Source: Shimia gijangensis
GTDB lineage: Bacteria > Pseudomonadota > Alphaproteobacteria > Rhodobacterales > Rhodobacteraceae
Direction of reading: 5' to 3'
NCBI RefSeq assembly: GCF_900142085.1
Contig: NZ_FQZQ01000006.1
Location: forward strand, 124,001 to 188,000
DNA length: 64,000 nucleotides
Shown here: piece by piece, positions 1 through 64,000 of the stretch
Numbering within the stretch: the first letter of the stretch is position 1
Layout: each line of letters opens with the position of its first letter
Made by a program: the position numbers and the translations under genes
Notes under the pieces: generated by a model
Told to the model about the DNA's origin: nothing
Seen by the model: only the letters and a program-made list of their open reading frames with translations
The model's database searches: none

Positions 1-27
1 TCAAGAAAACACGAAAGGACTCACATT

Positions 28-339
28 ATGAAAGATATTCTAAGCCTGCTCAAAGACCTGCGCCGCCCACGGCTTTTGATACGTGCAGCACGACATGGGG
101 TGGATGAATATCAGCGCGAGCAGCACCTGAAACGGCACCTTGGGTATGGCCGCCTACCCAAAAATGGCGCAGCGTTGATGCAACTTGTGGAAAAGGAACG
201 TGCCATGAACGACCAACGGCGCAGCGGGGACGCCGGGTACTCAATTGTGCATCATGTTGACATTTTGATTGCGATCATGGGAGAGGCACGCTTGTTGCGC
301 ACTTCTCCCACGGTGAATACTGCCGACACATTGGCCTAA
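28..339 (+). CDS. DUF6477 family small protein
   Basis: A 103-residue soluble, basic protein. From memory of the family, it matches DUF6477, which is found in Rhodobacterales and has no known function. No signal peptide or membrane span is visible. The N-terminal half is rich in Arg and Leu and reads as amphipathic helix (a LLIRAARHGVDEY stretch). The start is supported by a GAAAGGA ribosome binding site about 9 bases upstream of the ATG. It converges with the MttB-family gene, whose stop lies 1 base beyond this gene's stop. No function is proposed. Confidence 0.75.
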   Translation: MKDILSLLKDLRRPRLLIRAARHGVDEYQREQHLKRHLGYGRLPKNGAALMQLVEKERAMNDQRRSGDAGYSIVHHVDILIAIMGEARLLRTSPTVNTADTLA

Positions 340-340
340 A

Positions 341-1885
341 TCACATGAAAGAATCCGGCATGGATTCCTTCCGCTGTGCGACAAAGGCTTGCAGGGCTTC
401 TTCGACAGACGGCTCGAGAGCTGGCTTCTGGTAATCCCCCAAAAGCTTTTCGACCCGGGCCGAGGCCAGGCTGCGCGTATCTCGCGCGCCTTCTTCTTCC
501 CAGGTCTCATAGGGTTTGTAATCAAGCAGATCAGACTTCCAGAACGCAGTTTTAAAGTTCGCCTGGGTGTGCGCACATCCAAGATAGTGACCACCGGGGC
601 CGACTTCTCGGATAGCGTCCATGGCCTGCGCTTCTTCGTCAACCGAGACCCCTTTGGCCAGGCCATGCAGCGCACCAAGCTGATCCGCATCCATCACGAA
701 TTTCTCAAAGTCTGCAACCAGTCCACCTTCTAGCCAGCCACAGGAATGCAACATGAAATTCACCCCAGAGGTGAGCCCCATGTTCAGCGAGTTTGCGGTT
801 TCATAAGCTGCCTGCGCGTCAGGCAATTTTGAGCCGCAGAAGGAACCCGCAGACCTATACGGCAACCCCAGACGGCGTGCCAGCTGACCCGCGCCATAGG
901 TGATCAGAGACGCTTCTGGCGTGCCAAAAGTCGGCGCGCCGGAATTCATGTCGATCGAGCTCACGAAGGCGCCAAAAATGGCAGGAGCACCGGGGCGTAC
1001 AATCTGGCTATAAGCCACGCCAGCCAAAACCTCGGCCAGAACCTGTGTCAGCGTACCCGCCACCGAAACGGGCGCCATCGCGCCGCCAACGATAAAGGGC
1101 GAAATGATACAAGCCTGATTGTTCTGAGCGTAAACCTCAAGCGAGCCCATCATCACATCGTCAAAGGTCATCGGCGAATTGATGTTGGTTAGCGAGGTCA
1201 TCACTGTGTTGTTCTGCACAAAGTCTTCACCAAACAAAACGCCACACATATCCACCGAATCTTGAGCCCGGCTGGGCTCTGTCACCGATCCCATGAATGG
1301 TTTGTCTGACAGGGTCATATGCGCCATCAACATATCCAGATGGCGTTTGTTCACCGGAATGTCGGTGGGTTCACAAACAGTGCCACCCGAATGGTGCAAC
1401 CATTTGGACATATAGGCGAGCTTCACGAATTTGTTAAAGTCATCCATGGTCGCATAACGGCGGCCGCCTGCAACGTCGCGCACGAAGGGCGGGCCATAGA
1501 CCGGTGCCAACACCAGGTTTCGTCCACCGATAACAACCGATTTTTCAGGGTTGCGCGCGTGTTGGGTGAATTCGGAAGGGGCTGTTGAACACAATTTGCG
1601 GGCCAAACCACGCGGAATGCGCACACGTTCTCCAGTGATATCGGCACCCGCTTCACGCCAGCGATCAAGCGCGGCGGGATTGTCGACGAAGTTGACACCG
1701 ACCTCTTCCAGAATAGTTTCGGCATTGTATTCGATGATCTCAATAGCTTCTTCGTTGAGGACTTCGAAATTCGGGATGTTGCGCTGAATGTACTTTGCAG
1801 TCTCAAACGACACTGCACTGCGCTCAGCGCGGCGAGCAGCACCTCCGCCTCCACGACCCCGACGACCTGTTCTTGCTTCTGGCAT
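341..1885 (-). CDS. MttB-family (non-pyrrolysine) trimethylamine/betaine-type methyltransferase
   Basis: A 514-residue protein of the MttB superfamily (COG5598). Characterised members move a methyl group from a quaternary amine to a corrinoid protein. True trimethylamine methyltransferases read an in-frame UAG as pyrrolysine; this frame is open throughout with no internal UAG, so it belongs to the non-Pyl group, whose known members act on glycine betaine, carnitine or proline betaine. The first ~25 residues are an Arg/Gly-rich low-complexity tail before the conserved fold. The start is supported by GAGGGGAAGTC just before the ATG. No corrinoid protein or corrinoid methyltransferase partner is adjacent, so the substrate is open. 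Confidence 0.85.
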   Translation of the reverse strand: MPEARTGRRGRGGGGAARRAERSAVSFETAKYIQRNIPNFEVLNEEAIEIIEYNAETILEEVGVNFVDNPAALDRWREAGADITGERVRIPRGLARKLCSTAPSEFTQHARNPEKSVVIGGRNLVLAPVYGPPFVRDVAGGRRYATMDDFNKFVKLAYMSKWLHHSGGTVCEPTDIPVNKRHLDMLMAHMTLSDKPFMGSVTEPSRAQDSVDMCGVLFGEDFVQNNTVMTSLTNINSPMTFDDVMMGSLEVYAQNNQACIISPFIVGGAMAPVSVAGTLTQVLAEVLAGVAYSQIVRPGAPAIFGAFVSSIDMNSGAPTFGTPEASLITYGAGQLARRLGLPYRSAGSFCGSKLPDAQAAYETANSLNMGLTSGVNFMLHSCGWLEGGLVADFEKFVMDADQLGALHGLAKGVSVDEEAQAMDAIREVGPGGHYLGCAHTQANFKTAFWKSDLLDYKPYETWEEEGARDTRSLASARVEKLLGDYQKPALEPSVEEALQAFVAQRKESMPDSFM

Positions 1886-2025
1886 GACTTCCCCTCACCC
1901 CAAAGGTGTTACGTTTCCTCTATGGTTTTAATCGGCCCGAATGCCATTGCGCCGAAGGATAACGGCCTTTGAGGTTGAAAAGCGACATTCTGCCGGGATT
2001 GCTTCCCAAACAATTTGATCTGACA

Positions 2026-2715
2026 TCACACTTCAGCCATTTCCCAATTCACAGATTGAATGCTTGGCTCGATCATCAAAGGCGCTATGGCGGCTTTCAG
2101 TATGCTGTCGCTGTTGTCTTCGACACTTACCAGAACATCAAAACCTGTTTCATGGTCTTCGCTCTGAACATCCATTGCGATCACACTAAGTCCCGGAAGA
2201 GAAAGTTTATGAACCAGTATCTGTCGCACTTTCTGTTCATGTTTCTCTTTGGAAGTGACTCGAATACGGTATTCCAAACACAAGGGTTGCCCGGCTTGCG
2301 TCTTGCGCTTCAGCCACTTGACCAACGGTCGCAAGCCAAGATTCACGAACACAATCGTTGCCGTCATCAAAAGCGCAAATAACCCAGCCCCTGCCCCCGC
2401 CATCAACCCAACAGCGGCAGAACACCAAAGGGTTGCAGCCGTGTTCAGCCCGTGGATGGTGAATCCGTGGCGGAAAATAATACCAGCACCAAGAAAACCG
2501 ATCCCTGTCACAACTTGTGCTGCAACCCGCGTGGGACTGACTTCATTAGGATATAGGGCCGAGAATATCACGAAACCCGCCGCCCCAATTGACACCAGGG
2601 CGTTTGTTCTCAAACCTGCCATTCGTTGGCGCACTTGCCGTTCTGAGCCAATAATGGCACCGCAAAGCAGCGCTAAAGCGAGATTGATGGCAGCTTGATC
2701 AAGGCTTATGGGCAT
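2026..2715 (-). CDS. MgtC/SapB family membrane protein
   Basis: A 229-residue MgtC-like protein. The N-terminal ~140 residues hold several membrane spans with the family hallmarks: a CGAIIGSERQ motif near residue 20, RTNALVSIGAAGF, and VVTGIGFLGAGIIFR. A soluble ACT-like C-terminal domain of ~85 residues follows. In pathogens MgtC works in Mg2+ limitation and inhibits the F-type ATPase; in free-living bacteria the role is less clear. A longer frame begins 27 bases upstream, but GGAGACAAC immediately before the ATG at 2715 makes that the better start. It is divergent from guaA. Confidence 0.85.
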   Translation of the reverse strand: MPISLDQAAINLALALLCGAIIGSERQVRQRMAGLRTNALVSIGAAGFVIFSALYPNEVSPTRVAAQVVTGIGFLGAGIIFRHGFTIHGLNTAATLWCSAAVGLMAGAGAGLFALLMTATIVFVNLGLRPLVKWLKRKTQAGQPLCLEYRIRVTSKEKHEQKVRQILVHKLSLPGLSVIAMDVQSEDHETGFDVLVSVEDNSDSILKAAIAPLMIEPSIQSVNWEMAEV

Positions 2716-2808
2716 GTTGTCTCCAATGTTTTCTGGATCCAAAGCTATATTTGGCAGGGTTGAGTTGGCGGACAGCTACGCCGTTAAAGGAGCCATCCGC
2801 GACGTCTC

Positions 2809-2880
2809 GTGGCCTTTCTGGTGGGATTTTTGGCAGCTGGGATCATTTGCATTCTTGCACTGACAGCGCGGTTGACTTAG
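2809..2880 (+). CDS. possible 23-codon hydrophobic ORF upstream of guaA
   Basis: A GTG-initiated frame encodes 23 mostly hydrophobic residues (VAFLVGFLAAG... ending ARLT) and stops 9 bases before the guaA ATG. An AAAGGAG sequence at 2786-2792 lies about 16 bases upstream, which is too far for an ideal ribosome binding site. It could be a tiny membrane peptide, a leader peptide for guaA, the remnant of a longer gene, or chance. A stop codon in the same frame just upstream excludes a long N-terminal extension. Confidence 0.2.
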   Translation: MAFLVGFLAAGIICILALTARLT

Positions 2881-2889
2881 AGCCTCGCT

Positions 2890-4443
2890 ATGACACAGCA
2901 TGCACGCCTATTAATCATCGACTTTGGCAGCCAGGTTACGCAGCTTATTGCGCGTCGCCTGCGTGAACTAAACGTCTATTGCGAAATCCACCCCTATCAG
3001 AATGTCACCATGGATGTGGTGCACGAGATGTCGCCCCGCGCGATTATCTTTTCTGGTGGCCCCGACAGTGTGACCCGCGAAGGGTCTCCGCGTGTGCCGC
3101 AGGAAATCTTCGACTTTGGCGTCCCGATCTTGGGTATTTGCTATGGTCAGCAAATGATGATGCAACAGCTTGGTGGTCACGTCGACAGCGGCCACGGTAC
3201 AGCCGAATTTGGCCGCGCCTACGTCACTCAAAAAAATGATCTCGACATTCTGGACGGCTGGTTTGCGGACGGGGACGAGCAAGTCTGGATGTCGCATGGT
3301 GACCACGTCAGCAAAATCGCACCCGGGTTTGAGGTCTACGGCACCTCGCCCAATGCGCCTTTTGCGATCACTGCAGATACCAAGCGTCATTTCTACGCGG
3401 TTCAGTTCCATCCCGAGGTGCACCACACACCAAACGGCGCCAAGCTTTATGAGAATTTTGTCAAACTGGCCGGGTTTACGGGCGACTGGACCATGGGCGC
3501 CTACCGCGATGAAATGATCGGTAAGATCAAGGATCAGGTTGGCGACAAAACAGTCATATGCGGTTTGTCTGGCGGGGTCGATTCGTCGGTCGCTGCTGCC
3601 TTGTTGCACGAAGCGATTGGCGACCAACTGACGTGCGTCTTCGTCGACCACGGCCTTTTACGCAAAGACGAAGCCAAAGAGGTTGTCGCAATGTTCCGCG
3701 ACAACATGAACCTTCAAGTTATCCATGCCGACGAAACCGAGCTGTTTCTGGGCGAATTGGATGGGCAAAGCGACCCTGAAACCAAGCGCAAGATCATTGG
3801 CAGACTGTTTATCGATGTATTCCAAAAATACGCGGATCAGATCGACGGCGCCGAGTTCCTTGCTCAAGGCACGCTTTACCCGGATGTGATTGAATCCGTC
3901 AGCTTTTCTGGCGGCCCGTCTGTCACGATCAAATCCCACCACAATGTCGGCGGCCTGCCCGAAAAAATGGGCCTTAAACTGGTCGAACCCCTGCGCGAGT
4001 TGTTCAAGGACGAAGTCCGCGCCTTGGGGCACGAATTGGGCTTGCCTGCCAGCTTTATCGGTCGTCACCCGTTCCCTGGCCCCGGCCTTGCTATTCGGTG
4101 CCCCGGCGAGATCACTCGTGAAAAGCTCGAAATTCTTCGTGAGGCAGACGCGGTTTACATCGACCAGATTCGTAAACACGGTCTGTATGATGACATCTGG
4201 CAGGCGTTTGTCGCGATCCTGCCCGTGCGCACCGTGGGCGTGATGGGCGATGGCCGCACATATGATTTTGCCTGCGCTCTGCGCGCAGTCACTTCCGTGG
4301 ATGGTATGACAGCGGATTATTTCCCCTTTAGCCACGAGTTCCTGGGGGAAACCGCGACAAGGATCATCAACGAAGTCAAAGGCATCAACCGGGTGACCTA
4401 TGATATTACCTCAAAGCCTCCGGGCACGATTGAGTGGGAATAA
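2890..4443 (+). CDS. guaA: GMP synthase (glutamine-hydrolysing)
   Basis: GuaA converts XMP, glutamine and ATP to GMP, the last step of guanine nucleotide synthesis, in the cytosol. The 517 residues match the usual length. The N-terminal class I amidotransferase domain has the nucleophile Cys84 in GICYGQQ and the His/Glu pair in HPEVHHT near residue 177. The ATP-pyrophosphatase domain carries the P-loop [12 protein letters not shown] near 225. The C-terminal dimerisation domain ends in the typical PGTIEWE. It is followed by a terminator and appears to be a single-gene unit. Confidence 0.98.
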
Positions 4444-4454
4444 GTTCTGACCTC

Positions 4455-4480
4455 GCGCCACCTAACCGGGTGGCGCTTTG
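4455..4480 (+). terminator. intrinsic terminator after guaA
   Basis: An 8-bp GC-rich stem (GCGCCACC with GGTGGCGC) around a 5-6 base loop, followed by a short T-rich tract (TTTGGTTT). It lies 12 bases after the guaA stop. Confidence 0.7.
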
Positions 4481-4593
4481 GTTTCCATGGGCCAAACATT
4501 TGTAGAAAAGTGTTCTTCACGTCGAATTTTCTAGATAATTCTGATCATCTCAGGGAATGATGTCCTGTCGTAAACAACCGCAAGGGATGCCCT

Positions 4594-4953
4594 GTGATCA
4601 CCAGAATGCTAGCACTTGGCCTGATTGCCGTCAGCAACTCAGCCTTTGCCGCTCCTCCGCTCACTTGCGAGGGATACGAACCAGATTGGTTTCTCACCCT
4701 CACTGAGACTCAGGCACAAATACGGTTTGGTCGAAAAACCGACTTTGAGATTCCACAATCCAACATTGCCGAAGGTCAGGAAAACTGGCCGCGTGCCTAC
4801 ACGCTGATCGCCGATTTTGACACGGCTATCGTGCTGGTGAACGAAGTCAGTTGCGCTTTGGCGGGACGCGAGTGGCCGATCACGGCTCATGTACTGACTC
4901 AACGCGGACAAACCCCAATCCTTTTGACTGGCTGCTGTACGGTGGCCGAATGA
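4594..4953 (+). CDS. small exported protein, COG3650-like
   Basis: A 119-residue protein with a signal peptide (cleavage likely after SNSAFA near residue 19). The mature part contains a GYEPDWFLTL stretch and ends in LLTGCCTVAE. These resemble the putative heat-stable/META-type small periplasmic proteins of COG3650, where a GxEPFW-like motif is common. The GTG start has AAGGGA six bases upstream. The stop overlaps the start of the next gene (ATGA), so the two are translationally coupled. No biochemical function is known to me. Confidence 0.6.
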   Translation: MITRMLALGLIAVSNSAFAAPPLTCEGYEPDWFLTLTETQAQIRFGRKTDFEIPQSNIAEGQENWPRAYTLIADFDTAIVLVNEVSCALAGREWPITAHVLTQRGQTPILLTGCCTVAE

Positions 4954-5816
4954 ACAACATCCTGCGGTCGGCTTTGTGGATGAGCGGCGCAATCCTTTCA
5001 TTTTCATCCATGGCCATTGCAGGACGTGCAGTTGCCACGGAACTCGATACATTTGAGATCATGATGTACCGGAGTTTCGTCGGTGTTGTTATCGTTGTTG
5101 TGATCTCGACTTTGACCCGGACGCAGTCCCAGATCACGCGCCGCTCTCTGGGTGTACATTTTGTTCGCAACGCCGCCCATTTTGCCGGACAAAACCTGTG
5201 GTTTTTTGCGCTCACGCTCATTCCGCTAGCTCAGGTCTTTGCGCTTGAGTTCACCTCTCCGCTTTGGGTCTTGGTGTTATCTCCATTTGTGTTGAAAGAG
5301 CGTTTGACGTCGACCCGAGCGATTGCCGCAATTCTCGGGTTCATAGGTATCCTCATTGTCGCACGCCCAGGTGCCAGCCCGATCAACGCAGGTGTTATAG
5401 CTGCAGCACTTTCTGCCATAGGCTTTGCAATTTCCATTATGTTGACAAAGCGGCTGACGCGCACCGAAAGCATCACCTGCATTCTGTTCTACCTCACCAC
5501 AATGCAAGCCATATTTGGCATCATTTGTGCAGGCTGGGACATGGATATCACCTTGCCTTCGGCACAAACCGCGCCGTGGTTGATTCTGATCGGATGTGCT
5601 GGTTTGTTGGCACACTTTTGCCTGACAACTGCTCTTAGCATCGCTCCTGCAACAGTTGTCGTCCCGATTGATTTCATCCGGCTTCCTGCAATCGCCGTGA
5701 TCGGGATGCTATTCTACAATGAACCTTTGGACATGTTTGTGCTGCTTGGCGCAGCGGTCATTTTTGCGGGTAACTATCTGAACATACTAAGCGAAACACG
5801 ACTATTTAACGCCTAA
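4950..5816 (+). CDS. EamA/DMT-family transporter
   Basis: A 288-residue inner-membrane protein with about ten predicted spans arranged as two EamA repeats, the layout of drug/metabolite transporters. A longer frame starts at 4851, but the ATG at 4950 overlaps the stop of the upstream gene by four bases and begins right before the first membrane span, so it is preferred. RTESITCILFYLTT lies between the two repeats. Substrates of this family range from amino acids to nucleotides and cannot be read from sequence. Confidence 0.85.
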   Translation: MNNILRSALWMSGAILSFSSMAIAGRAVATELDTFEIMMYRSFVGVVIVVVISTLTRTQSQITRRSLGVHFVRNAAHFAGQNLWFFALTLIPLAQVFALEFTSPLWVLVLSPFVLKERLTSTRAIAAILGFIGILIVARPGASPINAGVIAAALSAIGFAISIMLTKRLTRTESITCILFYLTTMQAIFGIICAGWDMDITLPSAQTAPWLILIGCAGLLAHFCLTTALSIAPATVVVPIDFIRLPAIAVIGMLFYNEPLDMFVLLGAAVIFAGNYLNILSETRLFNA

Positions 5817-5957
5817 ATCGCAGCCATACGAAGCAGTGCTACAAAGGCTGTTCTGGTCTGAAGCCCTTTCACCTTGCCTTTCGATAAGTAGGAAATTGGT
5901 CGTTTTTTGCGCATGTTTCGGAGTGCTTCCCGTTAAACCTGCTGGTACCCGGAAAAC

Positions 5958-6893
5958 ATGACACAGCTTTCTCAAAAAACCATATCCGTCCGTGCATGGG
6001 CCGAATTATTGCTGCTCGGGATTGTTTGGGGCGGCGTTTTTCTGGCTGTTCGTATTGCCCTAAACGAAATTGGCGTACTTACGGCGGTTGCCCACCGAAC
6101 GTTTTGGGCTGCACTTGTCTTGTGGATGGCTGTCGCCTCTTTGAAGCTATCAATCCCACGTTCTCCACGCGTTTGGGGCGCTTTTCTGGTCATGGGATTG
6201 CTCAACAATATCATCCCATTCACGCTCCTAAACTGGAGCCAACTCTATATCGAAAGTGGGCTCACCTCGATCTTCAACGCGGCAACCGCCATCTTTGGCG
6301 TCGTCGTAGCAGCCATTTTCTTTGCTGACGAACGCTTAAGCGCCCGCAAAACACTTGGAGTGGTCATAGGGTTTCTGGGCGTCGTTACAGTGATTGGATT
6401 CCAAAATCTTACCGCGATTAACATTACCAGCGTGGCACAGTTCGCCGCGCTTGGCGCCACTTTGTCCTATGCTTTTGCAGGTGTCTGGGCGCGCAAACAG
6501 CTTGCTGGCCTCACGCCTCAGGTGGCGGCTGCCGGAATGGTGACATGCTCGGCTCTGATCGCTCTTCCAGCAGCCTGGATCGTCGACGGCCCGTTTCGTT
6601 TTGGCCTTCAGCCTCAAACATGGGCAGCGCTGGCCTACTTCTCAGTGATCGCCACTGCAGGCGCGTACCTTTTGTATTACCGGGTTCTCGCTATGGCTGG
6701 CAGCGGCAATCTCATGCTGGTCACGCTACTGATTCCACCTTTCGCCATCGGACTTGGGGCTCTGATCCTTGGAGAGACCCTTTCAGCCAATGCATTCACT
6801 GGGTTTGGCCTGTTGGCTTTGGGGCTTTTGGTTTTGGATGGGCGTTTGTTTGGTTGGCTCAAAACCCGAACTTCCAAAAAACCGCAGGAATGA
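5958..6893 (+). CDS. EamA/DMT-family transporter
   Basis: A 311-residue second EamA transporter on the same strand, with ten predicted spans in two repeats and a short basic C-terminal tail. The first repeat starts with LLLGIVWGGVFLAVRIAL, typical of the family. It is not a close copy of the upstream transporter, so this is not a recent tandem duplication. A weak GGAAAAC precedes the ATG. The substrate is unknown. Confidence 0.87.
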   Translation: MTQLSQKTISVRAWAELLLLGIVWGGVFLAVRIALNEIGVLTAVAHRTFWAALVLWMAVASLKLSIPRSPRVWGAFLVMGLLNNIIPFTLLNWSQLYIESGLTSIFNAATAIFGVVVAAIFFADERLSARKTLGVVIGFLGVVTVIGFQNLTAINITSVAQFAALGATLSYAFAGVWARKQLAGLTPQVAAAGMVTCSALIALPAAWIVDGPFRFGLQPQTWAALAYFSVIATAGAYLLYYRVLAMAGSGNLMLVTLLIPPFAIGLGALILGETLSANAFTGFGLLALGLLVLDGRLFGWLKTRTSKKPQE

Positions 6894-6901
6894 AGCGAAC
6901 G

Positions 6902-7000
6902 ATGGACGAGATGGTTCTCTTTCTCGCCATGTGATCCCGCATAACCGTTTGACCCAACGCCCTGCCCCCGTTACCAAAACCTCATGAAACCAGAGGGTCA
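6902..7000 (+). promoter_or_regulatory. structured leader that could occlude the ribosome binding site of the ATPase-metA unit
   Basis: After the exporter stop there is a 9-bp stem with a single bulged A (6902-6911 with 6922-6930). Downstream, TGACCC at 6950-6955 is perfectly complementary to GGGTCA at 6995-7000, which includes the ribosome binding site of the gene starting at 7005. This arrangement would allow translational control of a methionine-related operon. I could not match it to any SAM-responsive riboswitch consensus that I remember. Confidence 0.3.
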
Positions 7001-7004
7001 GGCG

Positions 7005-7874
7005 ATGATCTACAAATCCGCAGATGACTGGCGCAATGCGCCGCGCAAAAAAGTACTGCTGTTTGGCATGTCAGGCCTGGGCAAAACCCATGTCTCAAAT
7101 CTGTTGCGCGACAGTGGTGACTGGTTTCATTACTCGGTCGATTACCGCATTGGTACGCGTTACATGGGCGAACATATCGCCGACAACGCCAAATCTGAGG
7201 CAATGAAAGTGCCATTCCTGCGCGAGTTGTTGATGACAGACTCGATCTATATCGGCTCCAATATCACGTTCAACAATCTCGCCCCATTGTCTGCCTATTT
7301 GGGCAAACCCGGCAATCCCGAACAGGGGGGCGTGCCGTTTGCGGAATACCTGCGCCGCCAAGAGCAGCACCACGCAGCGGAAGTTTCTGCATTGCTGGAC
7401 ACAGCCCCCTTTATTGATCGGGCGCATGACCTTTATGGGTATGACAATTTTGTCTGTGATACTGGCGGGTCCATCTGCGAGGTTGTCGACCCAAACAACC
7501 CAGATGATCCTGTGCTGAATTCACTTGCTGACAACACGCTGATGGTCTGGATCAAAGGATCAGATGCCCATGCAGACGAACTGGCGCGCCGGTTCGACAA
7601 GGCCCCCAAGCCTATGTATTATCAGGCAGATTTCTTGACCTCCCGCTGGGATCAATATCTATCAGAAAGCCAACTTGCCGAAGATCAGGTTGACCCGAAT
7701 GCCTTTGTGCGCTGGACCTATTCCGCCGCTTTGGCGCATCGTCAACCTTTGTACCAAGCCATGTCAAAATGGGGTGTGACCGTCACGGCCGAAGAGGTTG
7801 CGAAAATTAAATCGGCCGCGGATTTCGACGATCTTATCGCCCGTGCCATTGAACGCACAGAACCAACCGAGTAA
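7005..7874 (+). CDS. P-loop NTPase of unknown function, metA-linked
   Basis: A 289-residue soluble protein with a clear Walker A motif near residue 20 (FGMSGLGKTHV) and a possible Walker B/acid cluster in the CDTGGSICEVVD region. The overall pattern resembles a small nucleotide or metabolite kinase or ATPase more than an AAA+ machine. A frame opens 21 bases upstream at 6984, but GAGGGTCA supports the ATG at 7005. It ends 33 bases before metA, which suggests an operon. I do not recognise a characterised relative. Confidence 0.65.
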   Translation: MIYKSADDWRNAPRKKVLLFGMSGLGKTHVSNLLRDSGDWFHYSVDYRIGTRYMGEHIADNAKSEAMKVPFLRELLMTDSIYIGSNITFNNLAPLSAYLGKPGNPEQGGVPFAEYLRRQEQHHAAEVSALLDTAPFIDRAHDLYGYDNFVCDTGGSICEVVDPNNPDDPVLNSLADNTLMVWIKGSDAHADELARRFDKAPKPMYYQADFLTSRWDQYLSESQLAEDQVDPNAFVRWTYSAALAHRQPLYQAMSKWGVTVTAEEVAKIKSAADFDDLIARAIERTEPTE

Positions 7875-7907
7875 CCCGCAAAGCTTCTTTCAGGAAAGAC
7901 CAGACCG

Positions 7908-8831
7908 ATGCCTATTAAACTGCCTTCCGACCTACCCGCCTTTGACGTGCTTTCGCGCGAAGGTGTGATGGTCATGTCGGAGCGTGAGGCAGCCCGGCAA
8001 GATATTCGCCCATTGCGCATTGGCCTGCTGAACCTGATGCCCAAAAAGATTCAGACCGAAAACCAGTTTGCCCGCCTGATCGGCGCTACGGCATTGCAGA
8101 TTGAACTGTCTTTGATCCGTATGAGCGAACACAAAACACGCAATACAGCGGCCGAGCACATGGCTGAGTTCTACCGCCCCTTTGAGGAAATCAAAGCTTC
8201 AGGTGAAAAATTTGATGGGCTGATCATCACCGGTGCCCCGATTGAGCATATGCCATTCGACGAGGTGACCTATTGGCAGGAAATGTGCGAGGTTTTTGAG
8301 TGGACGCAGACTCATGTGCATTCCACTTTTGGCGTTTGCTGGGGTGGGATGGCTATGATCAACTACTTCCACGGCGTCAAAAAACACATTCTGGACCACA
8401 AGGCCTTTGGCTGCTTTCGACATAGCAACCAAGACCCCGCGTCGCATTTTTTGCGCGGGTTCTCAGATGATTGTGTCATTCCGGTTAGCCGCTGGACCGA
8501 GATGAAACAGGACGAGATCGATGCCGCCGACGGCTTGAAAACCTTACTGAGCAGCGAAGACTCCGGCCCCTGTTTGGTTCAGGATGCCGCGCATAACGCC
8601 ATCTATATCTTCAACCATTTTGAATATGACAGTGGCACGCTTAAGCAGGAATATGATCGGGATGTGGCCGAAGGCACCCCAATCAATGTGCCGATGAACT
8701 ATTATCCAGGAGATGATCCCAGCCAAACGCCGATGAACCGTTGGCGCAGTCACGCGCACCTTTTGTATGGCAATTGGATTACCGAAATTTATGAGACCAC
8801 CCCCTACGATATGAGCGAGATTGGGAAGTAA
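7908..8831 (+). CDS. metAA: homoserine O-acyltransferase (predicted acetyl-CoA dependent)
   Basis: This enzyme activates homoserine by O-acylation at the start of methionine synthesis. The 307 residues are standard. The catalytic Cys144 lies in FGVCWGG and the catalytic His in FNHFEYD. Family members were classically called succinyltransferases, but structural and mutational work on MetA showed that a Glu at the position corresponding to residue 111 selects acetyl-CoA while Gly selects succinyl-CoA. Here the motif is GAPIEHM, so Glu is present and acetyl-CoA is predicted. It is the second gene of a likely operon with the P-loop protein. Confidence 0.93.
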
Positions 8832-9774
8832 CCTGTTTGTTTTCTATGTAATTTCTATGTCGGTTTTTTTGAGCTTTGTGATTTGGAAAGCCCGTCGCCA
8901 CGAAATACGCGCGGAATTCAGCCATCCACCGCGCGGGCAATTTCTGAACGTCAATGGTCACAGAGTGCATGTGGAAGTGCGTGGCAAAGGTCCGGATCTT
9001 GTTCTGATCCATGGGGCTAGTGGATCAACCCGGGATATGACCTTTGAACTGGCACAACACCTCGAGGATCGTTACCGGCTACTGATCTTTGATCGTCCCG
9101 GTCTTGGATATTCTGACCGGATCAACCAAACCGGGGCCACGTTAGAACAACAGGCTGATCTGCTGAGTGAGGCCGCGGCGCAACTAGGGGCGGACAGACC
9201 GATCGTTATGGGCCAGAGTTATGGCGGCGCGGTTGCTTTGACATGGGCTGCACGGTTTCCAGACCGGATTTCTGCGCTTGTGCCTGTTGCTGCCGTATCC
9301 TGTATCTGGGCTTCACCTCTAAACACATATTATCGCATCGTGTCTCATAAATGGTTGGGACCGTTGACAATTCCTCTAATCACGGCTTTTGTACCCGATG
9401 CTCACGTTGACAAAGTTCTGGCCAGCGTATTTGTGCCGCAGGACGAACCCAAAGGCTATGGCGCATATTTCGGTCCCGGTCTTACGCTACGGCGGAAAAC
9501 GCTGAGGGCCAATGGGCTGCAACGCGCCAACTTGTTAGAGGAAATCCGGGCGTTACAGCCCCATTTTGGCAGCATATCAGTGCCAACTGAGATCGTGCAC
9601 GGAGAAGAGGACACTACCGTTCCGGCCTGGAACCATGCCGAGCGTCTGGTGAGTCGAATTCAGGGGGCACATCTGACCCTCCTGCCCGGCATCGGGCATA
9701 TGCCCCATCATGTCGCGCCCAAGGAGGTCGTAGCCGCAATCGACAGGGCGGCAACCCGCGCCGGATTGCACTAG
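8821..9774 (+). CDS. alpha/beta hydrolase, membrane-anchored
   Basis: A 317-residue alpha/beta hydrolase. The first ~22 residues form an N-terminal membrane anchor ([18 protein letters not shown]). Catalytic features are the oxyanion HGASG near residue 64, the nucleophile elbow GQSYGG near 137, a late Asp in HGEEDTTVP and the His in GIGHMPHH. The TTG start overlaps the end of metA by 11 bases with GAGCGAGA just upstream; an ATG at 8857 is an alternative but has no ribosome binding site. The substrate is unknown. The link to metA may only reflect transcription. Confidence 0.8.
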
Positions 9775-9815
9775 GCGCTCTCCGCGTCCATATTAAGAAA
9801 AAACGGAGAGGTTTC

Positions 9816-10685
9816 ATGGAGCTGCCCTTTGAAGGAGCGATCAGCGCATACTACGGAAACGATGCGCCTGACAGCGTGCGTCAGGCCATCCAGTTTGCCG
9901 AAAAGGGTGACATTCTTGACAGTGACTATCCACATTCAGAGCGGCTGAACCGCAAGGCTTATGACGCAGAAATGGCGGCACTACAAGTCGAACTGGTCAA
10001 AGTGCAACGTTGGGCCAAAGACACTGGCGCGCGTGTTGCGATTGTTTTTGAAGGGCGTGATGCCGCCGGAAAAGGCGGTACAATCAAACGCTTCCGGGAG
10101 AATGTTAATCCTCGAGGCGCGCGCATTGTCGCTCTACCAAAGCCCTCAGAGGTCGAACAAACCCAATGGTACTTCCAACGCTTCATCGACCACCTGCCCG
10201 CCGGTGGTGAAATCGTATTCTTCGATCGTTCATGGTACAATCGGGGTGTCGTCGAAAAAGTGTTTGGCTTTTGCGATGATGTTCAGCGCGCCCATTTCTT
10301 TACGCAGGTTCCCGATTTCGAGAAAATGCTGGTCGATGAAGGTATTCACTTGTTCAAGTTTTGGCTAAATGTCGGTCGCGCTGAACAGTTGCGCCGTTTT
10401 CTCAAACGCGAATCTGACCCGTTAAAGCAATGGAAACTCAGCTGGATTGACGTTGAAGGGCTAAAAATGTGGGATGACTATACGTCCGCGATTGAGGAAA
10501 CACTCGAGCGCACCCACGCACCGGAAACACCCTGGACTGTGATCCGGTCAGATGACAAACGCCGCGCCCGCCTCGCGGCAGTGCGACACATTCTGTCATC
10601 GCTGGACTATGATCGCAAAAATCACAGTGCTATCGGCAAGGTCGACGGGTTGATTTGCGGCGGACCGGACATCTGGAATGCGTAA
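9816..10685 (+). CDS. ppk2: polyphosphate kinase 2
   Basis: PPK2 uses polyphosphate to phosphorylate nucleoside diphosphates, and some members reverse this. The 289 residues fit a one-domain class I type enzyme. The Walker A motif GRDAAGKGG spans residues 80-88 and the Walker B/lid region includes FFDRSWYNR. The [15 protein letters not shown] and DPLKQWKLS stretches are family hallmarks. GGAGAGG precedes the ATG. The 3' end overlaps the TetR gene by 8 bases, so the regulator may be co-transcribed. Confidence 0.93.
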
Positions 10686-11295
10686 GCGTGGCTACCATCA
10701 TGGCAATTTGCGGCAAGCTTTGGTCGAAGCAGCGTTTACGCTGATCGAAGCCAAAGGCCCGACAGGCTTTACCTTGTCCGAAGCCGCCAAACAGGCCGGC
10801 GTCACCCCGGCCGCCGTGTACCGTCACTTTGAAGGCCGCGAAGACCTGATCGCCGAAGCTGCCCGCCAAGGCTATGAGATTTTTGCGGACCTGATGCAAT
10901 ACGCCTATGACAAAGGCCAACCTTCTGCTTTGGCTTCATTTGAGGCCACAGGCCGTGCTTATCTGGCGTTTGCGCGTCAGTATCCAGGGCACTACATCGC
11001 AATGTTTGAAAGCGGCATTTCGGTGAACCGCACCTCGGAACTGGCCGAAGTTGCCGCCCGGGCGCGTGGCGTCATGGAAAAAGCGGCCATGGATCTTAGC
11101 CAGCATATCCCATCTGACAAACGCCCGCCTGCCAGCATGTTTTCGGCCCATATCTGGGCCATGAGCCATGGTGTTGTTGAGCTGTTTGCGCGGAACTCTC
11201 CGGGAACCCAAAGCCCGTTCTCACCCGAGGACCTTCTGGAAAGCGGGATCGGGGTTTATTTGCGCGGGTTGGGATTGATAAAACCCGACGGTTAA
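10678..11295 (+). CDS. TetR/AcrR family transcriptional regulator
   Basis: A 205-residue regulator. The N-terminal ~50 residues form the TetR helix-turn-helix, with [20 protein letters not shown] as the recognition segment. The rest is the helical ligand-binding and dimer domain, resembling TetR_C_33/WHG types (residues [11 protein letters not shown] and [15 protein letters not shown] near the end). The start lies within the ppk2 end. The last ~40 codons recur in decayed form at 12186-12308, beyond the FkbM gene. Confidence 0.88.
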
Positions 11296-11359
11296 GTCGT
11301 ATTCCTGTTGGAACTCATGATTCACTCACTTACGTTGCCCCCAAGCCGGGAGACCCAAA

Positions 11360-12112
11360 ATGTCCAAATCTATACTCAACCAAACAATCACCAAGAGCGA
11401 TCGCCTGAAGCAACTTAAGGAGCGAGAGCGTGGTTACTTTGATTTGGAGTTCATCCGCGCCATGCCGCCAGAGGTTCGCAATCAATGTATTGACCTTCTG
11501 GATCAATCTCAAAGTCAGGTGCGTCAAGATTTGTTTGCTCTGGCACAACTGAACTTTAAGCGGAATGGCTTTTTTCTGGAGTTTGGCGCAACTGACGGAT
11601 TGGCGCATAACAACTCTTTCCTGATGGAATGCCAGTTTGGCTGGAATGGCATCCTGAGCGAGCCTGCAAGGGGTTGGCATGACGCTTTAAAATCCAGGAG
11701 GAAATGCATTATCGACACCCGCTGTGTTTGGAAGCTGACAGGCGAGTCCATTCAGTTCACCGAGGCTCCCAGAGGTGAAAACTCGAGCATTTCAGCCTTC
11801 TCCAATTCAAAACGGAAGCTGCGCGGTCAAAACTATTCGGTTGAATCCGTGTCGCTGAACGATCTTTTGGATCAGCATAATGCACCCGACATCCTGGATT
11901 ACGTGTCGATCGACACAGAAGGCAGTGAATTTGAAATCCTGAACGCCTTTGATTTCAAATCACGCGCATTTCGTGTTTTAAATGTCGAACACAATTTTGC
12001 ACCACAGCGCGAAGATTTGTTCAGGCTGTTGACATCTCACGGCTACAAACGCGTGCTTGAACCCGTGTCGCGGTTTGATGATTGGTACATACGACCAGAT
12101 CTTTTGGACTGA
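11360..12112 (+). CDS. FkbM family methyltransferase
   Basis: A 250-residue protein with the FkbM (Methyltransf_21) domain from about residue 70: FLEFGATDGLAHNNSFLME is motif I for SAM binding, YVSIDTEGSEFEIL is the family signature, and VLNVEHNF follows. Such enzymes O-methylate sugars, lipids or other small molecules, often on the cell surface. GGGAGACC precedes the ATG. It is followed by an intrinsic terminator. The gene sits between the intact TetR gene and a broken copy of that gene's tail, which suggests it entered by insertion or by recombination. Confidence 0.85.
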   Translation: MSKSILNQTITKSDRLKQLKERERGYFDLEFIRAMPPEVRNQCIDLLDQSQSQVRQDLFALAQLNFKRNGFFLEFGATDGLAHNNSFLMECQFGWNGILSEPARGWHDALKSRRKCIIDTRCVWKLTGESIQFTEAPRGENSSISAFSNSKRKLRGQNYSVESVSLNDLLDQHNAPDILDYVSIDTEGSEFEILNAFDFKSRAFRVLNVEHNFAPQREDLFRLLTSHGYKRVLEPVSRFDDWYIRPDLLD

Positions 12113-12125
12113 CCATAATTCAACA

Positions 12126-12153
12126 AAAAGGGTTGCCAGTTGGCAGCCCTTTG
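12126..12153 (+). terminator. intrinsic terminator after the FkbM gene
   Basis: A perfect 8-bp stem (GGGTTGCC with GGCAGCCC, one wobble) and a 4-base AGTT loop, followed by a T-rich TTTGAATTT. It lies 14 bases after the stop. Confidence 0.75.
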
Positions 12154-12185
12154 AATTTGTATCGTTCGAAATCTTGGACCAAGAC

Positions 12186-12308
12186 GTTGTGGAGCTGTTT
12201 GCATGATACTCTCCGGGCACCCAAAGCCCGCTTTCACCCAAAGACCTTTTGGAAAGCGGGATCGGGAATTGTGTCCGGGTGCTGGTCCTGATCACACCGT
12301 GCAATGAA
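12186..12308 (+). pseudogene. decayed 3' fragment of a TetR gene, paralogous to 11170-11295
   Basis: Translated in the frame starting at 12186, this segment reads VVELFA, a stop, then [20 protein letters not shown] followed by NCVRVLVLIT. It lines up residue by residue with the end of the TetR protein encoded at 10678-11295 ([27 protein letters not shown]...). The nucleotide match is also obvious by eye over about 110 bases. An in-frame TGA and the absence of any upstream domain show it is not a gene. It is either the trace of a duplication that bracketed the FkbM gene or the stump of an older TetR gene. Confidence 0.8.
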
Positions 12309-12315
12309 CCTAGCT

Positions 12316-13275
12316 TCACGCCCGCGCGGCACCAGATTTTTCGGCCAATTCACCTGTTACCCAAGTCAAGATCGTCATGTAGGCAAGCCCGGAAATCAAT
12401 GGAGTTCCAATCGCCAACGCGCCATAGACTGAAACCTCGGCAATCACCCCAAAACCGCGCGAAAGCCCCATGACCTGCAATTGCAGAAAGGCGGCGACCG
12501 GAAAAGAAAGCGAGCCCCAGACAGGTGTCCAAGGGCGCTTGATCATCCAGGGCGATATCACCAACAGCAGCACAGCAATCGCTGTAGCGAACCAGTAGAA
12601 AACCAGGAATCCGATCTCATGTCCAAGAAGGCCAAATCCAATTCCAAAAAGGCAATTTGGCGCCAAGAAAATCGCCAGTGACGGGCGCAAAACAACTGGC
12701 ATCTGGAGGGGGCGTATCGTGAAGAGCAGACCAATAGTTATTACCACATATGCAACGAGTGCAGCATAGATCAAAGCGACACTTTCCCAGACATAGCCAA
12801 GCTGGAGGCCCGCAATTGGCCCCACAACCGGGCCCACAAATGTTAGGTACTGAAACGTAGAAAAATTTCGTTTCTCTGGTGGATCCAGCCAGATCGCCCA
12901 ACACCCCAAACCACTGGCCACAACCTGCATACCCACGCCCGTCCACCAGACCTGCGGTACCGAAAGACCAAGCGGGATCAAAGCCGCCGCCAACAGCATC
13001 ATGGCCATGGCTGCTGCGGCAATTCCAGCACGGGCGGGTGCACTTTGCATATCCTCCAGAATGACGGCAGGTCGGGCCACGACCTTTGCCGTATATACCA
13101 CCAGAAAATAAAGAAAGAAGGCCGATGCGCAGCCCAGAAACAAATCGCCGATTTCATGGGCAAGAGGCAGCACTTCAGACGCATTTCGCCAGCCTAGCCC
13201 CAATCCCAGAAGCGCCAGACAGATTGGAAATACAGCTGGCGGTGTGCGACGCCAGAGCGGACGTGCGATATGCAT
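12316..13275 (-). CDS. TDT family transporter (TehA/SLAC1-like)
   Basis: A 319-residue protein with about ten hydrophobic spans and the layout of the tellurite-resistance/dicarboxylate transporter (TDT) family, which includes TehA and plant SLAC1 anion channels. Typical stretches are RPSLAIFLAPNCLFGIGF in the middle and a WTPVWGSLSFPVAAF segment. Known members pass anions or small acids; the substrate here is unknown. The gene converges on the TetR remnant. Confidence 0.78.
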   Translation of the reverse strand: MHIARPLWRRTPPAVFPICLALLGLGLGWRNASEVLPLAHEIGDLFLGCASAFFLYFLVVYTAKVVARPAVILEDMQSAPARAGIAAAAMAMMLLAAALIPLGLSVPQVWWTGVGMQVVASGLGCWAIWLDPPEKRNFSTFQYLTFVGPVVGPIAGLQLGYVWESVALIYAALVAYVVITIGLLFTIRPLQMPVVLRPSLAIFLAPNCLFGIGFGLLGHEIGFLVFYWFATAIAVLLLVISPWMIKRPWTPVWGSLSFPVAAFLQLQVMGLSRGFGVIAEVSVYGALAIGTPLISGLAYMTILTWVTGELAEKSGAARA

Positions 13276-13382
13276 TGACCGGCCTCGTTCGAAAGTGGTT
13301 TTACCGGGCTATACAGCCCAATTGCCGGACAGGCAAATGCACCGAACCAAGAATACTGATCCTAAGTCACAACTTGCAGGTC

Positions 13383-13416
13383 GAAAAAAGGGCGCAACCC
13401 GCAGGCGGCACCCTTT
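13383..13416 (-). terminator. intrinsic terminator after rplM-rpsI
   Basis: On the minus strand AAGGGTGC pairs with GCGCCCTT around a ~12-base loop and is followed by six T. It lies about 30 bases past the rpsI stop. Confidence 0.8.
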
Positions 13417-13443
13417 GAACTTTGGTACGGTTCGGCGAAAAGC

Positions 13444-13929
13444 TTAACGCTTCGAGAACTGGAACGAACGACGCGCTTTGCGCTTACCGTATTTCTTACG
13501 TTCCACAACGCGGCTGTCGCGTGTCAGGAAGCCCGCGGCCTTCAGAGCACCACGCAGCGAGGGTTCATAAAGCTGCAGAGCTTTCGAAATGCCGTGCTTA
13601 ACCGCACCGGCCTGACCTGAAAGACCGCCGCCTTTGACAGTTGCATAAACGTCAAACTCACCTTCAACACCGGCAACCTGAAACGGCTGACGCAGGATCA
13701 TTTGCAGCACGGGGCGTGCAAAATACTTGTCCATAGTACGGCCGTTAACTTCGACCTTACCGGAACCCGGCTTGATCCAAACACGAGCAACAGCGTCTTT
13801 ACGCTTGCCTGTAGCATATGCACGGCCCAGTTCGTCACGAACAGGTTCACGTGGCGCGGCGACTTCTACGACGGCTTCGATGCCGGCGACTTCGGTCAGC
13901 TCTTCGAGCGAATTGATTTGATCAGCCAT
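13444..13929 (-). CDS. rpsI: 30S ribosomal protein S9 (uS9)
   Basis: The 161 residues comprise an alphaproteobacterial-style ~30-residue N-terminal extension followed by the uS9 domain ([18 protein letters not shown] from about residue 39). It ends in the conserved basic tail [12 protein letters not shown], which reaches into the ribosomal P site. It starts 3 bases after the rplM stop, so the two genes are co-translated. Confidence 0.98.
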
Positions 13930-13932
13930 TGA

Positions 13933-14394
13933 TTAGCTCCGCGTGTTCTTGGAGTTCATGGATTTTACATCCAGAACTTCTGGGCTTTGCGCCTCGTGTG
14001 GATGCTCTGCACCTGCATAAACGCGCAGGTTAGTCATAACCTGACGGCTCAGACGGTTGCCTGGCAACATACGTTGTACCGCTTTGGTCACGACACGCTC
14101 TGGAAATTTACCTTCCAGAATTTGCTCAGCCGTGCGGGATTTGATGCCGCCCGGGTGACCAGTGTGCCAATAGTAAGTTTTGTCGGTGCGTTTTTTGCCG
14201 GTCAGCTGGATCTTGTCCGCGTTGATCACGATGACATTGTCACCCATGTCCATGTGCGGAGTAAAAGATGCCTTGTGCTTGCCGCGCAGGCGCATGGCGA
14301 CAATCGATGCAAGACGGCCCAGCACGACGCCTTCAGCGTCGATGATGATCCATTTTTTCTCGATGTCTGCCGGTGTAGCAGAAAAGGTTTTCAT
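13933..14394 (-). CDS. rplM: 50S ribosomal protein L13 (uL13)
   Basis: The 153 residues show the uL13 landmarks [18 protein letters not shown] near the N-terminus, [19 protein letters not shown], and [20 protein letters not shown]. It is the first gene of the rplM-rpsI pair, with a good sigma-70 type promoter just upstream. Confidence 0.98.
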
Positions 14395-14459
14395 GTGGGT
14401 CTACCCAAGTTTGGTTGACAGATACGCCGATCTCCGGCGTTCCGGAATTCGATGGGCGG

Positions 14460-14487
14460 GTTATATATACCTCAACCATGCAGTCAA
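14460..14487 (-). promoter_or_regulatory. sigma-70 type promoter of rplM-rpsI
   Basis: Read on the minus strand, TTGACT (-35) is followed after 16 bases by TATAAC (-10), about 65 bases before the rplM ATG. Both boxes are near consensus, as expected for a ribosomal protein operon. Confidence 0.6.
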
Positions 14488-14678
14488 GTGTAGCTTGTCA
14501 GGATTTTCTATTTGTTTTCAATGTATTACCAATTAGGTATTATATTACCCCATTACTTGAGGCGTCTTGATGCGTATTTTTGATTATTTACAGACGGAAT
14601 TCCAGTGGTGCTGCGTTCAAGCCTACCAAGAGTACATACCTTGCATAACTCAAGACGTCCATGAACCCGGAGAGTCCA

Positions 14679-15209
14679 GTGAAACCCATCCTTGCATCCC
14701 TTGCCGCTGTGTCTATGGCGGCCTGCGCGCAGCTAGCACCCCCGACCGGCTCTCCGGTTATGGTGAAAGTAAAACCTTCTGCGGCAGCAAAAGTGACTGT
14801 CACAGGCTATAGCATGCCCGTAGTGCGCACGTATCGCACCGACGCCCCCCCCGAGGAAGGTTTAATCTCTGATACTTTTGCCGCATTGGCGGAAAAGACC
14901 GAGGTTAAAGGCGTGCATTGCGTCGCCGACTCGCGCGACCTGCATGTTGAGTTCACCTCACCCGCCATGCTCGTGGTGCCAAAACTGAAAGGCGAGCCGC
15001 CGGCAATCCATGTTTCCTGTAGCGGCCGTGGGGTCGGTTCAGAATTCCAAATTGTCCCATCACTCGATGGCGCAGGTATGGGAACCGCAATCGGTCCGGT
15101 TGCTTTGGTGACAACTGCCGTTGCGTCCGGCGTGGCAATCTCACGGGACGAGTGGACGTATGGCGATACAGAACAGGTGGTCTGGATTCCCGTCTGGCCA
15201 CAGAACTAG
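14679..15209 (+). CDS. putative lipoprotein of unknown function
   Basis: About 176 residues from the GTG at 14679, which has GGAGAG four bases upstream; an ATG 18 bases earlier lacks a ribosome binding site. The N-terminus is a lipoprotein signal with the lipobox VSMAAC, so the mature protein would be lipidated at Cys. The mature part is Pro/Val-rich beta-type sequence with two further Cys (GVHCVAD and HVSCSGRG) that could form a disulfide. I do not recognise the family. Confidence 0.6.
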   Translation: MKPILASLAAVSMAACAQLAPPTGSPVMVKVKPSAAAKVTVTGYSMPVVRTYRTDAPPEEGLISDTFAALAEKTEVKGVHCVADSRDLHVEFTSPAMLVVPKLKGEPPAIHVSCSGRGVGSEFQIVPSLDGAGMGTAIGPVALVTTAVASGVAISRDEWTYGDTEQVVWIPVWPQN

Positions 15210-15222
15210 CCTTTTGTCTCAA

Positions 15223-15648
15223 CTAGGAGCGTGTGGGAGGGATCGAGTATGTCATCGTGGCCCTAGCCACTGGCTCTTGTTTTCCATCGGAATACAATAA
15301 GATATCCGTCACAGATAGGCTCTTGCCTATTTTCAACAAGGTGGCATGCGCAATCAGATCACGTCCAGCCTCTGGTTTGCGCATGAAATCAAGTGAGCAG
15401 CCTGTGGTCACAGCGAGTGCCTGTTTGCCAATCTGGCCCATCGTCGTGACATACGCAGCTACATCGGCCAGCGTGAACATTGTTGGCCCCGAAATAGTGC
15501 CCCCAGGACGCAGATGGCTTTCATCCATAGGCATGCGCATTACACAACCGGTTTCATCCAGCCGTTCAACAAAGAATGCCCCTTTGATCTGCGGAAAAAC
15601 CACATCCAGAAATGCGTTCATCTCAGTGGCCGAGATTTTGACCGTCAT
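15223..15648 (-). CDS. PaaI-type hotdog thioesterase
   Basis: A 141-residue hotdog-fold protein. The segment LRPGGTISGPTMFTLADVAAYV near residues 46-67 corresponds to the family active-site helix (usually HxNxxGxxHGG...D), here with Gly/Ser/Pro substitutions and the Asp kept. SLDFMRKPEAG is the typical next strand. Related proteins hydrolyse acyl-CoA thioesters. GGGAGAAAAG precedes the ATG. It is divergent from the enoyl-CoA hydratase gene, and a shared acyl-CoA theme is plausible. Confidence 0.8.
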   Translation of the reverse strand: MTVKISATEMNAFLDVVFPQIKGAFFVERLDETGCVMRMPMDESHLRPGGTISGPTMFTLADVAAYVTTMGQIGKQALAVTTGCSLDFMRKPEAGRDLIAHATLLKIGKSLSVTDILLYSDGKQEPVARATMTYSIPPTRS

Positions 15649-15704
15649 GCTTTTCTCCCTGTTCCTATCCGGCTAGGGTTGCCGCAAAGTCACAGGAGAG
15701 CAAG

Positions 15705-16490
15705 ATGACAATTCTGGAACGCCGCGACGTTAATTCAGTCGCCCGCCTGACCATGAACGCGCCTGAGCGGTTGAATGCCTTATCGGACGAAATGCTGGCA
15801 GCTTTGCAATCCGAGCTGGACGCGCTGCGAGAAGATAGTTCAATTCGGGCGGTTGTCCTTTCTGGGACGGGCAAAGCGTTTTGTGCAGGCCACGACCTGA
15901 AGCAAATGACCGCAGGGCGCCAATCCGAAGATGGTGGCAAGGCCTATTTCAAAGACCTTTTCGATCGCTGCGCCCAGATGATGATGTCCGTGCAATCCCT
16001 GCCCCAACCTGTCATTGCTCAAGTGCATGGCATCGCCACAGCCGCCGGCTGCCAGCTGGTCGCCACCTGTGATATGGCTGTGGCCGCTGAGGGCACTCGA
16101 TTTGGCGTAAACGGCGTGAACATTGGCCTGTTCTGCTCCACTCCGATGGTCGCTCTGTCTCGCAATATCCACCGCAAAAAGGCCTTTGAAATGCTGACCA
16201 CCGGGCAATTCATCGAAGCCGATGCGGCCGAAGCTCTGGGTCTTATCAACCGCGTCGCGCCCTTGGGCGACCTTGAAGAAACGGCTGTGTCACTGGCCGA
16301 AACTGTCGCGGCCAAACTTGGCGCGGCAGTAAAGATCGGCAAAGAAGCTTTCTACCGCCAGGTCACAATGACCACCCCCGAGGCCTATGCCTATACAGGC
16401 GACGTGATGGTTGAGAACATGCTTAACCGCGACACCGAAGAAGGCATCAGCGCCTTTCTGGAAAAACGTCCCCCCACCTGGGAGCAATAA
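15705..16490 (+). CDS. enoyl-CoA hydratase/isomerase family protein
   Basis: A 261-residue crotonase-fold enzyme. The oxyanion-hole regions are AFCAGHDLKQM near residue 62 and HGIATAAGCQLVATCDMAVAAEGTRFG near residues 109-135. The second catalytic Glu of true hydratases falls within NIGLFCSTPMVA, where it is not present, so hydratase activity is uncertain and isomerase or another crotonase reaction is possible. GGAGAGCAAG precedes the ATG. Confidence 0.85.
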   Translation: MTILERRDVNSVARLTMNAPERLNALSDEMLAALQSELDALREDSSIRAVVLSGTGKAFCAGHDLKQMTAGRQSEDGGKAYFKDLFDRCAQMMMSVQSLPQPVIAQVHGIATAAGCQLVATCDMAVAAEGTRFGVNGVNIGLFCSTPMVALSRNIHRKKAFEMLTTGQFIEADAAEALGLINRVAPLGDLEETAVSLAETVAAKLGAAVKIGKEAFYRQVTMTTPEAYAYTGDVMVENMLNRDTEEGISAFLEKRPPTWEQ

Positions 16491-16642
16491 TGGTTTCCAA
16501 CCCCTAAACGGTGTTTTTCCAATTGATCCGGTTATTTAAGTATCCGATTTGAGGCAAACTAAGCCCACAACGGCGGGTTTGCCCGTCACGCGGCCGGTGG
16601 TTTGTTCTTTTCTTGAACGCCTGCATCAACCGGACGCACTTG

Positions 16643-16770
16643 GGGTGGCTGCCCATTGTAAACCTTAGCCACCCTTCGAACGCAACGCACCCCTTTGTCC
16701 AGGGGGTGTTGGATGGCGCGGTTTGGAATTGGGCGACACACTTACCTCTGTTCAAAACCCAAACCGCGCC
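16643..16770 (+). promoter_or_regulatory. hairpin-rich leader upstream of trmFO
   Basis: The 324-base gap from 16491 to 16814 has no convincing gene. It contains three consecutive inverted repeats: GGGTGGCT/AGCCACCC (16643-16650, 16667-16674), CACCCC/GGGGTG (16688-16693, 16703-16708), and a perfect 12-bp pair GGCGCGGTTTGG/CCAAACCGCGCC (16715-16726, 16759-16770). The last is followed by CCCCCTTTT. This could be a terminator for the upstream gene, an attenuator for trmFO, or a structured RNA. Confidence 0.35.
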
Positions 16771-16814
16771 CAATCCCCCTTTTAAATACCTCTGCTCTGC
16801 CCTATGTCGCGCCT

Positions 16815-18158
16815 ATGACACAAGAATTGCATATCGTTGGCGGCGGAATGGCCGGATCCGAGGCCGCATGGCAGGCCGCACACATGGGCGTAAACGTGGT
16901 GATCCACGAAATGCGCCCGAACGTGAAAACCTTTGCACACCGCACGGGCCATCTGGCCGAAATGGTGTGTTCCAACTCGTTCCGTTCAGATGATGACGAA
17001 CAAAACGCGGTTGGCCTGTTACATTGGGAAATGCGGGCTGCAAACGGGCTTATCATGGCGACGGCCGACAAACACCGACTGCCCGCGGGTGGTGCTTTGG
17101 CTGTGGACCGTGACCCCTTTGCTGAAAGTGTCACAGAAGCCCTCACGGCCCTGCCCAATGTACGGGTTAAGTACGGCGAGATAACCGAACTGCCATCAGA
17201 CGGGCATTGGATTTTCGCCACTGGTCCTTTGACTTCTGCCGGGCTAGGGGCGGCCATTCAGGCCGAAACCGGCGCCGAACGTCTGGCATTTTTCGATGCC
17301 ATTGCCCCCATCGTCTATGCTGAAAGCATCAATATGGACGTGGCCTGGATGCAGTCGCGCTATGACAAGGGCGACACCGAAGCCGAACAAAAAGCCTATC
17401 TCAATTGCCCGATGACCAAAGATCAGTACGAGGCCTTCATCGACGCGCTTTTAGCAGCTGACAAGACCGAATTTCACGAAGGCGAAACTGCCGGCTACTT
17501 TGATGGCTGCCTGCCGATTGAAGTCATGGCCGAACGGGGCCGTGAAACCCTGCGCTTTGGCCCTATGAAGCCGGTCGGCCTGACCAACTCGCACGATCCG
17601 GAAAACAAACCCTACGCAGTGGTTCAGTTGCGCCGGGACAATGCATTAGGAACCCTCCTTAACATTGTGGGATTTCAGACAAAAATGAAATACGGTGCAC
17701 AAGCCGAGGTGCTCAAAATGATCCCCGGCCTGGAGGGTGCATCCTTTGCCCGTCTCGGCGGCATTCATCGCAATACGTTTATCAATTCCCCGACCCTTTT
17801 GGACAATCAGATGCGCATGCATTCGAAGCCAAACATTCGCTTTGCCGGTCAGGTCACTGGTGTTGAAGGTTACGTCGAAAGCGCCGCCATGGGTCTGCTA
17901 GCTGGCCGTTTGGCTGCCGCAGAAATCCTTGGTCAATCGCTGGAAACTGCACCGCTCAATACCGCGATGGGTGCACTGGTACACCATATCACCGGTGGCG
18001 CAGACGCCAAAACTTTCCAACCAATGAATGTGAATTTTGGCCTGTTTCAACCCGTCGAGGGGCTAAAAAGTGGACGTCGGGGTCGCAAGGATCGCTATAA
18101 AGCCTACACAGATCGCGCAAAATCCGACTGGCAAGGGTGGCTCGTCGCACAAAGTTAA
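16815..18158 (+). CDS. trmFO: methylenetetrahydrofolate-tRNA-(uracil-5-)-methyltransferase TrmFO
   Basis: TrmFO makes 5-methyluridine at position 54 of tRNA using methylenetetrahydrofolate and FADH2. From the ATG at 16815 it is 447 residues, the normal size; an open frame extends 120 bases upstream but is not family sequence. The N-terminal FAD-binding motif is [24 protein letters not shown] and [14 protein letters not shown] with [17 protein letters not shown] are diagnostic. The following methyltransferase and gluQ genes also include tRNA modification. Confidence 0.96.
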
Positions 18159-18194
18159 CTAGACGGCGCGCCTAGAACACGGTTTAGTTCGATC

Positions 18195-18809
18195 ATGAGC
18201 AAAACCTTCCTTCAGAACATCTATGATCGCAACAACGTGCCCGACGTAACCGAGCTTTATGATCAATGGGCCGCCACTTACGAAAAAGAGATTTCAGGAA
18301 ACGGCTATGCCACGCCAAAACGCTGCGCAGAAGCGCTGACGCTCGTGGCTACGGACCTCAACCGTCCGGTGCTGGATTTTGGCTGTGGCACCGGATTATC
18401 GGGCATGGCGCTGCGGCTTGCTGGATTTAGGGTGCTGGACGGACGTGATCTCTCGGACGAAATGCTGGATCAGGCCCGTGCCAAAGGGATCTACCGCAAC
18501 CTCAAACAGGTCGCGCCAGACGGTGGGCTGGCAGGCATCGCCGGACAATATGATCTGATCGCCGCAATTGGAGTGATCGGGGTCGGCGCAGGCCCAGCGT
18601 CACTGGTGCAGGATTTGTTAGATGCACTGCCCAAAGGTGGACTGCTGGTGTTCTCATACAATGACCATGTCATGCAGGACGGCGAATATGCCGAGGCTCG
18701 CGACGCGGTTCTGGAGAGTGGACTGGCTATTGAACGCCTACGTGAATTTGGCCCACACCTGCCGGGGCAAGGGTTGAACTCTGACGTTTATGTCTTTGAA
18801 AAAGCATAA
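18195..18809 (+). CDS. class I SAM-dependent methyltransferase
   Basis: A 204-residue methyltransferase with SAM motif I VLDFGCGTGLSGMAL near residue 60 and DGRDLSDEMLDQARAKG as motif II. The N-terminus (VTELYDQWAATYEKEI) is typical of small-molecule methyltransferases of the Methyltransf_11/25 type. The substrate cannot be predicted. The stop overlaps the gluQ ATG by one base, so the two genes are co-translated. Confidence 0.85.
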   Translation: MSKTFLQNIYDRNNVPDVTELYDQWAATYEKEISGNGYATPKRCAEALTLVATDLNRPVLDFGCGTGLSGMALRLAGFRVLDGRDLSDEMLDQARAKGIYRNLKQVAPDGGLAGIAGQYDLIAAIGVIGVGAGPASLVQDLLDALPKGGLLVFSYNDHVMQDGEYAEARDAVLESGLAIERLREFGPHLPGQGLNSDVYVFEKA

Positions 18810-19648
18810 TGTTTCGAACAAGATTTGCCCCATCCCCAACCGGACCGCTGCATCTGGGCCACGCTTACTCTGCTCTTCTCGCGCATGATACGGCCCGTCA
18901 AAAAAACGGCGAATTCCTTCTGCGTATTGATGATCTCGACCAGTCCCGCGCGCGTGTGCATTGGGAGCAGCAAATCTATGACGACTTAAGATGGCTCGGT
19001 ATTTCCTGGGATAGCCCGGTTCGACGCCAATCTGAGCACTTTGAAGACTATGCAGCCGCCTTGAATCAGTTGCGCGAAAAAAACCTCACATTTGAGTGCC
19101 AATGCTCCCGACGTGACATCGAAACTGCTGCAAATGCCCCGCAAGAAGGCGTACCGGACTTTGGACCAGACGGCCGAATATATCCCGGAACCTGCCGCAC
19201 ACTTGCACTCTCGTCAAACAAGACCACTTGCACCCGCCTCAACATGAAAGCTGCCTGCTCAACCGGTCTTCCCGCTTCATTTATCGAAACCGGCCTGGAT
19301 CAAACAAGTTCTCAAGAGGTAAACATTGATGACTTGATTGCGACTGTAGGCGATGTCGTTCTGGCACGCCGCGAAATGACCGCTTCGTATCATCTGTCTG
19401 TTGTGATTGACGATGCGGCCTGCGGTGTCAGTCATGTCATCCGCGGTCATGACCTGTTCGACGCCACCCGTATTCACGTCTTGCTGCAATCTCTGCTTGG
19501 ACTTTCCACGCCCGAATATCACCACCACAGGTTAATCCGGGACGAAGATGGCAAGCGCCTTGCCAAACGTGATGACGCCCGTGCCATCGCCAAATACCGC
19601 GCGGAAGGAGCCACACCACAGGACATCCGCGCCATGGTGGGTCTCTAA
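18809..19648 (+). CDS. gluQ: glutamyl-Q tRNA(Asp) synthetase
   Basis: A truncated GluRS paralogue that attaches glutamate to queuosine in the anticodon of tRNA(Asp). The 279 residues lack the anticodon-binding domain, as expected. The HIGH-type motif is HLGHAYS near residue 16, the KMSKS-type motif is KRLAKRD near residue 250, and the zinc site is made of CQC in FECQCSRRD and Y/C in YPGTCR. FAPSPTGPLHLGH marks the class I synthetase fold. Confidence 0.94.
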   Translation: MFRTRFAPSPTGPLHLGHAYSALLAHDTARQKNGEFLLRIDDLDQSRARVHWEQQIYDDLRWLGISWDSPVRRQSEHFEDYAAALNQLREKNLTFECQCSRRDIETAANAPQEGVPDFGPDGRIYPGTCRTLALSSNKTTCTRLNMKAACSTGLPASFIETGLDQTSSQEVNIDDLIATVGDVVLARREMTASYHLSVVIDDAACGVSHVIRGHDLFDATRIHVLLQSLLGLSTPEYHHHRLIRDEDGKRLAKRDDARAIAKYRAEGATPQDIRAMVGL

Positions 19649-19697
19649 CTCCACTGTTTCAGAAATACTCGTGCCGCAGACATGACCAGATGGCCAT

Positions 19698-20057
19698 TCA
19701 CCCCGTCGGCGACATCAATTCCGTCTCGTCGCCCGCCCGCACTGCGGTATAAAAACAACTCCGCCGGTTGGTGTGGCAAGCAGGACCGGTCTGGCGCACA
19801 ATCACCAGCAGGCAATCTCGATCACAATCCAGGCGAAAATCCACCAGCTCCTGAACATGCCCCGAACTTTCGCCCTTCACCCAAAAGGATTGGCGCGACC
19901 GCGACCAATAGGTCACGCGTCCGCTATCCAATGTGCGCCGAACAGCTTCTGAGTTCATCCAGGCCATCATCAGAATTTCGCTGGTATCGGCGTCCTGCGC
20001 AATTGCGGGCACCAGACCTGCATCGTTGTATTTCAAAGTCTCGGGATCAAATGTCAT
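19698..20057 (-). CDS. hisI: phosphoribosyl-AMP cyclohydrolase
   Basis: HisI opens the adenine ring of phosphoribosyl-AMP in histidine synthesis. From the ATG at 20057 (AAAGGG seven bases upstream) it is 119 residues. The metal site is DCDRDCLLV with Cys in GPACHTNRRSCFY, and WMNSEA and YWSRSRQSFWVKGESSGH are classic HisI motifs. No other his gene is near. Confidence 0.97.
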   Translation of the reverse strand: MTFDPETLKYNDAGLVPAIAQDADTSEILMMAWMNSEAVRRTLDSGRVTYWSRSRQSFWVKGESSGHVQELVDFRLDCDRDCLLVIVRQTGPACHTNRRSCFYTAVRAGDETELMSPTG

Positions 20058-20122
20058 GTCCAAACCCTTTGCATCCTGCTTTGCCTCCTCTATCTAGGAA
20101 TTACGAAACAAAGGGAACAGCC

Positions 20123-20575
20123 ATGTCCGGCGAAAACGACCTGATCAAACTCTATTCCGGGCGCATTCTGGCGCTTGCTGCTGCCATTCCACACACCGAC
20201 AGGTTGGCTACCCCACAAGCCACGGTAAAAAAACGCGCACCACTTTGCGGTTCGACCGTGACCGTGGACATCATGCTAGAGAACGGACATATCGCAGATT
20301 TCGCTCAGGACGTTAGAGCCTGTGCATTGGGTCAGGCTTCGGCATCCGTTGTGGGTGCAAACGTAATCGGTCGCTCCCAAGGCGAAATTGAATCCGCCCG
20401 CGATGCGCTGAAAGATATGCTGAAATCCGACGGCCCAACACCCCCATCCCCTTTTGAAGAACTCGAGGTTCTGAGACCGGCGCGGGAATACAAAAACCGC
20501 CATGCATCCATTCTTCTTGCATTGGAAGCAACGCTTGAAGCCATGGATCAGGCCGCGCAGGCGAACTGCGCCTGA
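20123..20575 (+). CDS. iron-sulfur cluster assembly scaffold protein, NifU/IscU-like
   Basis: A 150-residue protein related to the IscU/SufU/NifU N-terminal scaffold. Potential ligand Cys lie in APLCGSTV (~residue 36) and DVRACALGQASASV (~residue 63), corresponding to conserved scaffold positions; a third Cys occurs only in the last residues, so cluster binding is not certain. The ATG at 20123 has AAAGGGA upstream; longer frames upstream run antisense through hisI and are not real. Confidence 0.82.
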   Translation: MSGENDLIKLYSGRILALAAAIPHTDRLATPQATVKKRAPLCGSTVTVDIMLENGHIADFAQDVRACALGQASASVVGANVIGRSQGEIESARDALKDMLKSDGPTPPSPFEELEVLRPAREYKNRHASILLALEATLEAMDQAAQANCA

Positions 20576-20591
20576 CACCGTCCACATTGCC

Positions 20592-20627
20592 AAAAAAACC
20601 GCCGCACTTCCAAAAGGAAGGCGGCGG
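20592..20627 (-). terminator. strong intrinsic terminator closing the minus-strand unit of the 40-codon gene
   Basis: Read on the minus strand, a 12-bp stem with one bulge and a 4-base loop is followed by seven T. It lies about 150 bases downstream of the 40-codon gene, so that transcript would carry a long 3' untranslated segment (20628-20780) in which I see no credible gene. On the plus strand it may also slow transcription leaving the NifU-like gene, but there is no T-run on that side. Confidence 0.85.
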
Positions 20628-20780
20628 AGGTTTGGTGCGTTCTCGTGGGGACCCGGGACAATTCCGATGGGATCGAGGCAGAACCCTATTCGGGACGAAA
20701 GACAGGCAGTGTCAGTCACGATGCATCAAAGTGGGGACAGGATGCGTGGAACTGACCGGCACGAGTGCGCAGGCAGAAAC

Positions 20781-20903
20781 TTAGGCTATTCCGGGCACAT
20801 GCAGGGCAACAAGCATCATCACGATCAGGGCAACAGCGCCAAAAGAATCCTGAATCAACGTGCTGCGTGAATTACGGATCACGTTTTTGATTTGGGTCAT
20901 CAT
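20781..20903 (-). CDS. 40-residue single-span membrane protein, probable SOS-regulated gene
   Basis: Starts ATGATGACC with AGGAG nine bases upstream. The first ~18 residues are polar and basic (TQIKNVIRNSRS), followed by a hydrophobic span of about 20 residues (FGAVALIVMMLVALHVPG). An N-in membrane topology with a short periplasmic end is likely. A perfect alphaproteobacterial SOS box lies 69 bases upstream (20972-20986), and a strong terminator follows. It stands downstream of recG on the same strand. I recognise similar short proteins in Rhodobacteraceae but know no function; the design recalls SidA of Caulobacter. Confidence 0.7.
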   Translation of the reverse strand: MMTQIKNVIRNSRSTLIQDSFGAVALIVMMLVALHVPGIA

Positions 20904-20971
20904 GGCGGCGGCTCCTGCTCGAACATTACTTTTGTTGCCTCTTTGTTCTCACACCCTCAACTGCGTGTAAA

Positions 20972-20986
20972 GAACTTTCTGAGAAC
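20972..20986 (-). promoter_or_regulatory. LexA (SOS) box GTTC-N7-GTTC, with extra GTTC repeats
   Basis: On the minus strand the sequence is GTTC, seven bases, GTTC, the established LexA operator pattern of Rhizobiales, Rhodobacter and Caulobacter. Two more GTTC units lie upstream at 10-base steps (plus-strand GAAC at 20993 and 21003), so four GTTC copies sit on nearly the same helix face. TTTACA immediately follows on the minus strand and could be the -35 element, which would place LexA over the promoter. Confidence 0.6.
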
Positions 20987-21014
20987 ATTTGCGAACAAAT
21001 CGGAACCCTTACGG

Positions 21015-25558
<4,544 letters not shown>

Positions 25559-25601
25559 TTAAGTGATAGGGGTCAGCAGGCTTGAGGTCCAGAGGAACTA
25601 C

Positions 25602-26321
25602 TTAGGCCTGCAACGCCATCCGTTCCTGATCAAGACGTTCGGTCGGTTGAGGATCACGCAATACATAGCCCCGCCCCCAGACCGTCTCAATATGGTTATC
25701 GCCACCCGTGGCCTCGCTCAGTTTCTTGCGAAGTTTGCAGATAAAGACGTCAATAATCTTTAATTCAGGCTCGTCCATGCCACCGTAAAGATGCTTCAGG
25801 AACATTTCCTTAGTCAGAGTTGTACCTTTGCGTAGGGACAGCAACTCAAGCATTTGATATTCTTTGCCAGTCAGATGCACAGGTTTACCATCCACGTCCA
25901 CGGTTTTGGCATCCAGATTAACCGCAATCTTGCCAGTGTGAATCACCGACTGAGAATGACCTTTGGAACGCCGAATAATAGCATGAATACGCGCTACCAG
26001 TTCTTCACGGTGAAATGGTTTGGTAAGATAATCATCTGCCCCAAACCCAAACCCTTTGATTTTGCTTTCGGTGTCATCCGCACCTGAAAGAATCAAAATC
26101 GGCGTTTCAATGCGTGCCAACCGCAACTGGCGCAATACCTCGTGGCCATTCATATCTGGAAGGCCAAGGTCCAGAAGAATCAGATCATAGTCATAAAGCT
26201 TAGCCAGATCGATGCCTTCTTCTCCAAGATCGGTGGCATATACGTTCAAATTCGCATGGGTCAGCATCATTTCAATGCTTTTTGAAGTTGCCGGATCGTC
26301 TTCTACCAACAGCACACGCAT
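25602..26321 (-). CDS. ctrA: cell-cycle response regulator CtrA
   Basis: A 239-residue OmpR-type response regulator. The receiver has the acidic pocket EDD at residues 7-9, phospho-acceptor Asp51 in LLDLGLPD, and the switch Lys in LTKPFHREE. The winged helix ([29 protein letters not shown]) is nearly invariant among CtrA proteins. In Caulobacter CtrA controls division and motility; in Rhodobacterales it mostly controls motility and gene-transfer-agent production. The gene is preceded by a TTAA-rich promoter region and by sciP. Confidence 0.97.
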
Positions 26322-26335
26322 GACAGGTTCCTCGT

Positions 26336-26390
26336 TTAAAGTATCGTGGTTGCTGTTAACCTTGGCGAAAAAAGGTTAACCACTGGTTAC
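26336..26390 (-). promoter_or_regulatory. ctrA promoter region with a 20-base periodic TTAA array
   Basis: TTAA occurs at 26336, 26356 and 26376, exactly 20 bases apart (two helical turns). The third is followed by seven bases and TTAC at 26387, giving TTAA-N7-TTAC, one mismatch from the CtrA consensus TTAA-N7-TTAA. The middle pair forms an inverted repeat GTTAACC...GGTTAAC. Autoregulation by CtrA and modulation by SciP are inferred from the sites and the neighbourhood. Confidence 0.5.
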
Positions 26391-26417
26391 TGTTGAAACG
26401 AGTTTTACACACACAAC

Positions 26418-26696
26418 TTATGGTTGTCTATATTTCTGAACGTTTGTCGCTTTGAGTGCATCCGTACCATGCTGCGACACGGCCTGCAGCCATTCGCGGA
26501 ATTCATCATCGCTCAAACCGTATCTGTCGAGCGCTTCTGCCTGTGTTATCAGGCCATATAACACCCCCCGTACGACAGCCGCTTTGCGCGAGGCCACCCA
26601 ACGCCTGGTGTTCACCGGTGGTAAATCTGCCAAAGACATCACGTGACCACTGGCTGTGGTCACGGTTCTTGGCCCCTCAACTTTCTTTAAATACAT
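26418..26696 (-). CDS. sciP: CtrA inhibitor SciP (DUF1153)
   Basis: A 92-residue protein with the DUF1153/SciP pattern: SLADLPPVNTRRWVASRKAAVV, then LITQAEALDRYGLSDDEFREW as a helix-turn-helix, and an ending near KATNVQKYRQ. In Caulobacter SciP binds DNA and CtrA and blocks CtrA-activated genes in G1. It lies just upstream of ctrA on the same strand, with the ctrA promoter in the gap. GAGGGGATAGGG precedes the ATG, and a GATTC (CcrM-type GANTC) site lies at 26721 in its upstream region. Confidence 0.9.
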   Translation of the reverse strand: MYLKKVEGPRTVTTASGHVMSLADLPPVNTRRWVASRKAAVVRGVLYGLITQAEALDRYGLSDDEFREWLQAVSQHGTDALKATNVQKYRQP

Positions 26697-26761
26697 GCCC
26701 TATCCCCTCACATTCAGGGCGATTCTGACGGATCAGCCTTAACGAGGCGTGAAACTGCCCC

Positions 26762-26789
26762 TTGAGAGTAGTTAGGATTTTCCTATATT
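26762..26789 (+). promoter_or_regulatory. sigma-70 type promoter of mnmA
   Basis: TTGAGA (26762-26767) and TATATT (26784-26789) are separated by 16 bases and lie about 30 bases before the mnmA start, so the leader would be short. Confidence 0.5.
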
Positions 26790-26818
26790 CTCATCGACTT
26801 CTGATCGGAGATAAAAAC

Positions 26819-27964
26819 ATGGCGCTCGATAGCGACGCGAACCTGAATTCCCTTGGCTTTGCCAAGCCCCCTGCCGAGACCCGCGTGGTTGTGGCCATGT
26901 CGGGTGGCGTGGACAGTTCGGTAGTGGCCGCCAAACTGGCAGACGAAGGTTACGACGTTGTTGGGGTAACGTTGCAGCTTTATGACCATGGCGCGGCTCT
27001 GGCCAAAAAAGGTGCGTGCTGTGCGGGGATTGATATCCATGACGCGCGCCATGTCGCCGAAGAAAAGGGTTTCCCACATTACGTGTTGGATTATGAAAAC
27101 ATATTTCAGGACGCCGTGATCGATGAATTTGCCGATAGCTACCTCGCGGGCGCAACCCCTGTGCCCTGTATCCGCTGCAACGAGCGGGTGAAATTCAAAG
27201 ACCTTTTGGAGACAGCCAAGGATCTGGATGCAGATTGCATGGCTACCGGCCACTATATTCAGCGCAAAACAGGCCCAAATGGCCCTGAGTTGCACAGCGC
27301 CGAAGACGCCAATCGCGATCAAAGCTATTTCCTGTTCTCCACAACACCAGAACAGCTAGACTATCTGCGATTTCCTTTAGGGCATTTGCCCAACAAGGAT
27401 GCGACCCGTGCGATGGCATCTGAGTATGGGCTGGCCGTGGCGGACAAGCCCGACAGTCAGGATATCTGCTTTGTGCCCGATGGTGACTATGCCAGCGTGA
27501 TTGAAAAACTGCGTCCCGGCTCTGCAGAGCCCGGAGAGATTGTCGACCACGAAGGCAATGTCCGTGGCACCCACAACGGGGTGATCCACTATACGATCGG
27601 TCAACGTCGCGGCCTTGGCATCGGGGGGCTTTCCACGCCGCTTTATGTCGTGCGGTTGGATGTGGACGCCAAACAGGTGATCGTCGGCCCCAAGGAAATG
27701 CTAACTACTCGAGTCATTCCGGTGCGCGAGATCAACTGGCTGGGCGATGAACCTTTTGAGAGCCGCGCCGAATGGCATGTGGCTGTTAAAGTGCGGTCAA
27801 CCCGCCCTCCACATGACGCGATCATCCGCCCTACGGGTTCTGATACGGCCGAAATTGAACTGCTCACCCCGGAAACGGGTGTGTCTCCGGGTCAGGCTTG
27901 TGTGTTTTATGACACCGAAAGCAGCCGCATCTTTGGCGGTGGCTGGATTTGGCGTGGGTATTGA
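26819..27964 (+). CDS. mnmA: tRNA-specific 2-thiouridylase
   Basis: MnmA thiolates U34 of tRNA(Lys/Glu/Gln). From the ATG at 26819 (GGAG upstream) it has 381 residues. The PP-loop [12 protein letters not shown] lies at residues 26-37; the catalytic Cys pair is Cys117 (in PVPCIRC) and the Cys in [12 protein letters not shown] near 218. [10 protein letters not shown] and ACVFYDTE are family landmarks. An upstream extension of the frame is non-conserved and contains the promoter. Confidence 0.97.
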
Positions 27965-27976
27965 CCTGGCGGCGGT

Positions 27977-28555
27977 CTAGATCGTGTCAGTGGCACTGTT
28001 GGCCAACACATAAAGACCGACAGCGATCATGGCATAGGGGCCAAGTTTCTCTAGTTTGGCAATCCAGCCGCCGCTGAACGCGGCCCCACGTGCCAATGTA
28101 AGCCCCAGTAACCCAAGACCCAAAACCGCAACCCCAGCCCCAATCAGGGCGGTTATGCGCAACGCCGGCAGCGTATCAGCCATCAGAGGGGCCAGGACTG
28201 CCAGACTGTCGGTGGACAAGCTGAGAAACAGTACTGTGCTCGCCAGCAGCGTAGCACCAGCGGAAACCGGCATGTCACCCTCTCCTAGGCCCCTCCATTG
28301 GCGCCAAACCCCCATGCAGCCCAATATCAAGGGAATAAATCCCAAATAGCCGGTCCAGCCCGGCATGGTCTCGTCCGCGCCTTCGGCAATCAGTAAGGCA
28401 ATCACCAAAACAGTTGCTTGTGCCGCCAAATATCCTCCCAGCACACGCGGTCGATTTGAAGTCAGCAGCAACGCGACCATGACGGCTAGATTGTCGAGGT
28501 TGGTGGCAACCATCGCAAAGCCAGAGGACGCGGCCATCGCCAGATGCGCCAGCAT
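27977..28555 (-). CDS. CadD-like membrane transporter
   Basis: A 192-residue protein with about six spans. MVATNLDNLAVMVALL near residue 16 matches the cadmium-resistance CadD family (FATNxDN...), which belongs to the LysE superfamily. Substrate assignment to cadmium is not safe. It starts one base after the lpxB stop and is probably the last gene of the lipid A block, but no functional link is evident. Confidence 0.72.
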   Translation of the reverse strand: MLAHLAMAASSGFAMVATNLDNLAVMVALLLTSNRPRVLGGYLAAQATVLVIALLIAEGADETMPGWTGYLGFIPLILGCMGVWRQWRGLGEGDMPVSAGATLLASTVLFLSLSTDSLAVLAPLMADTLPALRITALIGAGVAVLGLGLLGLTLARGAAFSGGWIAKLEKLGPYAMIAVGLYVLANSATDTI

Positions 28556-28556
28556 A

Positions 28557-29714
28557 TCAGCCCTTCACCCCCTCAATCACCGCCTGCGCTGCACGCAGAC
28601 CAGGACGTGCCTGCCCTTTGCCTAAAAGCTCCATGGTTCGTGCCATCGCCTGATACTGGGTCTCGGGGTGTTCCAGAATTTCCAGCAAGGCAGGCGCAAT
28701 TGCGTCGGCGCGAAAATTCGGCCCCAAAAACTCGGGCACCACGCGGGTATCGCTCACCAGATTGACCAATGTCACCGTATCAATCAGCGCCATTCGGCTC
28801 ATGATCTGCCAACTTAGCCAGCTTAGGTTATAGGCTATCACCATCGGAGTCGCGCTGGCCGCCAACTCCAGCGACACGGTGCCCGACGCAGCCAATGCCA
28901 CATCAGCTGCTCTGAAAGCCGCGCGTTTTTGCGTCACAGCGGCTGTTTCGTCCATACTATTTGGATCTAGGATCACTGGAGGTTGAGGCCAGCTTGCGGC
29001 CAATTCTTTCACCAGATTGGCCACCGGGCTTGCTGCGGGCAAAACTACCTGAAGATCCGGCCGCACCTGCTTCATCCGGGCCACCACATCGCCAAAGGCG
29101 GGCGTCAGACGAGACACCTCGCCTTGGCGCGATCCGGGTAACGCCACCAGTAATGGTGCGTCCCCGATGCTGTGGGTGTCGCGGAATGCCTGAACTTCGG
29201 CCTCTGTCGCGACAGGTTCGTTCACCACCGGGTGCCCAACAAAATCGCAACGCATACCAGCCGCTTGCATATATGGCGGCTCAAACGGCAAGAGCGCCAG
29301 CACTTGATCAATCACCTTGGCCATTTTCGCCGCTCGTTTGGGGCGCCATGCCCAAACAGAAGGTGCGACGTAATGCACTGTGCGAATGGCACTGGCGGCT
29401 TTGACTTCTTTTGCAACACGCAGGCAGAAATCAGGGCTGTCGATAGTGACCAAAACATCGGGCTTTTCATCAAGCACAGCCCGCGCTGTCTGATGCATCC
29501 GTTTCAACAAATGGCGGTACTTCGGCAGTACCTCGGCAATGCCCATGACACTCAATTCATCCATTGCGAACAAACTGTTCATGCCTTTTGCCTGCATCAA
29601 AGGACCGCCGACGCCTTGGAAATTCACGTCAGGAGAAAGCTCCTTCAACCCCTCCATAAGGGCCGCGCCCAGCCTGTCGCCGGACAATTCGCCCGCGATC
29701 AGGAACACCTTCAT
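28557..29714 (-). CDS. lpxB: lipid A disaccharide synthase
   Basis: LpxB condenses UDP-diacylglucosamine with lipid X, at the inner face of the inner membrane. The 385 residues are typical. FLIAGELSGDRLGA at the N-terminus, VTIDSPDFCLRVA, HYVAPSVWAWRPKRA and LALLPFEPPYM are diagnostic glycosyltransferase-19 motifs, and ALPGSRQGEV marks the nucleotide-binding domain. It overlaps lpxI by one base. Confidence 0.97.
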   Translation of the reverse strand: MKVFLIAGELSGDRLGAALMEGLKELSPDVNFQGVGGPLMQAKGMNSLFAMDELSVMGIAEVLPKYRHLLKRMHQTARAVLDEKPDVLVTIDSPDFCLRVAKEVKAASAIRTVHYVAPSVWAWRPKRAAKMAKVIDQVLALLPFEPPYMQAAGMRCDFVGHPVVNEPVATEAEVQAFRDTHSIGDAPLLVALPGSRQGEVSRLTPAFGDVVARMKQVRPDLQVVLPAASPVANLVKELAASWPQPPVILDPNSMDETAAVTQKRAAFRAADVALAASGTVSLELAASATPMVIAYNLSWLSWQIMSRMALIDTVTLVNLVSDTRVVPEFLGPNFRADAIAPALLEILEHPETQYQAMARTMELLGKGQARPGLRAAQAVIEGVKG

Positions 29715-30517
29715 CAGAGCACCTGCCCCAGAAGGAACAAACCAGTCTCGTTCAGCGCTTTCAGTGTGTCAGCACGGTCCAGCAACACAACTTTACCCGA
29801 TGATACCACAATGCCGTCGAGCCCAGCTGCCGCAGCATTGCGCACCGTTTCAGGTCCAATCGCGGGCATATCAACCCGCAAATCCTGTCCCCGTTTCGGG
29901 GCTTTGACCAGAACACCGCCCTTGGCGCGGCGCAGATGTTCTGGCGTGTCTGCAACGAAACGCAACAACGCATCTGTGCCCTGCAAGGTTTCAATGCCCA
30001 GACAAAGGCCTGCAGAGACAACCGCCCCCTGCCCGACATCCAGCGGCGACAAAGCCAACAGTATGTCCGTGGCGCGGCCTGCGTCTGCCAGTTGCGCATC
30101 ACTTGGATCAGGGCCCGCAATCACGCCATCAAGGACTGTGATCTCTGGTAGCAGATCATGTGCGCCAACCACCGCAAAACCCTGTTCTTCAAATACAGTA
30201 ATAATCAGGCGCAAAATGGCATCATCGCCGCCTTGCATAGCCGCCATCAGACGAGGCGCGAGTCGCATCATAAAAGGATCAAGCTGCGTCGGATCAAGGG
30301 CCGGTCGGGACATGGCACCAGCCAGCACCACGCGTGTCACGCCGCGCTGCTTCAGATCCTCAAACAGGACGCTCAACTTTTCAAAGCGATGTTGTGCCAA
30401 TGGGGCCTGCATGGCATGATCGACGCCGTGAAATACCACCCGCACAGCTTCGGGGTACGCATTTGCCAACGTAACCGGTAACGCGCCTGCCCCGGAAAGG
30501 ATCGCAAGATCGCTCAT
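29714..30517 (-). CDS. lpxI: UDP-2,3-diacylglucosamine diphosphatase LpxI
   Basis: LpxI hydrolyses UDP-2,3-diacylglucosamine to lipid X and UMP; alphaproteobacteria use it in place of LpxH. The protein has 267 residues from the ATG after a GTG codon. VVGAHDLLPEITVLDG and KAPKRGQDLRVDMPAIGP are DUF1009 landmarks, the latter containing the catalytic Asp region. It lies between lpxA and lpxB as expected. Confidence 0.95.
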   Translation of the reverse strand: MSDLAILSGAGALPVTLANAYPEAVRVVFHGVDHAMQAPLAQHRFEKLSVLFEDLKQRGVTRVVLAGAMSRPALDPTQLDPFMMRLAPRLMAAMQGGDDAILRLIITVFEEQGFAVVGAHDLLPEITVLDGVIAGPDPSDAQLADAGRATDILLALSPLDVGQGAVVSAGLCLGIETLQGTDALLRFVADTPEHLRRAKGGVLVKAPKRGQDLRVDMPAIGPETVRNAAAAGLDGIVVSSGKVVLLDRADTLKALNETGLFLLGQVL

Positions 30518-30521
30518 CACG

Positions 30522-31319
30522 TCAACCCGGCGTCAGATATGAGCGATCCGTTTCGCCCAAAACAAAGTCGACGATTTCCTGCACATACACACTGTCAAAC
30601 TCTTCGCCCATGCGCTTGGCGCGTTCCTGAAACGCGCCTTCGCCCTGAGCCATCATCTGAAACGCAGCCCGAAGCGCTGTGATATCGGCGCGCGATACAC
30701 CCCGACGCTTGAGGCCAACCAGATTCAAGCCGTCCAACTTACCGCGTGGCCCTTGCACCAGCCCATGTGGAATCACATCGTTAGTGACCATCGACAGGGC
30801 CCCGATTATGGCGCCTTTACCAATGCGCACCCATTGATGAATGCCCGATAGTCCGCCGATGATAACATCATCTTCAATAACGCAATGTCCAGCGATAGCG
30901 ACAGAATTCACTATCACAACCCGATCCCCAACGATGGCATCATGCGCGATGTGACAGCCCGCCATATACAACCCGTCATCGCCGACTTTGGTTAACCCAC
31001 CTCCGCCTTCGGTGCCGGTGTTCATGGTCACATGTTCACGGATACGATTACGCTTTCCAATCACGAGACGGGTATCTTCGCCCTTGAACTTCAGGTCTTG
31101 CGGAATTTCTCCGATGACAGAAAACGGAAACACAACTGTGTCTTCTCCGATCTCAGTATCTCCAGTCACAACGACATGAGACTTCAGCACCACACCCTTG
31201 TGCAGAACAACATTGGCTCCAATCACGCACAAAGGGCCGACTTCAACCCCTTCCGCGATCCTGGCGCCATCCGCTACAACCGCTGTTGAATGCACATTGG
31301 CCAGTTCAGAAATCGCCAT
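30522..31319 (-). CDS. lpxA: UDP-N-acetylglucosamine O-acyltransferase
   Basis: LpxA performs the first acylation of lipid A synthesis. The 265 residues consist mostly of hexapeptide repeats forming a left-handed beta helix (repeats such as VVLKSH, VVVTGD), with the catalytic His in MAGCHIAHDAIVGD near residue 122 and IRE HVTMNTGTEGGGG. AGGAGTAGG lies upstream of the ATG. Confidence 0.97.
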   Translation of the reverse strand: MAISELANVHSTAVVADGARIAEGVEVGPLCVIGANVVLHKGVVLKSHVVVTGDTEIGEDTVVFPFSVIGEIPQDLKFKGEDTRLVIGKRNRIREHVTMNTGTEGGGGLTKVGDDGLYMAGCHIAHDAIVGDRVVIVNSVAIAGHCVIEDDVIIGGLSGIHQWVRIGKGAIIGALSMVTNDVIPHGLVQGPRGKLDGLNLVGLKRRGVSRADITALRAAFQMMAQGEGAFQERAKRMGEEFDSVYVQEIVDFVLGETDRSYLTPG

Positions 31320-31325
31320 AAGCGC

Positions 31326-31790
31326 CTACTCCTTGGGCAAGTCCATCATAGCCGTAAACTCGCATTCACAGGCCATTTCACCATCAACAGTCGCGATGCC
31401 CGAGAATTTCCAAACACGCGCGCCCGGCTTACCGCGCAGAGTCTCAAGACGCATTTCAAGCACGTCCCCAGGTACCACCATGCGACGGAATTTGCATTTG
31501 TCGATCGACATGAAATAGACCAGCATTTCCTTATCAGCCATGTCCAGTTCGACCCCCACCATAACAGCAGCGGTCTGCGCCATAGCTTCGGCAATAGTCA
31601 CACCGGGCATAATGGGTTTTCCGGGAAAATGCCCCTGGAAATGTGGTTCATTCATGGTGACGTTCTTGATGCCCGTCGCCGATTTGTACCCGTCGATGTC
31701 AATGACCTTGTCCACCAAAAGAAACGGATAGCGGTGTGGAATAATTCGCTGGATCAAACCGATATCGGCGGTTTTGAGGTTTTCAGACAT
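31326..31790 (-). CDS. fabZ: 3-hydroxyacyl-ACP dehydratase FabZ
   Basis: FabZ dehydrates hydroxyacyl-ACP in fatty acid synthesis. From the ATG at 31790 (AGGAG upstream) it has 154 residues. The active site is [18 protein letters not shown] with the catalytic His, and the Glu in [12 protein letters not shown]. It competes with LpxA for hydroxymyristoyl-ACP, so co-location with lpxA is functional. lpxD, which often lies just upstream, is absent. Confidence 0.97.
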
Positions 31791-31863
31791 CAGGTGCTCC
31801 TGCAATTGTTCTCTGCTCGTTATGAAATAGCCCTAACAATCTCAGCCCAATTGGGCAAGCCGA

Positions 31864-32427
31864 TCACTGATCGCTGCTTAGGTTCGTACCATCTCCGATG
31901 GTTTGGTTCAGCCGCCCAATCGCGACGTCTGTGATGTCAATAGCGTCCACCGACACAAGGATCGAACGGCGTTCCAAGATCATGCCTGCTCCGGCTTCGC
32001 GCATCAATTCAATCAAAATAGGCCGTGCGGCCTGTATGAACACCGAGCGCTCCCGGTCGCCAATTTCACTAATTGACCGTGCCTTGCCATCCTGAAAGGT
32101 GCGGATTTGCTGTACACGTTCGTCAAACGCATCCGCGACTGCCTTGAAATCCTCTGGTTCCATGGTTTTGCGGATATCAGTCAAACGCTTTTCTTCCGCA
32201 GCCAGCTCGGCTTCAATTTTGCGGTTTTCCGCCAAAAGAACAGATTGTTCAGCCTCAATCTCAGCGGCCACACGCCGGCCAAAGGCCGATTCCACAAACA
32301 GTCGATCAGATTCGACTGTCAGTATCGGAGACTGTGGAACGGCGGCGGTTTGGGCGACAGACATGCCAGCCCAAAGCACTAGAAAAACAGCGGCGCGCCA
32401 CACAGATATGACGCGCCCCATCATCAT
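31864..32427 (-). CDS. OmpH/Skp family periplasmic chaperone
   Basis: A 187-residue protein with a signal peptide ending near GMSVAQ-T. The mature part has a central coiled coil of about 70 residues rich in Glu, Ala and Arg (EIEAEQSVLLAENRKIEAEL), the tentacle region of Skp-type chaperones, between short beta segments (ILTVESDRLFVES and GMILERRSILVSVDAIDIT). Skp-type proteins keep outer-membrane proteins soluble on their way to BamA, and bamA lies just upstream. Of four possible tandem initiation codons the ATG at 32427 is chosen. Confidence 0.88.
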   Translation of the reverse strand: MMMGRVISVWRAAVFLVLWAGMSVAQTAAVPQSPILTVESDRLFVESAFGRRVAAEIEAEQSVLLAENRKIEAELAAEEKRLTDIRKTMEPEDFKAVADAFDERVQQIRTFQDGKARSISEIGDRERSVFIQAARPILIELMREAGAGMILERRSILVSVDAIDITDVAIGRLNQTIGDGTNLSSDQ

Positions 32428-32430
32428 CAA

Positions 32431-34785
32431 TCAGAACTGAGCGGAAATGGTGAAGTCAAAGTTGCGTTCCCGATCCAAAGCCTCTTTCTTTAGAGCCTTC
32501 GTAAAGTTGAACCGCAACGGGCCGACAGGCGTCTCCCAGAAGATAGAAAAGCCAATCACATGCCGCCAGCTCAGGTCTTCATAAAAGACCGTTCCGACAC
32601 CCGAATTCTGGTCTAATCCCCAAACCGAGCCCACATCATAGAAGAAACCACCGTTCACGCCATATTCTTCCGGCAGCCCCAATGGAAACTGCGCTTCAAA
32701 ACGGGCCACAGCAAAGTATTTTCCGCCCAACGCATCATCCTGAACGCCCGCCTGATACTCCCTTGGGCCTACACCCAATGGTTCAAACCCGCGCAATTGT
32801 TTGCTTGAAAGGAAATATCTGTCTGTCACACGGCTATCATCATTGGGAGAGTACAAGGCGCCCCCTTCAAATGTCGCGAACAGTCTGACTTCCTCCTGAA
32901 GGACTCTCGTTTCGGCCACTGCTCTGGCAGAGGTCGCGACAAACTCATAGTCGCCACCCAGGCCACCAAAATCCTGGCTGAATTCAAGCAGCACACCACG
33001 GTTCGGATCCAGACCTTTGAAACGGGTATCATAGCCATAGGTGTACCCGAGTGAACTTTTCCAGATGTCACCACGTGCCGCCTCGTTATCAATCAACGAG
33101 CCGGGGATAGACTGACCAGAACCGACTGTCATTTTGTTGTTTGTGCCAGTGTAACGAAGTTCTAAGCGGCCAAACTCGCTGACAGGAAAAGCAAGAGTCG
33201 GTTTGATTTCACCGATACGCGTGACCCAACGAGCCTCATCAGGTTCCTGCTCTTGGAAACGAAATTCCAACCCTGCAGCCAAATCGCGCCCCAAAAAGGC
33301 GGGCTCGATAAAGGTAAACGAATAGTCTTCCAATTCAGACGCCGTCGCGAGCGACAAAGACAGATACTGTCCTCGACCAAGAAAGTTTCTTTCGGCAAAT
33401 TCAATCACAAGTCCGATACCGTGGTCGGTCGAAAATGTACCACCAAATTTAAGCGACCCCGTTGGCTGTTCAACAACATCCACATCCACAACAACCTGAT
33501 CGGGAGACGACCCTTCGCGTGCATTCACCTCGGCTGTTTCGAAAAAGCCCAAAGCCCGGATACGTTCCGCACTTTCACGAATTTCCCGAGGATTAAAGGG
33601 GTCCCCTTCAACCGAACGGAATTGATGACGGATCACACGATCCAGAGTAGCAGTGTTTCCTTCAACATCAATACGCTCAACAAAGATGCGTGGGCCGCGA
33701 ACAACAGCAAACTCGACGTCCAGCGAAAGTTCACGTTCGTTGCGGGTGACGCGGGGATCAACCCGGACAAAATCGTGGCCGTGACGTAAAGCCAGGCGTT
33801 CCAGACGCGCAATAGAGTTTTCTATCAATGTTGGGGAGTAAACCACCCCAGGCTTAATCTTGAGAGCTTCCATATACTCGACAGCATCAATCGCGTCGAT
33901 TTCACTGACAACGCTGATTTCACCAAAGCGGAACTGCTGTCCTTCCTGAAGATTGAAGGTCAGGAAATACCCATCACGTTCCCGCGAAAGCTCTGCGTTC
34001 ACACCGGTGGTTCGGAAATCCACATACCCACGCGACAGATAGAAATCCCGCAACAATTGCTTGTCGAACTCTACGCGGTCAGCGACATAGGTGTCCTTCT
34101 TGATCAGCGCACGGAGCAGTCCGGCTTGCTTTGATCCCAGTACCCGCCGCAAACGGCGATCAGAATAGTGCTGGTTGCCAACAAAACTGATCCGTTCAAC
34201 TTCGGAAATACCACCTTCAAAGATTTCGAACACCAGATCTGCGCGGTTGTCACTCCGGCGAATGATTCGAGGGGTCACACGCGCTGCCAGCCGGCCAGAT
34301 TGCGAATAGGCCTCAGCAATGAAGGCTGCATCTCGTTCAGCGACAGTTGGGTTCAGAACTTTACGAGGTTGCGACTCGATGGCCGACAGCAACGCGTCAT
34401 CTTTGAGGCGTTCATTGCCTTCAATACTGATACGGTTGATCGTCGGGTACTCAACAACCTTGATATCAAGGCGACTTCCGCGCGGTGTCAGTTCGACCGT
34501 CTCGAAAAGACCACTGTCAAGAATTCGCTGATAAGCGCCGTTAATTTGGCCCGCGGTAACAACTTTGCCCGTTTCGATACCAGCATAGTTCAAGATCGCA
34601 GCAGATTCTATCCGCTGGTTTCCGTCAACTTTAATCGAGTTGAACTTGTATTCCTGTGCGCCTGCTGTACTTGGCAGAGCAAGCAAAAGCGCTGTAATTA
34701 AAACAAAAATGGCCATTACGGCCTGCTGCAGCCAGGTATCTTTTACTGCCCGAACCTGTACTGCTGCCCCTATATGATTGGTCAT
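32431..34785 (-). CDS. bamA: outer membrane protein assembly factor BamA
   Basis: BamA inserts beta-barrel proteins into the outer membrane. From the ATG at 34785 (AGGA eight bases upstream) it has 784 residues: a signal peptide ending LPSTAGA near residue 44, five POTRA domains to about residue 420 (e.g. YKFNSIKVDGNQRIES), and a 16-strand barrel ending in NFDFTISAQF with a C-terminal Phe. The barrel includes GYTYGYDTRFKGLDPNRG. The frame extends 63 bases upstream without family sequence. Confidence 0.96.
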   Translation of the reverse strand: MTNHIGAAVQVRAVKDTWLQQAVMAIFVLITALLLALPSTAGAQEYKFNSIKVDGNQRIESAAILNYAGIETGKVVTAGQINGAYQRILDSGLFETVELTPRGSRLDIKVVEYPTINRISIEGNERLKDDALLSAIESQPRKVLNPTVAERDAAFIAEAYSQSGRLAARVTPRIIRRSDNRADLVFEIFEGGISEVERISFVGNQHYSDRRLRRVLGSKQAGLLRALIKKDTYVADRVEFDKQLLRDFYLSRGYVDFRTTGVNAELSRERDGYFLTFNLQEGQQFRFGEISVVSEIDAIDAVEYMEALKIKPGVVYSPTLIENSIARLERLALRHGHDFVRVDPRVTRNERELSLDVEFAVVRGPRIFVERIDVEGNTATLDRVIRHQFRSVEGDPFNPREIRESAERIRALGFFETAEVNAREGSSPDQVVVDVDVVEQPTGSLKFGGTFSTDHGIGLVIEFAERNFLGRGQYLSLSLATASELEDYSFTFIEPAFLGRDLAAGLEFRFQEQEPDEARWVTRIGEIKPTLAFPVSEFGRLELRYTGTNNKMTVGSGQSIPGSLIDNEAARGDIWKSSLGYTYGYDTRFKGLDPNRGVLLEFSQDFGGLGGDYEFVATSARAVAETRVLQEEVRLFATFEGGALYSPNDDSRVTDRYFLSSKQLRGFEPLGVGPREYQAGVQDDALGGKYFAVARFEAQFPLGLPEEYGVNGGFFYDVGSVWGLDQNSGVGTVFYEDLSWRHVIGFSIFWETPVGPLRFNFTKALKKEALDRERNFDFTISAQF

Positions 34786-34902
34786 ATCCCAATTCCTGCA
34801 AGACATCCCAGATGGCATGTGACTACCGGGAATAGCCATTGATGTCAAAACGCCAAACTGTCCCGAAGCATTTTTATTTTATCCACAGACTTATCCACAA
34901 CA

Positions 34903-34938
34903 GGAAACGACCCGCCTTCATGAACAGAAAGCAGGTCG
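34903..34938 (-). terminator. probable terminator after the 44-codon gene
   Basis: On the minus strand CGACCTGCTT can pair with AAGGCGGGTCG (about 10 bp with wobbles, loop about 10 bases) and is followed by TTTCC. The T-run is short, so termination may be partial. It lies between the 44-codon gene and bamA. Confidence 0.4.
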
Positions 34939-34966
34939 CATTACCGAAAACTTTGGAAGTGTAAGT

Positions 34967-35101
34967 CTAGAAAAGACCCAACGATCCGATATAGGCAGCC
35001 GTTACCAGCCCGGCCAGAATTGCAGCCGGAAACAAAAGCCGGTCCCAGTTTATGACAAACAGGAGACTAATCGCTCGGTAGCCATGTCCAATCGTTTGCA
35101 T
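34967..35101 (-). CDS. 44-residue membrane protein between rseP and bamA
   Basis: Encodes MQTIGHGYRAISLLFVINWD followed by a hydrophobic span of about 20 residues (RLLFPAAILAGLVTAAYIGSLG) and ends GLF. One or two membrane passes are possible. The ribosome binding site is weak (GAATAAGACC). The remaining parts of the 402-base gap between bamA and rseP show no other gene. I believe similar short proteins occur in Rhodobacteraceae at this site but know no function. Confidence 0.55.
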   Translation of the reverse strand: MQTIGHGYRAISLLFVINWDRLLFPAAILAGLVTAAYIGSLGLF

Positions 35102-35187
35102 CGGTCTTATTCCACTCACTTGGTTGCTTACTCAAATCTACCCCCGAAATAAGGCAGGAATGGGGCAGCACTGTGCTGGAACCTAGA

Positions 35188-36537
35188 TCATGGGCAACGA
35201 ATGGTATCGTTGAGAAGTCCAAAAACCATCAACGACAACACCAAAAACAGACCAATACTCATCAGAACACGCAGTGCCTGATCACTTGGCGGACGGCCGA
35301 CCACAGCCTCGTAGGCAAAGAACACAAGATGTCCACCGTCCAGCATCGGAATTGGGAAAAGGTTCAACATACCAATGGCTGCCGACAACACACCGATAAA
35401 CCACACAAAGCTCATCACACCCTGACTTGCCATCGCCCCGGACGTCTGGGCTATCCCCACCGGACCTGAAAGATTACAGCTAGAAATGGCGCCGGTTATC
35501 ATATGATAAAGACCTGAAACTGAGCCTTCAATGATGCGACCGGTCTGGACGATTCCACGCCACACAGCATCGCCGGCAGGCACGGACTGCGTCGCGGGGT
35601 CAAAAGCCAGCCCTCCCCCAATGCCGATACGCCAATACGTCTTAAACCCACCTTCAGCCTGAGGTTCATCCATACGGCGCGGTACCAGAGTGAATTCCAA
35701 GGTTTCCCCCATGCGCCACACCGTCAGCAACATTGCGCGGCCCTCGCCGGTTTCCACAGCCTTTTTCAGCTCGGAAAAACCGGTAATACGGGTTCCGTCG
35801 ATTGCGGTGATAACATCGCCAACCTCAAGCCCCGCAGCGTATGCTGCCGATTGCGGTGCCAAATGCGAGACAATAGGAGGATAGGGATAAGGGCCACTGG
35901 CCGAAACGCTCGAACCGTCGCGCATGACCTGATAATCCAGCGGTGTTTCCAGCGGAATCGCGTCTGAGAACGCATTAAATATTTGAACATCACCGAATCC
36001 TGGCATGGTTTGCCCGGCAATCGCGATAATCTCGTCCCCAGCCCGCAACTCATAGGCAGGCGGTGGTAAATCCTGCAACTCGCCAACCACAAGGTCGTCG
36101 CCAATCTGACCGCGGCTGATAAAAACCAGTGCAAAGATTGCGGTCGACAGAATAAAGTTAAAAACTGGCCCTGCAGCAGCAGTGGCAGCACGCGCCCAAA
36201 GAGGCGCACCATGCATCGTATGGCGCCGATCTTCTTCGCTCATTTCCGCCATGGCACCTTCGTCCTTGCCAGAGGCCGCGTTGGCATCGCCTTTGAACTT
36301 GACATAACCACCTAAAGGCAGGGCTGCGATCTGCCATTTGGTGCCGCGTTTATCAAATCGAGACCAAATCACCGGCCCAAATCCAAGCGAAAACACATCT
36401 GCGCCAATGCCGCTCCAGCGGCCGACAATGTAATGGCCATATTCGTGGATCGCCACAATCACCGACAGCGCCACAACAAAGGCGATGATGACCCAAAAAA
36501 CGTTCCCAAAACCGGAAATTAGGCTAAAAATATCCAC
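35188..36537 (-). CDS. rseP: RIP site-2 metalloprotease RseP/MmpA
   Basis: An intramembrane zinc protease that cleaves membrane-bound regulators such as anti-sigma factors. The 449 residues match the family. The zinc motif HEYGH is at residues 31-35 in the first span, one or two PDZ domains occupy about residues 120-290 (VGDVITAIDGTRITGFSELKKA), and the third metal ligand is in NLFPIPMLDGGHLVF near residue 395. A GTG start with AAGGGTG upstream is used. Confidence 0.95.
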   Translation of the reverse strand: MDIFSLISGFGNVFWVIIAFVVALSVIVAIHEYGHYIVGRWSGIGADVFSLGFGPVIWSRFDKRGTKWQIAALPLGGYVKFKGDANAASGKDEGAMAEMSEEDRRHTMHGAPLWARAATAAAGPVFNFILSTAIFALVFISRGQIGDDLVVGELQDLPPPAYELRAGDEIIAIAGQTMPGFGDVQIFNAFSDAIPLETPLDYQVMRDGSSVSASGPYPYPPIVSHLAPQSAAYAAGLEVGDVITAIDGTRITGFSELKKAVETGEGRAMLLTVWRMGETLEFTLVPRRMDEPQAEGGFKTYWRIGIGGGLAFDPATQSVPAGDAVWRGIVQTGRIIEGSVSGLYHMITGAISSCNLSGPVGIAQTSGAMASQGVMSFVWFIGVLSAAIGMLNLFPIPMLDGGHLVFFAYEAVVGRPPSDQALRVLMSIGLFLVLSLMVFGLLNDTIRCP

Positions 36538-36560
36538 GTGTGTTCACCCTTGTTGCCGCT

Positions 36561-37727
36561 CTAGTGCCGCTCTGCCATCACAGCATCTGCCGTCTGTCGT
36601 GCGAGATGGTCTGTTTTCGAGACCGTATCAAGGGTCATTTCGGCATTAATATGGCGTCGATCCAAACGGGCCATCACTTCTTCGACAACCTCAGCCATTT
36701 CTAAAAAGCCAATGCGCCCTTCGATAAAGCCATCCATTGCCCGTTCTTTGGCTGCATTAAAGACCGCCCCGCTGAGACCGCCTGCCTGCATCACCTCATG
36801 GGCAAGACGCAAGGCCGGATAACGCACAAGGTCCGGATCGCGAAAATGCAGCTGGCCGATTTTCGCAAGATCCAGCCTTTCAACAGGCAGTTTACGACGA
36901 AGAGGCCAGTGCAAAGCATAGCCGATAGCGTGACGCATATCCGCAGGGCCAACATGCGCCATCAGCGCTCCGTCATTATAACCCACCAAGGCATGCACCA
37001 TGGATTCAGGGTGTACCAAGACTTCAATCATCTCATGGGGGCAACCAAAGAACTCTTTTGTTTCAATGACTTCAAGTGCTTTGTTGAACATCGACGCGCT
37101 GTCAATTGTGATGCGCTGTCCCATGTTCCAATTGGGATGTGAAGACGCCTGCGCAGGCGTGGCGACGGCCATATCTTCAAGGCTCCAGTCGCGAAATGCA
37201 CCACCGCTTGCGGTGATGATAATCCGCTCGACGGTGTCGAAATCTTCGCCCGCTAGCCCCTGAAAGACTGCGGAATGCTCGCTGTCTACCGGCAGAATAC
37301 GCGCATTGTGCGCCTTGGCGGTACCCAGGATAAGGGGACCAGCCGTCACCAAAGATTCTTTGTTGGCCAGCGCCAGCACCGCCCCCTGTTCCAGCGCCTT
37401 CAACCCCGGAGCGAGACCCGCGGCCCCGACAATTGCAGACATGACCCAGTCTGCCGGGCGCGTCGCGGCTTCGCAAATAGCCTGATTGCCTGCAGCAGCC
37501 TCAACACTACTGTCGCCAAGCGCGGCCCGAAGTTCAGGCAGCAGATTTTCGTCTGCAATCACAGCGACATCTGCATTCAGATCGATAGCATCCTTGGCCA
37601 GCTGGGCAATATTCTGTCCACCGGTCAGCGCAACAACGTCATAGGCCTTGGGATCACGGCTGATCAGGTCGATGGTATTTTGCCCGATCGACCCGGTCGC
37701 TCCCAGAATAGAAACTTTGCGCATCAT
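36561..37727 (-). CDS. dxr: 1-deoxy-D-xylulose-5-phosphate reductoisomerase
   Basis: DXR makes 2-C-methyl-erythritol 4-phosphate, the committed step of the MEP isoprenoid pathway. The 388 residues are typical. NADPH binding is at SILGATGSIGQNTIDLI, the metal/substrate site includes LPVDSEHSAVFQ, and the loop and substrate region SGGAFRDWS and NWNMGQRITIDSASMFNKALEVIE. The ATG overlaps the cdsA stop by four bases. Confidence 0.97.
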   Translation of the reverse strand: MMRKVSILGATGSIGQNTIDLISRDPKAYDVVALTGGQNIAQLAKDAIDLNADVAVIADENLLPELRAALGDSSVEAAAGNQAICEAATRPADWVMSAIVGAAGLAPGLKALEQGAVLALANKESLVTAGPLILGTAKAHNARILPVDSEHSAVFQGLAGEDFDTVERIIITASGGAFRDWSLEDMAVATPAQASSHPNWNMGQRITIDSASMFNKALEVIETKEFFGCPHEMIEVLVHPESMVHALVGYNDGALMAHVGPADMRHAIGYALHWPLRRKLPVERLDLAKIGQLHFRDPDLVRYPALRLAHEVMQAGGLSGAVFNAAKERAMDGFIEGRIGFLEMAEVVEEVMARLDRRHINAEMTLDTVSKTDHLARQTADAVMAERH

Positions 37728-38500
37728 TGCCCCGCTGGCAGGCCGACGACCAAACCGACAACCATAACAAACAGCGCCGCCCCCATCATCGCATCAAACC
37801 GATCCAGAAATCCGCCGTGCCCCGGAATAAGATTTGAACTGTCTTTGACGCCCGTGCGCCTTTTTATTGCGCTTTCAGCAGCATCACCCATTTGAGACGA
37901 AAACGAGGTCAGTACGCTGATCACAATCAAATGAAAGCCGCCAAAAGCTGCCCCAACACAAGCTGCCGCAACCCAACCACCAATCGTTCCAGACCAGGTC
38001 TTTTTAGGACTGACCTTTGGCCAAAACTTGGGACCGCCGACAATCCGACCTACAAAGTAACCGGCAACGTCTGTCGCAATCACGACCAAAACCAACCACA
38101 CGATCAGTCGAATGCCGTTAAAGTCGCGCAATAACATAAGGCCCAGACAGGCCAACATCAAAGCCGACGAATAAGCCGCGTAAATCAAACGATCTTTTGA
38201 AATTTGGGTCGCCCCTACAACCGCTGGGGCCAACAGGATTGGCAACATCGCCTGCTGTGGCACCAATGGAGCAACAAACAAAATGACGGCGCATAAAATT
38301 CCTAGTGGCAATGCCAGTTTCTGGTTGTTCGGTGACATCATTCTGGTGAGTTCCCAGATCATACCGCCGCCGACAACAGCCACCAGCCCGTGAAACCAGT
38401 TTCCACCCAGCCAAACCTCGACAACGCCGACCACCACCATGACAAAGGCAGACACCAATCTTGGGCCAAGGTCACCCCACTTGCCAGAAGCCCCGCTCAC
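37724..38500 (-). CDS. cdsA: phosphatidate cytidylyltransferase
   Basis: CdsA makes CDP-diacylglycerol, the precursor of all phospholipids, in the inner membrane. It has 258 residues with about seven spans. The signature near the C-terminus, KRRTGVKDSSNLIPGHGGFLD followed by RFD, is complete. KKTWSGTIGGWV is also typical. The GTG start overlaps the uppS stop by four bases. Confidence 0.95.
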   Translation of the reverse strand: MSGASGKWGDLGPRLVSAFVMVVVGVVEVWLGGNWFHGLVAVVGGGMIWELTRMMSPNNQKLALPLGILCAVILFVAPLVPQQAMLPILLAPAVVGATQISKDRLIYAAYSSALMLACLGLMLLRDFNGIRLIVWLVLVVIATDVAGYFVGRIVGGPKFWPKVSPKKTWSGTIGGWVAAACVGAAFGGFHLIVISVLTSFSSQMGDAAESAIKRRTGVKDSSNLIPGHGGFLDRFDAMMGAALFVMVVGLVVGLPAGQ

Positions 38501-39222
38501 GCCTTCACCCCACCAAACCGGCGCTCGCGCCCTCCATATGAGGACACTAGGCTGTGAAACTCTTCGGCGGAAAAATCCGGCCAGAGCGTGTCGATAAATT
38601 CATACTCAGCATAGGCCGATTGCCACAGCAGAAAGTTTGAAATCCGGGCCTCGCCGCTGGTGCGGATCACCAGGTCCGGGTCGGGTAAAACGCGGGTATC
38701 CAGATATTTAGGCAATGTTTCCTGATCAACGTCTTCTGGATCCAAATGCCCGGTTGCAACATCTCTGGCCAACCGTTTTGTGGCGCGCGCCACTTCGTCG
38801 CGACCGCCATAGTTCAGGGCGATGGTCAAATTGGTACCGGTACAGTGTTCGGTCAGTTCTTCGGCTTCATCCATCAATCCGCGCAGCTTGCCGTCCAGCT
38901 TAATTCGGTCGCCAATGAACCGTACCCGGACATTACGCTTCACAAATTCCTGCATTTCCCGAAAAATGTAACGGCGAAAAAGGGACATTAATCCAGCCAC
39001 TTCGATCTGAGTTCTTTTCCAGTTTTCCGTCGAGAACGCGAATATTGTCAGATACTTAACGTTATTTTCCGGACACGCTTCGACAATTTCTCGCACGCGA
39101 CGAGCGCCAGCGTGGTGGCCAAATAGACGCGGCCTATTGCGGGCCTGCGCCCAACGTCCATTGCCATCCATAATAATGGCCACATGACGAGGACCGCCCG
39201 TGTCGGTGTGCTCTGAACCCAA
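38497..39222 (-). CDS. uppS: isoprenyl transferase (undecaprenyl diphosphate synthase)
   Basis: UppS makes the C55 lipid carrier for peptidoglycan and LPS. It has 241 residues. The N-terminal AIIMDGNGRWAQAR contains the catalytic Asp; YLTIFAFSTENWKR and DLVIRTSGEARISNFLLWQSAYAE and EYEF follow the family pattern. A TTG start with AAGGGA upstream is used. Confidence 0.96.
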   Translation of the reverse strand: MGSEHTDTGGPRHVAIIMDGNGRWAQARNRPRLFGHHAGARRVREIVEACPENNVKYLTIFAFSTENWKRTQIEVAGLMSLFRRYIFREMQEFVKRNVRVRFIGDRIKLDGKLRGLMDEAEELTEHCTGTNLTIALNYGGRDEVARATKRLARDVATGHLDPEDVDQETLPKYLDTRVLPDPDLVIRTSGEARISNFLLWQSAYAEYEFIDTLWPDFSAEEFHSLVSSYGGRERRFGGVKA

Positions 39223-39246
39223 TTCTGCGGTCCCTTTTTTACTAAT

Positions 39247-39810
39247 TCAGACCTGCATGATCTCGGCTTGCTTGTTTTCAAGCGCGCCGTCAACATTTTT
39301 GATATATTGGTCTGTCAAATCCTGAACTTCGGATTCCCAGAACTTCTGATCATCCTCGCCCAAACCATCAGACTTGGCTTTCTTAATCTGGTCCATACCG
39401 TCACGGCGCACATTGCGCACGGCGACACGAGCATGTTCCGCGTATTGTGCTGCGACACGGGCCAGTTCAGTGCGACGCTCTTCGTTCAGCTCTGGAATGG
39501 GCAACATAACGATTGTGCCGTTGGTCTGAGGGTTGATCCCAAGACCAGAGTTCATAATGGCTTTTTCGACCGCCTGCACCAGAGATTTATCCCAGACATT
39601 CACGGTGACCATTCGTGGATCAGGCACGTTCACAGTGCCAACCTGATTAATTGGCGTTCTTTGGCCATAGGCTTCGACCATAACGGGTTCGAGCATATTG
39701 GCCGACGCACGCCCGGTACGTAGTGACGAAAATTCAGTTTTCAGCGCCCCCATAGCGCCATCCATGCGGCGGGTCAGGTCGTCGGTATCAAGTTCAAAAT
39801 CATCAGACAT
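39247..39810 (-). CDS. frr: ribosome recycling factor
   Basis: RRF splits post-termination ribosomes with EF-G. From the ATG at 39810 it has 187 residues, the normal length. [21 protein letters not shown] and [29 protein letters not shown] and [15 protein letters not shown] are diagnostic. The frame extends 48 bases upstream without conservation. Confidence 0.97.
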
Positions 39811-39917
39811 AGGTGTTGCTCTTGTCTTAGTTGGTCCGGTGCTTTGCGCCCCGGTCATTTTCTATATCCGGTTTCGCACAGTTTGCAGGCAGGATCAAAC
39901 TGCAGTTGCGATTTTCA

Positions 39918-41423
39918 TCAGTACCGCAAGAACTTGCCGCTCAAATACCCCTGTTGCCCGGACTGTGTTTCCACATGGTACCAGATTAAGTTGTCTTCAA
40001 AACACTGGTTGATGTCGCCCAGCCCCGATGCAGTCCCGTAAAGCGCCTTAAGCCCGCCCGGACCCGGCCCCATCCACTCGCACGAGCTGCGACAGGCTTC
40101 CGAAGCGCCCTCGGCCATTATGAAGGACTCTTCTTCGGAAGAGATCGGTGTCACCCTTTCCCCCAATGCGATTTGCGCGACCACTTCACCATCAAAGCCC
40201 GGCGAAGATCGCAGGTTGGTAAAGGACGTCACGCCACGAATTTGCGCTGACATGACCAAGCCAGAGCAGCGGGTTCTGAAAGACAGCAGCCCTTCATCTC
40301 GCGCTTTCTCGGCATTCACGGCGCGCAATTCAAGATTGCGCGCAACGGAATCTGCTTGGATCAAGCGCGTTCCGGGTGGCAAGAGCGCCAGCCGGGAACC
40401 GTCCGGTAGTGGAACAAGATCAGTGCTCCATGTTTCAAGCATCGGGTCGGCAACACCTGCGTCTTCACAGCGTCTTTCGCCGATTGTGACACCTTCTGCA
40501 TCCATGAAACCACAGGCAGATAACTCGTAAAATCCGTCCCCAAAATTGCTCAACCGGATGATGCATTCATGATGATGATCCATGGCGCCAAAATCACCGA
40601 ACACAACAAAAGACTTTTTCGAGGACGTCAACACTTCGACTTGCTCATCGTAGTCTGGCTGATCATCGTAGCTATAATCATTGTAGTCATCGATATAGCG
40701 CAGCTGCCAGATGGCCAGATTGTTGCAGGCAGTCAGCGCCGCCTGCTTGTCCATGGCGCGTGGCAGGGTCAAACCTTCAAGCCCAATATTCCAGCGTCCC
40801 GCCTTGCCCACAGTATCAATGTAGAAAAAATTCTCGCCCTTCCGTTCCATCATCACTTCAATCAGATCTGAGGCGATCATAGTCTCACTATGAGAGGCAA
40901 AATTCGCCAAACGCACAAACTCCAGCACCGTATCGATAGCCAGATCATAAGCACGCCCCAACTGTTCTGTATCGACCGAACCGCCGGATGGAAGACGTAG
41001 TTCAGGGCGGTGAAATCCCAATTGGGCGGTCACATGCATGCGGCGATCCGCGTTCAGCCCATCACCCGATCCGTGATCGGCATACTCTGTTCCCATCATG
41101 AACAAAACGGCACAGGCCGACAGACAGGTCGCGTTTTTGTCCAGCCGAGTTCGAATGCCGAACTCGTACAAGAACCGGCTCATTTTCAAAGCTTCGCCCA
41201 GCGATCCTCCTGGTCCATCCAGACACAGTGCCTCGTTATGGATGTTACCCTCAAATAAACCTTTGTCGATGTACCACGCCCGAAGTGTCTCAGCGTCCCC
41301 CTTGGTGATCTGCCCACTCAGCCGGGTTTGACAAATGTCGGAACCGGACACCGAAAGGTCCGCAGCCCAGGCACCCGGGGCCACAAAACACAAGGTTAAG
41401 ATCAATTTCAAAAGATAGCGCAA
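39918..41423 (-). CDS. exported ClpP-fold (COG3904-like) protein with C-terminal SH3 domain
   Basis: A 501-residue protein with a signal peptide ending APGAWA-A near residue 21. Residues ~60-140 look like a ClpP/crotonase-fold domain: LDGPGGSLGEALKMSRFL, then NATCLSACAVLFMMG where Ser would be the nucleophile, then QLGFHRPEL with a candidate His. An acidic, Tyr/Asp-rich stretch (DDYNDYSYDDQPDYDEQ) lies near residue 245. A bacterial SH3 domain follows (TNLRSSPGFDGEVVAQIALGE) in the last ~110 residues. TTG start with GGAGG seven bases upstream. It separates pyrH from frr, which are usually adjacent. Confidence 0.7.
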   Translation of the reverse strand: MRYLLKLILTLCFVAPGAWAADLSVSGSDICQTRLSGQITKGDAETLRAWYIDKGLFEGNIHNEALCLDGPGGSLGEALKMSRFLYEFGIRTRLDKNATCLSACAVLFMMGTEYADHGSGDGLNADRRMHVTAQLGFHRPELRLPSGGSVDTEQLGRAYDLAIDTVLEFVRLANFASHSETMIASDLIEVMMERKGENFFYIDTVGKAGRWNIGLEGLTLPRAMDKQAALTACNNLAIWQLRYIDDYNDYSYDDQPDYDEQVEVLTSSKKSFVVFGDFGAMDHHHECIIRLSNFGDGFYELSACGFMDAEGVTIGERRCEDAGVADPMLETWSTDLVPLPDGSRLALLPPGTRLIQADSVARNLELRAVNAEKARDEGLLSFRTRCSGLVMSAQIRGVTSFTNLRSSPGFDGEVVAQIALGERVTPISSEEESFIMAEGASEACRSSCEWMGPGPGGLKALYGTASGLGDINQCFEDNLIWYHVETQSGQQGYLSGKFLRY

Positions 41424-41497
41424 GGTGGTCCTCCGGTGATGGTCAGGTTACTGGAACAGCACCAAGAATATCACATTATCAAGGAAAAAGCAGGATC

Positions 41498-42229
41498 TTA
41501 GCCAACCTTGGTATAGGTACCCCGACCTGCAAGAATGCCGCGGAACCCACCGGGCTCATCCAATGAAAACACAATGATGGGCAGGCTGTTGTCGCGCGCC
41601 AAAGCAATCGCAGAGGCATCCATAACGCCTAGACGTTTTGTCAGAACATCATCGTAACTCACCGTGTCATAGCGCACAGCGTCGTCAAATTTTACCGGAT
41701 CTTTGTCGTAAACCCCGTCCACTTTGGTGCCTTTGAAAATGGCTTCACAAGCCATCTCTGAAGCGCGCAAGGTCGCGGCTGTATCGGTTGTGAAATACGG
41801 GTTCCCGGTACCGGCGGCAAAAATACAGACCCGCTTTTTCTCAAGGTGGCGCACAGCACGGCGTCGAATGTAGGGCTCGCAGACCTGATCCATCGGAATT
41901 GCTGAAATTGTGCGGGTAAACACGCCGAGTTCTTCCAAAGCGGACTGCATCGCCAGCGCATTCATCACGGTTGCCAGCATCCCCATATAGTCTGCCGTGG
42001 TGCGCTCCATGCCTTGCGCCGAACCCTGAAGCCCGCGGAAAATGTTCCCACCCCCGATGACCATACAAATCTCGACACCCAAATCATGCACGGATTTCAC
42101 TTCTTCGGCGATGCGCTGAACCGTGGGCGGATGCAGGCCAAAGCCCTGATCTCCCATCAATGCCTCCCCCGAAATCTTCAGCATCACGCGCTTGTATGTG
42201 GTTTCGCTGTCGGGGGCTGCCTCAGTCAT
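41498..42229 (-). CDS. pyrH: UMP kinase
   Basis: PyrH phosphorylates UMP to UDP and is a hexamer controlled by GTP and UTP. From the ATG at 42229 (GGAG upstream) it has 243 residues. [11 protein letters not shown] at the N-terminus, [24 protein letters not shown] and [16 protein letters not shown] are standard amino-acid-kinase-fold motifs. Confidence 0.97.
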
Positions 42230-42348
42230 GTTGCACTCCATCTGCGCAAGGAATTAGGATCGGGCGCAAAATGTCGGAAAACACAGGCAGGTTCAATGCG
42301 CGATATCGATTCCTTGACCCATCGGCGGAAAAAAGACAAGGCTCACAC

Positions 42349-43230
42349 ATGACGGCCCTGCCCCAAATTGCACCGGATCAGCCTGTTTTGATTGCCGGGC
42401 CTACCGCAAGCGGCAAAAGCGCCCTAGCCTTGCAGATTGCAGAGGAACAGGGCGGCGTCATCATCAACGCCGATGCCATTCAGGTGTATGAAAACTGGCG
42501 TGTCCTGACAGCACGCCCCTCCGAAGACGACGAATCGCAGGCACGCCACGCGCTTTACGGGCATGTGGCATTTGATGCGGATTATTCTGTCGGGCATTGG
42601 TTGCGTCAGGTGGCGCCATTGTTGCAAGGACCCGAGCGCCCGATTATTACAGGTGGCACCGGCCTCTATTTCACCGCGCTAACCCAAGGGTTGGCTGAAA
42701 TTCCGGCAACACCACCCGAGATACGCGCCGAAGCGGATGCCCGTGTAGCCAGCGAAGGATTCCAAGCATTGCTTGATGAGTTGGATCCGATGACCACAGC
42801 GCGAATCGATCAGCAAAACCCTATGCGGGTTCAGCGTGCCTGGGAGGTGCTGCACACAACCGGGCGTCCTTTGGCCGAGTGGCAAGACAACACCCCCGCC
42901 CCCTTGCTGACCCCGGAGCTGCCTGCGTCTATTGTGTTTGATGTTGACCGGGACTGGCTGAACGAACGGATTGGCCGCCGCTTTGATCTGATGTTGGAAC
43001 AGGGTGCATTGGACGAAGCCCGCGCCAACCTCGCCCATTGGGCTGTTACACACTTGTCTTCAAAGGCGATAGGTGCACCTGAATTGATCGCTCATTTGCG
43101 TGGCGAAATAACGTTGGCGCAGGCGCGCGAAGCTGCAACCATTGCCACACGTCAGTTTGCCAAAAGGCAGCGCACGTGGTTTCGCTCAAAAATGCGTGAC
43201 TGGTTTGCGTATAAGCCAGATGCTTCATAA
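42349..43230 (+). CDS. miaA: tRNA dimethylallyltransferase
   Basis: MiaA adds a dimethylallyl group to A37 of tRNAs reading UNN codons. From the ATG at 42349 it has 293 residues. The P-loop is [12 protein letters not shown] near residue 15, [20 protein letters not shown] contains the conserved Asp, and [14 protein letters not shown] and [17 protein letters not shown] end ([14 protein letters not shown]) follow. It is divergent from pyrH. Confidence 0.96.
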
Positions 43231-43313
43231 GCGGTTTTGGCAATGGCAAAGCTCTGCTGATGGACCCAAAGTGACTTGCCGAATCCGAACCCTGCTGACA
43301 TATATCACCGCAG

Positions 43314-44246
43314 ATGAGCTCTAAGAATTTACATATCCCGTCATTTATGGCCCGCCCGCAAGCCGGTGCGATGGCCCGGCGAGAGGTCGGCGCGCCTCTG
43401 AAAGATCCGATCCAAAAAATTATTACTGAACCGTTGTTACAACATCCGGTTCAGCACACAAATGGCATTCAAGTGATGACCCTTGCGCAAATGACCCATG
43501 GCGGTCTTTGGCAGTTGGAGCAGTTGCATGTGCGCGATCATCATCTGTTTCTTTGGATCACCCGCGGTCAAGGTCGGCTTTTGCTGCATGGACTGCGGCG
43601 AGGTTTCGGCGCACACAACGCTATTTTCATTCCCGCGGGCAAACTTGCCTCCATCGAAGTCGGGCGACATATTCAGGGTCAGGCTTTGATCATCCCAAAT
43701 AACGGACGTGTGCAATTGCCGGATCGTACGCAGCAACTGCGCCTGCAGGACGGCCTTGCGCAGGCCGAATTGACCGGACTGTTTGATGATCTGCGTCGCG
43801 AGTTGCACGAAGATCGCCCATTTGTGAATGAATCGCTGACGGCCATTGCTTCTCTGGTGTCGATCTGGTTGCGGCGTCAAATGCAAATTCAGGGGGCGCC
43901 TCCGCTGGCCAGTGCTGCCGAACGCATTGTGCGCCGGTTTTGCGATATTCTGTCGGACAACTTCCAATCTGGCCGACCGATGCAGGATTATGCCGAAGAC
44001 TTAGGCATCACTCCAACGCATTTGACCCGCGTGTCGCGCCAATGCTCGGGATTAACTGCAGCCGACATGGTGAGTCAGGTGGTCCAGCATAAAGCCCGGA
44101 TCATGCTGACCCAAACCGACTTACCTATCAACGAAATCGCAGACAAACTTGGTTTCGGTAGCGCGGCCTACTTCACCCGCTTCAGCCAACAGCATTTCGG
44201 CGCGGCCCCAAGCCAGGTTCGCAAGACCGCCGCGCCGCGCGGTTAG
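43314..44246 (+). CDS. AraC family transcriptional regulator
   Basis: A 310-residue regulator. The N-terminal ~190 residues form a cupin-type ligand-sensing domain (HLFLWITRGQGRLLLHG, NAIFIPAGKLASIEV). The C-terminal ~100 residues hold two helix-turn-helix motifs (MQDYAEDLGITPTHLTRVSR and LPINEIADKLGFGSAAYFTRF with the AraC signature). The start is uncertain; ATG codons at 43347 and 43371 are alternatives. The ABC transporter genes downstream, 468 bases away on the same strand, are possible targets. Confidence 0.85.
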   Translation: MSSKNLHIPSFMARPQAGAMARREVGAPLKDPIQKIITEPLLQHPVQHTNGIQVMTLAQMTHGGLWQLEQLHVRDHHLFLWITRGQGRLLLHGLRRGFGAHNAIFIPAGKLASIEVGRHIQGQALIIPNNGRVQLPDRTQQLRLQDGLAQAELTGLFDDLRRELHEDRPFVNESLTAIASLVSIWLRRQMQIQGAPPLASAAERIVRRFCDILSDNFQSGRPMQDYAEDLGITPTHLTRVSRQCSGLTAADMVSQVVQHKARIMLTQTDLPINEIADKLGFGSAAYFTRFSQQHFGAAPSQVRKTAAPRG

Positions 44247-44501
44247 AATCGCAGAGCTGAAAAAACGGAAACGGTCCCCCAAAATGCCCTTAATGAACTG
44301 CTGAAAGCCTGTTTTCGACACCATCAATGTCGTTTTTAGCCTCTTAAATGACGAACAAGATCATTGACCCATAACCATTTTTAGTGCCGAATGCCCGATA
44401 CAACAATAGATCGGGCCGCCTAACGGCTAAATATCCGGTCAAAAAAATGAAAGAGGCTTGCTCTGCGCACAGAGAAAAGCTTTTTCACTAGGGGGAAATT
44501 T

Positions 44502-44615
44502 ATGCTCGCATTCAACTGCGTTCTTGTGTCCGGTATTTGCCTGGCTTTGATAGTCAGATTGCAACCAGAACTCAAACCGGCCAAGCAGCGCGCGATCACC
44601 TCTAAGGCAAACTGA
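44502..44615 (+). CDS. 37-codon ORF with strong ribosome binding site upstream of the ABC transporter
   Basis: AGGGGGA lies five bases before the ATG. The peptide begins with a hydrophobic segment of about 18 residues (LAFNCVLVSGICLALIV) and ends in a basic tail (KPAKQRAITSKAN). It is followed 10 bases later by a terminator hairpin with five T. It may be a small membrane protein or a leader peptide for attenuation of the transporter genes. The rest of the gap from 44247 to 44714 shows no other gene. Confidence 0.4.
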   Translation: MLAFNCVLVSGICLALIVRLQPELKPAKQRAITSKAN

Positions 44616-44625
44616 TTTAACAATT

Positions 44626-44654
44626 GGCGGCATCCAAACCGGAGCTGCCTTTTT
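44626..44654 (+). terminator. terminator or attenuator hairpin before the ABC transporter operon
   Basis: GGCGGC pairs with GCTGCC (one wobble), with further inner pairs after a mismatch, and the stem is followed by TTTTT. It stands between the 37-codon ORF and the first permease, 60 bases before that start. Readthrough control of the transporter genes is possible. Confidence 0.55.
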
Positions 44655-44714
44655 CGTATGCCAGCGCCGCATTTGCAGTTGCAGGCTCACCGAAACAGAC
44701 CAACAGGGAACATT

Positions 44715-45800
44715 ATGGGACTGTTTATACTCAGACGGGTCGGAATGATGATTGTGACGGCAATTTGCTTGACGTTCATCGTTTTCTTTATGACCAACCT
44801 CTACCCCAACCTTGAGAAGCTGGCAAAATCCCAAGGCAACTTCCGTATGTCGGATGAAGCCGTGGCGTCCTATCTTTCGGATCGCGGATATTTGCAACCA
44901 GCACCAATCAAATACGCCCAATGGCTGGGCCTCATGCCCGGTTATAAAACCGTCAAAGAAGACGGCAAAACCGTTGGTAAATGCGTGCGGCCCGGTGTTG
45001 CTCCAGAAGATATGCCTCGGTATTGCGGTATTTTGCAGGGCGACTGGGGTTTTTCAACTGTGGCTAAAGCGCCGGTGGCCGAAACCCTGGGAAAAAGGTT
45101 GAAGAACACAGGTAAGCTGATGTTCTGGGTCATGGTTGTAATGGTGCCCTCGGCACTGGTGATTGGTGTGCTGGCGGGAATGAACGAAGGCAGCCGCACG
45201 GACCGGTCTTTGTCAACAGTCTCAATTCTTTCCACTGCGACGCCAGAGTATGTCTCTGGGGTTATTTTCATTGCGCTACTGGCCTCAACGCGCAACGGTT
45301 TGGGACCCATTTTACATGAATGGGGATGGATCGAAGGCAAAGCCTTGTTCAAAGGCACAGCCAAGACGGCCATGGATAAGGCCACCTTTCAGAACTTTAC
45401 CCTGCCGGTCCTAACCGTTGCCTTGTACGGTATGGGCTATATCGCGCGTATGACACGGGCCTCAATGGCCGAAGTTATGACGGCGCAATATGTGCGGACT
45501 GCCCGCCTCAAGGGGGTGAGTTTCCGCAATATCGTGATGAAACACGCTCTGCGCAATGCGCTTATTGCACCTTTTACAGTGATTATGCTGCAGTTTCCCT
45601 GGCTGTTGAACGGTGTGGTGATTGTTGAGACCCTGTTTTCCTATTCCGGCTTTGGCTGGCAGTTGGTGAACGCCGCGGGCAACAATGATATCGAGATGCT
45701 TTTGGCGGTCTCGGTGGTTTCGGTTTTCGTGGTTCTGGTGACCCAGCTGATCTCTGATATCGGCTATGTCTACCTCAACCCACGCATCCGTATTTCTTGA
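44715..45800 (+). CDS. peptide-type ABC transporter permease (DppB/OppB-like)
   Basis: A 361-residue inner-membrane permease with six spans. The N-terminus MGLFILRRVGMMIVTAICLT is typical of OppB proteins. The EAA loop is in RTARLKGVSFRNIVMKHALRNA near residue 265. A periplasmic loop of ~80 residues (with two Cys, KCVRPG and RYCGIL) follows the first span. The ATG at 44715 has CAGGGAAC upstream; an upstream extension of the frame covers the terminator and is not real. Confidence 0.9.
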   Translation: MGLFILRRVGMMIVTAICLTFIVFFMTNLYPNLEKLAKSQGNFRMSDEAVASYLSDRGYLQPAPIKYAQWLGLMPGYKTVKEDGKTVGKCVRPGVAPEDMPRYCGILQGDWGFSTVAKAPVAETLGKRLKNTGKLMFWVMVVMVPSALVIGVLAGMNEGSRTDRSLSTVSILSTATPEYVSGVIFIALLASTRNGLGPILHEWGWIEGKALFKGTAKTAMDKATFQNFTLPVLTVALYGMGYIARMTRASMAEVMTAQYVRTARLKGVSFRNIVMKHALRNALIAPFTVIMLQFPWLLNGVVIVETLFSYSGFGWQLVNAAGNNDIEMLLAVSVVSVFVVLVTQLISDIGYVYLNPRIRIS

Positions 45801-45813
45801 GGGAGGTGAGCAC

Positions 45814-47274
45814 ATGGAAAATCTAACCTGGACAGGCTCTCTCGGATCAATCCTGGATCCTGTTTTTCAAATCGTTGCGGTGGTGTTCCTCCTTTTGGTG
45901 GCCCTGCAATTTGTCACCAGCCTTGTTTTGGCTCCGGCCTCGGACAAGATCAATTCAGACGGCACCATCACGTTGGATCGGGGCCCAAGTGCTCTGATTG
46001 GCATGGCTGTTCGCTACAGTTTCTTAGCTCTGCTTGCGATCTGTCTTGCCTATCTGATCCTTGGGATGGTTCTGTCATCTGAAACCACGGGCATAATCGG
46101 AACCGTTTCCGCACAATTTTCACCGGTCTGGCTGGCGCTTGTGGTGACTTTTCTCTTGTCGATAGTCTACAAACGCCGCCTCGGCCTTTATGGCAAGCTG
46201 TTTGATTCAATGATCGGTATGATCGGTTTTGGTCTGGTGATGTTCTGGGTCTATACAGCGCTGTTTGTTGGCCTGTTTGACCTGATCGCCACCCAAGATC
46301 CGCTTTCACAGCTTTCCGGCATGAAGAACAAGCTGCCTGGAACGGCAGTACGCGGCGCCAACCCGGAAGAATGTGGATCGGCCTGTTACTATCTATTGGG
46401 GGGGGACAACCTAGCGCGTGACGTCTTCAGCAGAATGGTCACCGGCAGCGTAATTGTCATTGTGATTGCACCGTTCGCCACGCTGTTTGCCTTCATGGTG
46501 GGGATCACCCTAGGCCTTCCGGCTGGATACTTTGGCGGCAGGCTGGACACTGGCCTATCGTTCCTTGCCAACCTGATCCTCGCTTTCCCGGTGATCTTGT
46601 TGTTCTACCTACTTGTAACGCCGGAAATCGTGGCCACGGGCATTCCCAACTATATGGGGATGGTTTTGTTCGTCTTTCCGATCATCTTTGTCGGCGTCCT
46701 ACTGAATTCGCGGTACTATACGAGACCTAAGTTGCGCAATCCGTTGCTGGCTGGTGTTCTGATCGGAATGTTCTGGATTTACCTTTCTGGTATTTCGTCT
46801 GCGGGTTCTGTGATTGACGTCCTGCCGGGCACTTTGGATTTGTTCAATATTCCCGGCGGCATCCTTGTGGTGTTCGTATCCGTGGTCTTTGTGAACTCAC
46901 CGACAGTGTTTCGGATTGTGCGTGGCCTTGCGATGGATATCCAGACACGGGATTATGTGGCTGCCGCCCAAACCCGAGGAGAGGGTCCTTGGTACATCAT
47001 GCTTTGGGAAATCCTGCCCAACGCACGAGGACCACTGATCGTGGATTTCTGTCTGCGCATTGGCTACACCACAATCCTTTTGGGAACTTTGGGGTTCTTT
47101 GGCCTTGGCCTGCCCCCCGAGAGCCCGGACTGGGGGACGACGATCAACGATGGCCGTAAGCTGTTGTCGATTTATCCGCACCCCGCACTGGTACCGGCCT
47201 TCTCGTTGTTGAGCCTTGTTTTAGGTCTCAACCTGCTGGCGGATGGCCTGCGTGAGGAATCTTTGCGTGACTGA
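45814..47274 (+). CDS. peptide-type ABC transporter permease (DppC/OppC-like), N-terminally extended
   Basis: A 486-residue second permease, well above the usual ~300. The C-terminal portion is standard, with GGDNLARDVFSRMVTGSVIV before the core and the EAA-type loop RDYVAAAQTRGEGPWYIMLWEILPNA near residue 385. The N-terminal ~190 residues add several extra hydrophobic spans. GGAGGTGAG directly precedes the ATG. It follows the first permease by 13 bases. Confidence 0.88.
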   Translation: MENLTWTGSLGSILDPVFQIVAVVFLLLVALQFVTSLVLAPASDKINSDGTITLDRGPSALIGMAVRYSFLALLAICLAYLILGMVLSSETTGIIGTVSAQFSPVWLALVVTFLLSIVYKRRLGLYGKLFDSMIGMIGFGLVMFWVYTALFVGLFDLIATQDPLSQLSGMKNKLPGTAVRGANPEECGSACYYLLGGDNLARDVFSRMVTGSVIVIVIAPFATLFAFMVGITLGLPAGYFGGRLDTGLSFLANLILAFPVILLFYLLVTPEIVATGIPNYMGMVLFVFPIIFVGVLLNSRYYTRPKLRNPLLAGVLIGMFWIYLSGISSAGSVIDVLPGTLDLFNIPGGILVVFVSVVFVNSPTVFRIVRGLAMDIQTRDYVAAAQTRGEGPWYIMLWEILPNARGPLIVDFCLRIGYTTILLGTLGFFGLGLPPESPDWGTTINDGRKLLSIYPHPALVPAFSLLSLVLGLNLLADGLREESLRD

Positions 47275-47285
47275 TATCATGGAGG

Positions 47286-47352
47286 CCGGGGGCCAGCCCC
47301 CGGTCCCCCGGAGTATTTGCAGCAAGATGAAGACAAACAGGGGCCAAGCCCC
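47286..47352. repeat. GC-rich palindromic intergenic element between permease and ATPase genes
   Basis: Two hairpins: CCGGGGGC-CA-GCCCCCGG (47286-47303) and GGGGC-CAA-GCCCC (47340-47352), joined by CCGGAGTATTTGCAGCAAGA. From memory, a palindrome followed by CCCCCGGAGTATTT and a GATGAAG-like tail recurs between genes in many Rhodobacteraceae genomes. Only one copy is visible here. It may reduce or stabilise the transcript between the permease and ATPase coding regions. Confidence 0.55.
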
Positions 47353-47378
47353 GAGAGCTCCAACAGGGAGACTGAACA

Positions 47379-49466
47379 ATGAGTAAACTAGGTGACTATG
47401 ACGGCCCGATCCTTGAGATCGATAAACTGTCGATATCCTTTTTCACCCGACTGCGTGAGATTCCCGCCGTGATGGACTTTTCGGTTCGGGTAAAACCGGG
47501 CGAAGCCGTCGGTCTGGTCGGTGAATCCGGATGTGGTAAATCCACCGTGGCACTTGGGGTCATGCAGGACCTTGGCAAGAACGGTCGCGTTGTAGGCGGT
47601 TCGATCAAGTTCAAGGGGCGTGATCTGGCCGAGTTGAGTCCAGAAGAGTTGCGCGACGTGCGCGGCAATGAAATTGCGATGATCTATCAAGAACCTATGG
47701 CCTCTCTGAACCCGGCCATGAGGATCGGCAAACAGCTGATGGAAGTGCCGATGATTCACGAAGGTGTTGGCAAAGAGGAGGCTTACAAACGCGCGCTGGA
47801 AGTGGTGACAGATGTGCGCCTGCCAGACCCTGAGCGTATGCTGAACTCTTTCCCGCACCAACTGTCAGGTGGTCAGCAACAGCGCATCGTAATTGCGATG
47901 GCCCTGATGTCAAAACCGGCCCTGTTGATCCTGGACGAGCCGACCACGGCGTTGGATGTGACAGTTGAAGCCGCGGTTGTCGAACTGGTCAAGGATCTGG
48001 GCAAAAAGTATGGCACATCGATGCTGTTCATCTCGCACAACCTTGGTCTGGTATTGGAAACCTGTGACCGGATTTGTGTGATGTATTCGGGTGAAGCGGT
48101 TGAGCGTGGCTCAATCGAAGATGTCTTTGACAACATGCACCATCCCTATACCCAAGCGCTGTTTCGCTCGATCCCACTTCCGGGGGCGGACAAAAATGCA
48201 CGCCCACTGGTGGCCATTCCGGGCAATTTCCCGTTGCCGCACGAACGCCCCAATGGCTGTAACTTTGGTCCGCGCTGTGACTATTTTGAAGAAGGTCGAT
48301 GTGACAAAGGCGAAATTCCGATGGTCAATGTCGAGGGCTTTGAACGCCATTCGTCGCGCTGTCTTAAGTTCGAGGAAATTGACTGGAATGCGCCAATTGC
48401 CAAAGCGGAAGTCAAGGAAAAGGGCGAAATTGGCGAAGTTGTTCTGAAAATGGACAACCTCAAGAAATACTATGAGGTCGCTGCAAATGCTCTGTTTGGC
48501 GGCGGTGATACCAAAGTGGTTAAAGCCAATGAAACCCTGAGCTTTGAAGCACATGAATCCGAAACACTCGCGATTGTGGGCGAGTCCGGCTGTGGCAAGT
48601 CCACCTTCGCCAAAGTGCTGATGGGATTGGAAACCGCCACCGAAGGGGAAATTCTGCTGGATGGCAAAAACATCGAACAGACTCCGATCCAGTCTCGCAA
48701 CACCAAAACGGTGGCTGATGTTCAGATGGTGTTCCAAAACCCGTTTGACACGCTGAACCCTTCGATGACGGTAGGGCGCCAGATAATGCGCGCGTTGGAA
48801 ATCTTTAAGATCGGCGATAGCGAAGCTGATCGTCGCAAACGCATGCTAGAGCTGTTGGATCTGGTCAAACTGCCACGGGAGTTTGGTGATCGTATGCCGC
48901 GCCAGCTTTCCGGTGGTCAGAAACAGCGCGTGGGTATTGCGCGCGCCTTTGCGGGTGGTGCACGCATTGTTGTGGCGGATGAACCTGTATCTGCGTTGGA
49001 TGTGTCCGTGCAGGCCGCCGTGACCGACCTCTTGATGGAAATCCAGCGCGAAGAGAAAACCACATTGTTGTTTATCTCTCATGACCTGTCCATCGTGCGC
49101 TATCTGTCGGATCGTGTCATGGTCATGTACCTTGGTCACGTCGTTGAGCTTGGCACCACAGATCAGGTGTTCTCACCGCCCTACCATCCATATACCGAGG
49201 CGTTGCTTTCGGCGGTTCCGATTGCTGACACTTCGGTTGAGAAACAGCACATCGTGCTAGAGGGCGACATTCCGTCGGCGATGAGCCCGCCCCCTGGCTG
49301 TCCGTTCCAAACGCGTTGTCGCTGGAAATCAGAAGTCCCCGGCGGTCTTTGCGATCAGGAGGTTCCTCCGGTACGCGATTTGGCAGATGGCCATCAGGTA
49401 AAATGTCATCTCAGCGATGACATCTTTTCCCGGATGGAACCGGTCATTAAGATCGCAGCTGAATAA
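47379..49466 (+). CDS. fused double ATPase of a peptide-type ABC transporter (DppD-DppF fusion)
   Basis: A 695-residue protein with two complete ABC domains. The first has Walker A GESGCGKSTVA near residue 55, signature LSGGQQQRI, and Walker B LLILDEPTTALD. The second has Walker A GESGCGKSTFA near residue 410, signature LSGGQKQRVGIARA, and Walker B VVADEPVSALD. Each is followed by an oligopeptide-transporter C-terminal region with Cys that often bind a metal cluster (CNFGPRCDYF...CDKG; CPFQTRCRWK...CDQE). It joins the two permeases to make a complete importer minus the binding protein. Confidence 0.94.
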   Translation: MSKLGDYDGPILEIDKLSISFFTRLREIPAVMDFSVRVKPGEAVGLVGESGCGKSTVALGVMQDLGKNGRVVGGSIKFKGRDLAELSPEELRDVRGNEIAMIYQEPMASLNPAMRIGKQLMEVPMIHEGVGKEEAYKRALEVVTDVRLPDPERMLNSFPHQLSGGQQQRIVIAMALMSKPALLILDEPTTALDVTVEAAVVELVKDLGKKYGTSMLFISHNLGLVLETCDRICVMYSGEAVERGSIEDVFDNMHHPYTQALFRSIPLPGADKNARPLVAIPGNFPLPHERPNGCNFGPRCDYFEEGRCDKGEIPMVNVEGFERHSSRCLKFEEIDWNAPIAKAEVKEKGEIGEVVLKMDNLKKYYEVAANALFGGGDTKVVKANETLSFEAHESETLAIVGESGCGKSTFAKVLMGLETATEGEILLDGKNIEQTPIQSRNTKTVADVQMVFQNPFDTLNPSMTVGRQIMRALEIFKIGDSEADRRKRMLELLDLVKLPREFGDRMPRQLSGGQKQRVGIARAFAGGARIVVADEPVSALDVSVQAAVTDLLMEIQREEKTTLLFISHDLSIVRYLSDRVMVMYLGHVVELGTTDQVFSPPYHPYTEALLSAVPIADTSVEKQHIVLEGDIPSAMSPPPGCPFQTRCRWKSEVPGGLCDQEVPPVRDLADGHQVKCHLSDDIFSRMEPVIKIAAE

Positions 49467-49473
49467 ACAATCA

Positions 49474-49500
49474 GGGGCCTGCGGGCCCCCGATTTCTTTT
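49474..49500 (+). terminator. intrinsic terminator after the ABC transporter operon
   Basis: GGGGCC pairs with GGCCCC around a TGCG tetraloop, followed by a T-rich stretch (TTTCTTTTT). It lies 8 bases past the stop. Confidence 0.8.
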
Positions 49501-49565
49501 TGGGTAATGCAGCCCGGGGTCCAACATCCTCTTTACATATCCGCCGCCACGCTTAGGGTGCAGCC

Positions 49566-49901
49566 ATGTCCCGATTTGCCCCCCTTCCCGCCCCGCCCTA
49601 TTACGCAGTGATATTCACGGCCCAACGCAGCGATGGGGATCATGGCTATGACGCCATGTCGGCACAAATGGTTGAGATGGCCGAACAACAACCCGGATAT
49701 ATTGGCGCGGAAAGCACTCGGGATTCCGCCGGGCTTGGCATCACTGTCAGCTATTGGAAAGACGAGGCAAGCCTGGTTGCCTGGAAAGATGTCGCTCAAC
49801 ATCTTTTGGCGCAAAAGCTTGGCAAGACACGGTGGTATGAGCATTACACATTGCGTGTAGCCAAAGTGGAACGCGCATATGACGGTCCCGAAGGGCGTTA
49901 G
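49566..49901 (+). CDS. antibiotic biosynthesis monooxygenase (ABM)-type small protein
   Basis: A 111-residue protein with a dimeric alpha-beta barrel pattern: PPYYAVIFTAQRS, MVEMAEQQPGYIGAESTRD, GITVSYWKDEASLVAWKDVAQHLLAQ, WYEHYTLRVAKVER. Related proteins of COG2329 are often annotated as heme-degrading or quinone monooxygenases, but the catalytic function is rarely shown. It has its own transcription start region after the ABC operon terminator and converges with the peroxidase gene. Confidence 0.75.
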   Translation: MSRFAPLPAPPYYAVIFTAQRSDGDHGYDAMSAQMVEMAEQQPGYIGAESTRDSAGLGITVSYWKDEASLVAWKDVAQHLLAQKLGKTRWYEHYTLRVAKVERAYDGPEGR

Positions 49902-49923
49902 GGTTCCAGAATTCCGCTGTGTC

Positions 49924-51084
49924 TCATGGGTCTAACAAATGCTCGTATCGCAAATCTGTTAGTGTTTTCAGAAAGGCTACCAATGCATCAACCTCTGCGT
50001 CATTGAGGTCTTTGCCTTTGATCAAATCCGACACCGCCAATGTCTTGGTCACCTCTGGTAAGCGCCACCGTTCCAGAGTTTCCGGATTGATCTGGCGAAG
50101 CGGCGCCAGACTGTTGTACTTGTTGTAAAACAAGATCACGGTGCGCAGTTCCTGAAACACGCCATTGTGCATATAAGGCCCTGTCACCGCGACATTGCGC
50201 AGCGTGGGCACTTTGAAACGCCCGGTTTCTGCGACGTGATCAACCCTTGGATTTTGAAACAACCCTTTGTCTACATGCCTGTTCCCTAAACCATTGATCG
50301 CCCGGACAGCATGGTTCATTGGCACTCCGATATTGTGGTATCGGTAGGTCGAAAAAGTCTCTTTTTCCTCTCCCGGCTTTTCCCGGAATTGGTGGCAAAT
50401 ACTGCAATTGGTCTTGTCTCGTGCAAAAAACAGAGACCGGCCCAGATTTTCTTCCTCGGTCAGGTCGATATCTCCTTTTAAATACCGGTCATACCTCGAG
50501 TCAAAAGGGGCAAAAATGCCTGTTCGCTCATAAGCTGCCAAAGCACGGGTCATGGCCGCAAAGGTGGCATCCGTGTCTTCCAGAGTATCTTTCGGGAACA
50601 GAGTTCGCAGGCTTTGAACGTAGTCAGGGCTCTCGAGCAAGCGCACCACCACGCTGGCCTTATCAGGTATCCCCATTTCAATTGGATTCAGCGGCGGTTC
50701 TCCGGCTTGAGCCTCCAGTGTTGTGGCCCGTCCATCAACAAAGAACCCGCCAAGATACTGCCCTTTGTCATTTCGATGAAATTCAGGTGCAAACCCGACA
50801 TATGTGAGCGTAGGCGCGCTGCGATCTCCCACGGATTCACCGTCGTCCCCTAGCGAGACCGCCTTGCCGGCCCCTATCTCTCTTGGGTCGCTGAAAGCAT
50901 AGTCCGGATCATGGCAGGTTGCGCAGGCCTGAGTTCGATTGGCCGACAGGTTTTCGTCAAAAAACAGCGCCTCGCCAAAGGCTTCCAGCGTGTCATGGCC
51001 TTCATCGGCCGCGACGTTTGTAGCACAGGCACAAAACACCATAAGCCAAGTTATTTTCAGGGTCACAACCAAACTCCGAGACAC
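49924..51084 (-). CDS. di-haem cytochrome c peroxidase/MauG family protein
   Basis: A 386-residue exported protein. The N-terminal hydrophobic segment ends around TNVAADEG. Two c-type haem motifs are present: CATCH near residue 58 and CSICH near residue 228, and the haem-ligand region MHNGVFQELRTVILFYN at the C-terminal end is typical of this family. Members reduce hydrogen peroxide with electrons from cytochrome c or, for MauG, oxidise a protein partner. No obvious partner gene is adjacent. A GTG start is used. Confidence 0.92.
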   Translation of the reverse strand: MSRSLVVTLKITWLMVFCACATNVAADEGHDTLEAFGEALFFDENLSANRTQACATCHDPDYAFSDPREIGAGKAVSLGDDGESVGDRSAPTLTYVGFAPEFHRNDKGQYLGGFFVDGRATTLEAQAGEPPLNPIEMGIPDKASVVVRLLESPDYVQSLRTLFPKDTLEDTDATFAAMTRALAAYERTGIFAPFDSRYDRYLKGDIDLTEEENLGRSLFFARDKTNCSICHQFREKPGEEKETFSTYRYHNIGVPMNHAVRAINGLGNRHVDKGLFQNPRVDHVAETGRFKVPTLRNVAVTGPYMHNGVFQELRTVILFYNKYNSLAPLRQINPETLERWRLPEVTKTLAVSDLIKGKDLNDAEVDALVAFLKTLTDLRYEHLLDP

Positions 51085-51158
51085 GTTGTGCGATGACCTA
51101 CGCCGTAACCCGGAAAAGTTCCTTAACCAAAGGCAAATCGGCTGTGGAAAGCCGTCGG

Positions 51159-51743
51159 TTAAATACCCAAGATCACGCGCACGTAGTTCTGGGTTTCCTT
51201 ATAGGGCGGCACGCCGCCGTATTTTCGAACAGCTTGCGGCCCCGCATTGTAAGCCGCCAAAGCGAGTCTCCAAGACCCGAATTTGCGATACTGCTTGGCC
51301 AGATAACGCGCACCACCATCCAGATTCTGGTAGGGGTCCAACGGATCGACATTCAGCCGACGTGCCGTTTCAGGCATAAGTTGCGCCAATCCCAGCGCGC
51401 CTTTGTGCGATTTGGCCGAGGCGTTCCAGCCGCTCTCTTGTTGAACCAGCTTGAGAAACAGATCGACCGGCACACCGTTGCGCATAGCTGCTTCACGCGC
51501 CATTGGAAGATAGGGGCCGTTGTATTTGCCCTTAAAACTACCATCACCCCATTTTGACGGGGTGTAGACCTTTTGCGGAGCGAGCCGTACCGAATTGTTG
51601 TATTGCTGTTTGGCTCTGGTATCCAAAACATTGGTTTTAGAACGAAAGCTGGCTTTGCTCGACTTCGATGATAGAAATTCAGCCGCCACAGGCGAAGCGG
51701 CCAAAACAGCCGTCGTCAATGCACCCAAAACGATACGTTTCAT
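51159..51743 (-). CDS. lytic transglycosylase, SLT-type
   Basis: A 194-residue exported protein. The signal peptide ends near SPVAA. The catalytic Glu lies in [20 protein letters not shown] and the SLT signature continues as [19 protein letters not shown] and [17 protein letters not shown], ending AYNAGPQAV. It would cleave peptidoglycan glycosidic bonds. It is divergent from ssb. Confidence 0.93.
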
Positions 51744-51951
51744 TCGAAAAGCCCTGCCTCTTGGCGTTTGTTAAGCGCACTATAAACATATCTGTTAACA
51801 GATTTCCAGAATTCTGCGCCGTTACCCGCACACCAAAGCTGTTTTTCGCCGAGAACCTTCATGAAAAATCTTGTCAATTAGGCTAGCATTAACGTTGTTC
51901 AGATGGTCTATGCTGTGCCGGAGAAATTCAGATTCTAAAGGGAGCGGGCAT

Positions 51952-52476
51952 ATGGCCGGATCGGTGAACAAAGTCATTCTGGTGGGCAATCTTGGCCGGG
52001 ACCCCGAAGTCAGGACATTTCAGAACGGCGGCAAAGTGTGCAATCTGCGCATTGCCACGTCGGAAACCTGGAAAGACCGCAGCACCGGCGAACGCCGCGA
52101 GCGCACTGAATGGCACTCGGTTGCCGTTTTTCAGGAAGGTCTTGTGCGGGTCTGTGAACAATATCTTCGCAAGGGCTCCAAGGTCTATCTTGAAGGCAAA
52201 CTGCAAACCCGCAAATGGCAGGATCAGTCTGGAAATGACCGCTACAGCACCGAAGTGGTATTGCAGGGTTTTGACGGCACATTGGTAATGTTAGACGGCC
52301 GCAGCGGCGGTGCTGATGGCGGCGGTGGCTTTGGTGGCGGTCAAGGTGACGGCAACTATGGCGATCAGGGTGGCTATGGCGGTGGCGGCTATGACAGCGG
52401 CGCACAGGGTGGTGGCGGATCACAACAAGGTGGCGGCGCCCCATCGCGCGATCTTGACGATGAGATCCCGTTCTAA
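51952..52476 (+). CDS. ssb: single-stranded DNA-binding protein
   Basis: A 174-residue SSB from the ATG at 51952 (AAAGGGAGC upstream). The OB fold spans ~110 residues ([46 protein letters not shown]). A Gly-rich flexible linker follows, with the conserved acidic tip DLDDEIPF that recruits repair proteins. In many bacteria ssb is SOS-controlled; I do not find a GTTC-N7-GTTC box upstream. Confidence 0.97.
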
Positions 52477-52488
52477 TCGGAGCTATCC

Positions 52489-53736
52489 ATGACAAGTTTT
52501 CCTGATTTTGACCGCGCCCTCGAGGCGCGGCTTGTCGCTTATTGCGCAATCGATAGCCAAAGTGATGAGACCTCACCATCTCAGCCCAGCACAGCAATCC
52601 AACTGGATATGCAACGCCATCTGGTGGCCGAACTGGAACGAATTGGTGCCTCGGAGATTGAGCTGACAGACTATGGCGTTGTGCTGGCCACAGTGCCTGC
52701 AACGGCTCAAAACGCACCCAGTATAGGGTTCTGCGCGCATGTGGACACCGCACCGCAATACAATGCCACCGGGGTAAAGCCACGGGTGCATCACGCCTGG
52801 GACGGCAACGATATCACATATCCGGACGTGCCAGACCTAGTGCTGAGCGGCTCATATTCTTCCTATCTCGCAGGCAAGGTTGGTGAAGACATCGTTACCG
52901 CCTCGGGCCTGACTTTGCTTGGGGCGGACGACAAATCCGGCGTGGCCGTAATCATGACCATGACCGAGCATCTTTTGTCTACACCCGGACTTAAGCACGG
53001 TAAAATCCGTCTGGCGTTTACCCCCGACGAGGAAATTGGACGCGGCGTCGCCCCCCGCCTGCCCGTTGATTTTGGTGTGGATTTTGCCTATACACTCGAC
53101 GGTTCGAGCTTTGGAAAAATTGAGTACGAAAGCTTTTCAGCAGACGGAGCATCGGTATCCATCAAGGGCGTCTCTGCGCATCCGGGATATGCCAAAGACA
53201 AACTGGTCAATGCGCTGCATGTGGCGGCCCGCATCGTCTCGCTTTTGGACGTTGCCGGAGAAACCCCGGAAACCACCAGTGATCGAGAGGGGTTTATCCA
53301 CTGTTATGGTATCCAAGGCGGATCATCCGAAGCCGACGTCCGGTTTATCCTTCGAGATTTCGAACTTGATGGTCTAAGTGCTCGTCGTGACAAGTTGCAA
53401 AAGGCTTGCACCACTGCAATGGAAGATTTCCCCGGAGCAGACGTTGTTTGCGAGTTTGCAAAACAATACCGAAACATGCGCTATTGGCTGGAAAACGATA
53501 TGACGCCAGTTGAGCTCGCTCATGCGGCTTGCAAAGAAGAAGGTGTTGCCTCTTTGACAGGCCTCATTCGCGGTGGCACCGACGGGTCACGGTTGACAGA
53601 ACTGGGTATCCCCTGCCCCAATCTGTTTACCGGCATGCAGGAAATTCACGGGCCTTTAGAGTGGATCAGCGTTCAGGACATGGCCGTTGCAACCCGGGTC
53701 TGCCTGCGCCTTGTTCATCGGGCAGCGGTGAGCTGA
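52489..53736 (+). CDS. pepT: peptidase T (tripeptide aminopeptidase)
   Basis: PepT is a zinc M20 peptidase removing N-terminal residues from tripeptides. It has 415 residues. Metal ligands are in GFCAHVDTAPQ (His, Asp), LLGADDKSGVA (Asp), FTPDEEIGRG (Glu-Glu) and FTGMQEIHGPLEW (His). The IRGGTDGSRLT motif is typical. GGAGC lies before the ATG; it starts 12 bases after the ssb stop, so ssb and pepT may share a transcript. Confidence 0.95.
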   Translation: MTSFPDFDRALEARLVAYCAIDSQSDETSPSQPSTAIQLDMQRHLVAELERIGASEIELTDYGVVLATVPATAQNAPSIGFCAHVDTAPQYNATGVKPRVHHAWDGNDITYPDVPDLVLSGSYSSYLAGKVGEDIVTASGLTLLGADDKSGVAVIMTMTEHLLSTPGLKHGKIRLAFTPDEEIGRGVAPRLPVDFGVDFAYTLDGSSFGKIEYESFSADGASVSIKGVSAHPGYAKDKLVNALHVAARIVSLLDVAGETPETTSDREGFIHCYGIQGGSSEADVRFILRDFELDGLSARRDKLQKACTTAMEDFPGADVVCEFAKQYRNMRYWLENDMTPVELAHAACKEEGVASLTGLIRGGTDGSRLTELGIPCPNLFTGMQEIHGPLEWISVQDMAVATRVCLRLVHRAAVS

Positions 53737-53760
53737 CTCCACGACATTGAAACAAAGCAA

Positions 53761-53793
53761 AAACGCCGGAGGAATCGGGCCCCCGGCGTTTTT
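53761..53793. terminator. bidirectional intrinsic terminator between pepT and trpB
   Basis: AAACGCCGG pairs with CCGGCGTTT; A-run on the left and T-run on the right, so it can act in both directions for the convergent pepT and trpB genes. A further short inverted repeat (CCCCC...GGGGG) at about 53830-53845 follows. Confidence 0.75.
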
Positions 53794-53867
53794 CTTGGTC
53801 GCCCGTCCGCTTCAGCGGACTCGCGCCAAGCCCCCCTCGATGGGGGTAAGGCGCGCGCCATAAGGCT

Positions 53868-55073
53868 TTAGCTTTCGCCAAACCCATAGGTTTCGGTGAC
53901 ATAATCGATGTCTTTGTCGCCGCGTCCTGACAAGTTCAACAAGATCGACTTACCCGGGTTATTCCCGGCTTCACGCATCGCAAAAGCCACCGCATGCGCA
54001 CTTTCCAGTGCCGGAATGATGCCTTCGTGACGTGACAAGGCATAGAACGCGTTCAAAGCCTCCTTGTCGTCGGCAGCCGTGTAGTTGGCCCGACCAGTGC
54101 GATAAAGATGCGCGTGCTCCGGTCCAACGCCGGGGTAATCCAAGCCCGAGGCAACAGTATGAACCGGTGCAGGCTCACCGTTTTCGTCTTTCAACAGCAT
54201 GGTGCGGAATCCGTGGATATCACCGTCTTCACCATAGGTGATGGTTGCTGCATGATCACCAAGCTTCGATGATGTGCCCAAAGGCTCAACCCCATAAAGC
54301 GAGACATCTTCATCATCAATAAACCCGGCAAACAGACCCATTGCGTTTGATCCACCGCCAACACAGGCCGCCACGATATCGGGTAGGTTGCCGGTCATAT
54401 CCAGAAACTGCTCGCGCGCCTCAATGCCCACGATGTGTTGGAAATCGCGCACCATCATCGGAAAGGGATGCGGCCCGACAACAGATCCAATCGCAAACAG
54501 TGCCGTATCTGCCTGAGGCACATAGGCCTGAAATGCCGAATCCACCGCTTCTTTCAATGAGCGTCCACCAAAGCCGACGGGCACAACTTCTGCCCCCAAC
54601 AGCTTCATGCGTGTGACATTCGGAGCTTCCTTGGCGATGTCAATTTCGCCCATGTGAATTTCGCATTCCATGCCAAAGTATGCCGCCGCCGTCGCCAATG
54701 CCACACCGTGTTGCCCGGCGCCGGTCTCAGCCATCAGCTTGGTTTTGCCCATATGTTTGGCTAGCAACGCTTCAGCCATACAGTGGTTGAGCTTGTGCGC
54801 ACCAGTGTGGTTCAAATCTTCACGCTTAGCGTAAATCTGCGCCCCACCACTCATTTCACTCAGGTTTTTCAGGTAGGAAATCGGTGTAGGACGTCCCTGA
54901 AAATGCTTCCGGATATAACGTAAGTCGCGAATATACTCGGCCGAATTCGAAATCTTGTCATAGCTTTCGGCAATCGCCTTGAAATGCGGCTCCAGTACCG
55001 GAGGCAACATCGCCCCACCGTATTCGCCGAAAAACCCTTCGCGGGTTGGTGTGGACTTCAGATATGATGTCAT
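53868..55073 (-). CDS. trpB: tryptophan synthase beta chain (TrpB), stand-alone and somewhat divergent
   Basis: TrpB condenses indole and serine to tryptophan using PLP. The 401 residues match TrpB1. The PLP Lys94 is in [17 protein letters not shown], catalytic Glu116 in [11 protein letters not shown], the phosphate loop in [10 protein letters not shown]. At residues 95-101 it reads LNHCMAE where typical enzymes have INNxLGQ. Neither trpA nor trpF is adjacent; the neighbours are pepT and aroB. GGAGG lies upstream of the ATG. It may be the main TrpB or a second paralogue. Confidence 0.88.
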
Positions 55074-55218
55074 TGTTGATTTCCTCCAAAACAGTCAGCA
55101 TCCACTTTGCCGTTTTTGTGACTGTCGTAAAGGAACGATTTGACGCGGGAAATGGCAGGAACTGATCGGGATAGCACGAACCGCGCCAAGGCGCCGATGA
55201 TGAAAGGCGATGAGCGGC

Positions 55219-56331
55219 CTACCTGCGGGCCAATTCGTCTTGCAGCAGATCCCGCACAACATTTCGCGGCACATCTGAGGTAACAAATGCCTCTCCAATA
55301 CCCCGTGCCAAAATAAAGCGCAGCTGGCCGTCGATCACCTTTTTGTCCTGCGCCATCAGCTCCAAAAGCCCGTCTGCATCCGGAATATCGCCTTCAATGT
55401 GAGACAAGTCCACTTTCATGCCCATTTCGGCCAGATGTTGCCGAACTCGGCTGGGATCTTCCTGCGAACACAGGCCCAGACGATGGCTGAGTTCAAAAGC
55501 CAGCGCACACCCAATCGCAACGCCTTCGCCATGCAAAAGACGGCTGCCATAACCCGTCGCAGCCTCAAGAGCGTGACAAAACGTATGGCCCAGGTTCAAC
55601 AGTGCGCGATCACCCTGTTCTGTCTCATCTCGGGCGACAATCTCGGCTTTCATTTCGCAGGATCGTCTTACGGCTGCAATACGTGCGCTTTCGTCTCCCG
55701 AAGCCAGCGCAGGGCCCTGACCCTCCAGCCATTCAAAGAAGTTAGAATCGCCAAGCAATCCGTATTTCACGACTTCGCCGTAACCCGCTAGAAAATCACG
55801 CGGCGTCAGCGTGCCCAGTACATCAATATCGGCCAGCACCAAGTTTGGTTGATGAAAGGCCCCAATCAGATTTTTGCCTTGTGGTGCATTGATTCCGGTC
55901 TTGCCCCCCACCGAACTGTCAACTTGTGCCAGCAAGGACGTCGGAATTTGAACAAAACCCACGCCGCGCCGTAGCACCGCGGCGGCAAAACCCGTCAAAT
56001 CGCCAATCACCCCACCGCCAAAGGCCACCACCAGATCACGGCGTTCAACTTTTTGCTCGAGCAACCACTCAACAGTACGGGTAAAGTGCGGCCAGCTTTT
56101 GGTGCTTTCGCCTGCCGGCAGCACCAAGGCCTCCATGGTGATCCCGGCCTCGGCCAATCCGCTGCGCAGCGTTTCCAGATGAATGGCCGCCACATTTTCG
56201 TCCGTCACAACCCGCACTTGCGGACGAGCCAATATCGGAGCGATCAACGCGCCCGCACGCGCCAGCAATCCGGGGCCAATGTGGATATCATAGGCGCGCT
56301 CGCCCAACCCAACATGAACGGTTTCGTTCAT
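55219..56331 (-). CDS. aroB: 3-dehydroquinate synthase
   Basis: AroB makes 3-dehydroquinate from DAHP in the shikimate pathway. The 370 residues are typical. NAD-binding and metal motifs are FGGGVIGDLTGFAAA, PTSLLAQVDSSVGGKTGIN, GEVVKYGLL, ALLNLGHTFCHALE (metal His) and LLHGEGVAIG. The ATG overlaps the aroK stop by four bases (ATGA), so the two enzymes are co-translated. Confidence 0.97.
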   Translation of the reverse strand: MNETVHVGLGERAYDIHIGPGLLARAGALIAPILARPQVRVVTDENVAAIHLETLRSGLAEAGITMEALVLPAGESTKSWPHFTRTVEWLLEQKVERRDLVVAFGGGVIGDLTGFAAAVLRRGVGFVQIPTSLLAQVDSSVGGKTGINAPQGKNLIGAFHQPNLVLADIDVLGTLTPRDFLAGYGEVVKYGLLGDSNFFEWLEGQGPALASGDESARIAAVRRSCEMKAEIVARDETEQGDRALLNLGHTFCHALEAATGYGSRLLHGEGVAIGCALAFELSHRLGLCSQEDPSRVRQHLAEMGMKVDLSHIEGDIPDADGLLELMAQDKKVIDGQLRFILARGIGEAFVTSDVPRNVVRDLLQDELARR

Positions 56332-56876
56332 ACCACTTCCTCCAGAACGTCGGGGCGCGTTCGAAGCACATCAATCACCCGCCCCGCCATATCGTCGATT
56401 GAAAACTGTGCGTCCGCTTTGACGGACAGGTCAGACCGGCGATAAATCGGTACCCGTGCTTCATAGATCTCTGTCAATGTTGCCAGTGGGTTGGCGGTGC
56501 GCAGCAATGGGCGGGTGTCCTTGTGTTTCACCCGGCTCCACAACAGGTCGAGATCTGCATCCAACCACACGGCGACACCTTTGTCTGAGATAACCTCACG
56601 ATTACCTTCGGCAAGGTAAGCCCCTCCACCGGTTGACAAAATCCCTCGTTCTTCATCCAAAAGACGCTCAATCACCTGAGCCTCTTTGCGTCGGAAAAAC
56701 GACTCGCCGTCTCGTTCAAAAATTTCTGAGATACTCATGTTTGCGGCTTTGACGATCTCGGCATCAGAATCCAAAAACGGCACTCCCAGGCGGGCCGCAA
56801 GCGCGCGACCAACGGCTGTTTTGCCAGCCCCCATCATCCCCACAAGAACCACTGTTTTCTTAAGCTTCACAGCCAT
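56328..56876 (-). CDS. aroK: shikimate kinase
   Basis: AroK phosphorylates shikimate. From the ATG at 56876 it has 182 residues; the open frame continues ~320 bases upstream but this is not family sequence. The P-loop is VGMMGAGKTAVGRAL near residue 14, FLDSDAEIVK has the substrate Asp, FRRKEAQVIERLL the substrate Arg, and LSTGGGAYL the GGG loop. It pairs with aroB. Confidence 0.95.
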   Translation of the reverse strand: MAVKLKKTVVLVGMMGAGKTAVGRALAARLGVPFLDSDAEIVKAANMSISEIFERDGESFFRRKEAQVIERLLDEERGILSTGGGAYLAEGNREVISDKGVAVWLDADLDLLWSRVKHKDTRPLLRTANPLATLTEIYEARVPIYRRSDLSVKADAQFSIDDMAGRVIDVLRTRPDVLEEVV

Positions 56877-57008
56877 TTCACCAATCAAAGTTGCGCGGCA
56901 ATCGGCCAAGCCTTGCCCAAAATTCACCTTTTGGCATTGAATGACGTGATCTTGTGCAAAAGGCCAGTTATAAGTTGAAAAAAACACGAGCAGTTTCAGG
57001 GGAAAAGC

Positions 57009-57167
57009 ATGGGCAAATTGATCGGCCTTATAGTCATTTTGATTGTACTGGCAGGGCTTGGCCTTGTGGCATTCGCCTATGTTGGGCCGATTCTTGGGTT
57101 TGATTTTTCCGCCCCACAAACGGAAATTCGCGTGCCAGTCACGCTGAACCCTTCTGATGGTAGCTAA
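57009..57167 (+). CDS. 52-residue membrane-anchored protein, first gene of the xerD cluster
   Basis: AGGGGAAAAGC precedes the ATG. The first ~30 residues are a strong membrane span (KLIGLIVILIVLAGLGLVAF), followed by a short Pro-rich periplasmic-type tail (GPILGFDFSAPQTEIRVPV). Its last four codons overlap the start of the 503-codon gene, a sign of translational coupling. It is divergent from aroK. I recognise no function. Confidence 0.65.
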   Translation: MGKLIGLIVILIVLAGLGLVAFAYVGPILGFDFSAPQTEIRVPVTLNPSDGS

Positions 57168-58668
57168 AACTGTAACACTGTCGGCCTTGTTGGCCATGGG
57201 CGCGACCTATGCGGCGGCTGAAACGCATCCGCTGTCCGCCATTGAATGGCTCAACCAGACCCCCACTGTCACTCTAGATATGGGCCTACCCGAGGCGCCG
57301 GTTTCAGCAGGTGCTCTTAAGCCTGCTATTTCGGTTGATACGCTGGGTGTACTGGGGCGCGACGCGGTTGGTCTTTTGCCGCCAAAAGTGACCGGCTTGC
57401 CGGATTCCTTGTGGCAACACAGTCAGGCGGGCGTTCTGGCAACTTTGGTCACGGATCAGCACCCGACGTTATTACCTGCAATGCAGGCACTGCTTTACAC
57501 AGTATTGCTGGCCGAAGCGAACGCACCATGGGATGCGGGCACACAAGACGCGTTATTGCTGGCCCGGATCGACAAGCTGGTCGACATGGGTGCGTTAGAG
57601 CAAGCCACCGCTTTGGTTGAACGCGCAGGTGCAACCACTCCAGAGCTGTTCAAGCGCTGGTTTGATGTCACCTTGTTGATGGGCTTTGAGGACGCCGCCT
57701 GTCGCGCTTTGGTCGCCAATCCGCGTCTGGCGCCAGACTATGCATCACGCGTCTTTTGCACGGCCCGCACCGGGGATTGGAACAGCGCCGCTTTGATGTT
57801 GGAAACAGCCAATGCCCTGGACCTGATCACCGACGAAGAAGACGCCCTTTTGGTCCGGTTTTTGGATCCCGATCTGTTTGAAGACCAACCCATTCTGACG
57901 GCGCAATCCGATCCCAGCCCGCTTATCTATCGACTTTATGAAGCAATAGGAGAGCCACAGCCCACGCGCAGCTTGCCCCGCCCCTTTGCCCATGCAGATT
58001 TGCGCACGACGGTCGGCTGGAAACCCCGGCTTGAGGCTGCGGAACGTTTGGCGCGCACCGGGGCTTTGCCGGAAAACCGGCTGCTGGGAATTTACTCTGA
58101 GGGCAAACCATCCGCATCCGGTATGATTTGGGATCGGGTCGACGCCGTTCAAGTCTTTGATCGGGCCTTGGAATCCAGAGATGTTGACGCGATTTCTGAC
58201 ACGCTCCCGTCTGCGTGGTCAGCTATGCAAAGTAAACATCTGGAGGTACCTTTTGCCCGTCTTTACGGACATCGGCTGTTGGCCATGCCACTTAAGGGTG
58301 TGACCGCTCGTCTGGCACGAGACATTGGATTGTTGTCCCCGGCCTATGAGCAGGCAGCCCTTGCCGGGCCAAGGGATTTCCTGGCCGGTTTGGCGCAGGG
58401 CAATCCTCCACAGACGCCACTAAACCCGTTGCATCGCTCGATTGCTGATGGGTTCCACGAAGCACGCGTGCCGCAACATATCTCGGCCAAGCTGGCACGC
58501 GGCCAATTGGGTGAAGTGATCCTGAACGCCATGTCGCTGATGGAAGATGGGGCTTATGGTGATCTTGCTGCACTGACGGATGCGATCGCGATTTTCCGTG
58601 CAGTCGGATTAGAAGACACCGCCCGCCGGGTTGCTTTGCAGGCAACGCTGATCGATACGCGGGGATAA
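57157..58668 (+). CDS. exported helical-repeat protein of unknown function
   Basis: A 503-residue protein with a signal peptide ending near ATYAAA-E (residue 21). The mature part is almost wholly alpha-helical with repeated Ala/Leu-rich helix pairs (LARIDKLVDMGALEQATALVE and similar), suggesting TPR-like or solenoid structure in the periplasm. Two Cys (AACRAL, VFCTAR) could form a disulfide. It overlaps the 52-codon gene and lies 4 bases before the xerD-like gene. The family appears confined to Rhodobacterales as far as I can recall. Confidence 0.7.
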   Translation: MVAKTVTLSALLAMGATYAAAETHPLSAIEWLNQTPTVTLDMGLPEAPVSAGALKPAISVDTLGVLGRDAVGLLPPKVTGLPDSLWQHSQAGVLATLVTDQHPTLLPAMQALLYTVLLAEANAPWDAGTQDALLLARIDKLVDMGALEQATALVERAGATTPELFKRWFDVTLLMGFEDAACRALVANPRLAPDYASRVFCTARTGDWNSAALMLETANALDLITDEEDALLVRFLDPDLFEDQPILTAQSDPSPLIYRLYEAIGEPQPTRSLPRPFAHADLRTTVGWKPRLEAAERLARTGALPENRLLGIYSEGKPSASGMIWDRVDAVQVFDRALESRDVDAISDTLPSAWSAMQSKHLEVPFARLYGHRLLAMPLKGVTARLARDIGLLSPAYEQAALAGPRDFLAGLAQGNPPQTPLNPLHRSIADGFHEARVPQHISAKLARGQLGEVILNAMSLMEDGAYGDLAALTDAIAIFRAVGLEDTARRVALQATLIDTRG

Positions 58669-58672
58669 ATAC

Positions 58673-59605
58673 ATGCATGATTTCAGATGGATATCAGCCT
58701 TTCTTGACGCCAATGCCGCTGAAATGGGAGCTGCTGCCAATACTCAGGAAGCCTATGGTCGTGATCTCAAAGATTTTACCGAGTGGTGTGCTGCGAATGC
58801 CAAGTCCTTTGACCGGGTCGAACGTGTGGATATCGAAGCCTATATGATTCATTGCGAGGCTCAGGGACTGGCCACATCAACCCGTGCGCGCCGATTGTCT
58901 TCTGTGAAACAGCTTTACCGCTTTGCCTTTGAAGAGGGCTGGCGCGACACAAACCCCGCGATCCAAATTCGCGGCCCCGGCAAATCCAAGCGCCTGCCCA
59001 AGATCCTGGAAGTTATCGAGGTTGACCGCCTGTTGGACGCCGCACGACATTCGGGCCGGAATGCGCATGACCGGCTGCGTAACACCTGCCTGATGGAGTT
59101 GCTCTATGCCACCGGCATGCGGGTGACCGAACTGGTATCCCTGCCCGTTTCGTCCGCCCGTGGTGATCCGCGGATGCTGTTGATCCGCGGCAAAGGCGAA
59201 AAAGAACGTATGGTGCCGTTATCACCACCTGCCCGCATCGCATTGGCAGAGTGGTTGCAAGAGAGGGATACCAGAGACGAATCGGCGGCAGAAAAAGGCT
59301 ACAAACCGTCTGGCTTTTTGTTCCCGTCTCGCAGCAAGGCCGGGCATCTGACCCGTCACCGATTTTATCTGCTAATTAAGGAACTGGCCGTTTATGGCGG
59401 TGTCTCACCGGAAAAGGTAACGCCACACACATTGCGTCACGCTTTTGCCACCCACCTGTTGGCCAATGGTGCCGACTTACGGTCTATCCAGACCCTTTTG
59501 GGTCATGCGGACGTCGCGACCACCGAGATTTACACCCATGTTCTGGACGAGCGCTTGCGCGAATTGGTTCACGAGCATCACCCGCTGGCCAAATCACGCA
59601 AATAA
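58673..59605 (+). CDS. xerD: tyrosine recombinase XerD-like
   Basis: A 310-residue XerC/XerD recombinase that resolves chromosome dimers at dif with FtsK. The N-terminal SAM-like domain covers residues 1-100. The catalytic set is complete: Arg150 (ATGMRVTEL), Lys174, His252 and Arg255 (PHTLRHAFATHLL), His278 (LLGHADV) and Tyr287 (EIYTHV). Its length and setting fit a chromosomal XerD and not a phage integrase. CGGGGAT precedes the ATG. Confidence 0.92.
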   Translation: MHDFRWISAFLDANAAEMGAAANTQEAYGRDLKDFTEWCAANAKSFDRVERVDIEAYMIHCEAQGLATSTRARRLSSVKQLYRFAFEEGWRDTNPAIQIRGPGKSKRLPKILEVIEVDRLLDAARHSGRNAHDRLRNTCLMELLYATGMRVTELVSLPVSSARGDPRMLLIRGKGEKERMVPLSPPARIALAEWLQERDTRDESAAEKGYKPSGFLFPSRSKAGHLTRHRFYLLIKELAVYGGVSPEKVTPHTLRHAFATHLLANGADLRSIQTLLGHADVATTEIYTHVLDERLRELVHEHHPLAKSRK

Positions 59606-59653
59606 GCAGGCAGCCGCTTGATTGCGCGCGCCTCAGCCCCCATAACCCATTGC

Positions 59654-61000
59654 ATGGGCTACACAGTTATTGAAACCGCCGAAGACGCCGCCGAATTGGC
59701 GGCCACCACCCCACTGGACAGCGCGTTCTGGATCAGCGCAGGCACGATCCTTGGCCTGCTTGTTCTTTCTGGATTCTTCTCGGGTTCGGAAACCGCCTTG
59801 ACTGCAGCATCTCGCGGCAAACTGCGCACCAAAGCTGGCAAAGGGGATCGTGGCGCGGCAAGAGCCTTGAAGATCACCGAAGACAATGAGCGGCTGATCG
59901 GCTCGGTTTTGCTGGGCAACAATCTGGTCAATATCCTCGCTGCTTCTCTGGCGACAGCCATGTTCACGCGCGCCTTTGGTGAATCTGGTGTGGCATTGGC
60001 GACATTGGTGATGACCCTTTTGGTCCTGATCTTTGCCGAGGTGCTGCCCAAAACCTATGCCATCACCAAACCCGAAGAAGCCGCCGCAGGTGTCGCGAGG
60101 CCCATTGGGCTGGTTGTGACAATATTCGCCCCAGTGGTATCGGCGGTAAGGCTTTTCGTCCGGCTGGTTTTACGGGTTTTTGGTGTGAAAACCGACCCCG
60201 ACAGTCATATCCTTGCTGTGCGTGAAGAAATCGCCGGAGCGCTGCAGTTAGGCCATTCCGAAGGTGTGGTCGAAAAAGAAGACCGGGATCGCATTCTTGG
60301 AGCACTCGACCTCAGTGACCGCACGGTTGAAGAGATCATGTTGCACCGGTCGGGCATTGAAATGGTCGACGCCAATGATGATCCGGGCAAAATTTTGAAC
60401 CAATGTCTGGAAAGCAATCATACCCGCCTGCCAGTGTTTAAAGATGACCCCGAGAACATTATTGGTGTCATTCACGCCAAAGACCTTTTTCGCGCGATGT
60501 ACAGCCGCGTATCTCAAGCAGACGCCACGCTGGAGAGCCTGAAGAATTTTGACCTGGCAGCAACGGCCAAAGAACCCTATTTTGTGCCGGAAACCACGTC
60601 TTTGGACGATCAGATGCGGGAATTCCTGCGCCGCCACGCCCATTTTGCCCTTGTGGTCGATGAATACGGTTCGCTTCAGGGATTGATCACTCTTGAGGAT
60701 ATTCTCGAAGAAATTGTGGGCGAAATTGCAGATGAATTTGACGCCGACGAAGAACCAGAGATTGCCAAGTCAGAAGATGGGCAATACCTGATTGACGGCG
60801 CGATGACCATTCGCGACCTCAATCGCGCCACAGATTGGACCCTGCCGGATGACGAAGCCAACACTGTCGCCGGTCTGGTGATCCATGAGGCACAAATGAT
60901 CCCAACTGTGGGTCAGGTGTTTTCATTTCACGGTTTCCGTTTCGAAGTTATGGGCCGCGAAGCCAATCGCATCACCAGCCTGAAAATTCGCCCGCTTTAG
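59654..61000 (+). CDS. CNNM/CorC-type (HlyC) membrane protein with CBS domains
   Basis: About 448 residues. An N-terminal DUF21 domain with ~4 spans (LLVLSGFFSGSETALTAASRG) is followed by two CBS domains (residues ~220-350; TRLPVFKDDPENIIGVIHAKDL and FALVVDEYGSLQGLITLEDILEEIVGEI) and a CorC_HlyC domain (DGAMTIRDLNRATDW). Family members mediate Mg2+ efflux or cobalt/magnesium handling. The start is uncertain: ATG at 59654 has no clear ribosome binding site, and a TTG at 59618 preceded by AGGCAG is the alternative. Confidence 0.9.
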   Translation: MGYTVIETAEDAAELAATTPLDSAFWISAGTILGLLVLSGFFSGSETALTAASRGKLRTKAGKGDRGAARALKITEDNERLIGSVLLGNNLVNILAASLATAMFTRAFGESGVALATLVMTLLVLIFAEVLPKTYAITKPEEAAAGVARPIGLVVTIFAPVVSAVRLFVRLVLRVFGVKTDPDSHILAVREEIAGALQLGHSEGVVEKEDRDRILGALDLSDRTVEEIMLHRSGIEMVDANDDPGKILNQCLESNHTRLPVFKDDPENIIGVIHAKDLFRAMYSRVSQADATLESLKNFDLAATAKEPYFVPETTSLDDQMREFLRRHAHFALVVDEYGSLQGLITLEDILEEIVGEIADEFDADEEPEIAKSEDGQYLIDGAMTIRDLNRATDWTLPDDEANTVAGLVIHEAQMIPTVGQVFSFHGFRFEVMGREANRITSLKIRPL

Positions 61001-61149
61001 CCCCAATTCCGACCTGGTTCGGGTACAGTTCACCATTTGTGATGTCAAAGACCACAAAATGATGTGCTGGAAATCGCAAACACGCTTGCAAAAAACTTGT
61101 CATTGCCGTTTGTGGAGAACAATTAACACGTAAACGAACGGCCATCCTA

Positions 61150-62049
61150 ATGAACAACGTCCGGGGCATTCTGCTCATTATCCTTGCTATGGCCGGGTTC
61201 TCGATTGAGGACATGTTCATTAAGAAACTGTCAGCGCCACTGCCGACTGGCCAAATTCTGATTGTTCTGGGGCTGGGATCAAGCCTGATATTCTTGGTTC
61301 TGGCCAAGTTAAACGGTGATCGCCTTTTGGCCCCTGCCGCATGGGGGCGCCTGCCTATGTGGCGGGCCTTTTTCGAGGCTATTGCAGCCGCCGCATTCGC
61401 CGGTTCACTGGCATTGGTCGAACTCTCGACCGTTGCCGCTGTGTTTCAGGCCTTGCCACTGGCAATCACGATGGGGGCTGCTCTGTTTCTGGGGGAACAG
61501 GTCGGCTGGCGGCGTTGGAGCGCGATCAGCCTTGGGTTTGTTGGCGTGTTGTTGATCATTCGCCCCGGATTCGACGGCTTTGATCCCGCCAGCCTGTTGG
61601 TGTTGATTGCGGTCGTGACTGTCGCCGCGCGTGATCTCATCACCCGGCGGATCGACAGTGCGGTGTCATCCTATGTGGTGTCTTTTCAAGGCTTTGCCTC
61701 TCTCATTGTGGCGGGTGGCTGCATGCTGGCCTTCACCACCAAACCGATCGGGATCATTGGATCGTTTGAGGCATGGATGTTTGCAGGTGCCATCCTGTTC
61801 GGCGCGGCCGGCTATTGGGGCATCGTCACTGCGATGCGGGTTGGTGAGGCCTCAGTTGTGGCCCCCTACCGCTATACAAGGTTGTTGTTTTCATTGGTCA
61901 TTGGCATTCTGGTGTTCAAAGAAGAGCCCGACACCTTGACCATTTTAGGGGCTTCTCTGATCATCGGCACCGGACTTTATACATTCCTGCGTGAACGCCG
62001 TCTGGACAAACCGGTTGAGCCTCCTCACTCGGATTTTCCCGCCGACTAA
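61150..62049 (+). CDS. EamA/DMT-family transporter
   Basis: A 299-residue inner-membrane protein with ten spans in two EamA repeats (GFSIEDMFIKKLSAPLP at the N-terminus). The mid segment ARDLITRRIDSAVSSY links the repeats. It has a short polar tail. This is the third EamA protein in the window and is not a close copy of the other two. The substrate is unknown. Confidence 0.87.
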   Translation: MNNVRGILLIILAMAGFSIEDMFIKKLSAPLPTGQILIVLGLGSSLIFLVLAKLNGDRLLAPAAWGRLPMWRAFFEAIAAAAFAGSLALVELSTVAAVFQALPLAITMGAALFLGEQVGWRRWSAISLGFVGVLLIIRPGFDGFDPASLLVLIAVVTVAARDLITRRIDSAVSSYVVSFQGFASLIVAGGCMLAFTTKPIGIIGSFEAWMFAGAILFGAAGYWGIVTAMRVGEASVVAPYRYTRLLFSLVIGILVFKEEPDTLTILGASLIIGTGLYTFLRERRLDKPVEPPHSDFPAD

Positions 62050-62099
62050 TCGTCGTGTGGCTTTCGCCAGCAGTGTTGAAGATGACCCGTTTGTTTTGA

Positions 62100-63506
<1,407 letters not shown>

Positions 63507-63510
63507 TAAA

Positions 63511-63538
63511 ACCGGCGGAGGTATTCACCTACGCTGGT
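63511..63538 (+). terminator. hairpin after eno, likely terminator
   Basis: ACCGGCG and AGGT pair with ACCT and CGCTGGT around a four-base loop with one mismatch (11 pairs, one of them wobble). Only a modest T content follows (TTCATTCTTTG), so strength is uncertain. Confidence 0.5.
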
Positions 63539-63559
63539 TCATTCTTTGAGCGATGGTTT

Positions 63560-63877
63560 CTACTGCCCGGGCACGGGCAGTTTTGCCATAGCTGTATCAA
63601 AGGTTTCGCGCGTCAAATCCTGGTTTTTGCCCTGCAAACAGGCGTAGAGCTTGTTGTGAAACTTGGCCTGCATTTCAGGGCTTGGTCCTTCACCTTCTTG
63701 CAGCGGCATGTCTTTGCGCAGCGATCTCATGCACATTCCCATGCCCCAGCTACTGACACCCATTGTGGTTGCTGCTTCTTCAATGGCTGCGCGGCTTGGA
63801 CGCCCAGACGCGGTTTCCGCAAAGCTGCTGACTGCAATCAGTGAAACGGCTGTCGCCAGCATCAAAGTCTTTTTCAT
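63560..63877 (-). CDS. small exported Cys-containing protein
   Basis: From the ATG at 63877 it has 105 residues. A signal peptide (KKTLMLATAVSLIAVSSFA) is followed by a mature part with two Cys in MGMCMRSLRKDMP and KLYACLQGKNQ, probably a disulfide. The remainder is helical and acidic (EAATTMGVSSWGMG). I do not recognise the family. The upstream part of the open frame is not conserved-looking and lies before a ribosome-binding-like AGGA. Confidence 0.55.
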   Translation of the reverse strand: MKKTLMLATAVSLIAVSSFAETASGRPSRAAIEEAATTMGVSSWGMGMCMRSLRKDMPLQEGEGPSPEMQAKFHNKLYACLQGKNQDLTRETFDTAMAKLPVPGQ

Positions 63878-64000
63878 TTTGACATTCCTACTTTGGTTCA
63901 TTGCCACTTTTACGAAGCCATCACGACGTTCCGTCGCCACGCGTCTCAAAAAATTTGAATTGAAATCGCTTTCCTTACTTTTTCTACTCCACAATTGGGT

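Follow-up and report, generated by a model that had tools for sequence, protein, structure and literature searches.

A candidate LexA-controlled transcript of the Rhodobacteraceae that joins a membrane microprotein to a structured 3' RNA

The stretch of DNA analysed here (64,000 nucleotides of Shimia gijangensis, referred to below as the window) carries a very short gene on its minus strand, next to the repair gene recG. In reading direction the locus consists of a LexA-type operator, an open reading frame (ORF) of 40 codons, a structured RNA in the 3' untranslated region (UTR) and a terminator hairpin. The ORF is located at 20781-20903 (minus strand) with the translation MMTQIKNVIRNSRSTLIQDSFGAVALIVMMLVALHVPGIA, and the Shine-Dalgarno-like motif AGGAG can be read from the sequence at 20912-20916 (minus strand). 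A 40-codon gene with a ribosome binding site had been claimed in an earlier note on the window, and both are present. Homologous loci were compared for 90 genomes; of the 199 genomes with a match to the single protein sequence, the 91 with the highest scores were taken, minus G021. In 84 of these 90 loci a loosely defined Shine-Dalgarno-like string is found at most 18 nt from the start.

The distribution of the microprotein was followed in three genome samples. With the single sequence as query, matches were obtained in 199 of 295 genomes of the family (294 genera), and with a profile of 32 sequences in 258 of the 295. A single profile match was found in 254 of the 258 matching genomes, and two in the other four (G007, G072, G215 and G287). 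In the sample of the order, the microprotein is present in 188 of 196 genomes, every one assigned to the same family. The family profile gave no credible match beyond the family in a 385-genome sample of the class, where five family members matched. Three marginal matches outside the family (E 0.005-0.008), which sit in frames of 290-547 codons, were rejected as chance. The microprotein has no match in Pfam (E up to 0.1) and none in NCBIfam or PHROGs (E up to 1). For the ORF a pN/pS of 0.16 was determined from 24 close pairs differing by 3-20%, a set selected with a motif in which some residues are fixed; on whole ORFs without the motif filter the value is 0.157 (24 pairs, 32 loci). This low pN/pS indicates selection at the protein level. 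On the comparative evidence, the 40-codon ORF is a real, selected gene.

The encoded protein is predicted to span the membrane once, in agreement with the claim of the earlier note. It contains one hydrophobic segment (best 17-residue Kyte-Doolittle mean of 2.42 in the window protein), and AlphaFold2 places helices at residues 2-11 and 13-39 with a mean pLDDT of 85.9. No variation at residues D19, G22, L34 and P37 is seen in either alignment (32 and 33 sequences). In the 32-sequence set the N-terminal half has a mean net charge of +0.69, and a charged residue past position 20 occurs in only 2 of the 32 sequences. By positive-inside reasoning the N terminus would thus lie in the cytoplasm. The protein ends about three residues beyond the conserved proline that closes the membrane helix, and the conservation of this helix, which is rich in small residues, suggests a specific partner.

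The upstream neighbour recG (21015-23105, minus strand) was identified by its Pfam RecG domains, which bears out the repair gene named in the earlier note. In 88 of the 90 loci recG is found upstream on the same strand, with a gap of 78-623 nt (median about 114). In some Alphaproteobacteria recG itself appears to be LexA-regulated, according to the accessible part of a study with R. sphaeroides and P. denitrificans among its species (PMC3323433). The box described below lies after recG and therefore should not act on recG in such an arrangement. Downstream, a convergent NifU-like gene is present in 67 of the 90 loci. In the window this is an ORF of 297 amino acids at 19682-20575 (plus strand), of which the C-terminal part is NifU/SufU-like, below curated cut-offs. 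Its first ~155 residues gave no match in Pfam or NCBIfam, and the true start may be located further in.

Upstream of the microprotein gene lies LexA box 1 (GTTCTCAGAAAGTTC, 20972-20986, minus strand), whose nearest base lies 69 nt upstream of the start-codon A. The perfect GTTC-N7-GTTC that had been claimed at this distance is therefore present, and it is found in 89 of the 90 loci, with its first base 59-115 nt before the start codon. A search for homologues and their boxes in relatives, as proposed in the earlier note, thus came out in favour of conservation. The sole exception, L061, reads GTTG-N7-GTTC and is one base off; this locus keeps the ORF, and its 3' RNA gives no model match. The per-base counts along the operator were taken over 86 of the 90 loci. 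Box 1 is followed directly by TTTACA (20966-20971, minus strand), a probable -35 hexamer of which each base is conserved in 63-86 of 86 loci; the promoter is deduced from this pattern, and a simple scan gave no sigma-70 promoter at the site. The probable -10 region is covered by a second operator element, GAAC-N7-CAAC (20934-20948, minus strand), an inverted degenerate LexA box. It occurs as GAGAAC-N7-[CGT]AAC in 84 of the 90 loci, and its interval to box 1 is constant in 82 of 86.

The earlier note had also described two further GTTC units at 10-base steps. Both exist in the window, and only the nearer one is part of the conserved operator: the third unit (20993-20996, minus strand), 10 nt upstream of box 1, is kept in 83-86 of 86 loci per base, whereas the fourth (21003-21006, minus strand) is not conserved and appears at a spacing of 20 or 21 nt in only 28 of 89 loci. 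Over the 86 loci the consensus reads GTTC-N6-GTTC-N7-GTTC-TTTACA, then TGAGAAC-N7-CAAC, that is, five half-sites with fixed spacing.

The box by itself was rejected as evidence, since its frequency in the genome equals that of the control (125 copies of GTTC-N7-GTTC vs 129 of the reversed pattern). The window contains six copies compared to 2.2 expected, a number reached by one of 100 shuffles. The five others are located at 196-210, 11193-11207 and 19853-19867 on the minus strand and at 48720-48734 and 61017-61031 on the plus strand; given the genome-wide control they are probably there by chance. A reverse test was carried out with the pattern AAAGTTCTTTAC-N12-22-TGAGAACAAA, which holds no protein information and was scanned over the contigs of 84,980 species. 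At least 119 sites were obtained. Among the sites listed, a homologue of the microprotein follows within 320 nt downstream in all 118 that were testable, each with E up to 0.001; one listed site, L175, was untestable as its stored DNA ends 32 nt past the match. The hosts among the listed sites include Ruegeria, Sulfitobacter, Roseovarius, Celeribacter, Thioclava, Rhodovulum and Paracoccus. The operator is thus precise enough to single out the microprotein gene across species.

The window genome encodes both LexA and RecA. Its lexA carries a double operator with GTTCCCGTCTTGTTC at -82 (GTTC-N7-GTTC) and GAACATGGATAGAAC at -44 (GAAC-N7-GAAC), and for recA a single element, GAACAAGACGGGAAC (GAAC-N7-GAAC), was found about 110 nt upstream of where its profile match begins. 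As far as can be read from these sequences, the microprotein gene has the same two-element operator layout as lexA. GTTC-N7-GTTC is the alphaproteobacterial LexA consensus in the parts available of PMC12700426 and of PMC3323433, the latter of which gives the motif together with the core genes. By comparison, the marks of a LexA regulon member are found at the locus: an operator upstream, conservation of this operator with the orthologue, and LexA and RecA with matching operators. The transcription unit is therefore very probably controlled by LexA.

Behind the ORF a structured 3' UTR RNA was recognized at 20630-20780 (minus strand), with a closing helix P1 and the hairpins P2-P4. It is supported by covariation, by a match of 96.6 bits to covariance model R2 and by a fold z-score of -4.38. 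The 5' segment UUUCUGCCUGCG (20768-20779, minus strand) contains the first CUGCCU motif; its columns are invariant or at least 90% conserved, and its last four bases form the 5' strand of P1. According to the alignment the loops on the minus strand are CUGUCCC in P2 (20734-20740), CUGCCUGUC in P3 (20701-20709) and CUGCCUC in P4 (20675-20681). Across relatives the letters of the stems vary, whereas the loops stay constant. Sequence and fold show a GC-rich terminator hairpin with a U tract at 20592-20627 (minus strand), and similar hairpins lie 3' of the RNA in many relatives. The strong terminator claimed earlier exists as a strong hairpin with a bulge and a run of seven T behind it, but its stem starts only about 150 nt past the stop codon. 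The hairpin is absent from the output of a simple terminator scan.

Covariation was tested on alignment A2, a sequence-only alignment of 16 chosen sequences on which the helices were drawn afterwards. An alignment of 49 sequences had given almost no consensus fold, and the closer set of 16 was then chosen, so that this first test depends on selected sequences and on helices fitted to them. In A2, 87.1% of the cells pair, and changes on both sides are seen in 14 of 28 pairs compared to 5.7 in shuffles. None of 500 shuffles was as high in four of five measures; in the fifth (further pair types) 7 of 500 were. In all five measures A2 exceeds the slid controls throughout, by a small margin in two (14 vs 13 pairs, 26 vs 24 types), and the covariation score is 0.232 vs at most 0.102 in the slid controls. 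P3 is the weakest helix, with 73.2% of cells paired. In an alignment fitted to the model, which leans towards the structure, double changes occur in 27 of 28 pairs.

With covariance model R1 the RNA was detected in 71 of the 90 loci (E up to 0.1; 16 of them are the training set), in all 71 directly 3' of the ORF on the same strand. Model R2 with strict filters gave exactly one match each in 142 of the 295 family genomes and none in the other 153. In all 114 genomes with both positions listed, the RNA directly follows the ORF on the same strand, starting -4 to 110 nt (median 9) from the end of the ORF match; the other 28 of the 142 genomes are without a listed ORF position, and all 28 have an ORF profile match. 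In the class sample R2 matched five family members and gave no match in the other 380 of the 385 genomes. Among the 19 loci without a match to the RNA model, 13 keep two or more copies of the motif, and five (L027, L032, L061, L070 and L077) have no copy in 200 nt; the contig of L077 ends at once. For comparison, a control stretch 600 nt downstream contains 0.22 motifs per 200 nt, and the reversed control 1.72. CTGCCT occurs in 109 copies in 60 RNAs vs 5 for its reversed control. For CTGTCC the counts are 76 vs 78, a control that is uninformative as the motif is nearly its own reverse; the high reversed value of 1.72 has the same cause.

The stretch from 19500 to 22000 was also searched with Rfam (E up to 5), which gave no match in the RNA; the sole match in this stretch, to a CRISPR repeat inside recG, was rejected as chance. 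The plus-strand reverse complement of the RNA stretch has a fold z-score of -3.99, and the reverse strand reaches a slightly lower consensus energy in three 16-sequence alignments. The plus strand folds almost equally and therefore folding energy does not settle the strand of the RNA, which was assigned to the minus strand because of operator, ORF, U tract and orientation. The conserved structured RNA is, on comparative grounds, almost certainly real, and it is a candidate for a new, seemingly undescribed RNA family behind a LexA-type operator. This RNA, the second inverted operator element and the nearly constant position behind recG are additions beyond the earlier note.

Operator, ORF and RNA are conserved as one unit. 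The locus combines a selected ORF with a covarying RNA, adjacent in 114 of 114 genomes, as in a dual-function transcript; that both lie on a single transcript we infer. We propose, with a probability of about 50%, that the unit is a LexA-repressed transcript specific to the family, the Rhodobacteraceae in the wide sense, which would carry a SidA-like checkpoint microprotein and a 3' regulatory RNA. LexA would sit on the double operator and cover the probable -35 and -10 regions. Judging from the operator, DNA damage would lead to RecA-triggered cleavage of LexA, and the unit would then be transcribed through to the terminator. The message would be translated into a 40-residue inner-membrane protein with a cytoplasmic amphipathic N-terminal helix and the conserved transmembrane helix. 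By analogy this microprotein could well bind a membrane partner, such as the FtsW/FtsI/FtsN septal complex, and delay division. The closing helix and the three hairpins of the RNA would present the repeated pyrimidine-rich motifs CUGCCU and CUGUCCC, and the RNA would pair in trans with purine-rich sites rather than fold onto its own start site. Such a trans-acting role, in which the RNA would be an sRNA either derived from the 3' UTR or of the dual-function kind, is given slightly less than even odds. The full combination, in which one SOS promoter would drive a membrane checkpoint microprotein and a multi-hairpin regulatory RNA as a family-wide dual-function transcript, is put forward still more tentatively.

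For the RNA part the main alternative is a purely cis-acting element, which would serve mRNA stability or termination without a role in trans. This would fit the attachment of the RNA to the ORF, seen in all 114 genomes with both positions listed and in all 71 loci with a model match, as well as the terminator hairpin found behind the RNA both in the window and among many relatives. The search for targets in trans also speaks for it. The complement of the 11-mer of the main loop (GGGACAGGCAG) occurs at 52 places in 12 genomes, the reversed pattern at 56. Of the 52 places 30 were compared, and these revealed no target gene that recurs widely. The recurrent ortholog pairs were L223/L238 and L227/L241, and one of these pairs is the RNA locus itself. 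Two further short matches were noted among the GGGACAGGCAG places. Against a role only in cis, the stems vary while the unpaired CUGCCU and CUGUCCC motifs are conserved, which suggests a binding partner over mere stability. Because these unpaired motifs are conserved, a trans-acting sRNA was judged most likely, and the cis-only reading is considered unlikely.

For the protein part, the microprotein might act outside the divisome, e.g., on a membrane protease, on respiration or on the control of gene transfer agents. The conserved transmembrane helix, which implies a specific partner, would suit this as well. In addition, LexA affects CckA and CtrA-regulated traits, e.g., gene transfer agents, in R. 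capsulatus, as cited in the accessible text of PMC6473078. However, the flanks show no genomic link to such systems, the neighbours being recG and, in 67 of 90 loci, the convergent NifU-like gene. We regard this alternative, like the cis-only RNA, as unlikely, and keep the checkpoint microprotein as the preferred reading of the protein.

A further explanation would be a toxin similar to TisB or DinQ: upon damage the inner membrane would be depolarised by the peptide, with the RNA controlling, in cis, the synthesis of the peptide or the stability of the mRNA. Type I toxin mRNAs typically have a stable structured UTR. The microprotein is likewise a small hydrophobic peptide under an SOS-type operator, and DinQ is an SOS-regulated toxic peptide with a single transmembrane segment (PMC3567139, accessible part). 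However, a charged residue beyond position 20 is present in only 2 of 32 sequences, and the RNA lies on the strand of the ORF and is therefore no classical antitoxin. Toxins tend to be patchy in their distribution, whereas the microprotein gene is found as one copy in 254 of 258 genomes and beside recG in 88 of 90 loci. A fold-back of the 3' onto the 5' region at the start site was tested in the 60 of the 90 loci for which both regions were delimited. Matched duplexes were no better than mismatched ones (permutation p 0.95), so that matched 5'-3' pairing is unsupported and a Hok-like hiding of the start by the 3' end of the RNA was not found. A toxin is thus rather improbable.

It can also be asked whether the RNA is the main product, an SOS-induced sRNA with the ORF as a minor or leader peptide. 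The covariation, the conserved loops and the presence of the RNA with the ORF wherever both positions are listed (114 of 114) would allow this, but selection acts on the ORF at the level of the protein (pN/pS 0.16). The ORF is also matched in more of the 295 family genomes than the RNA (258 vs 142), a comparison between searches of different sensitivity. This makes an RNA-centred unit quite improbable. A chance box in front of a spurious ORF, for which the equal genome-wide frequency of box and reversed control could be quoted, is refuted by the box in 89 of 90 loci and the gene behind 118 of the 118 testable operator sites listed, and its probability is negligible.

The preferred reading of a LexA-repressed unit with a checkpoint microprotein and a regulatory RNA was compared with the literature. 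No description of the microprotein gene or of the RNA was found in the open-licence literature; subscription papers and preprints were outside the scope. Within the same literature no SOS division inhibitor was found for this large marine and phototrophic family. The available main texts of sRNA surveys of Ruegeria pomeroyi (PMC4809877) and Paracoccus denitrificans (PMC5107571) contain no mention of recG, SOS or LexA, and recG is absent from the available main text of a D. shibae paper with LexA predictions (PMC6473078). Different bacterial groups have different SOS division inhibitors, and for this family the microprotein is a widely conserved candidate. If the model is true, one message would supply both a protein arm and a riboregulatory arm of the response to DNA damage. 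Once DNA is damaged, the unit may then stop growth or division and adjust other genes. The conserved 3' RNA sets it apart from one more SOS microprotein, and the attached structured RNA makes a possible RNA arm of the alphaproteobacterial SOS response directly testable in non-pathogenic laboratory strains.

That small SOS-induced membrane proteins can inhibit division is well established, with SidA (PMC4211646, accessible part) and YneA (PMC13396833, accessible part) as examples. Described for Caulobacter are SidA, with 29 amino acids and FtsW as its partner, and DidA (PMC4211646). Like the microprotein, SidA is a very small inner-membrane protein and is LexA-repressed, with the same Caulobacter consensus GTTC-N7-GTTC (PMC4211646, PMC12700426). 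The SidA-like design proposed in the earlier note therefore stands for the short single-span membrane protein under a LexA-type box, while the likeness of function is an analogy only; a SidA-like function is plausible. No homology between the microprotein and a characterised division inhibitor was detected, the family profile having given no credible match elsewhere in the class sample. In contrast to the 29 residues of SidA the protein described here has 40, its gene adjoins recG, and it is followed by a conserved structured 3' RNA, which is unmentioned for sidA in the accessible texts (PMC4211646, PMC12700426).

YneA, SosA and ChiZ of Gram-positive bacteria are further division inhibitors located in the membrane and induced by the SOS response or by damage. 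The target of YneA in Bacillus is FtsW, to which SosA, ChiZ and SidA are also predicted to bind, in models of low confidence (PMC13396833, accessible part). YneA carries an extracellular LysM domain, whereas the microprotein extends only about three residues beyond its conserved proline. TisB and DinQ resemble the unit as SOS-regulated hydrophobic peptides (PMC3567139, PMC8145889, accessible parts). The microprotein unit differs from them in being without a 5'-3' fold-back and in its core-gene distribution.

With respect to the RNA, the closest parallels are transcripts that combine a small ORF with a regulatory RNA. In the dual-function sRNA SgrS/SgrT one transcript carries an ORF of about 40 amino acids and a conserved structured RNA, like the unit described here; in contrast to SgrS/SgrT the ORF precedes the RNA in this unit, which has a LexA-type operator. 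The CcsR RNAs of Rhodobacter sphaeroides, which belongs to the same bacterial family, likewise consist of a small ORF and then an RNA with repeated C-rich loop motifs. The motif of the CcsR RNAs is CCUCCUCCC, compared to CUGCCU and CUGUCCC in the RNA described here, and their regulation is also different.
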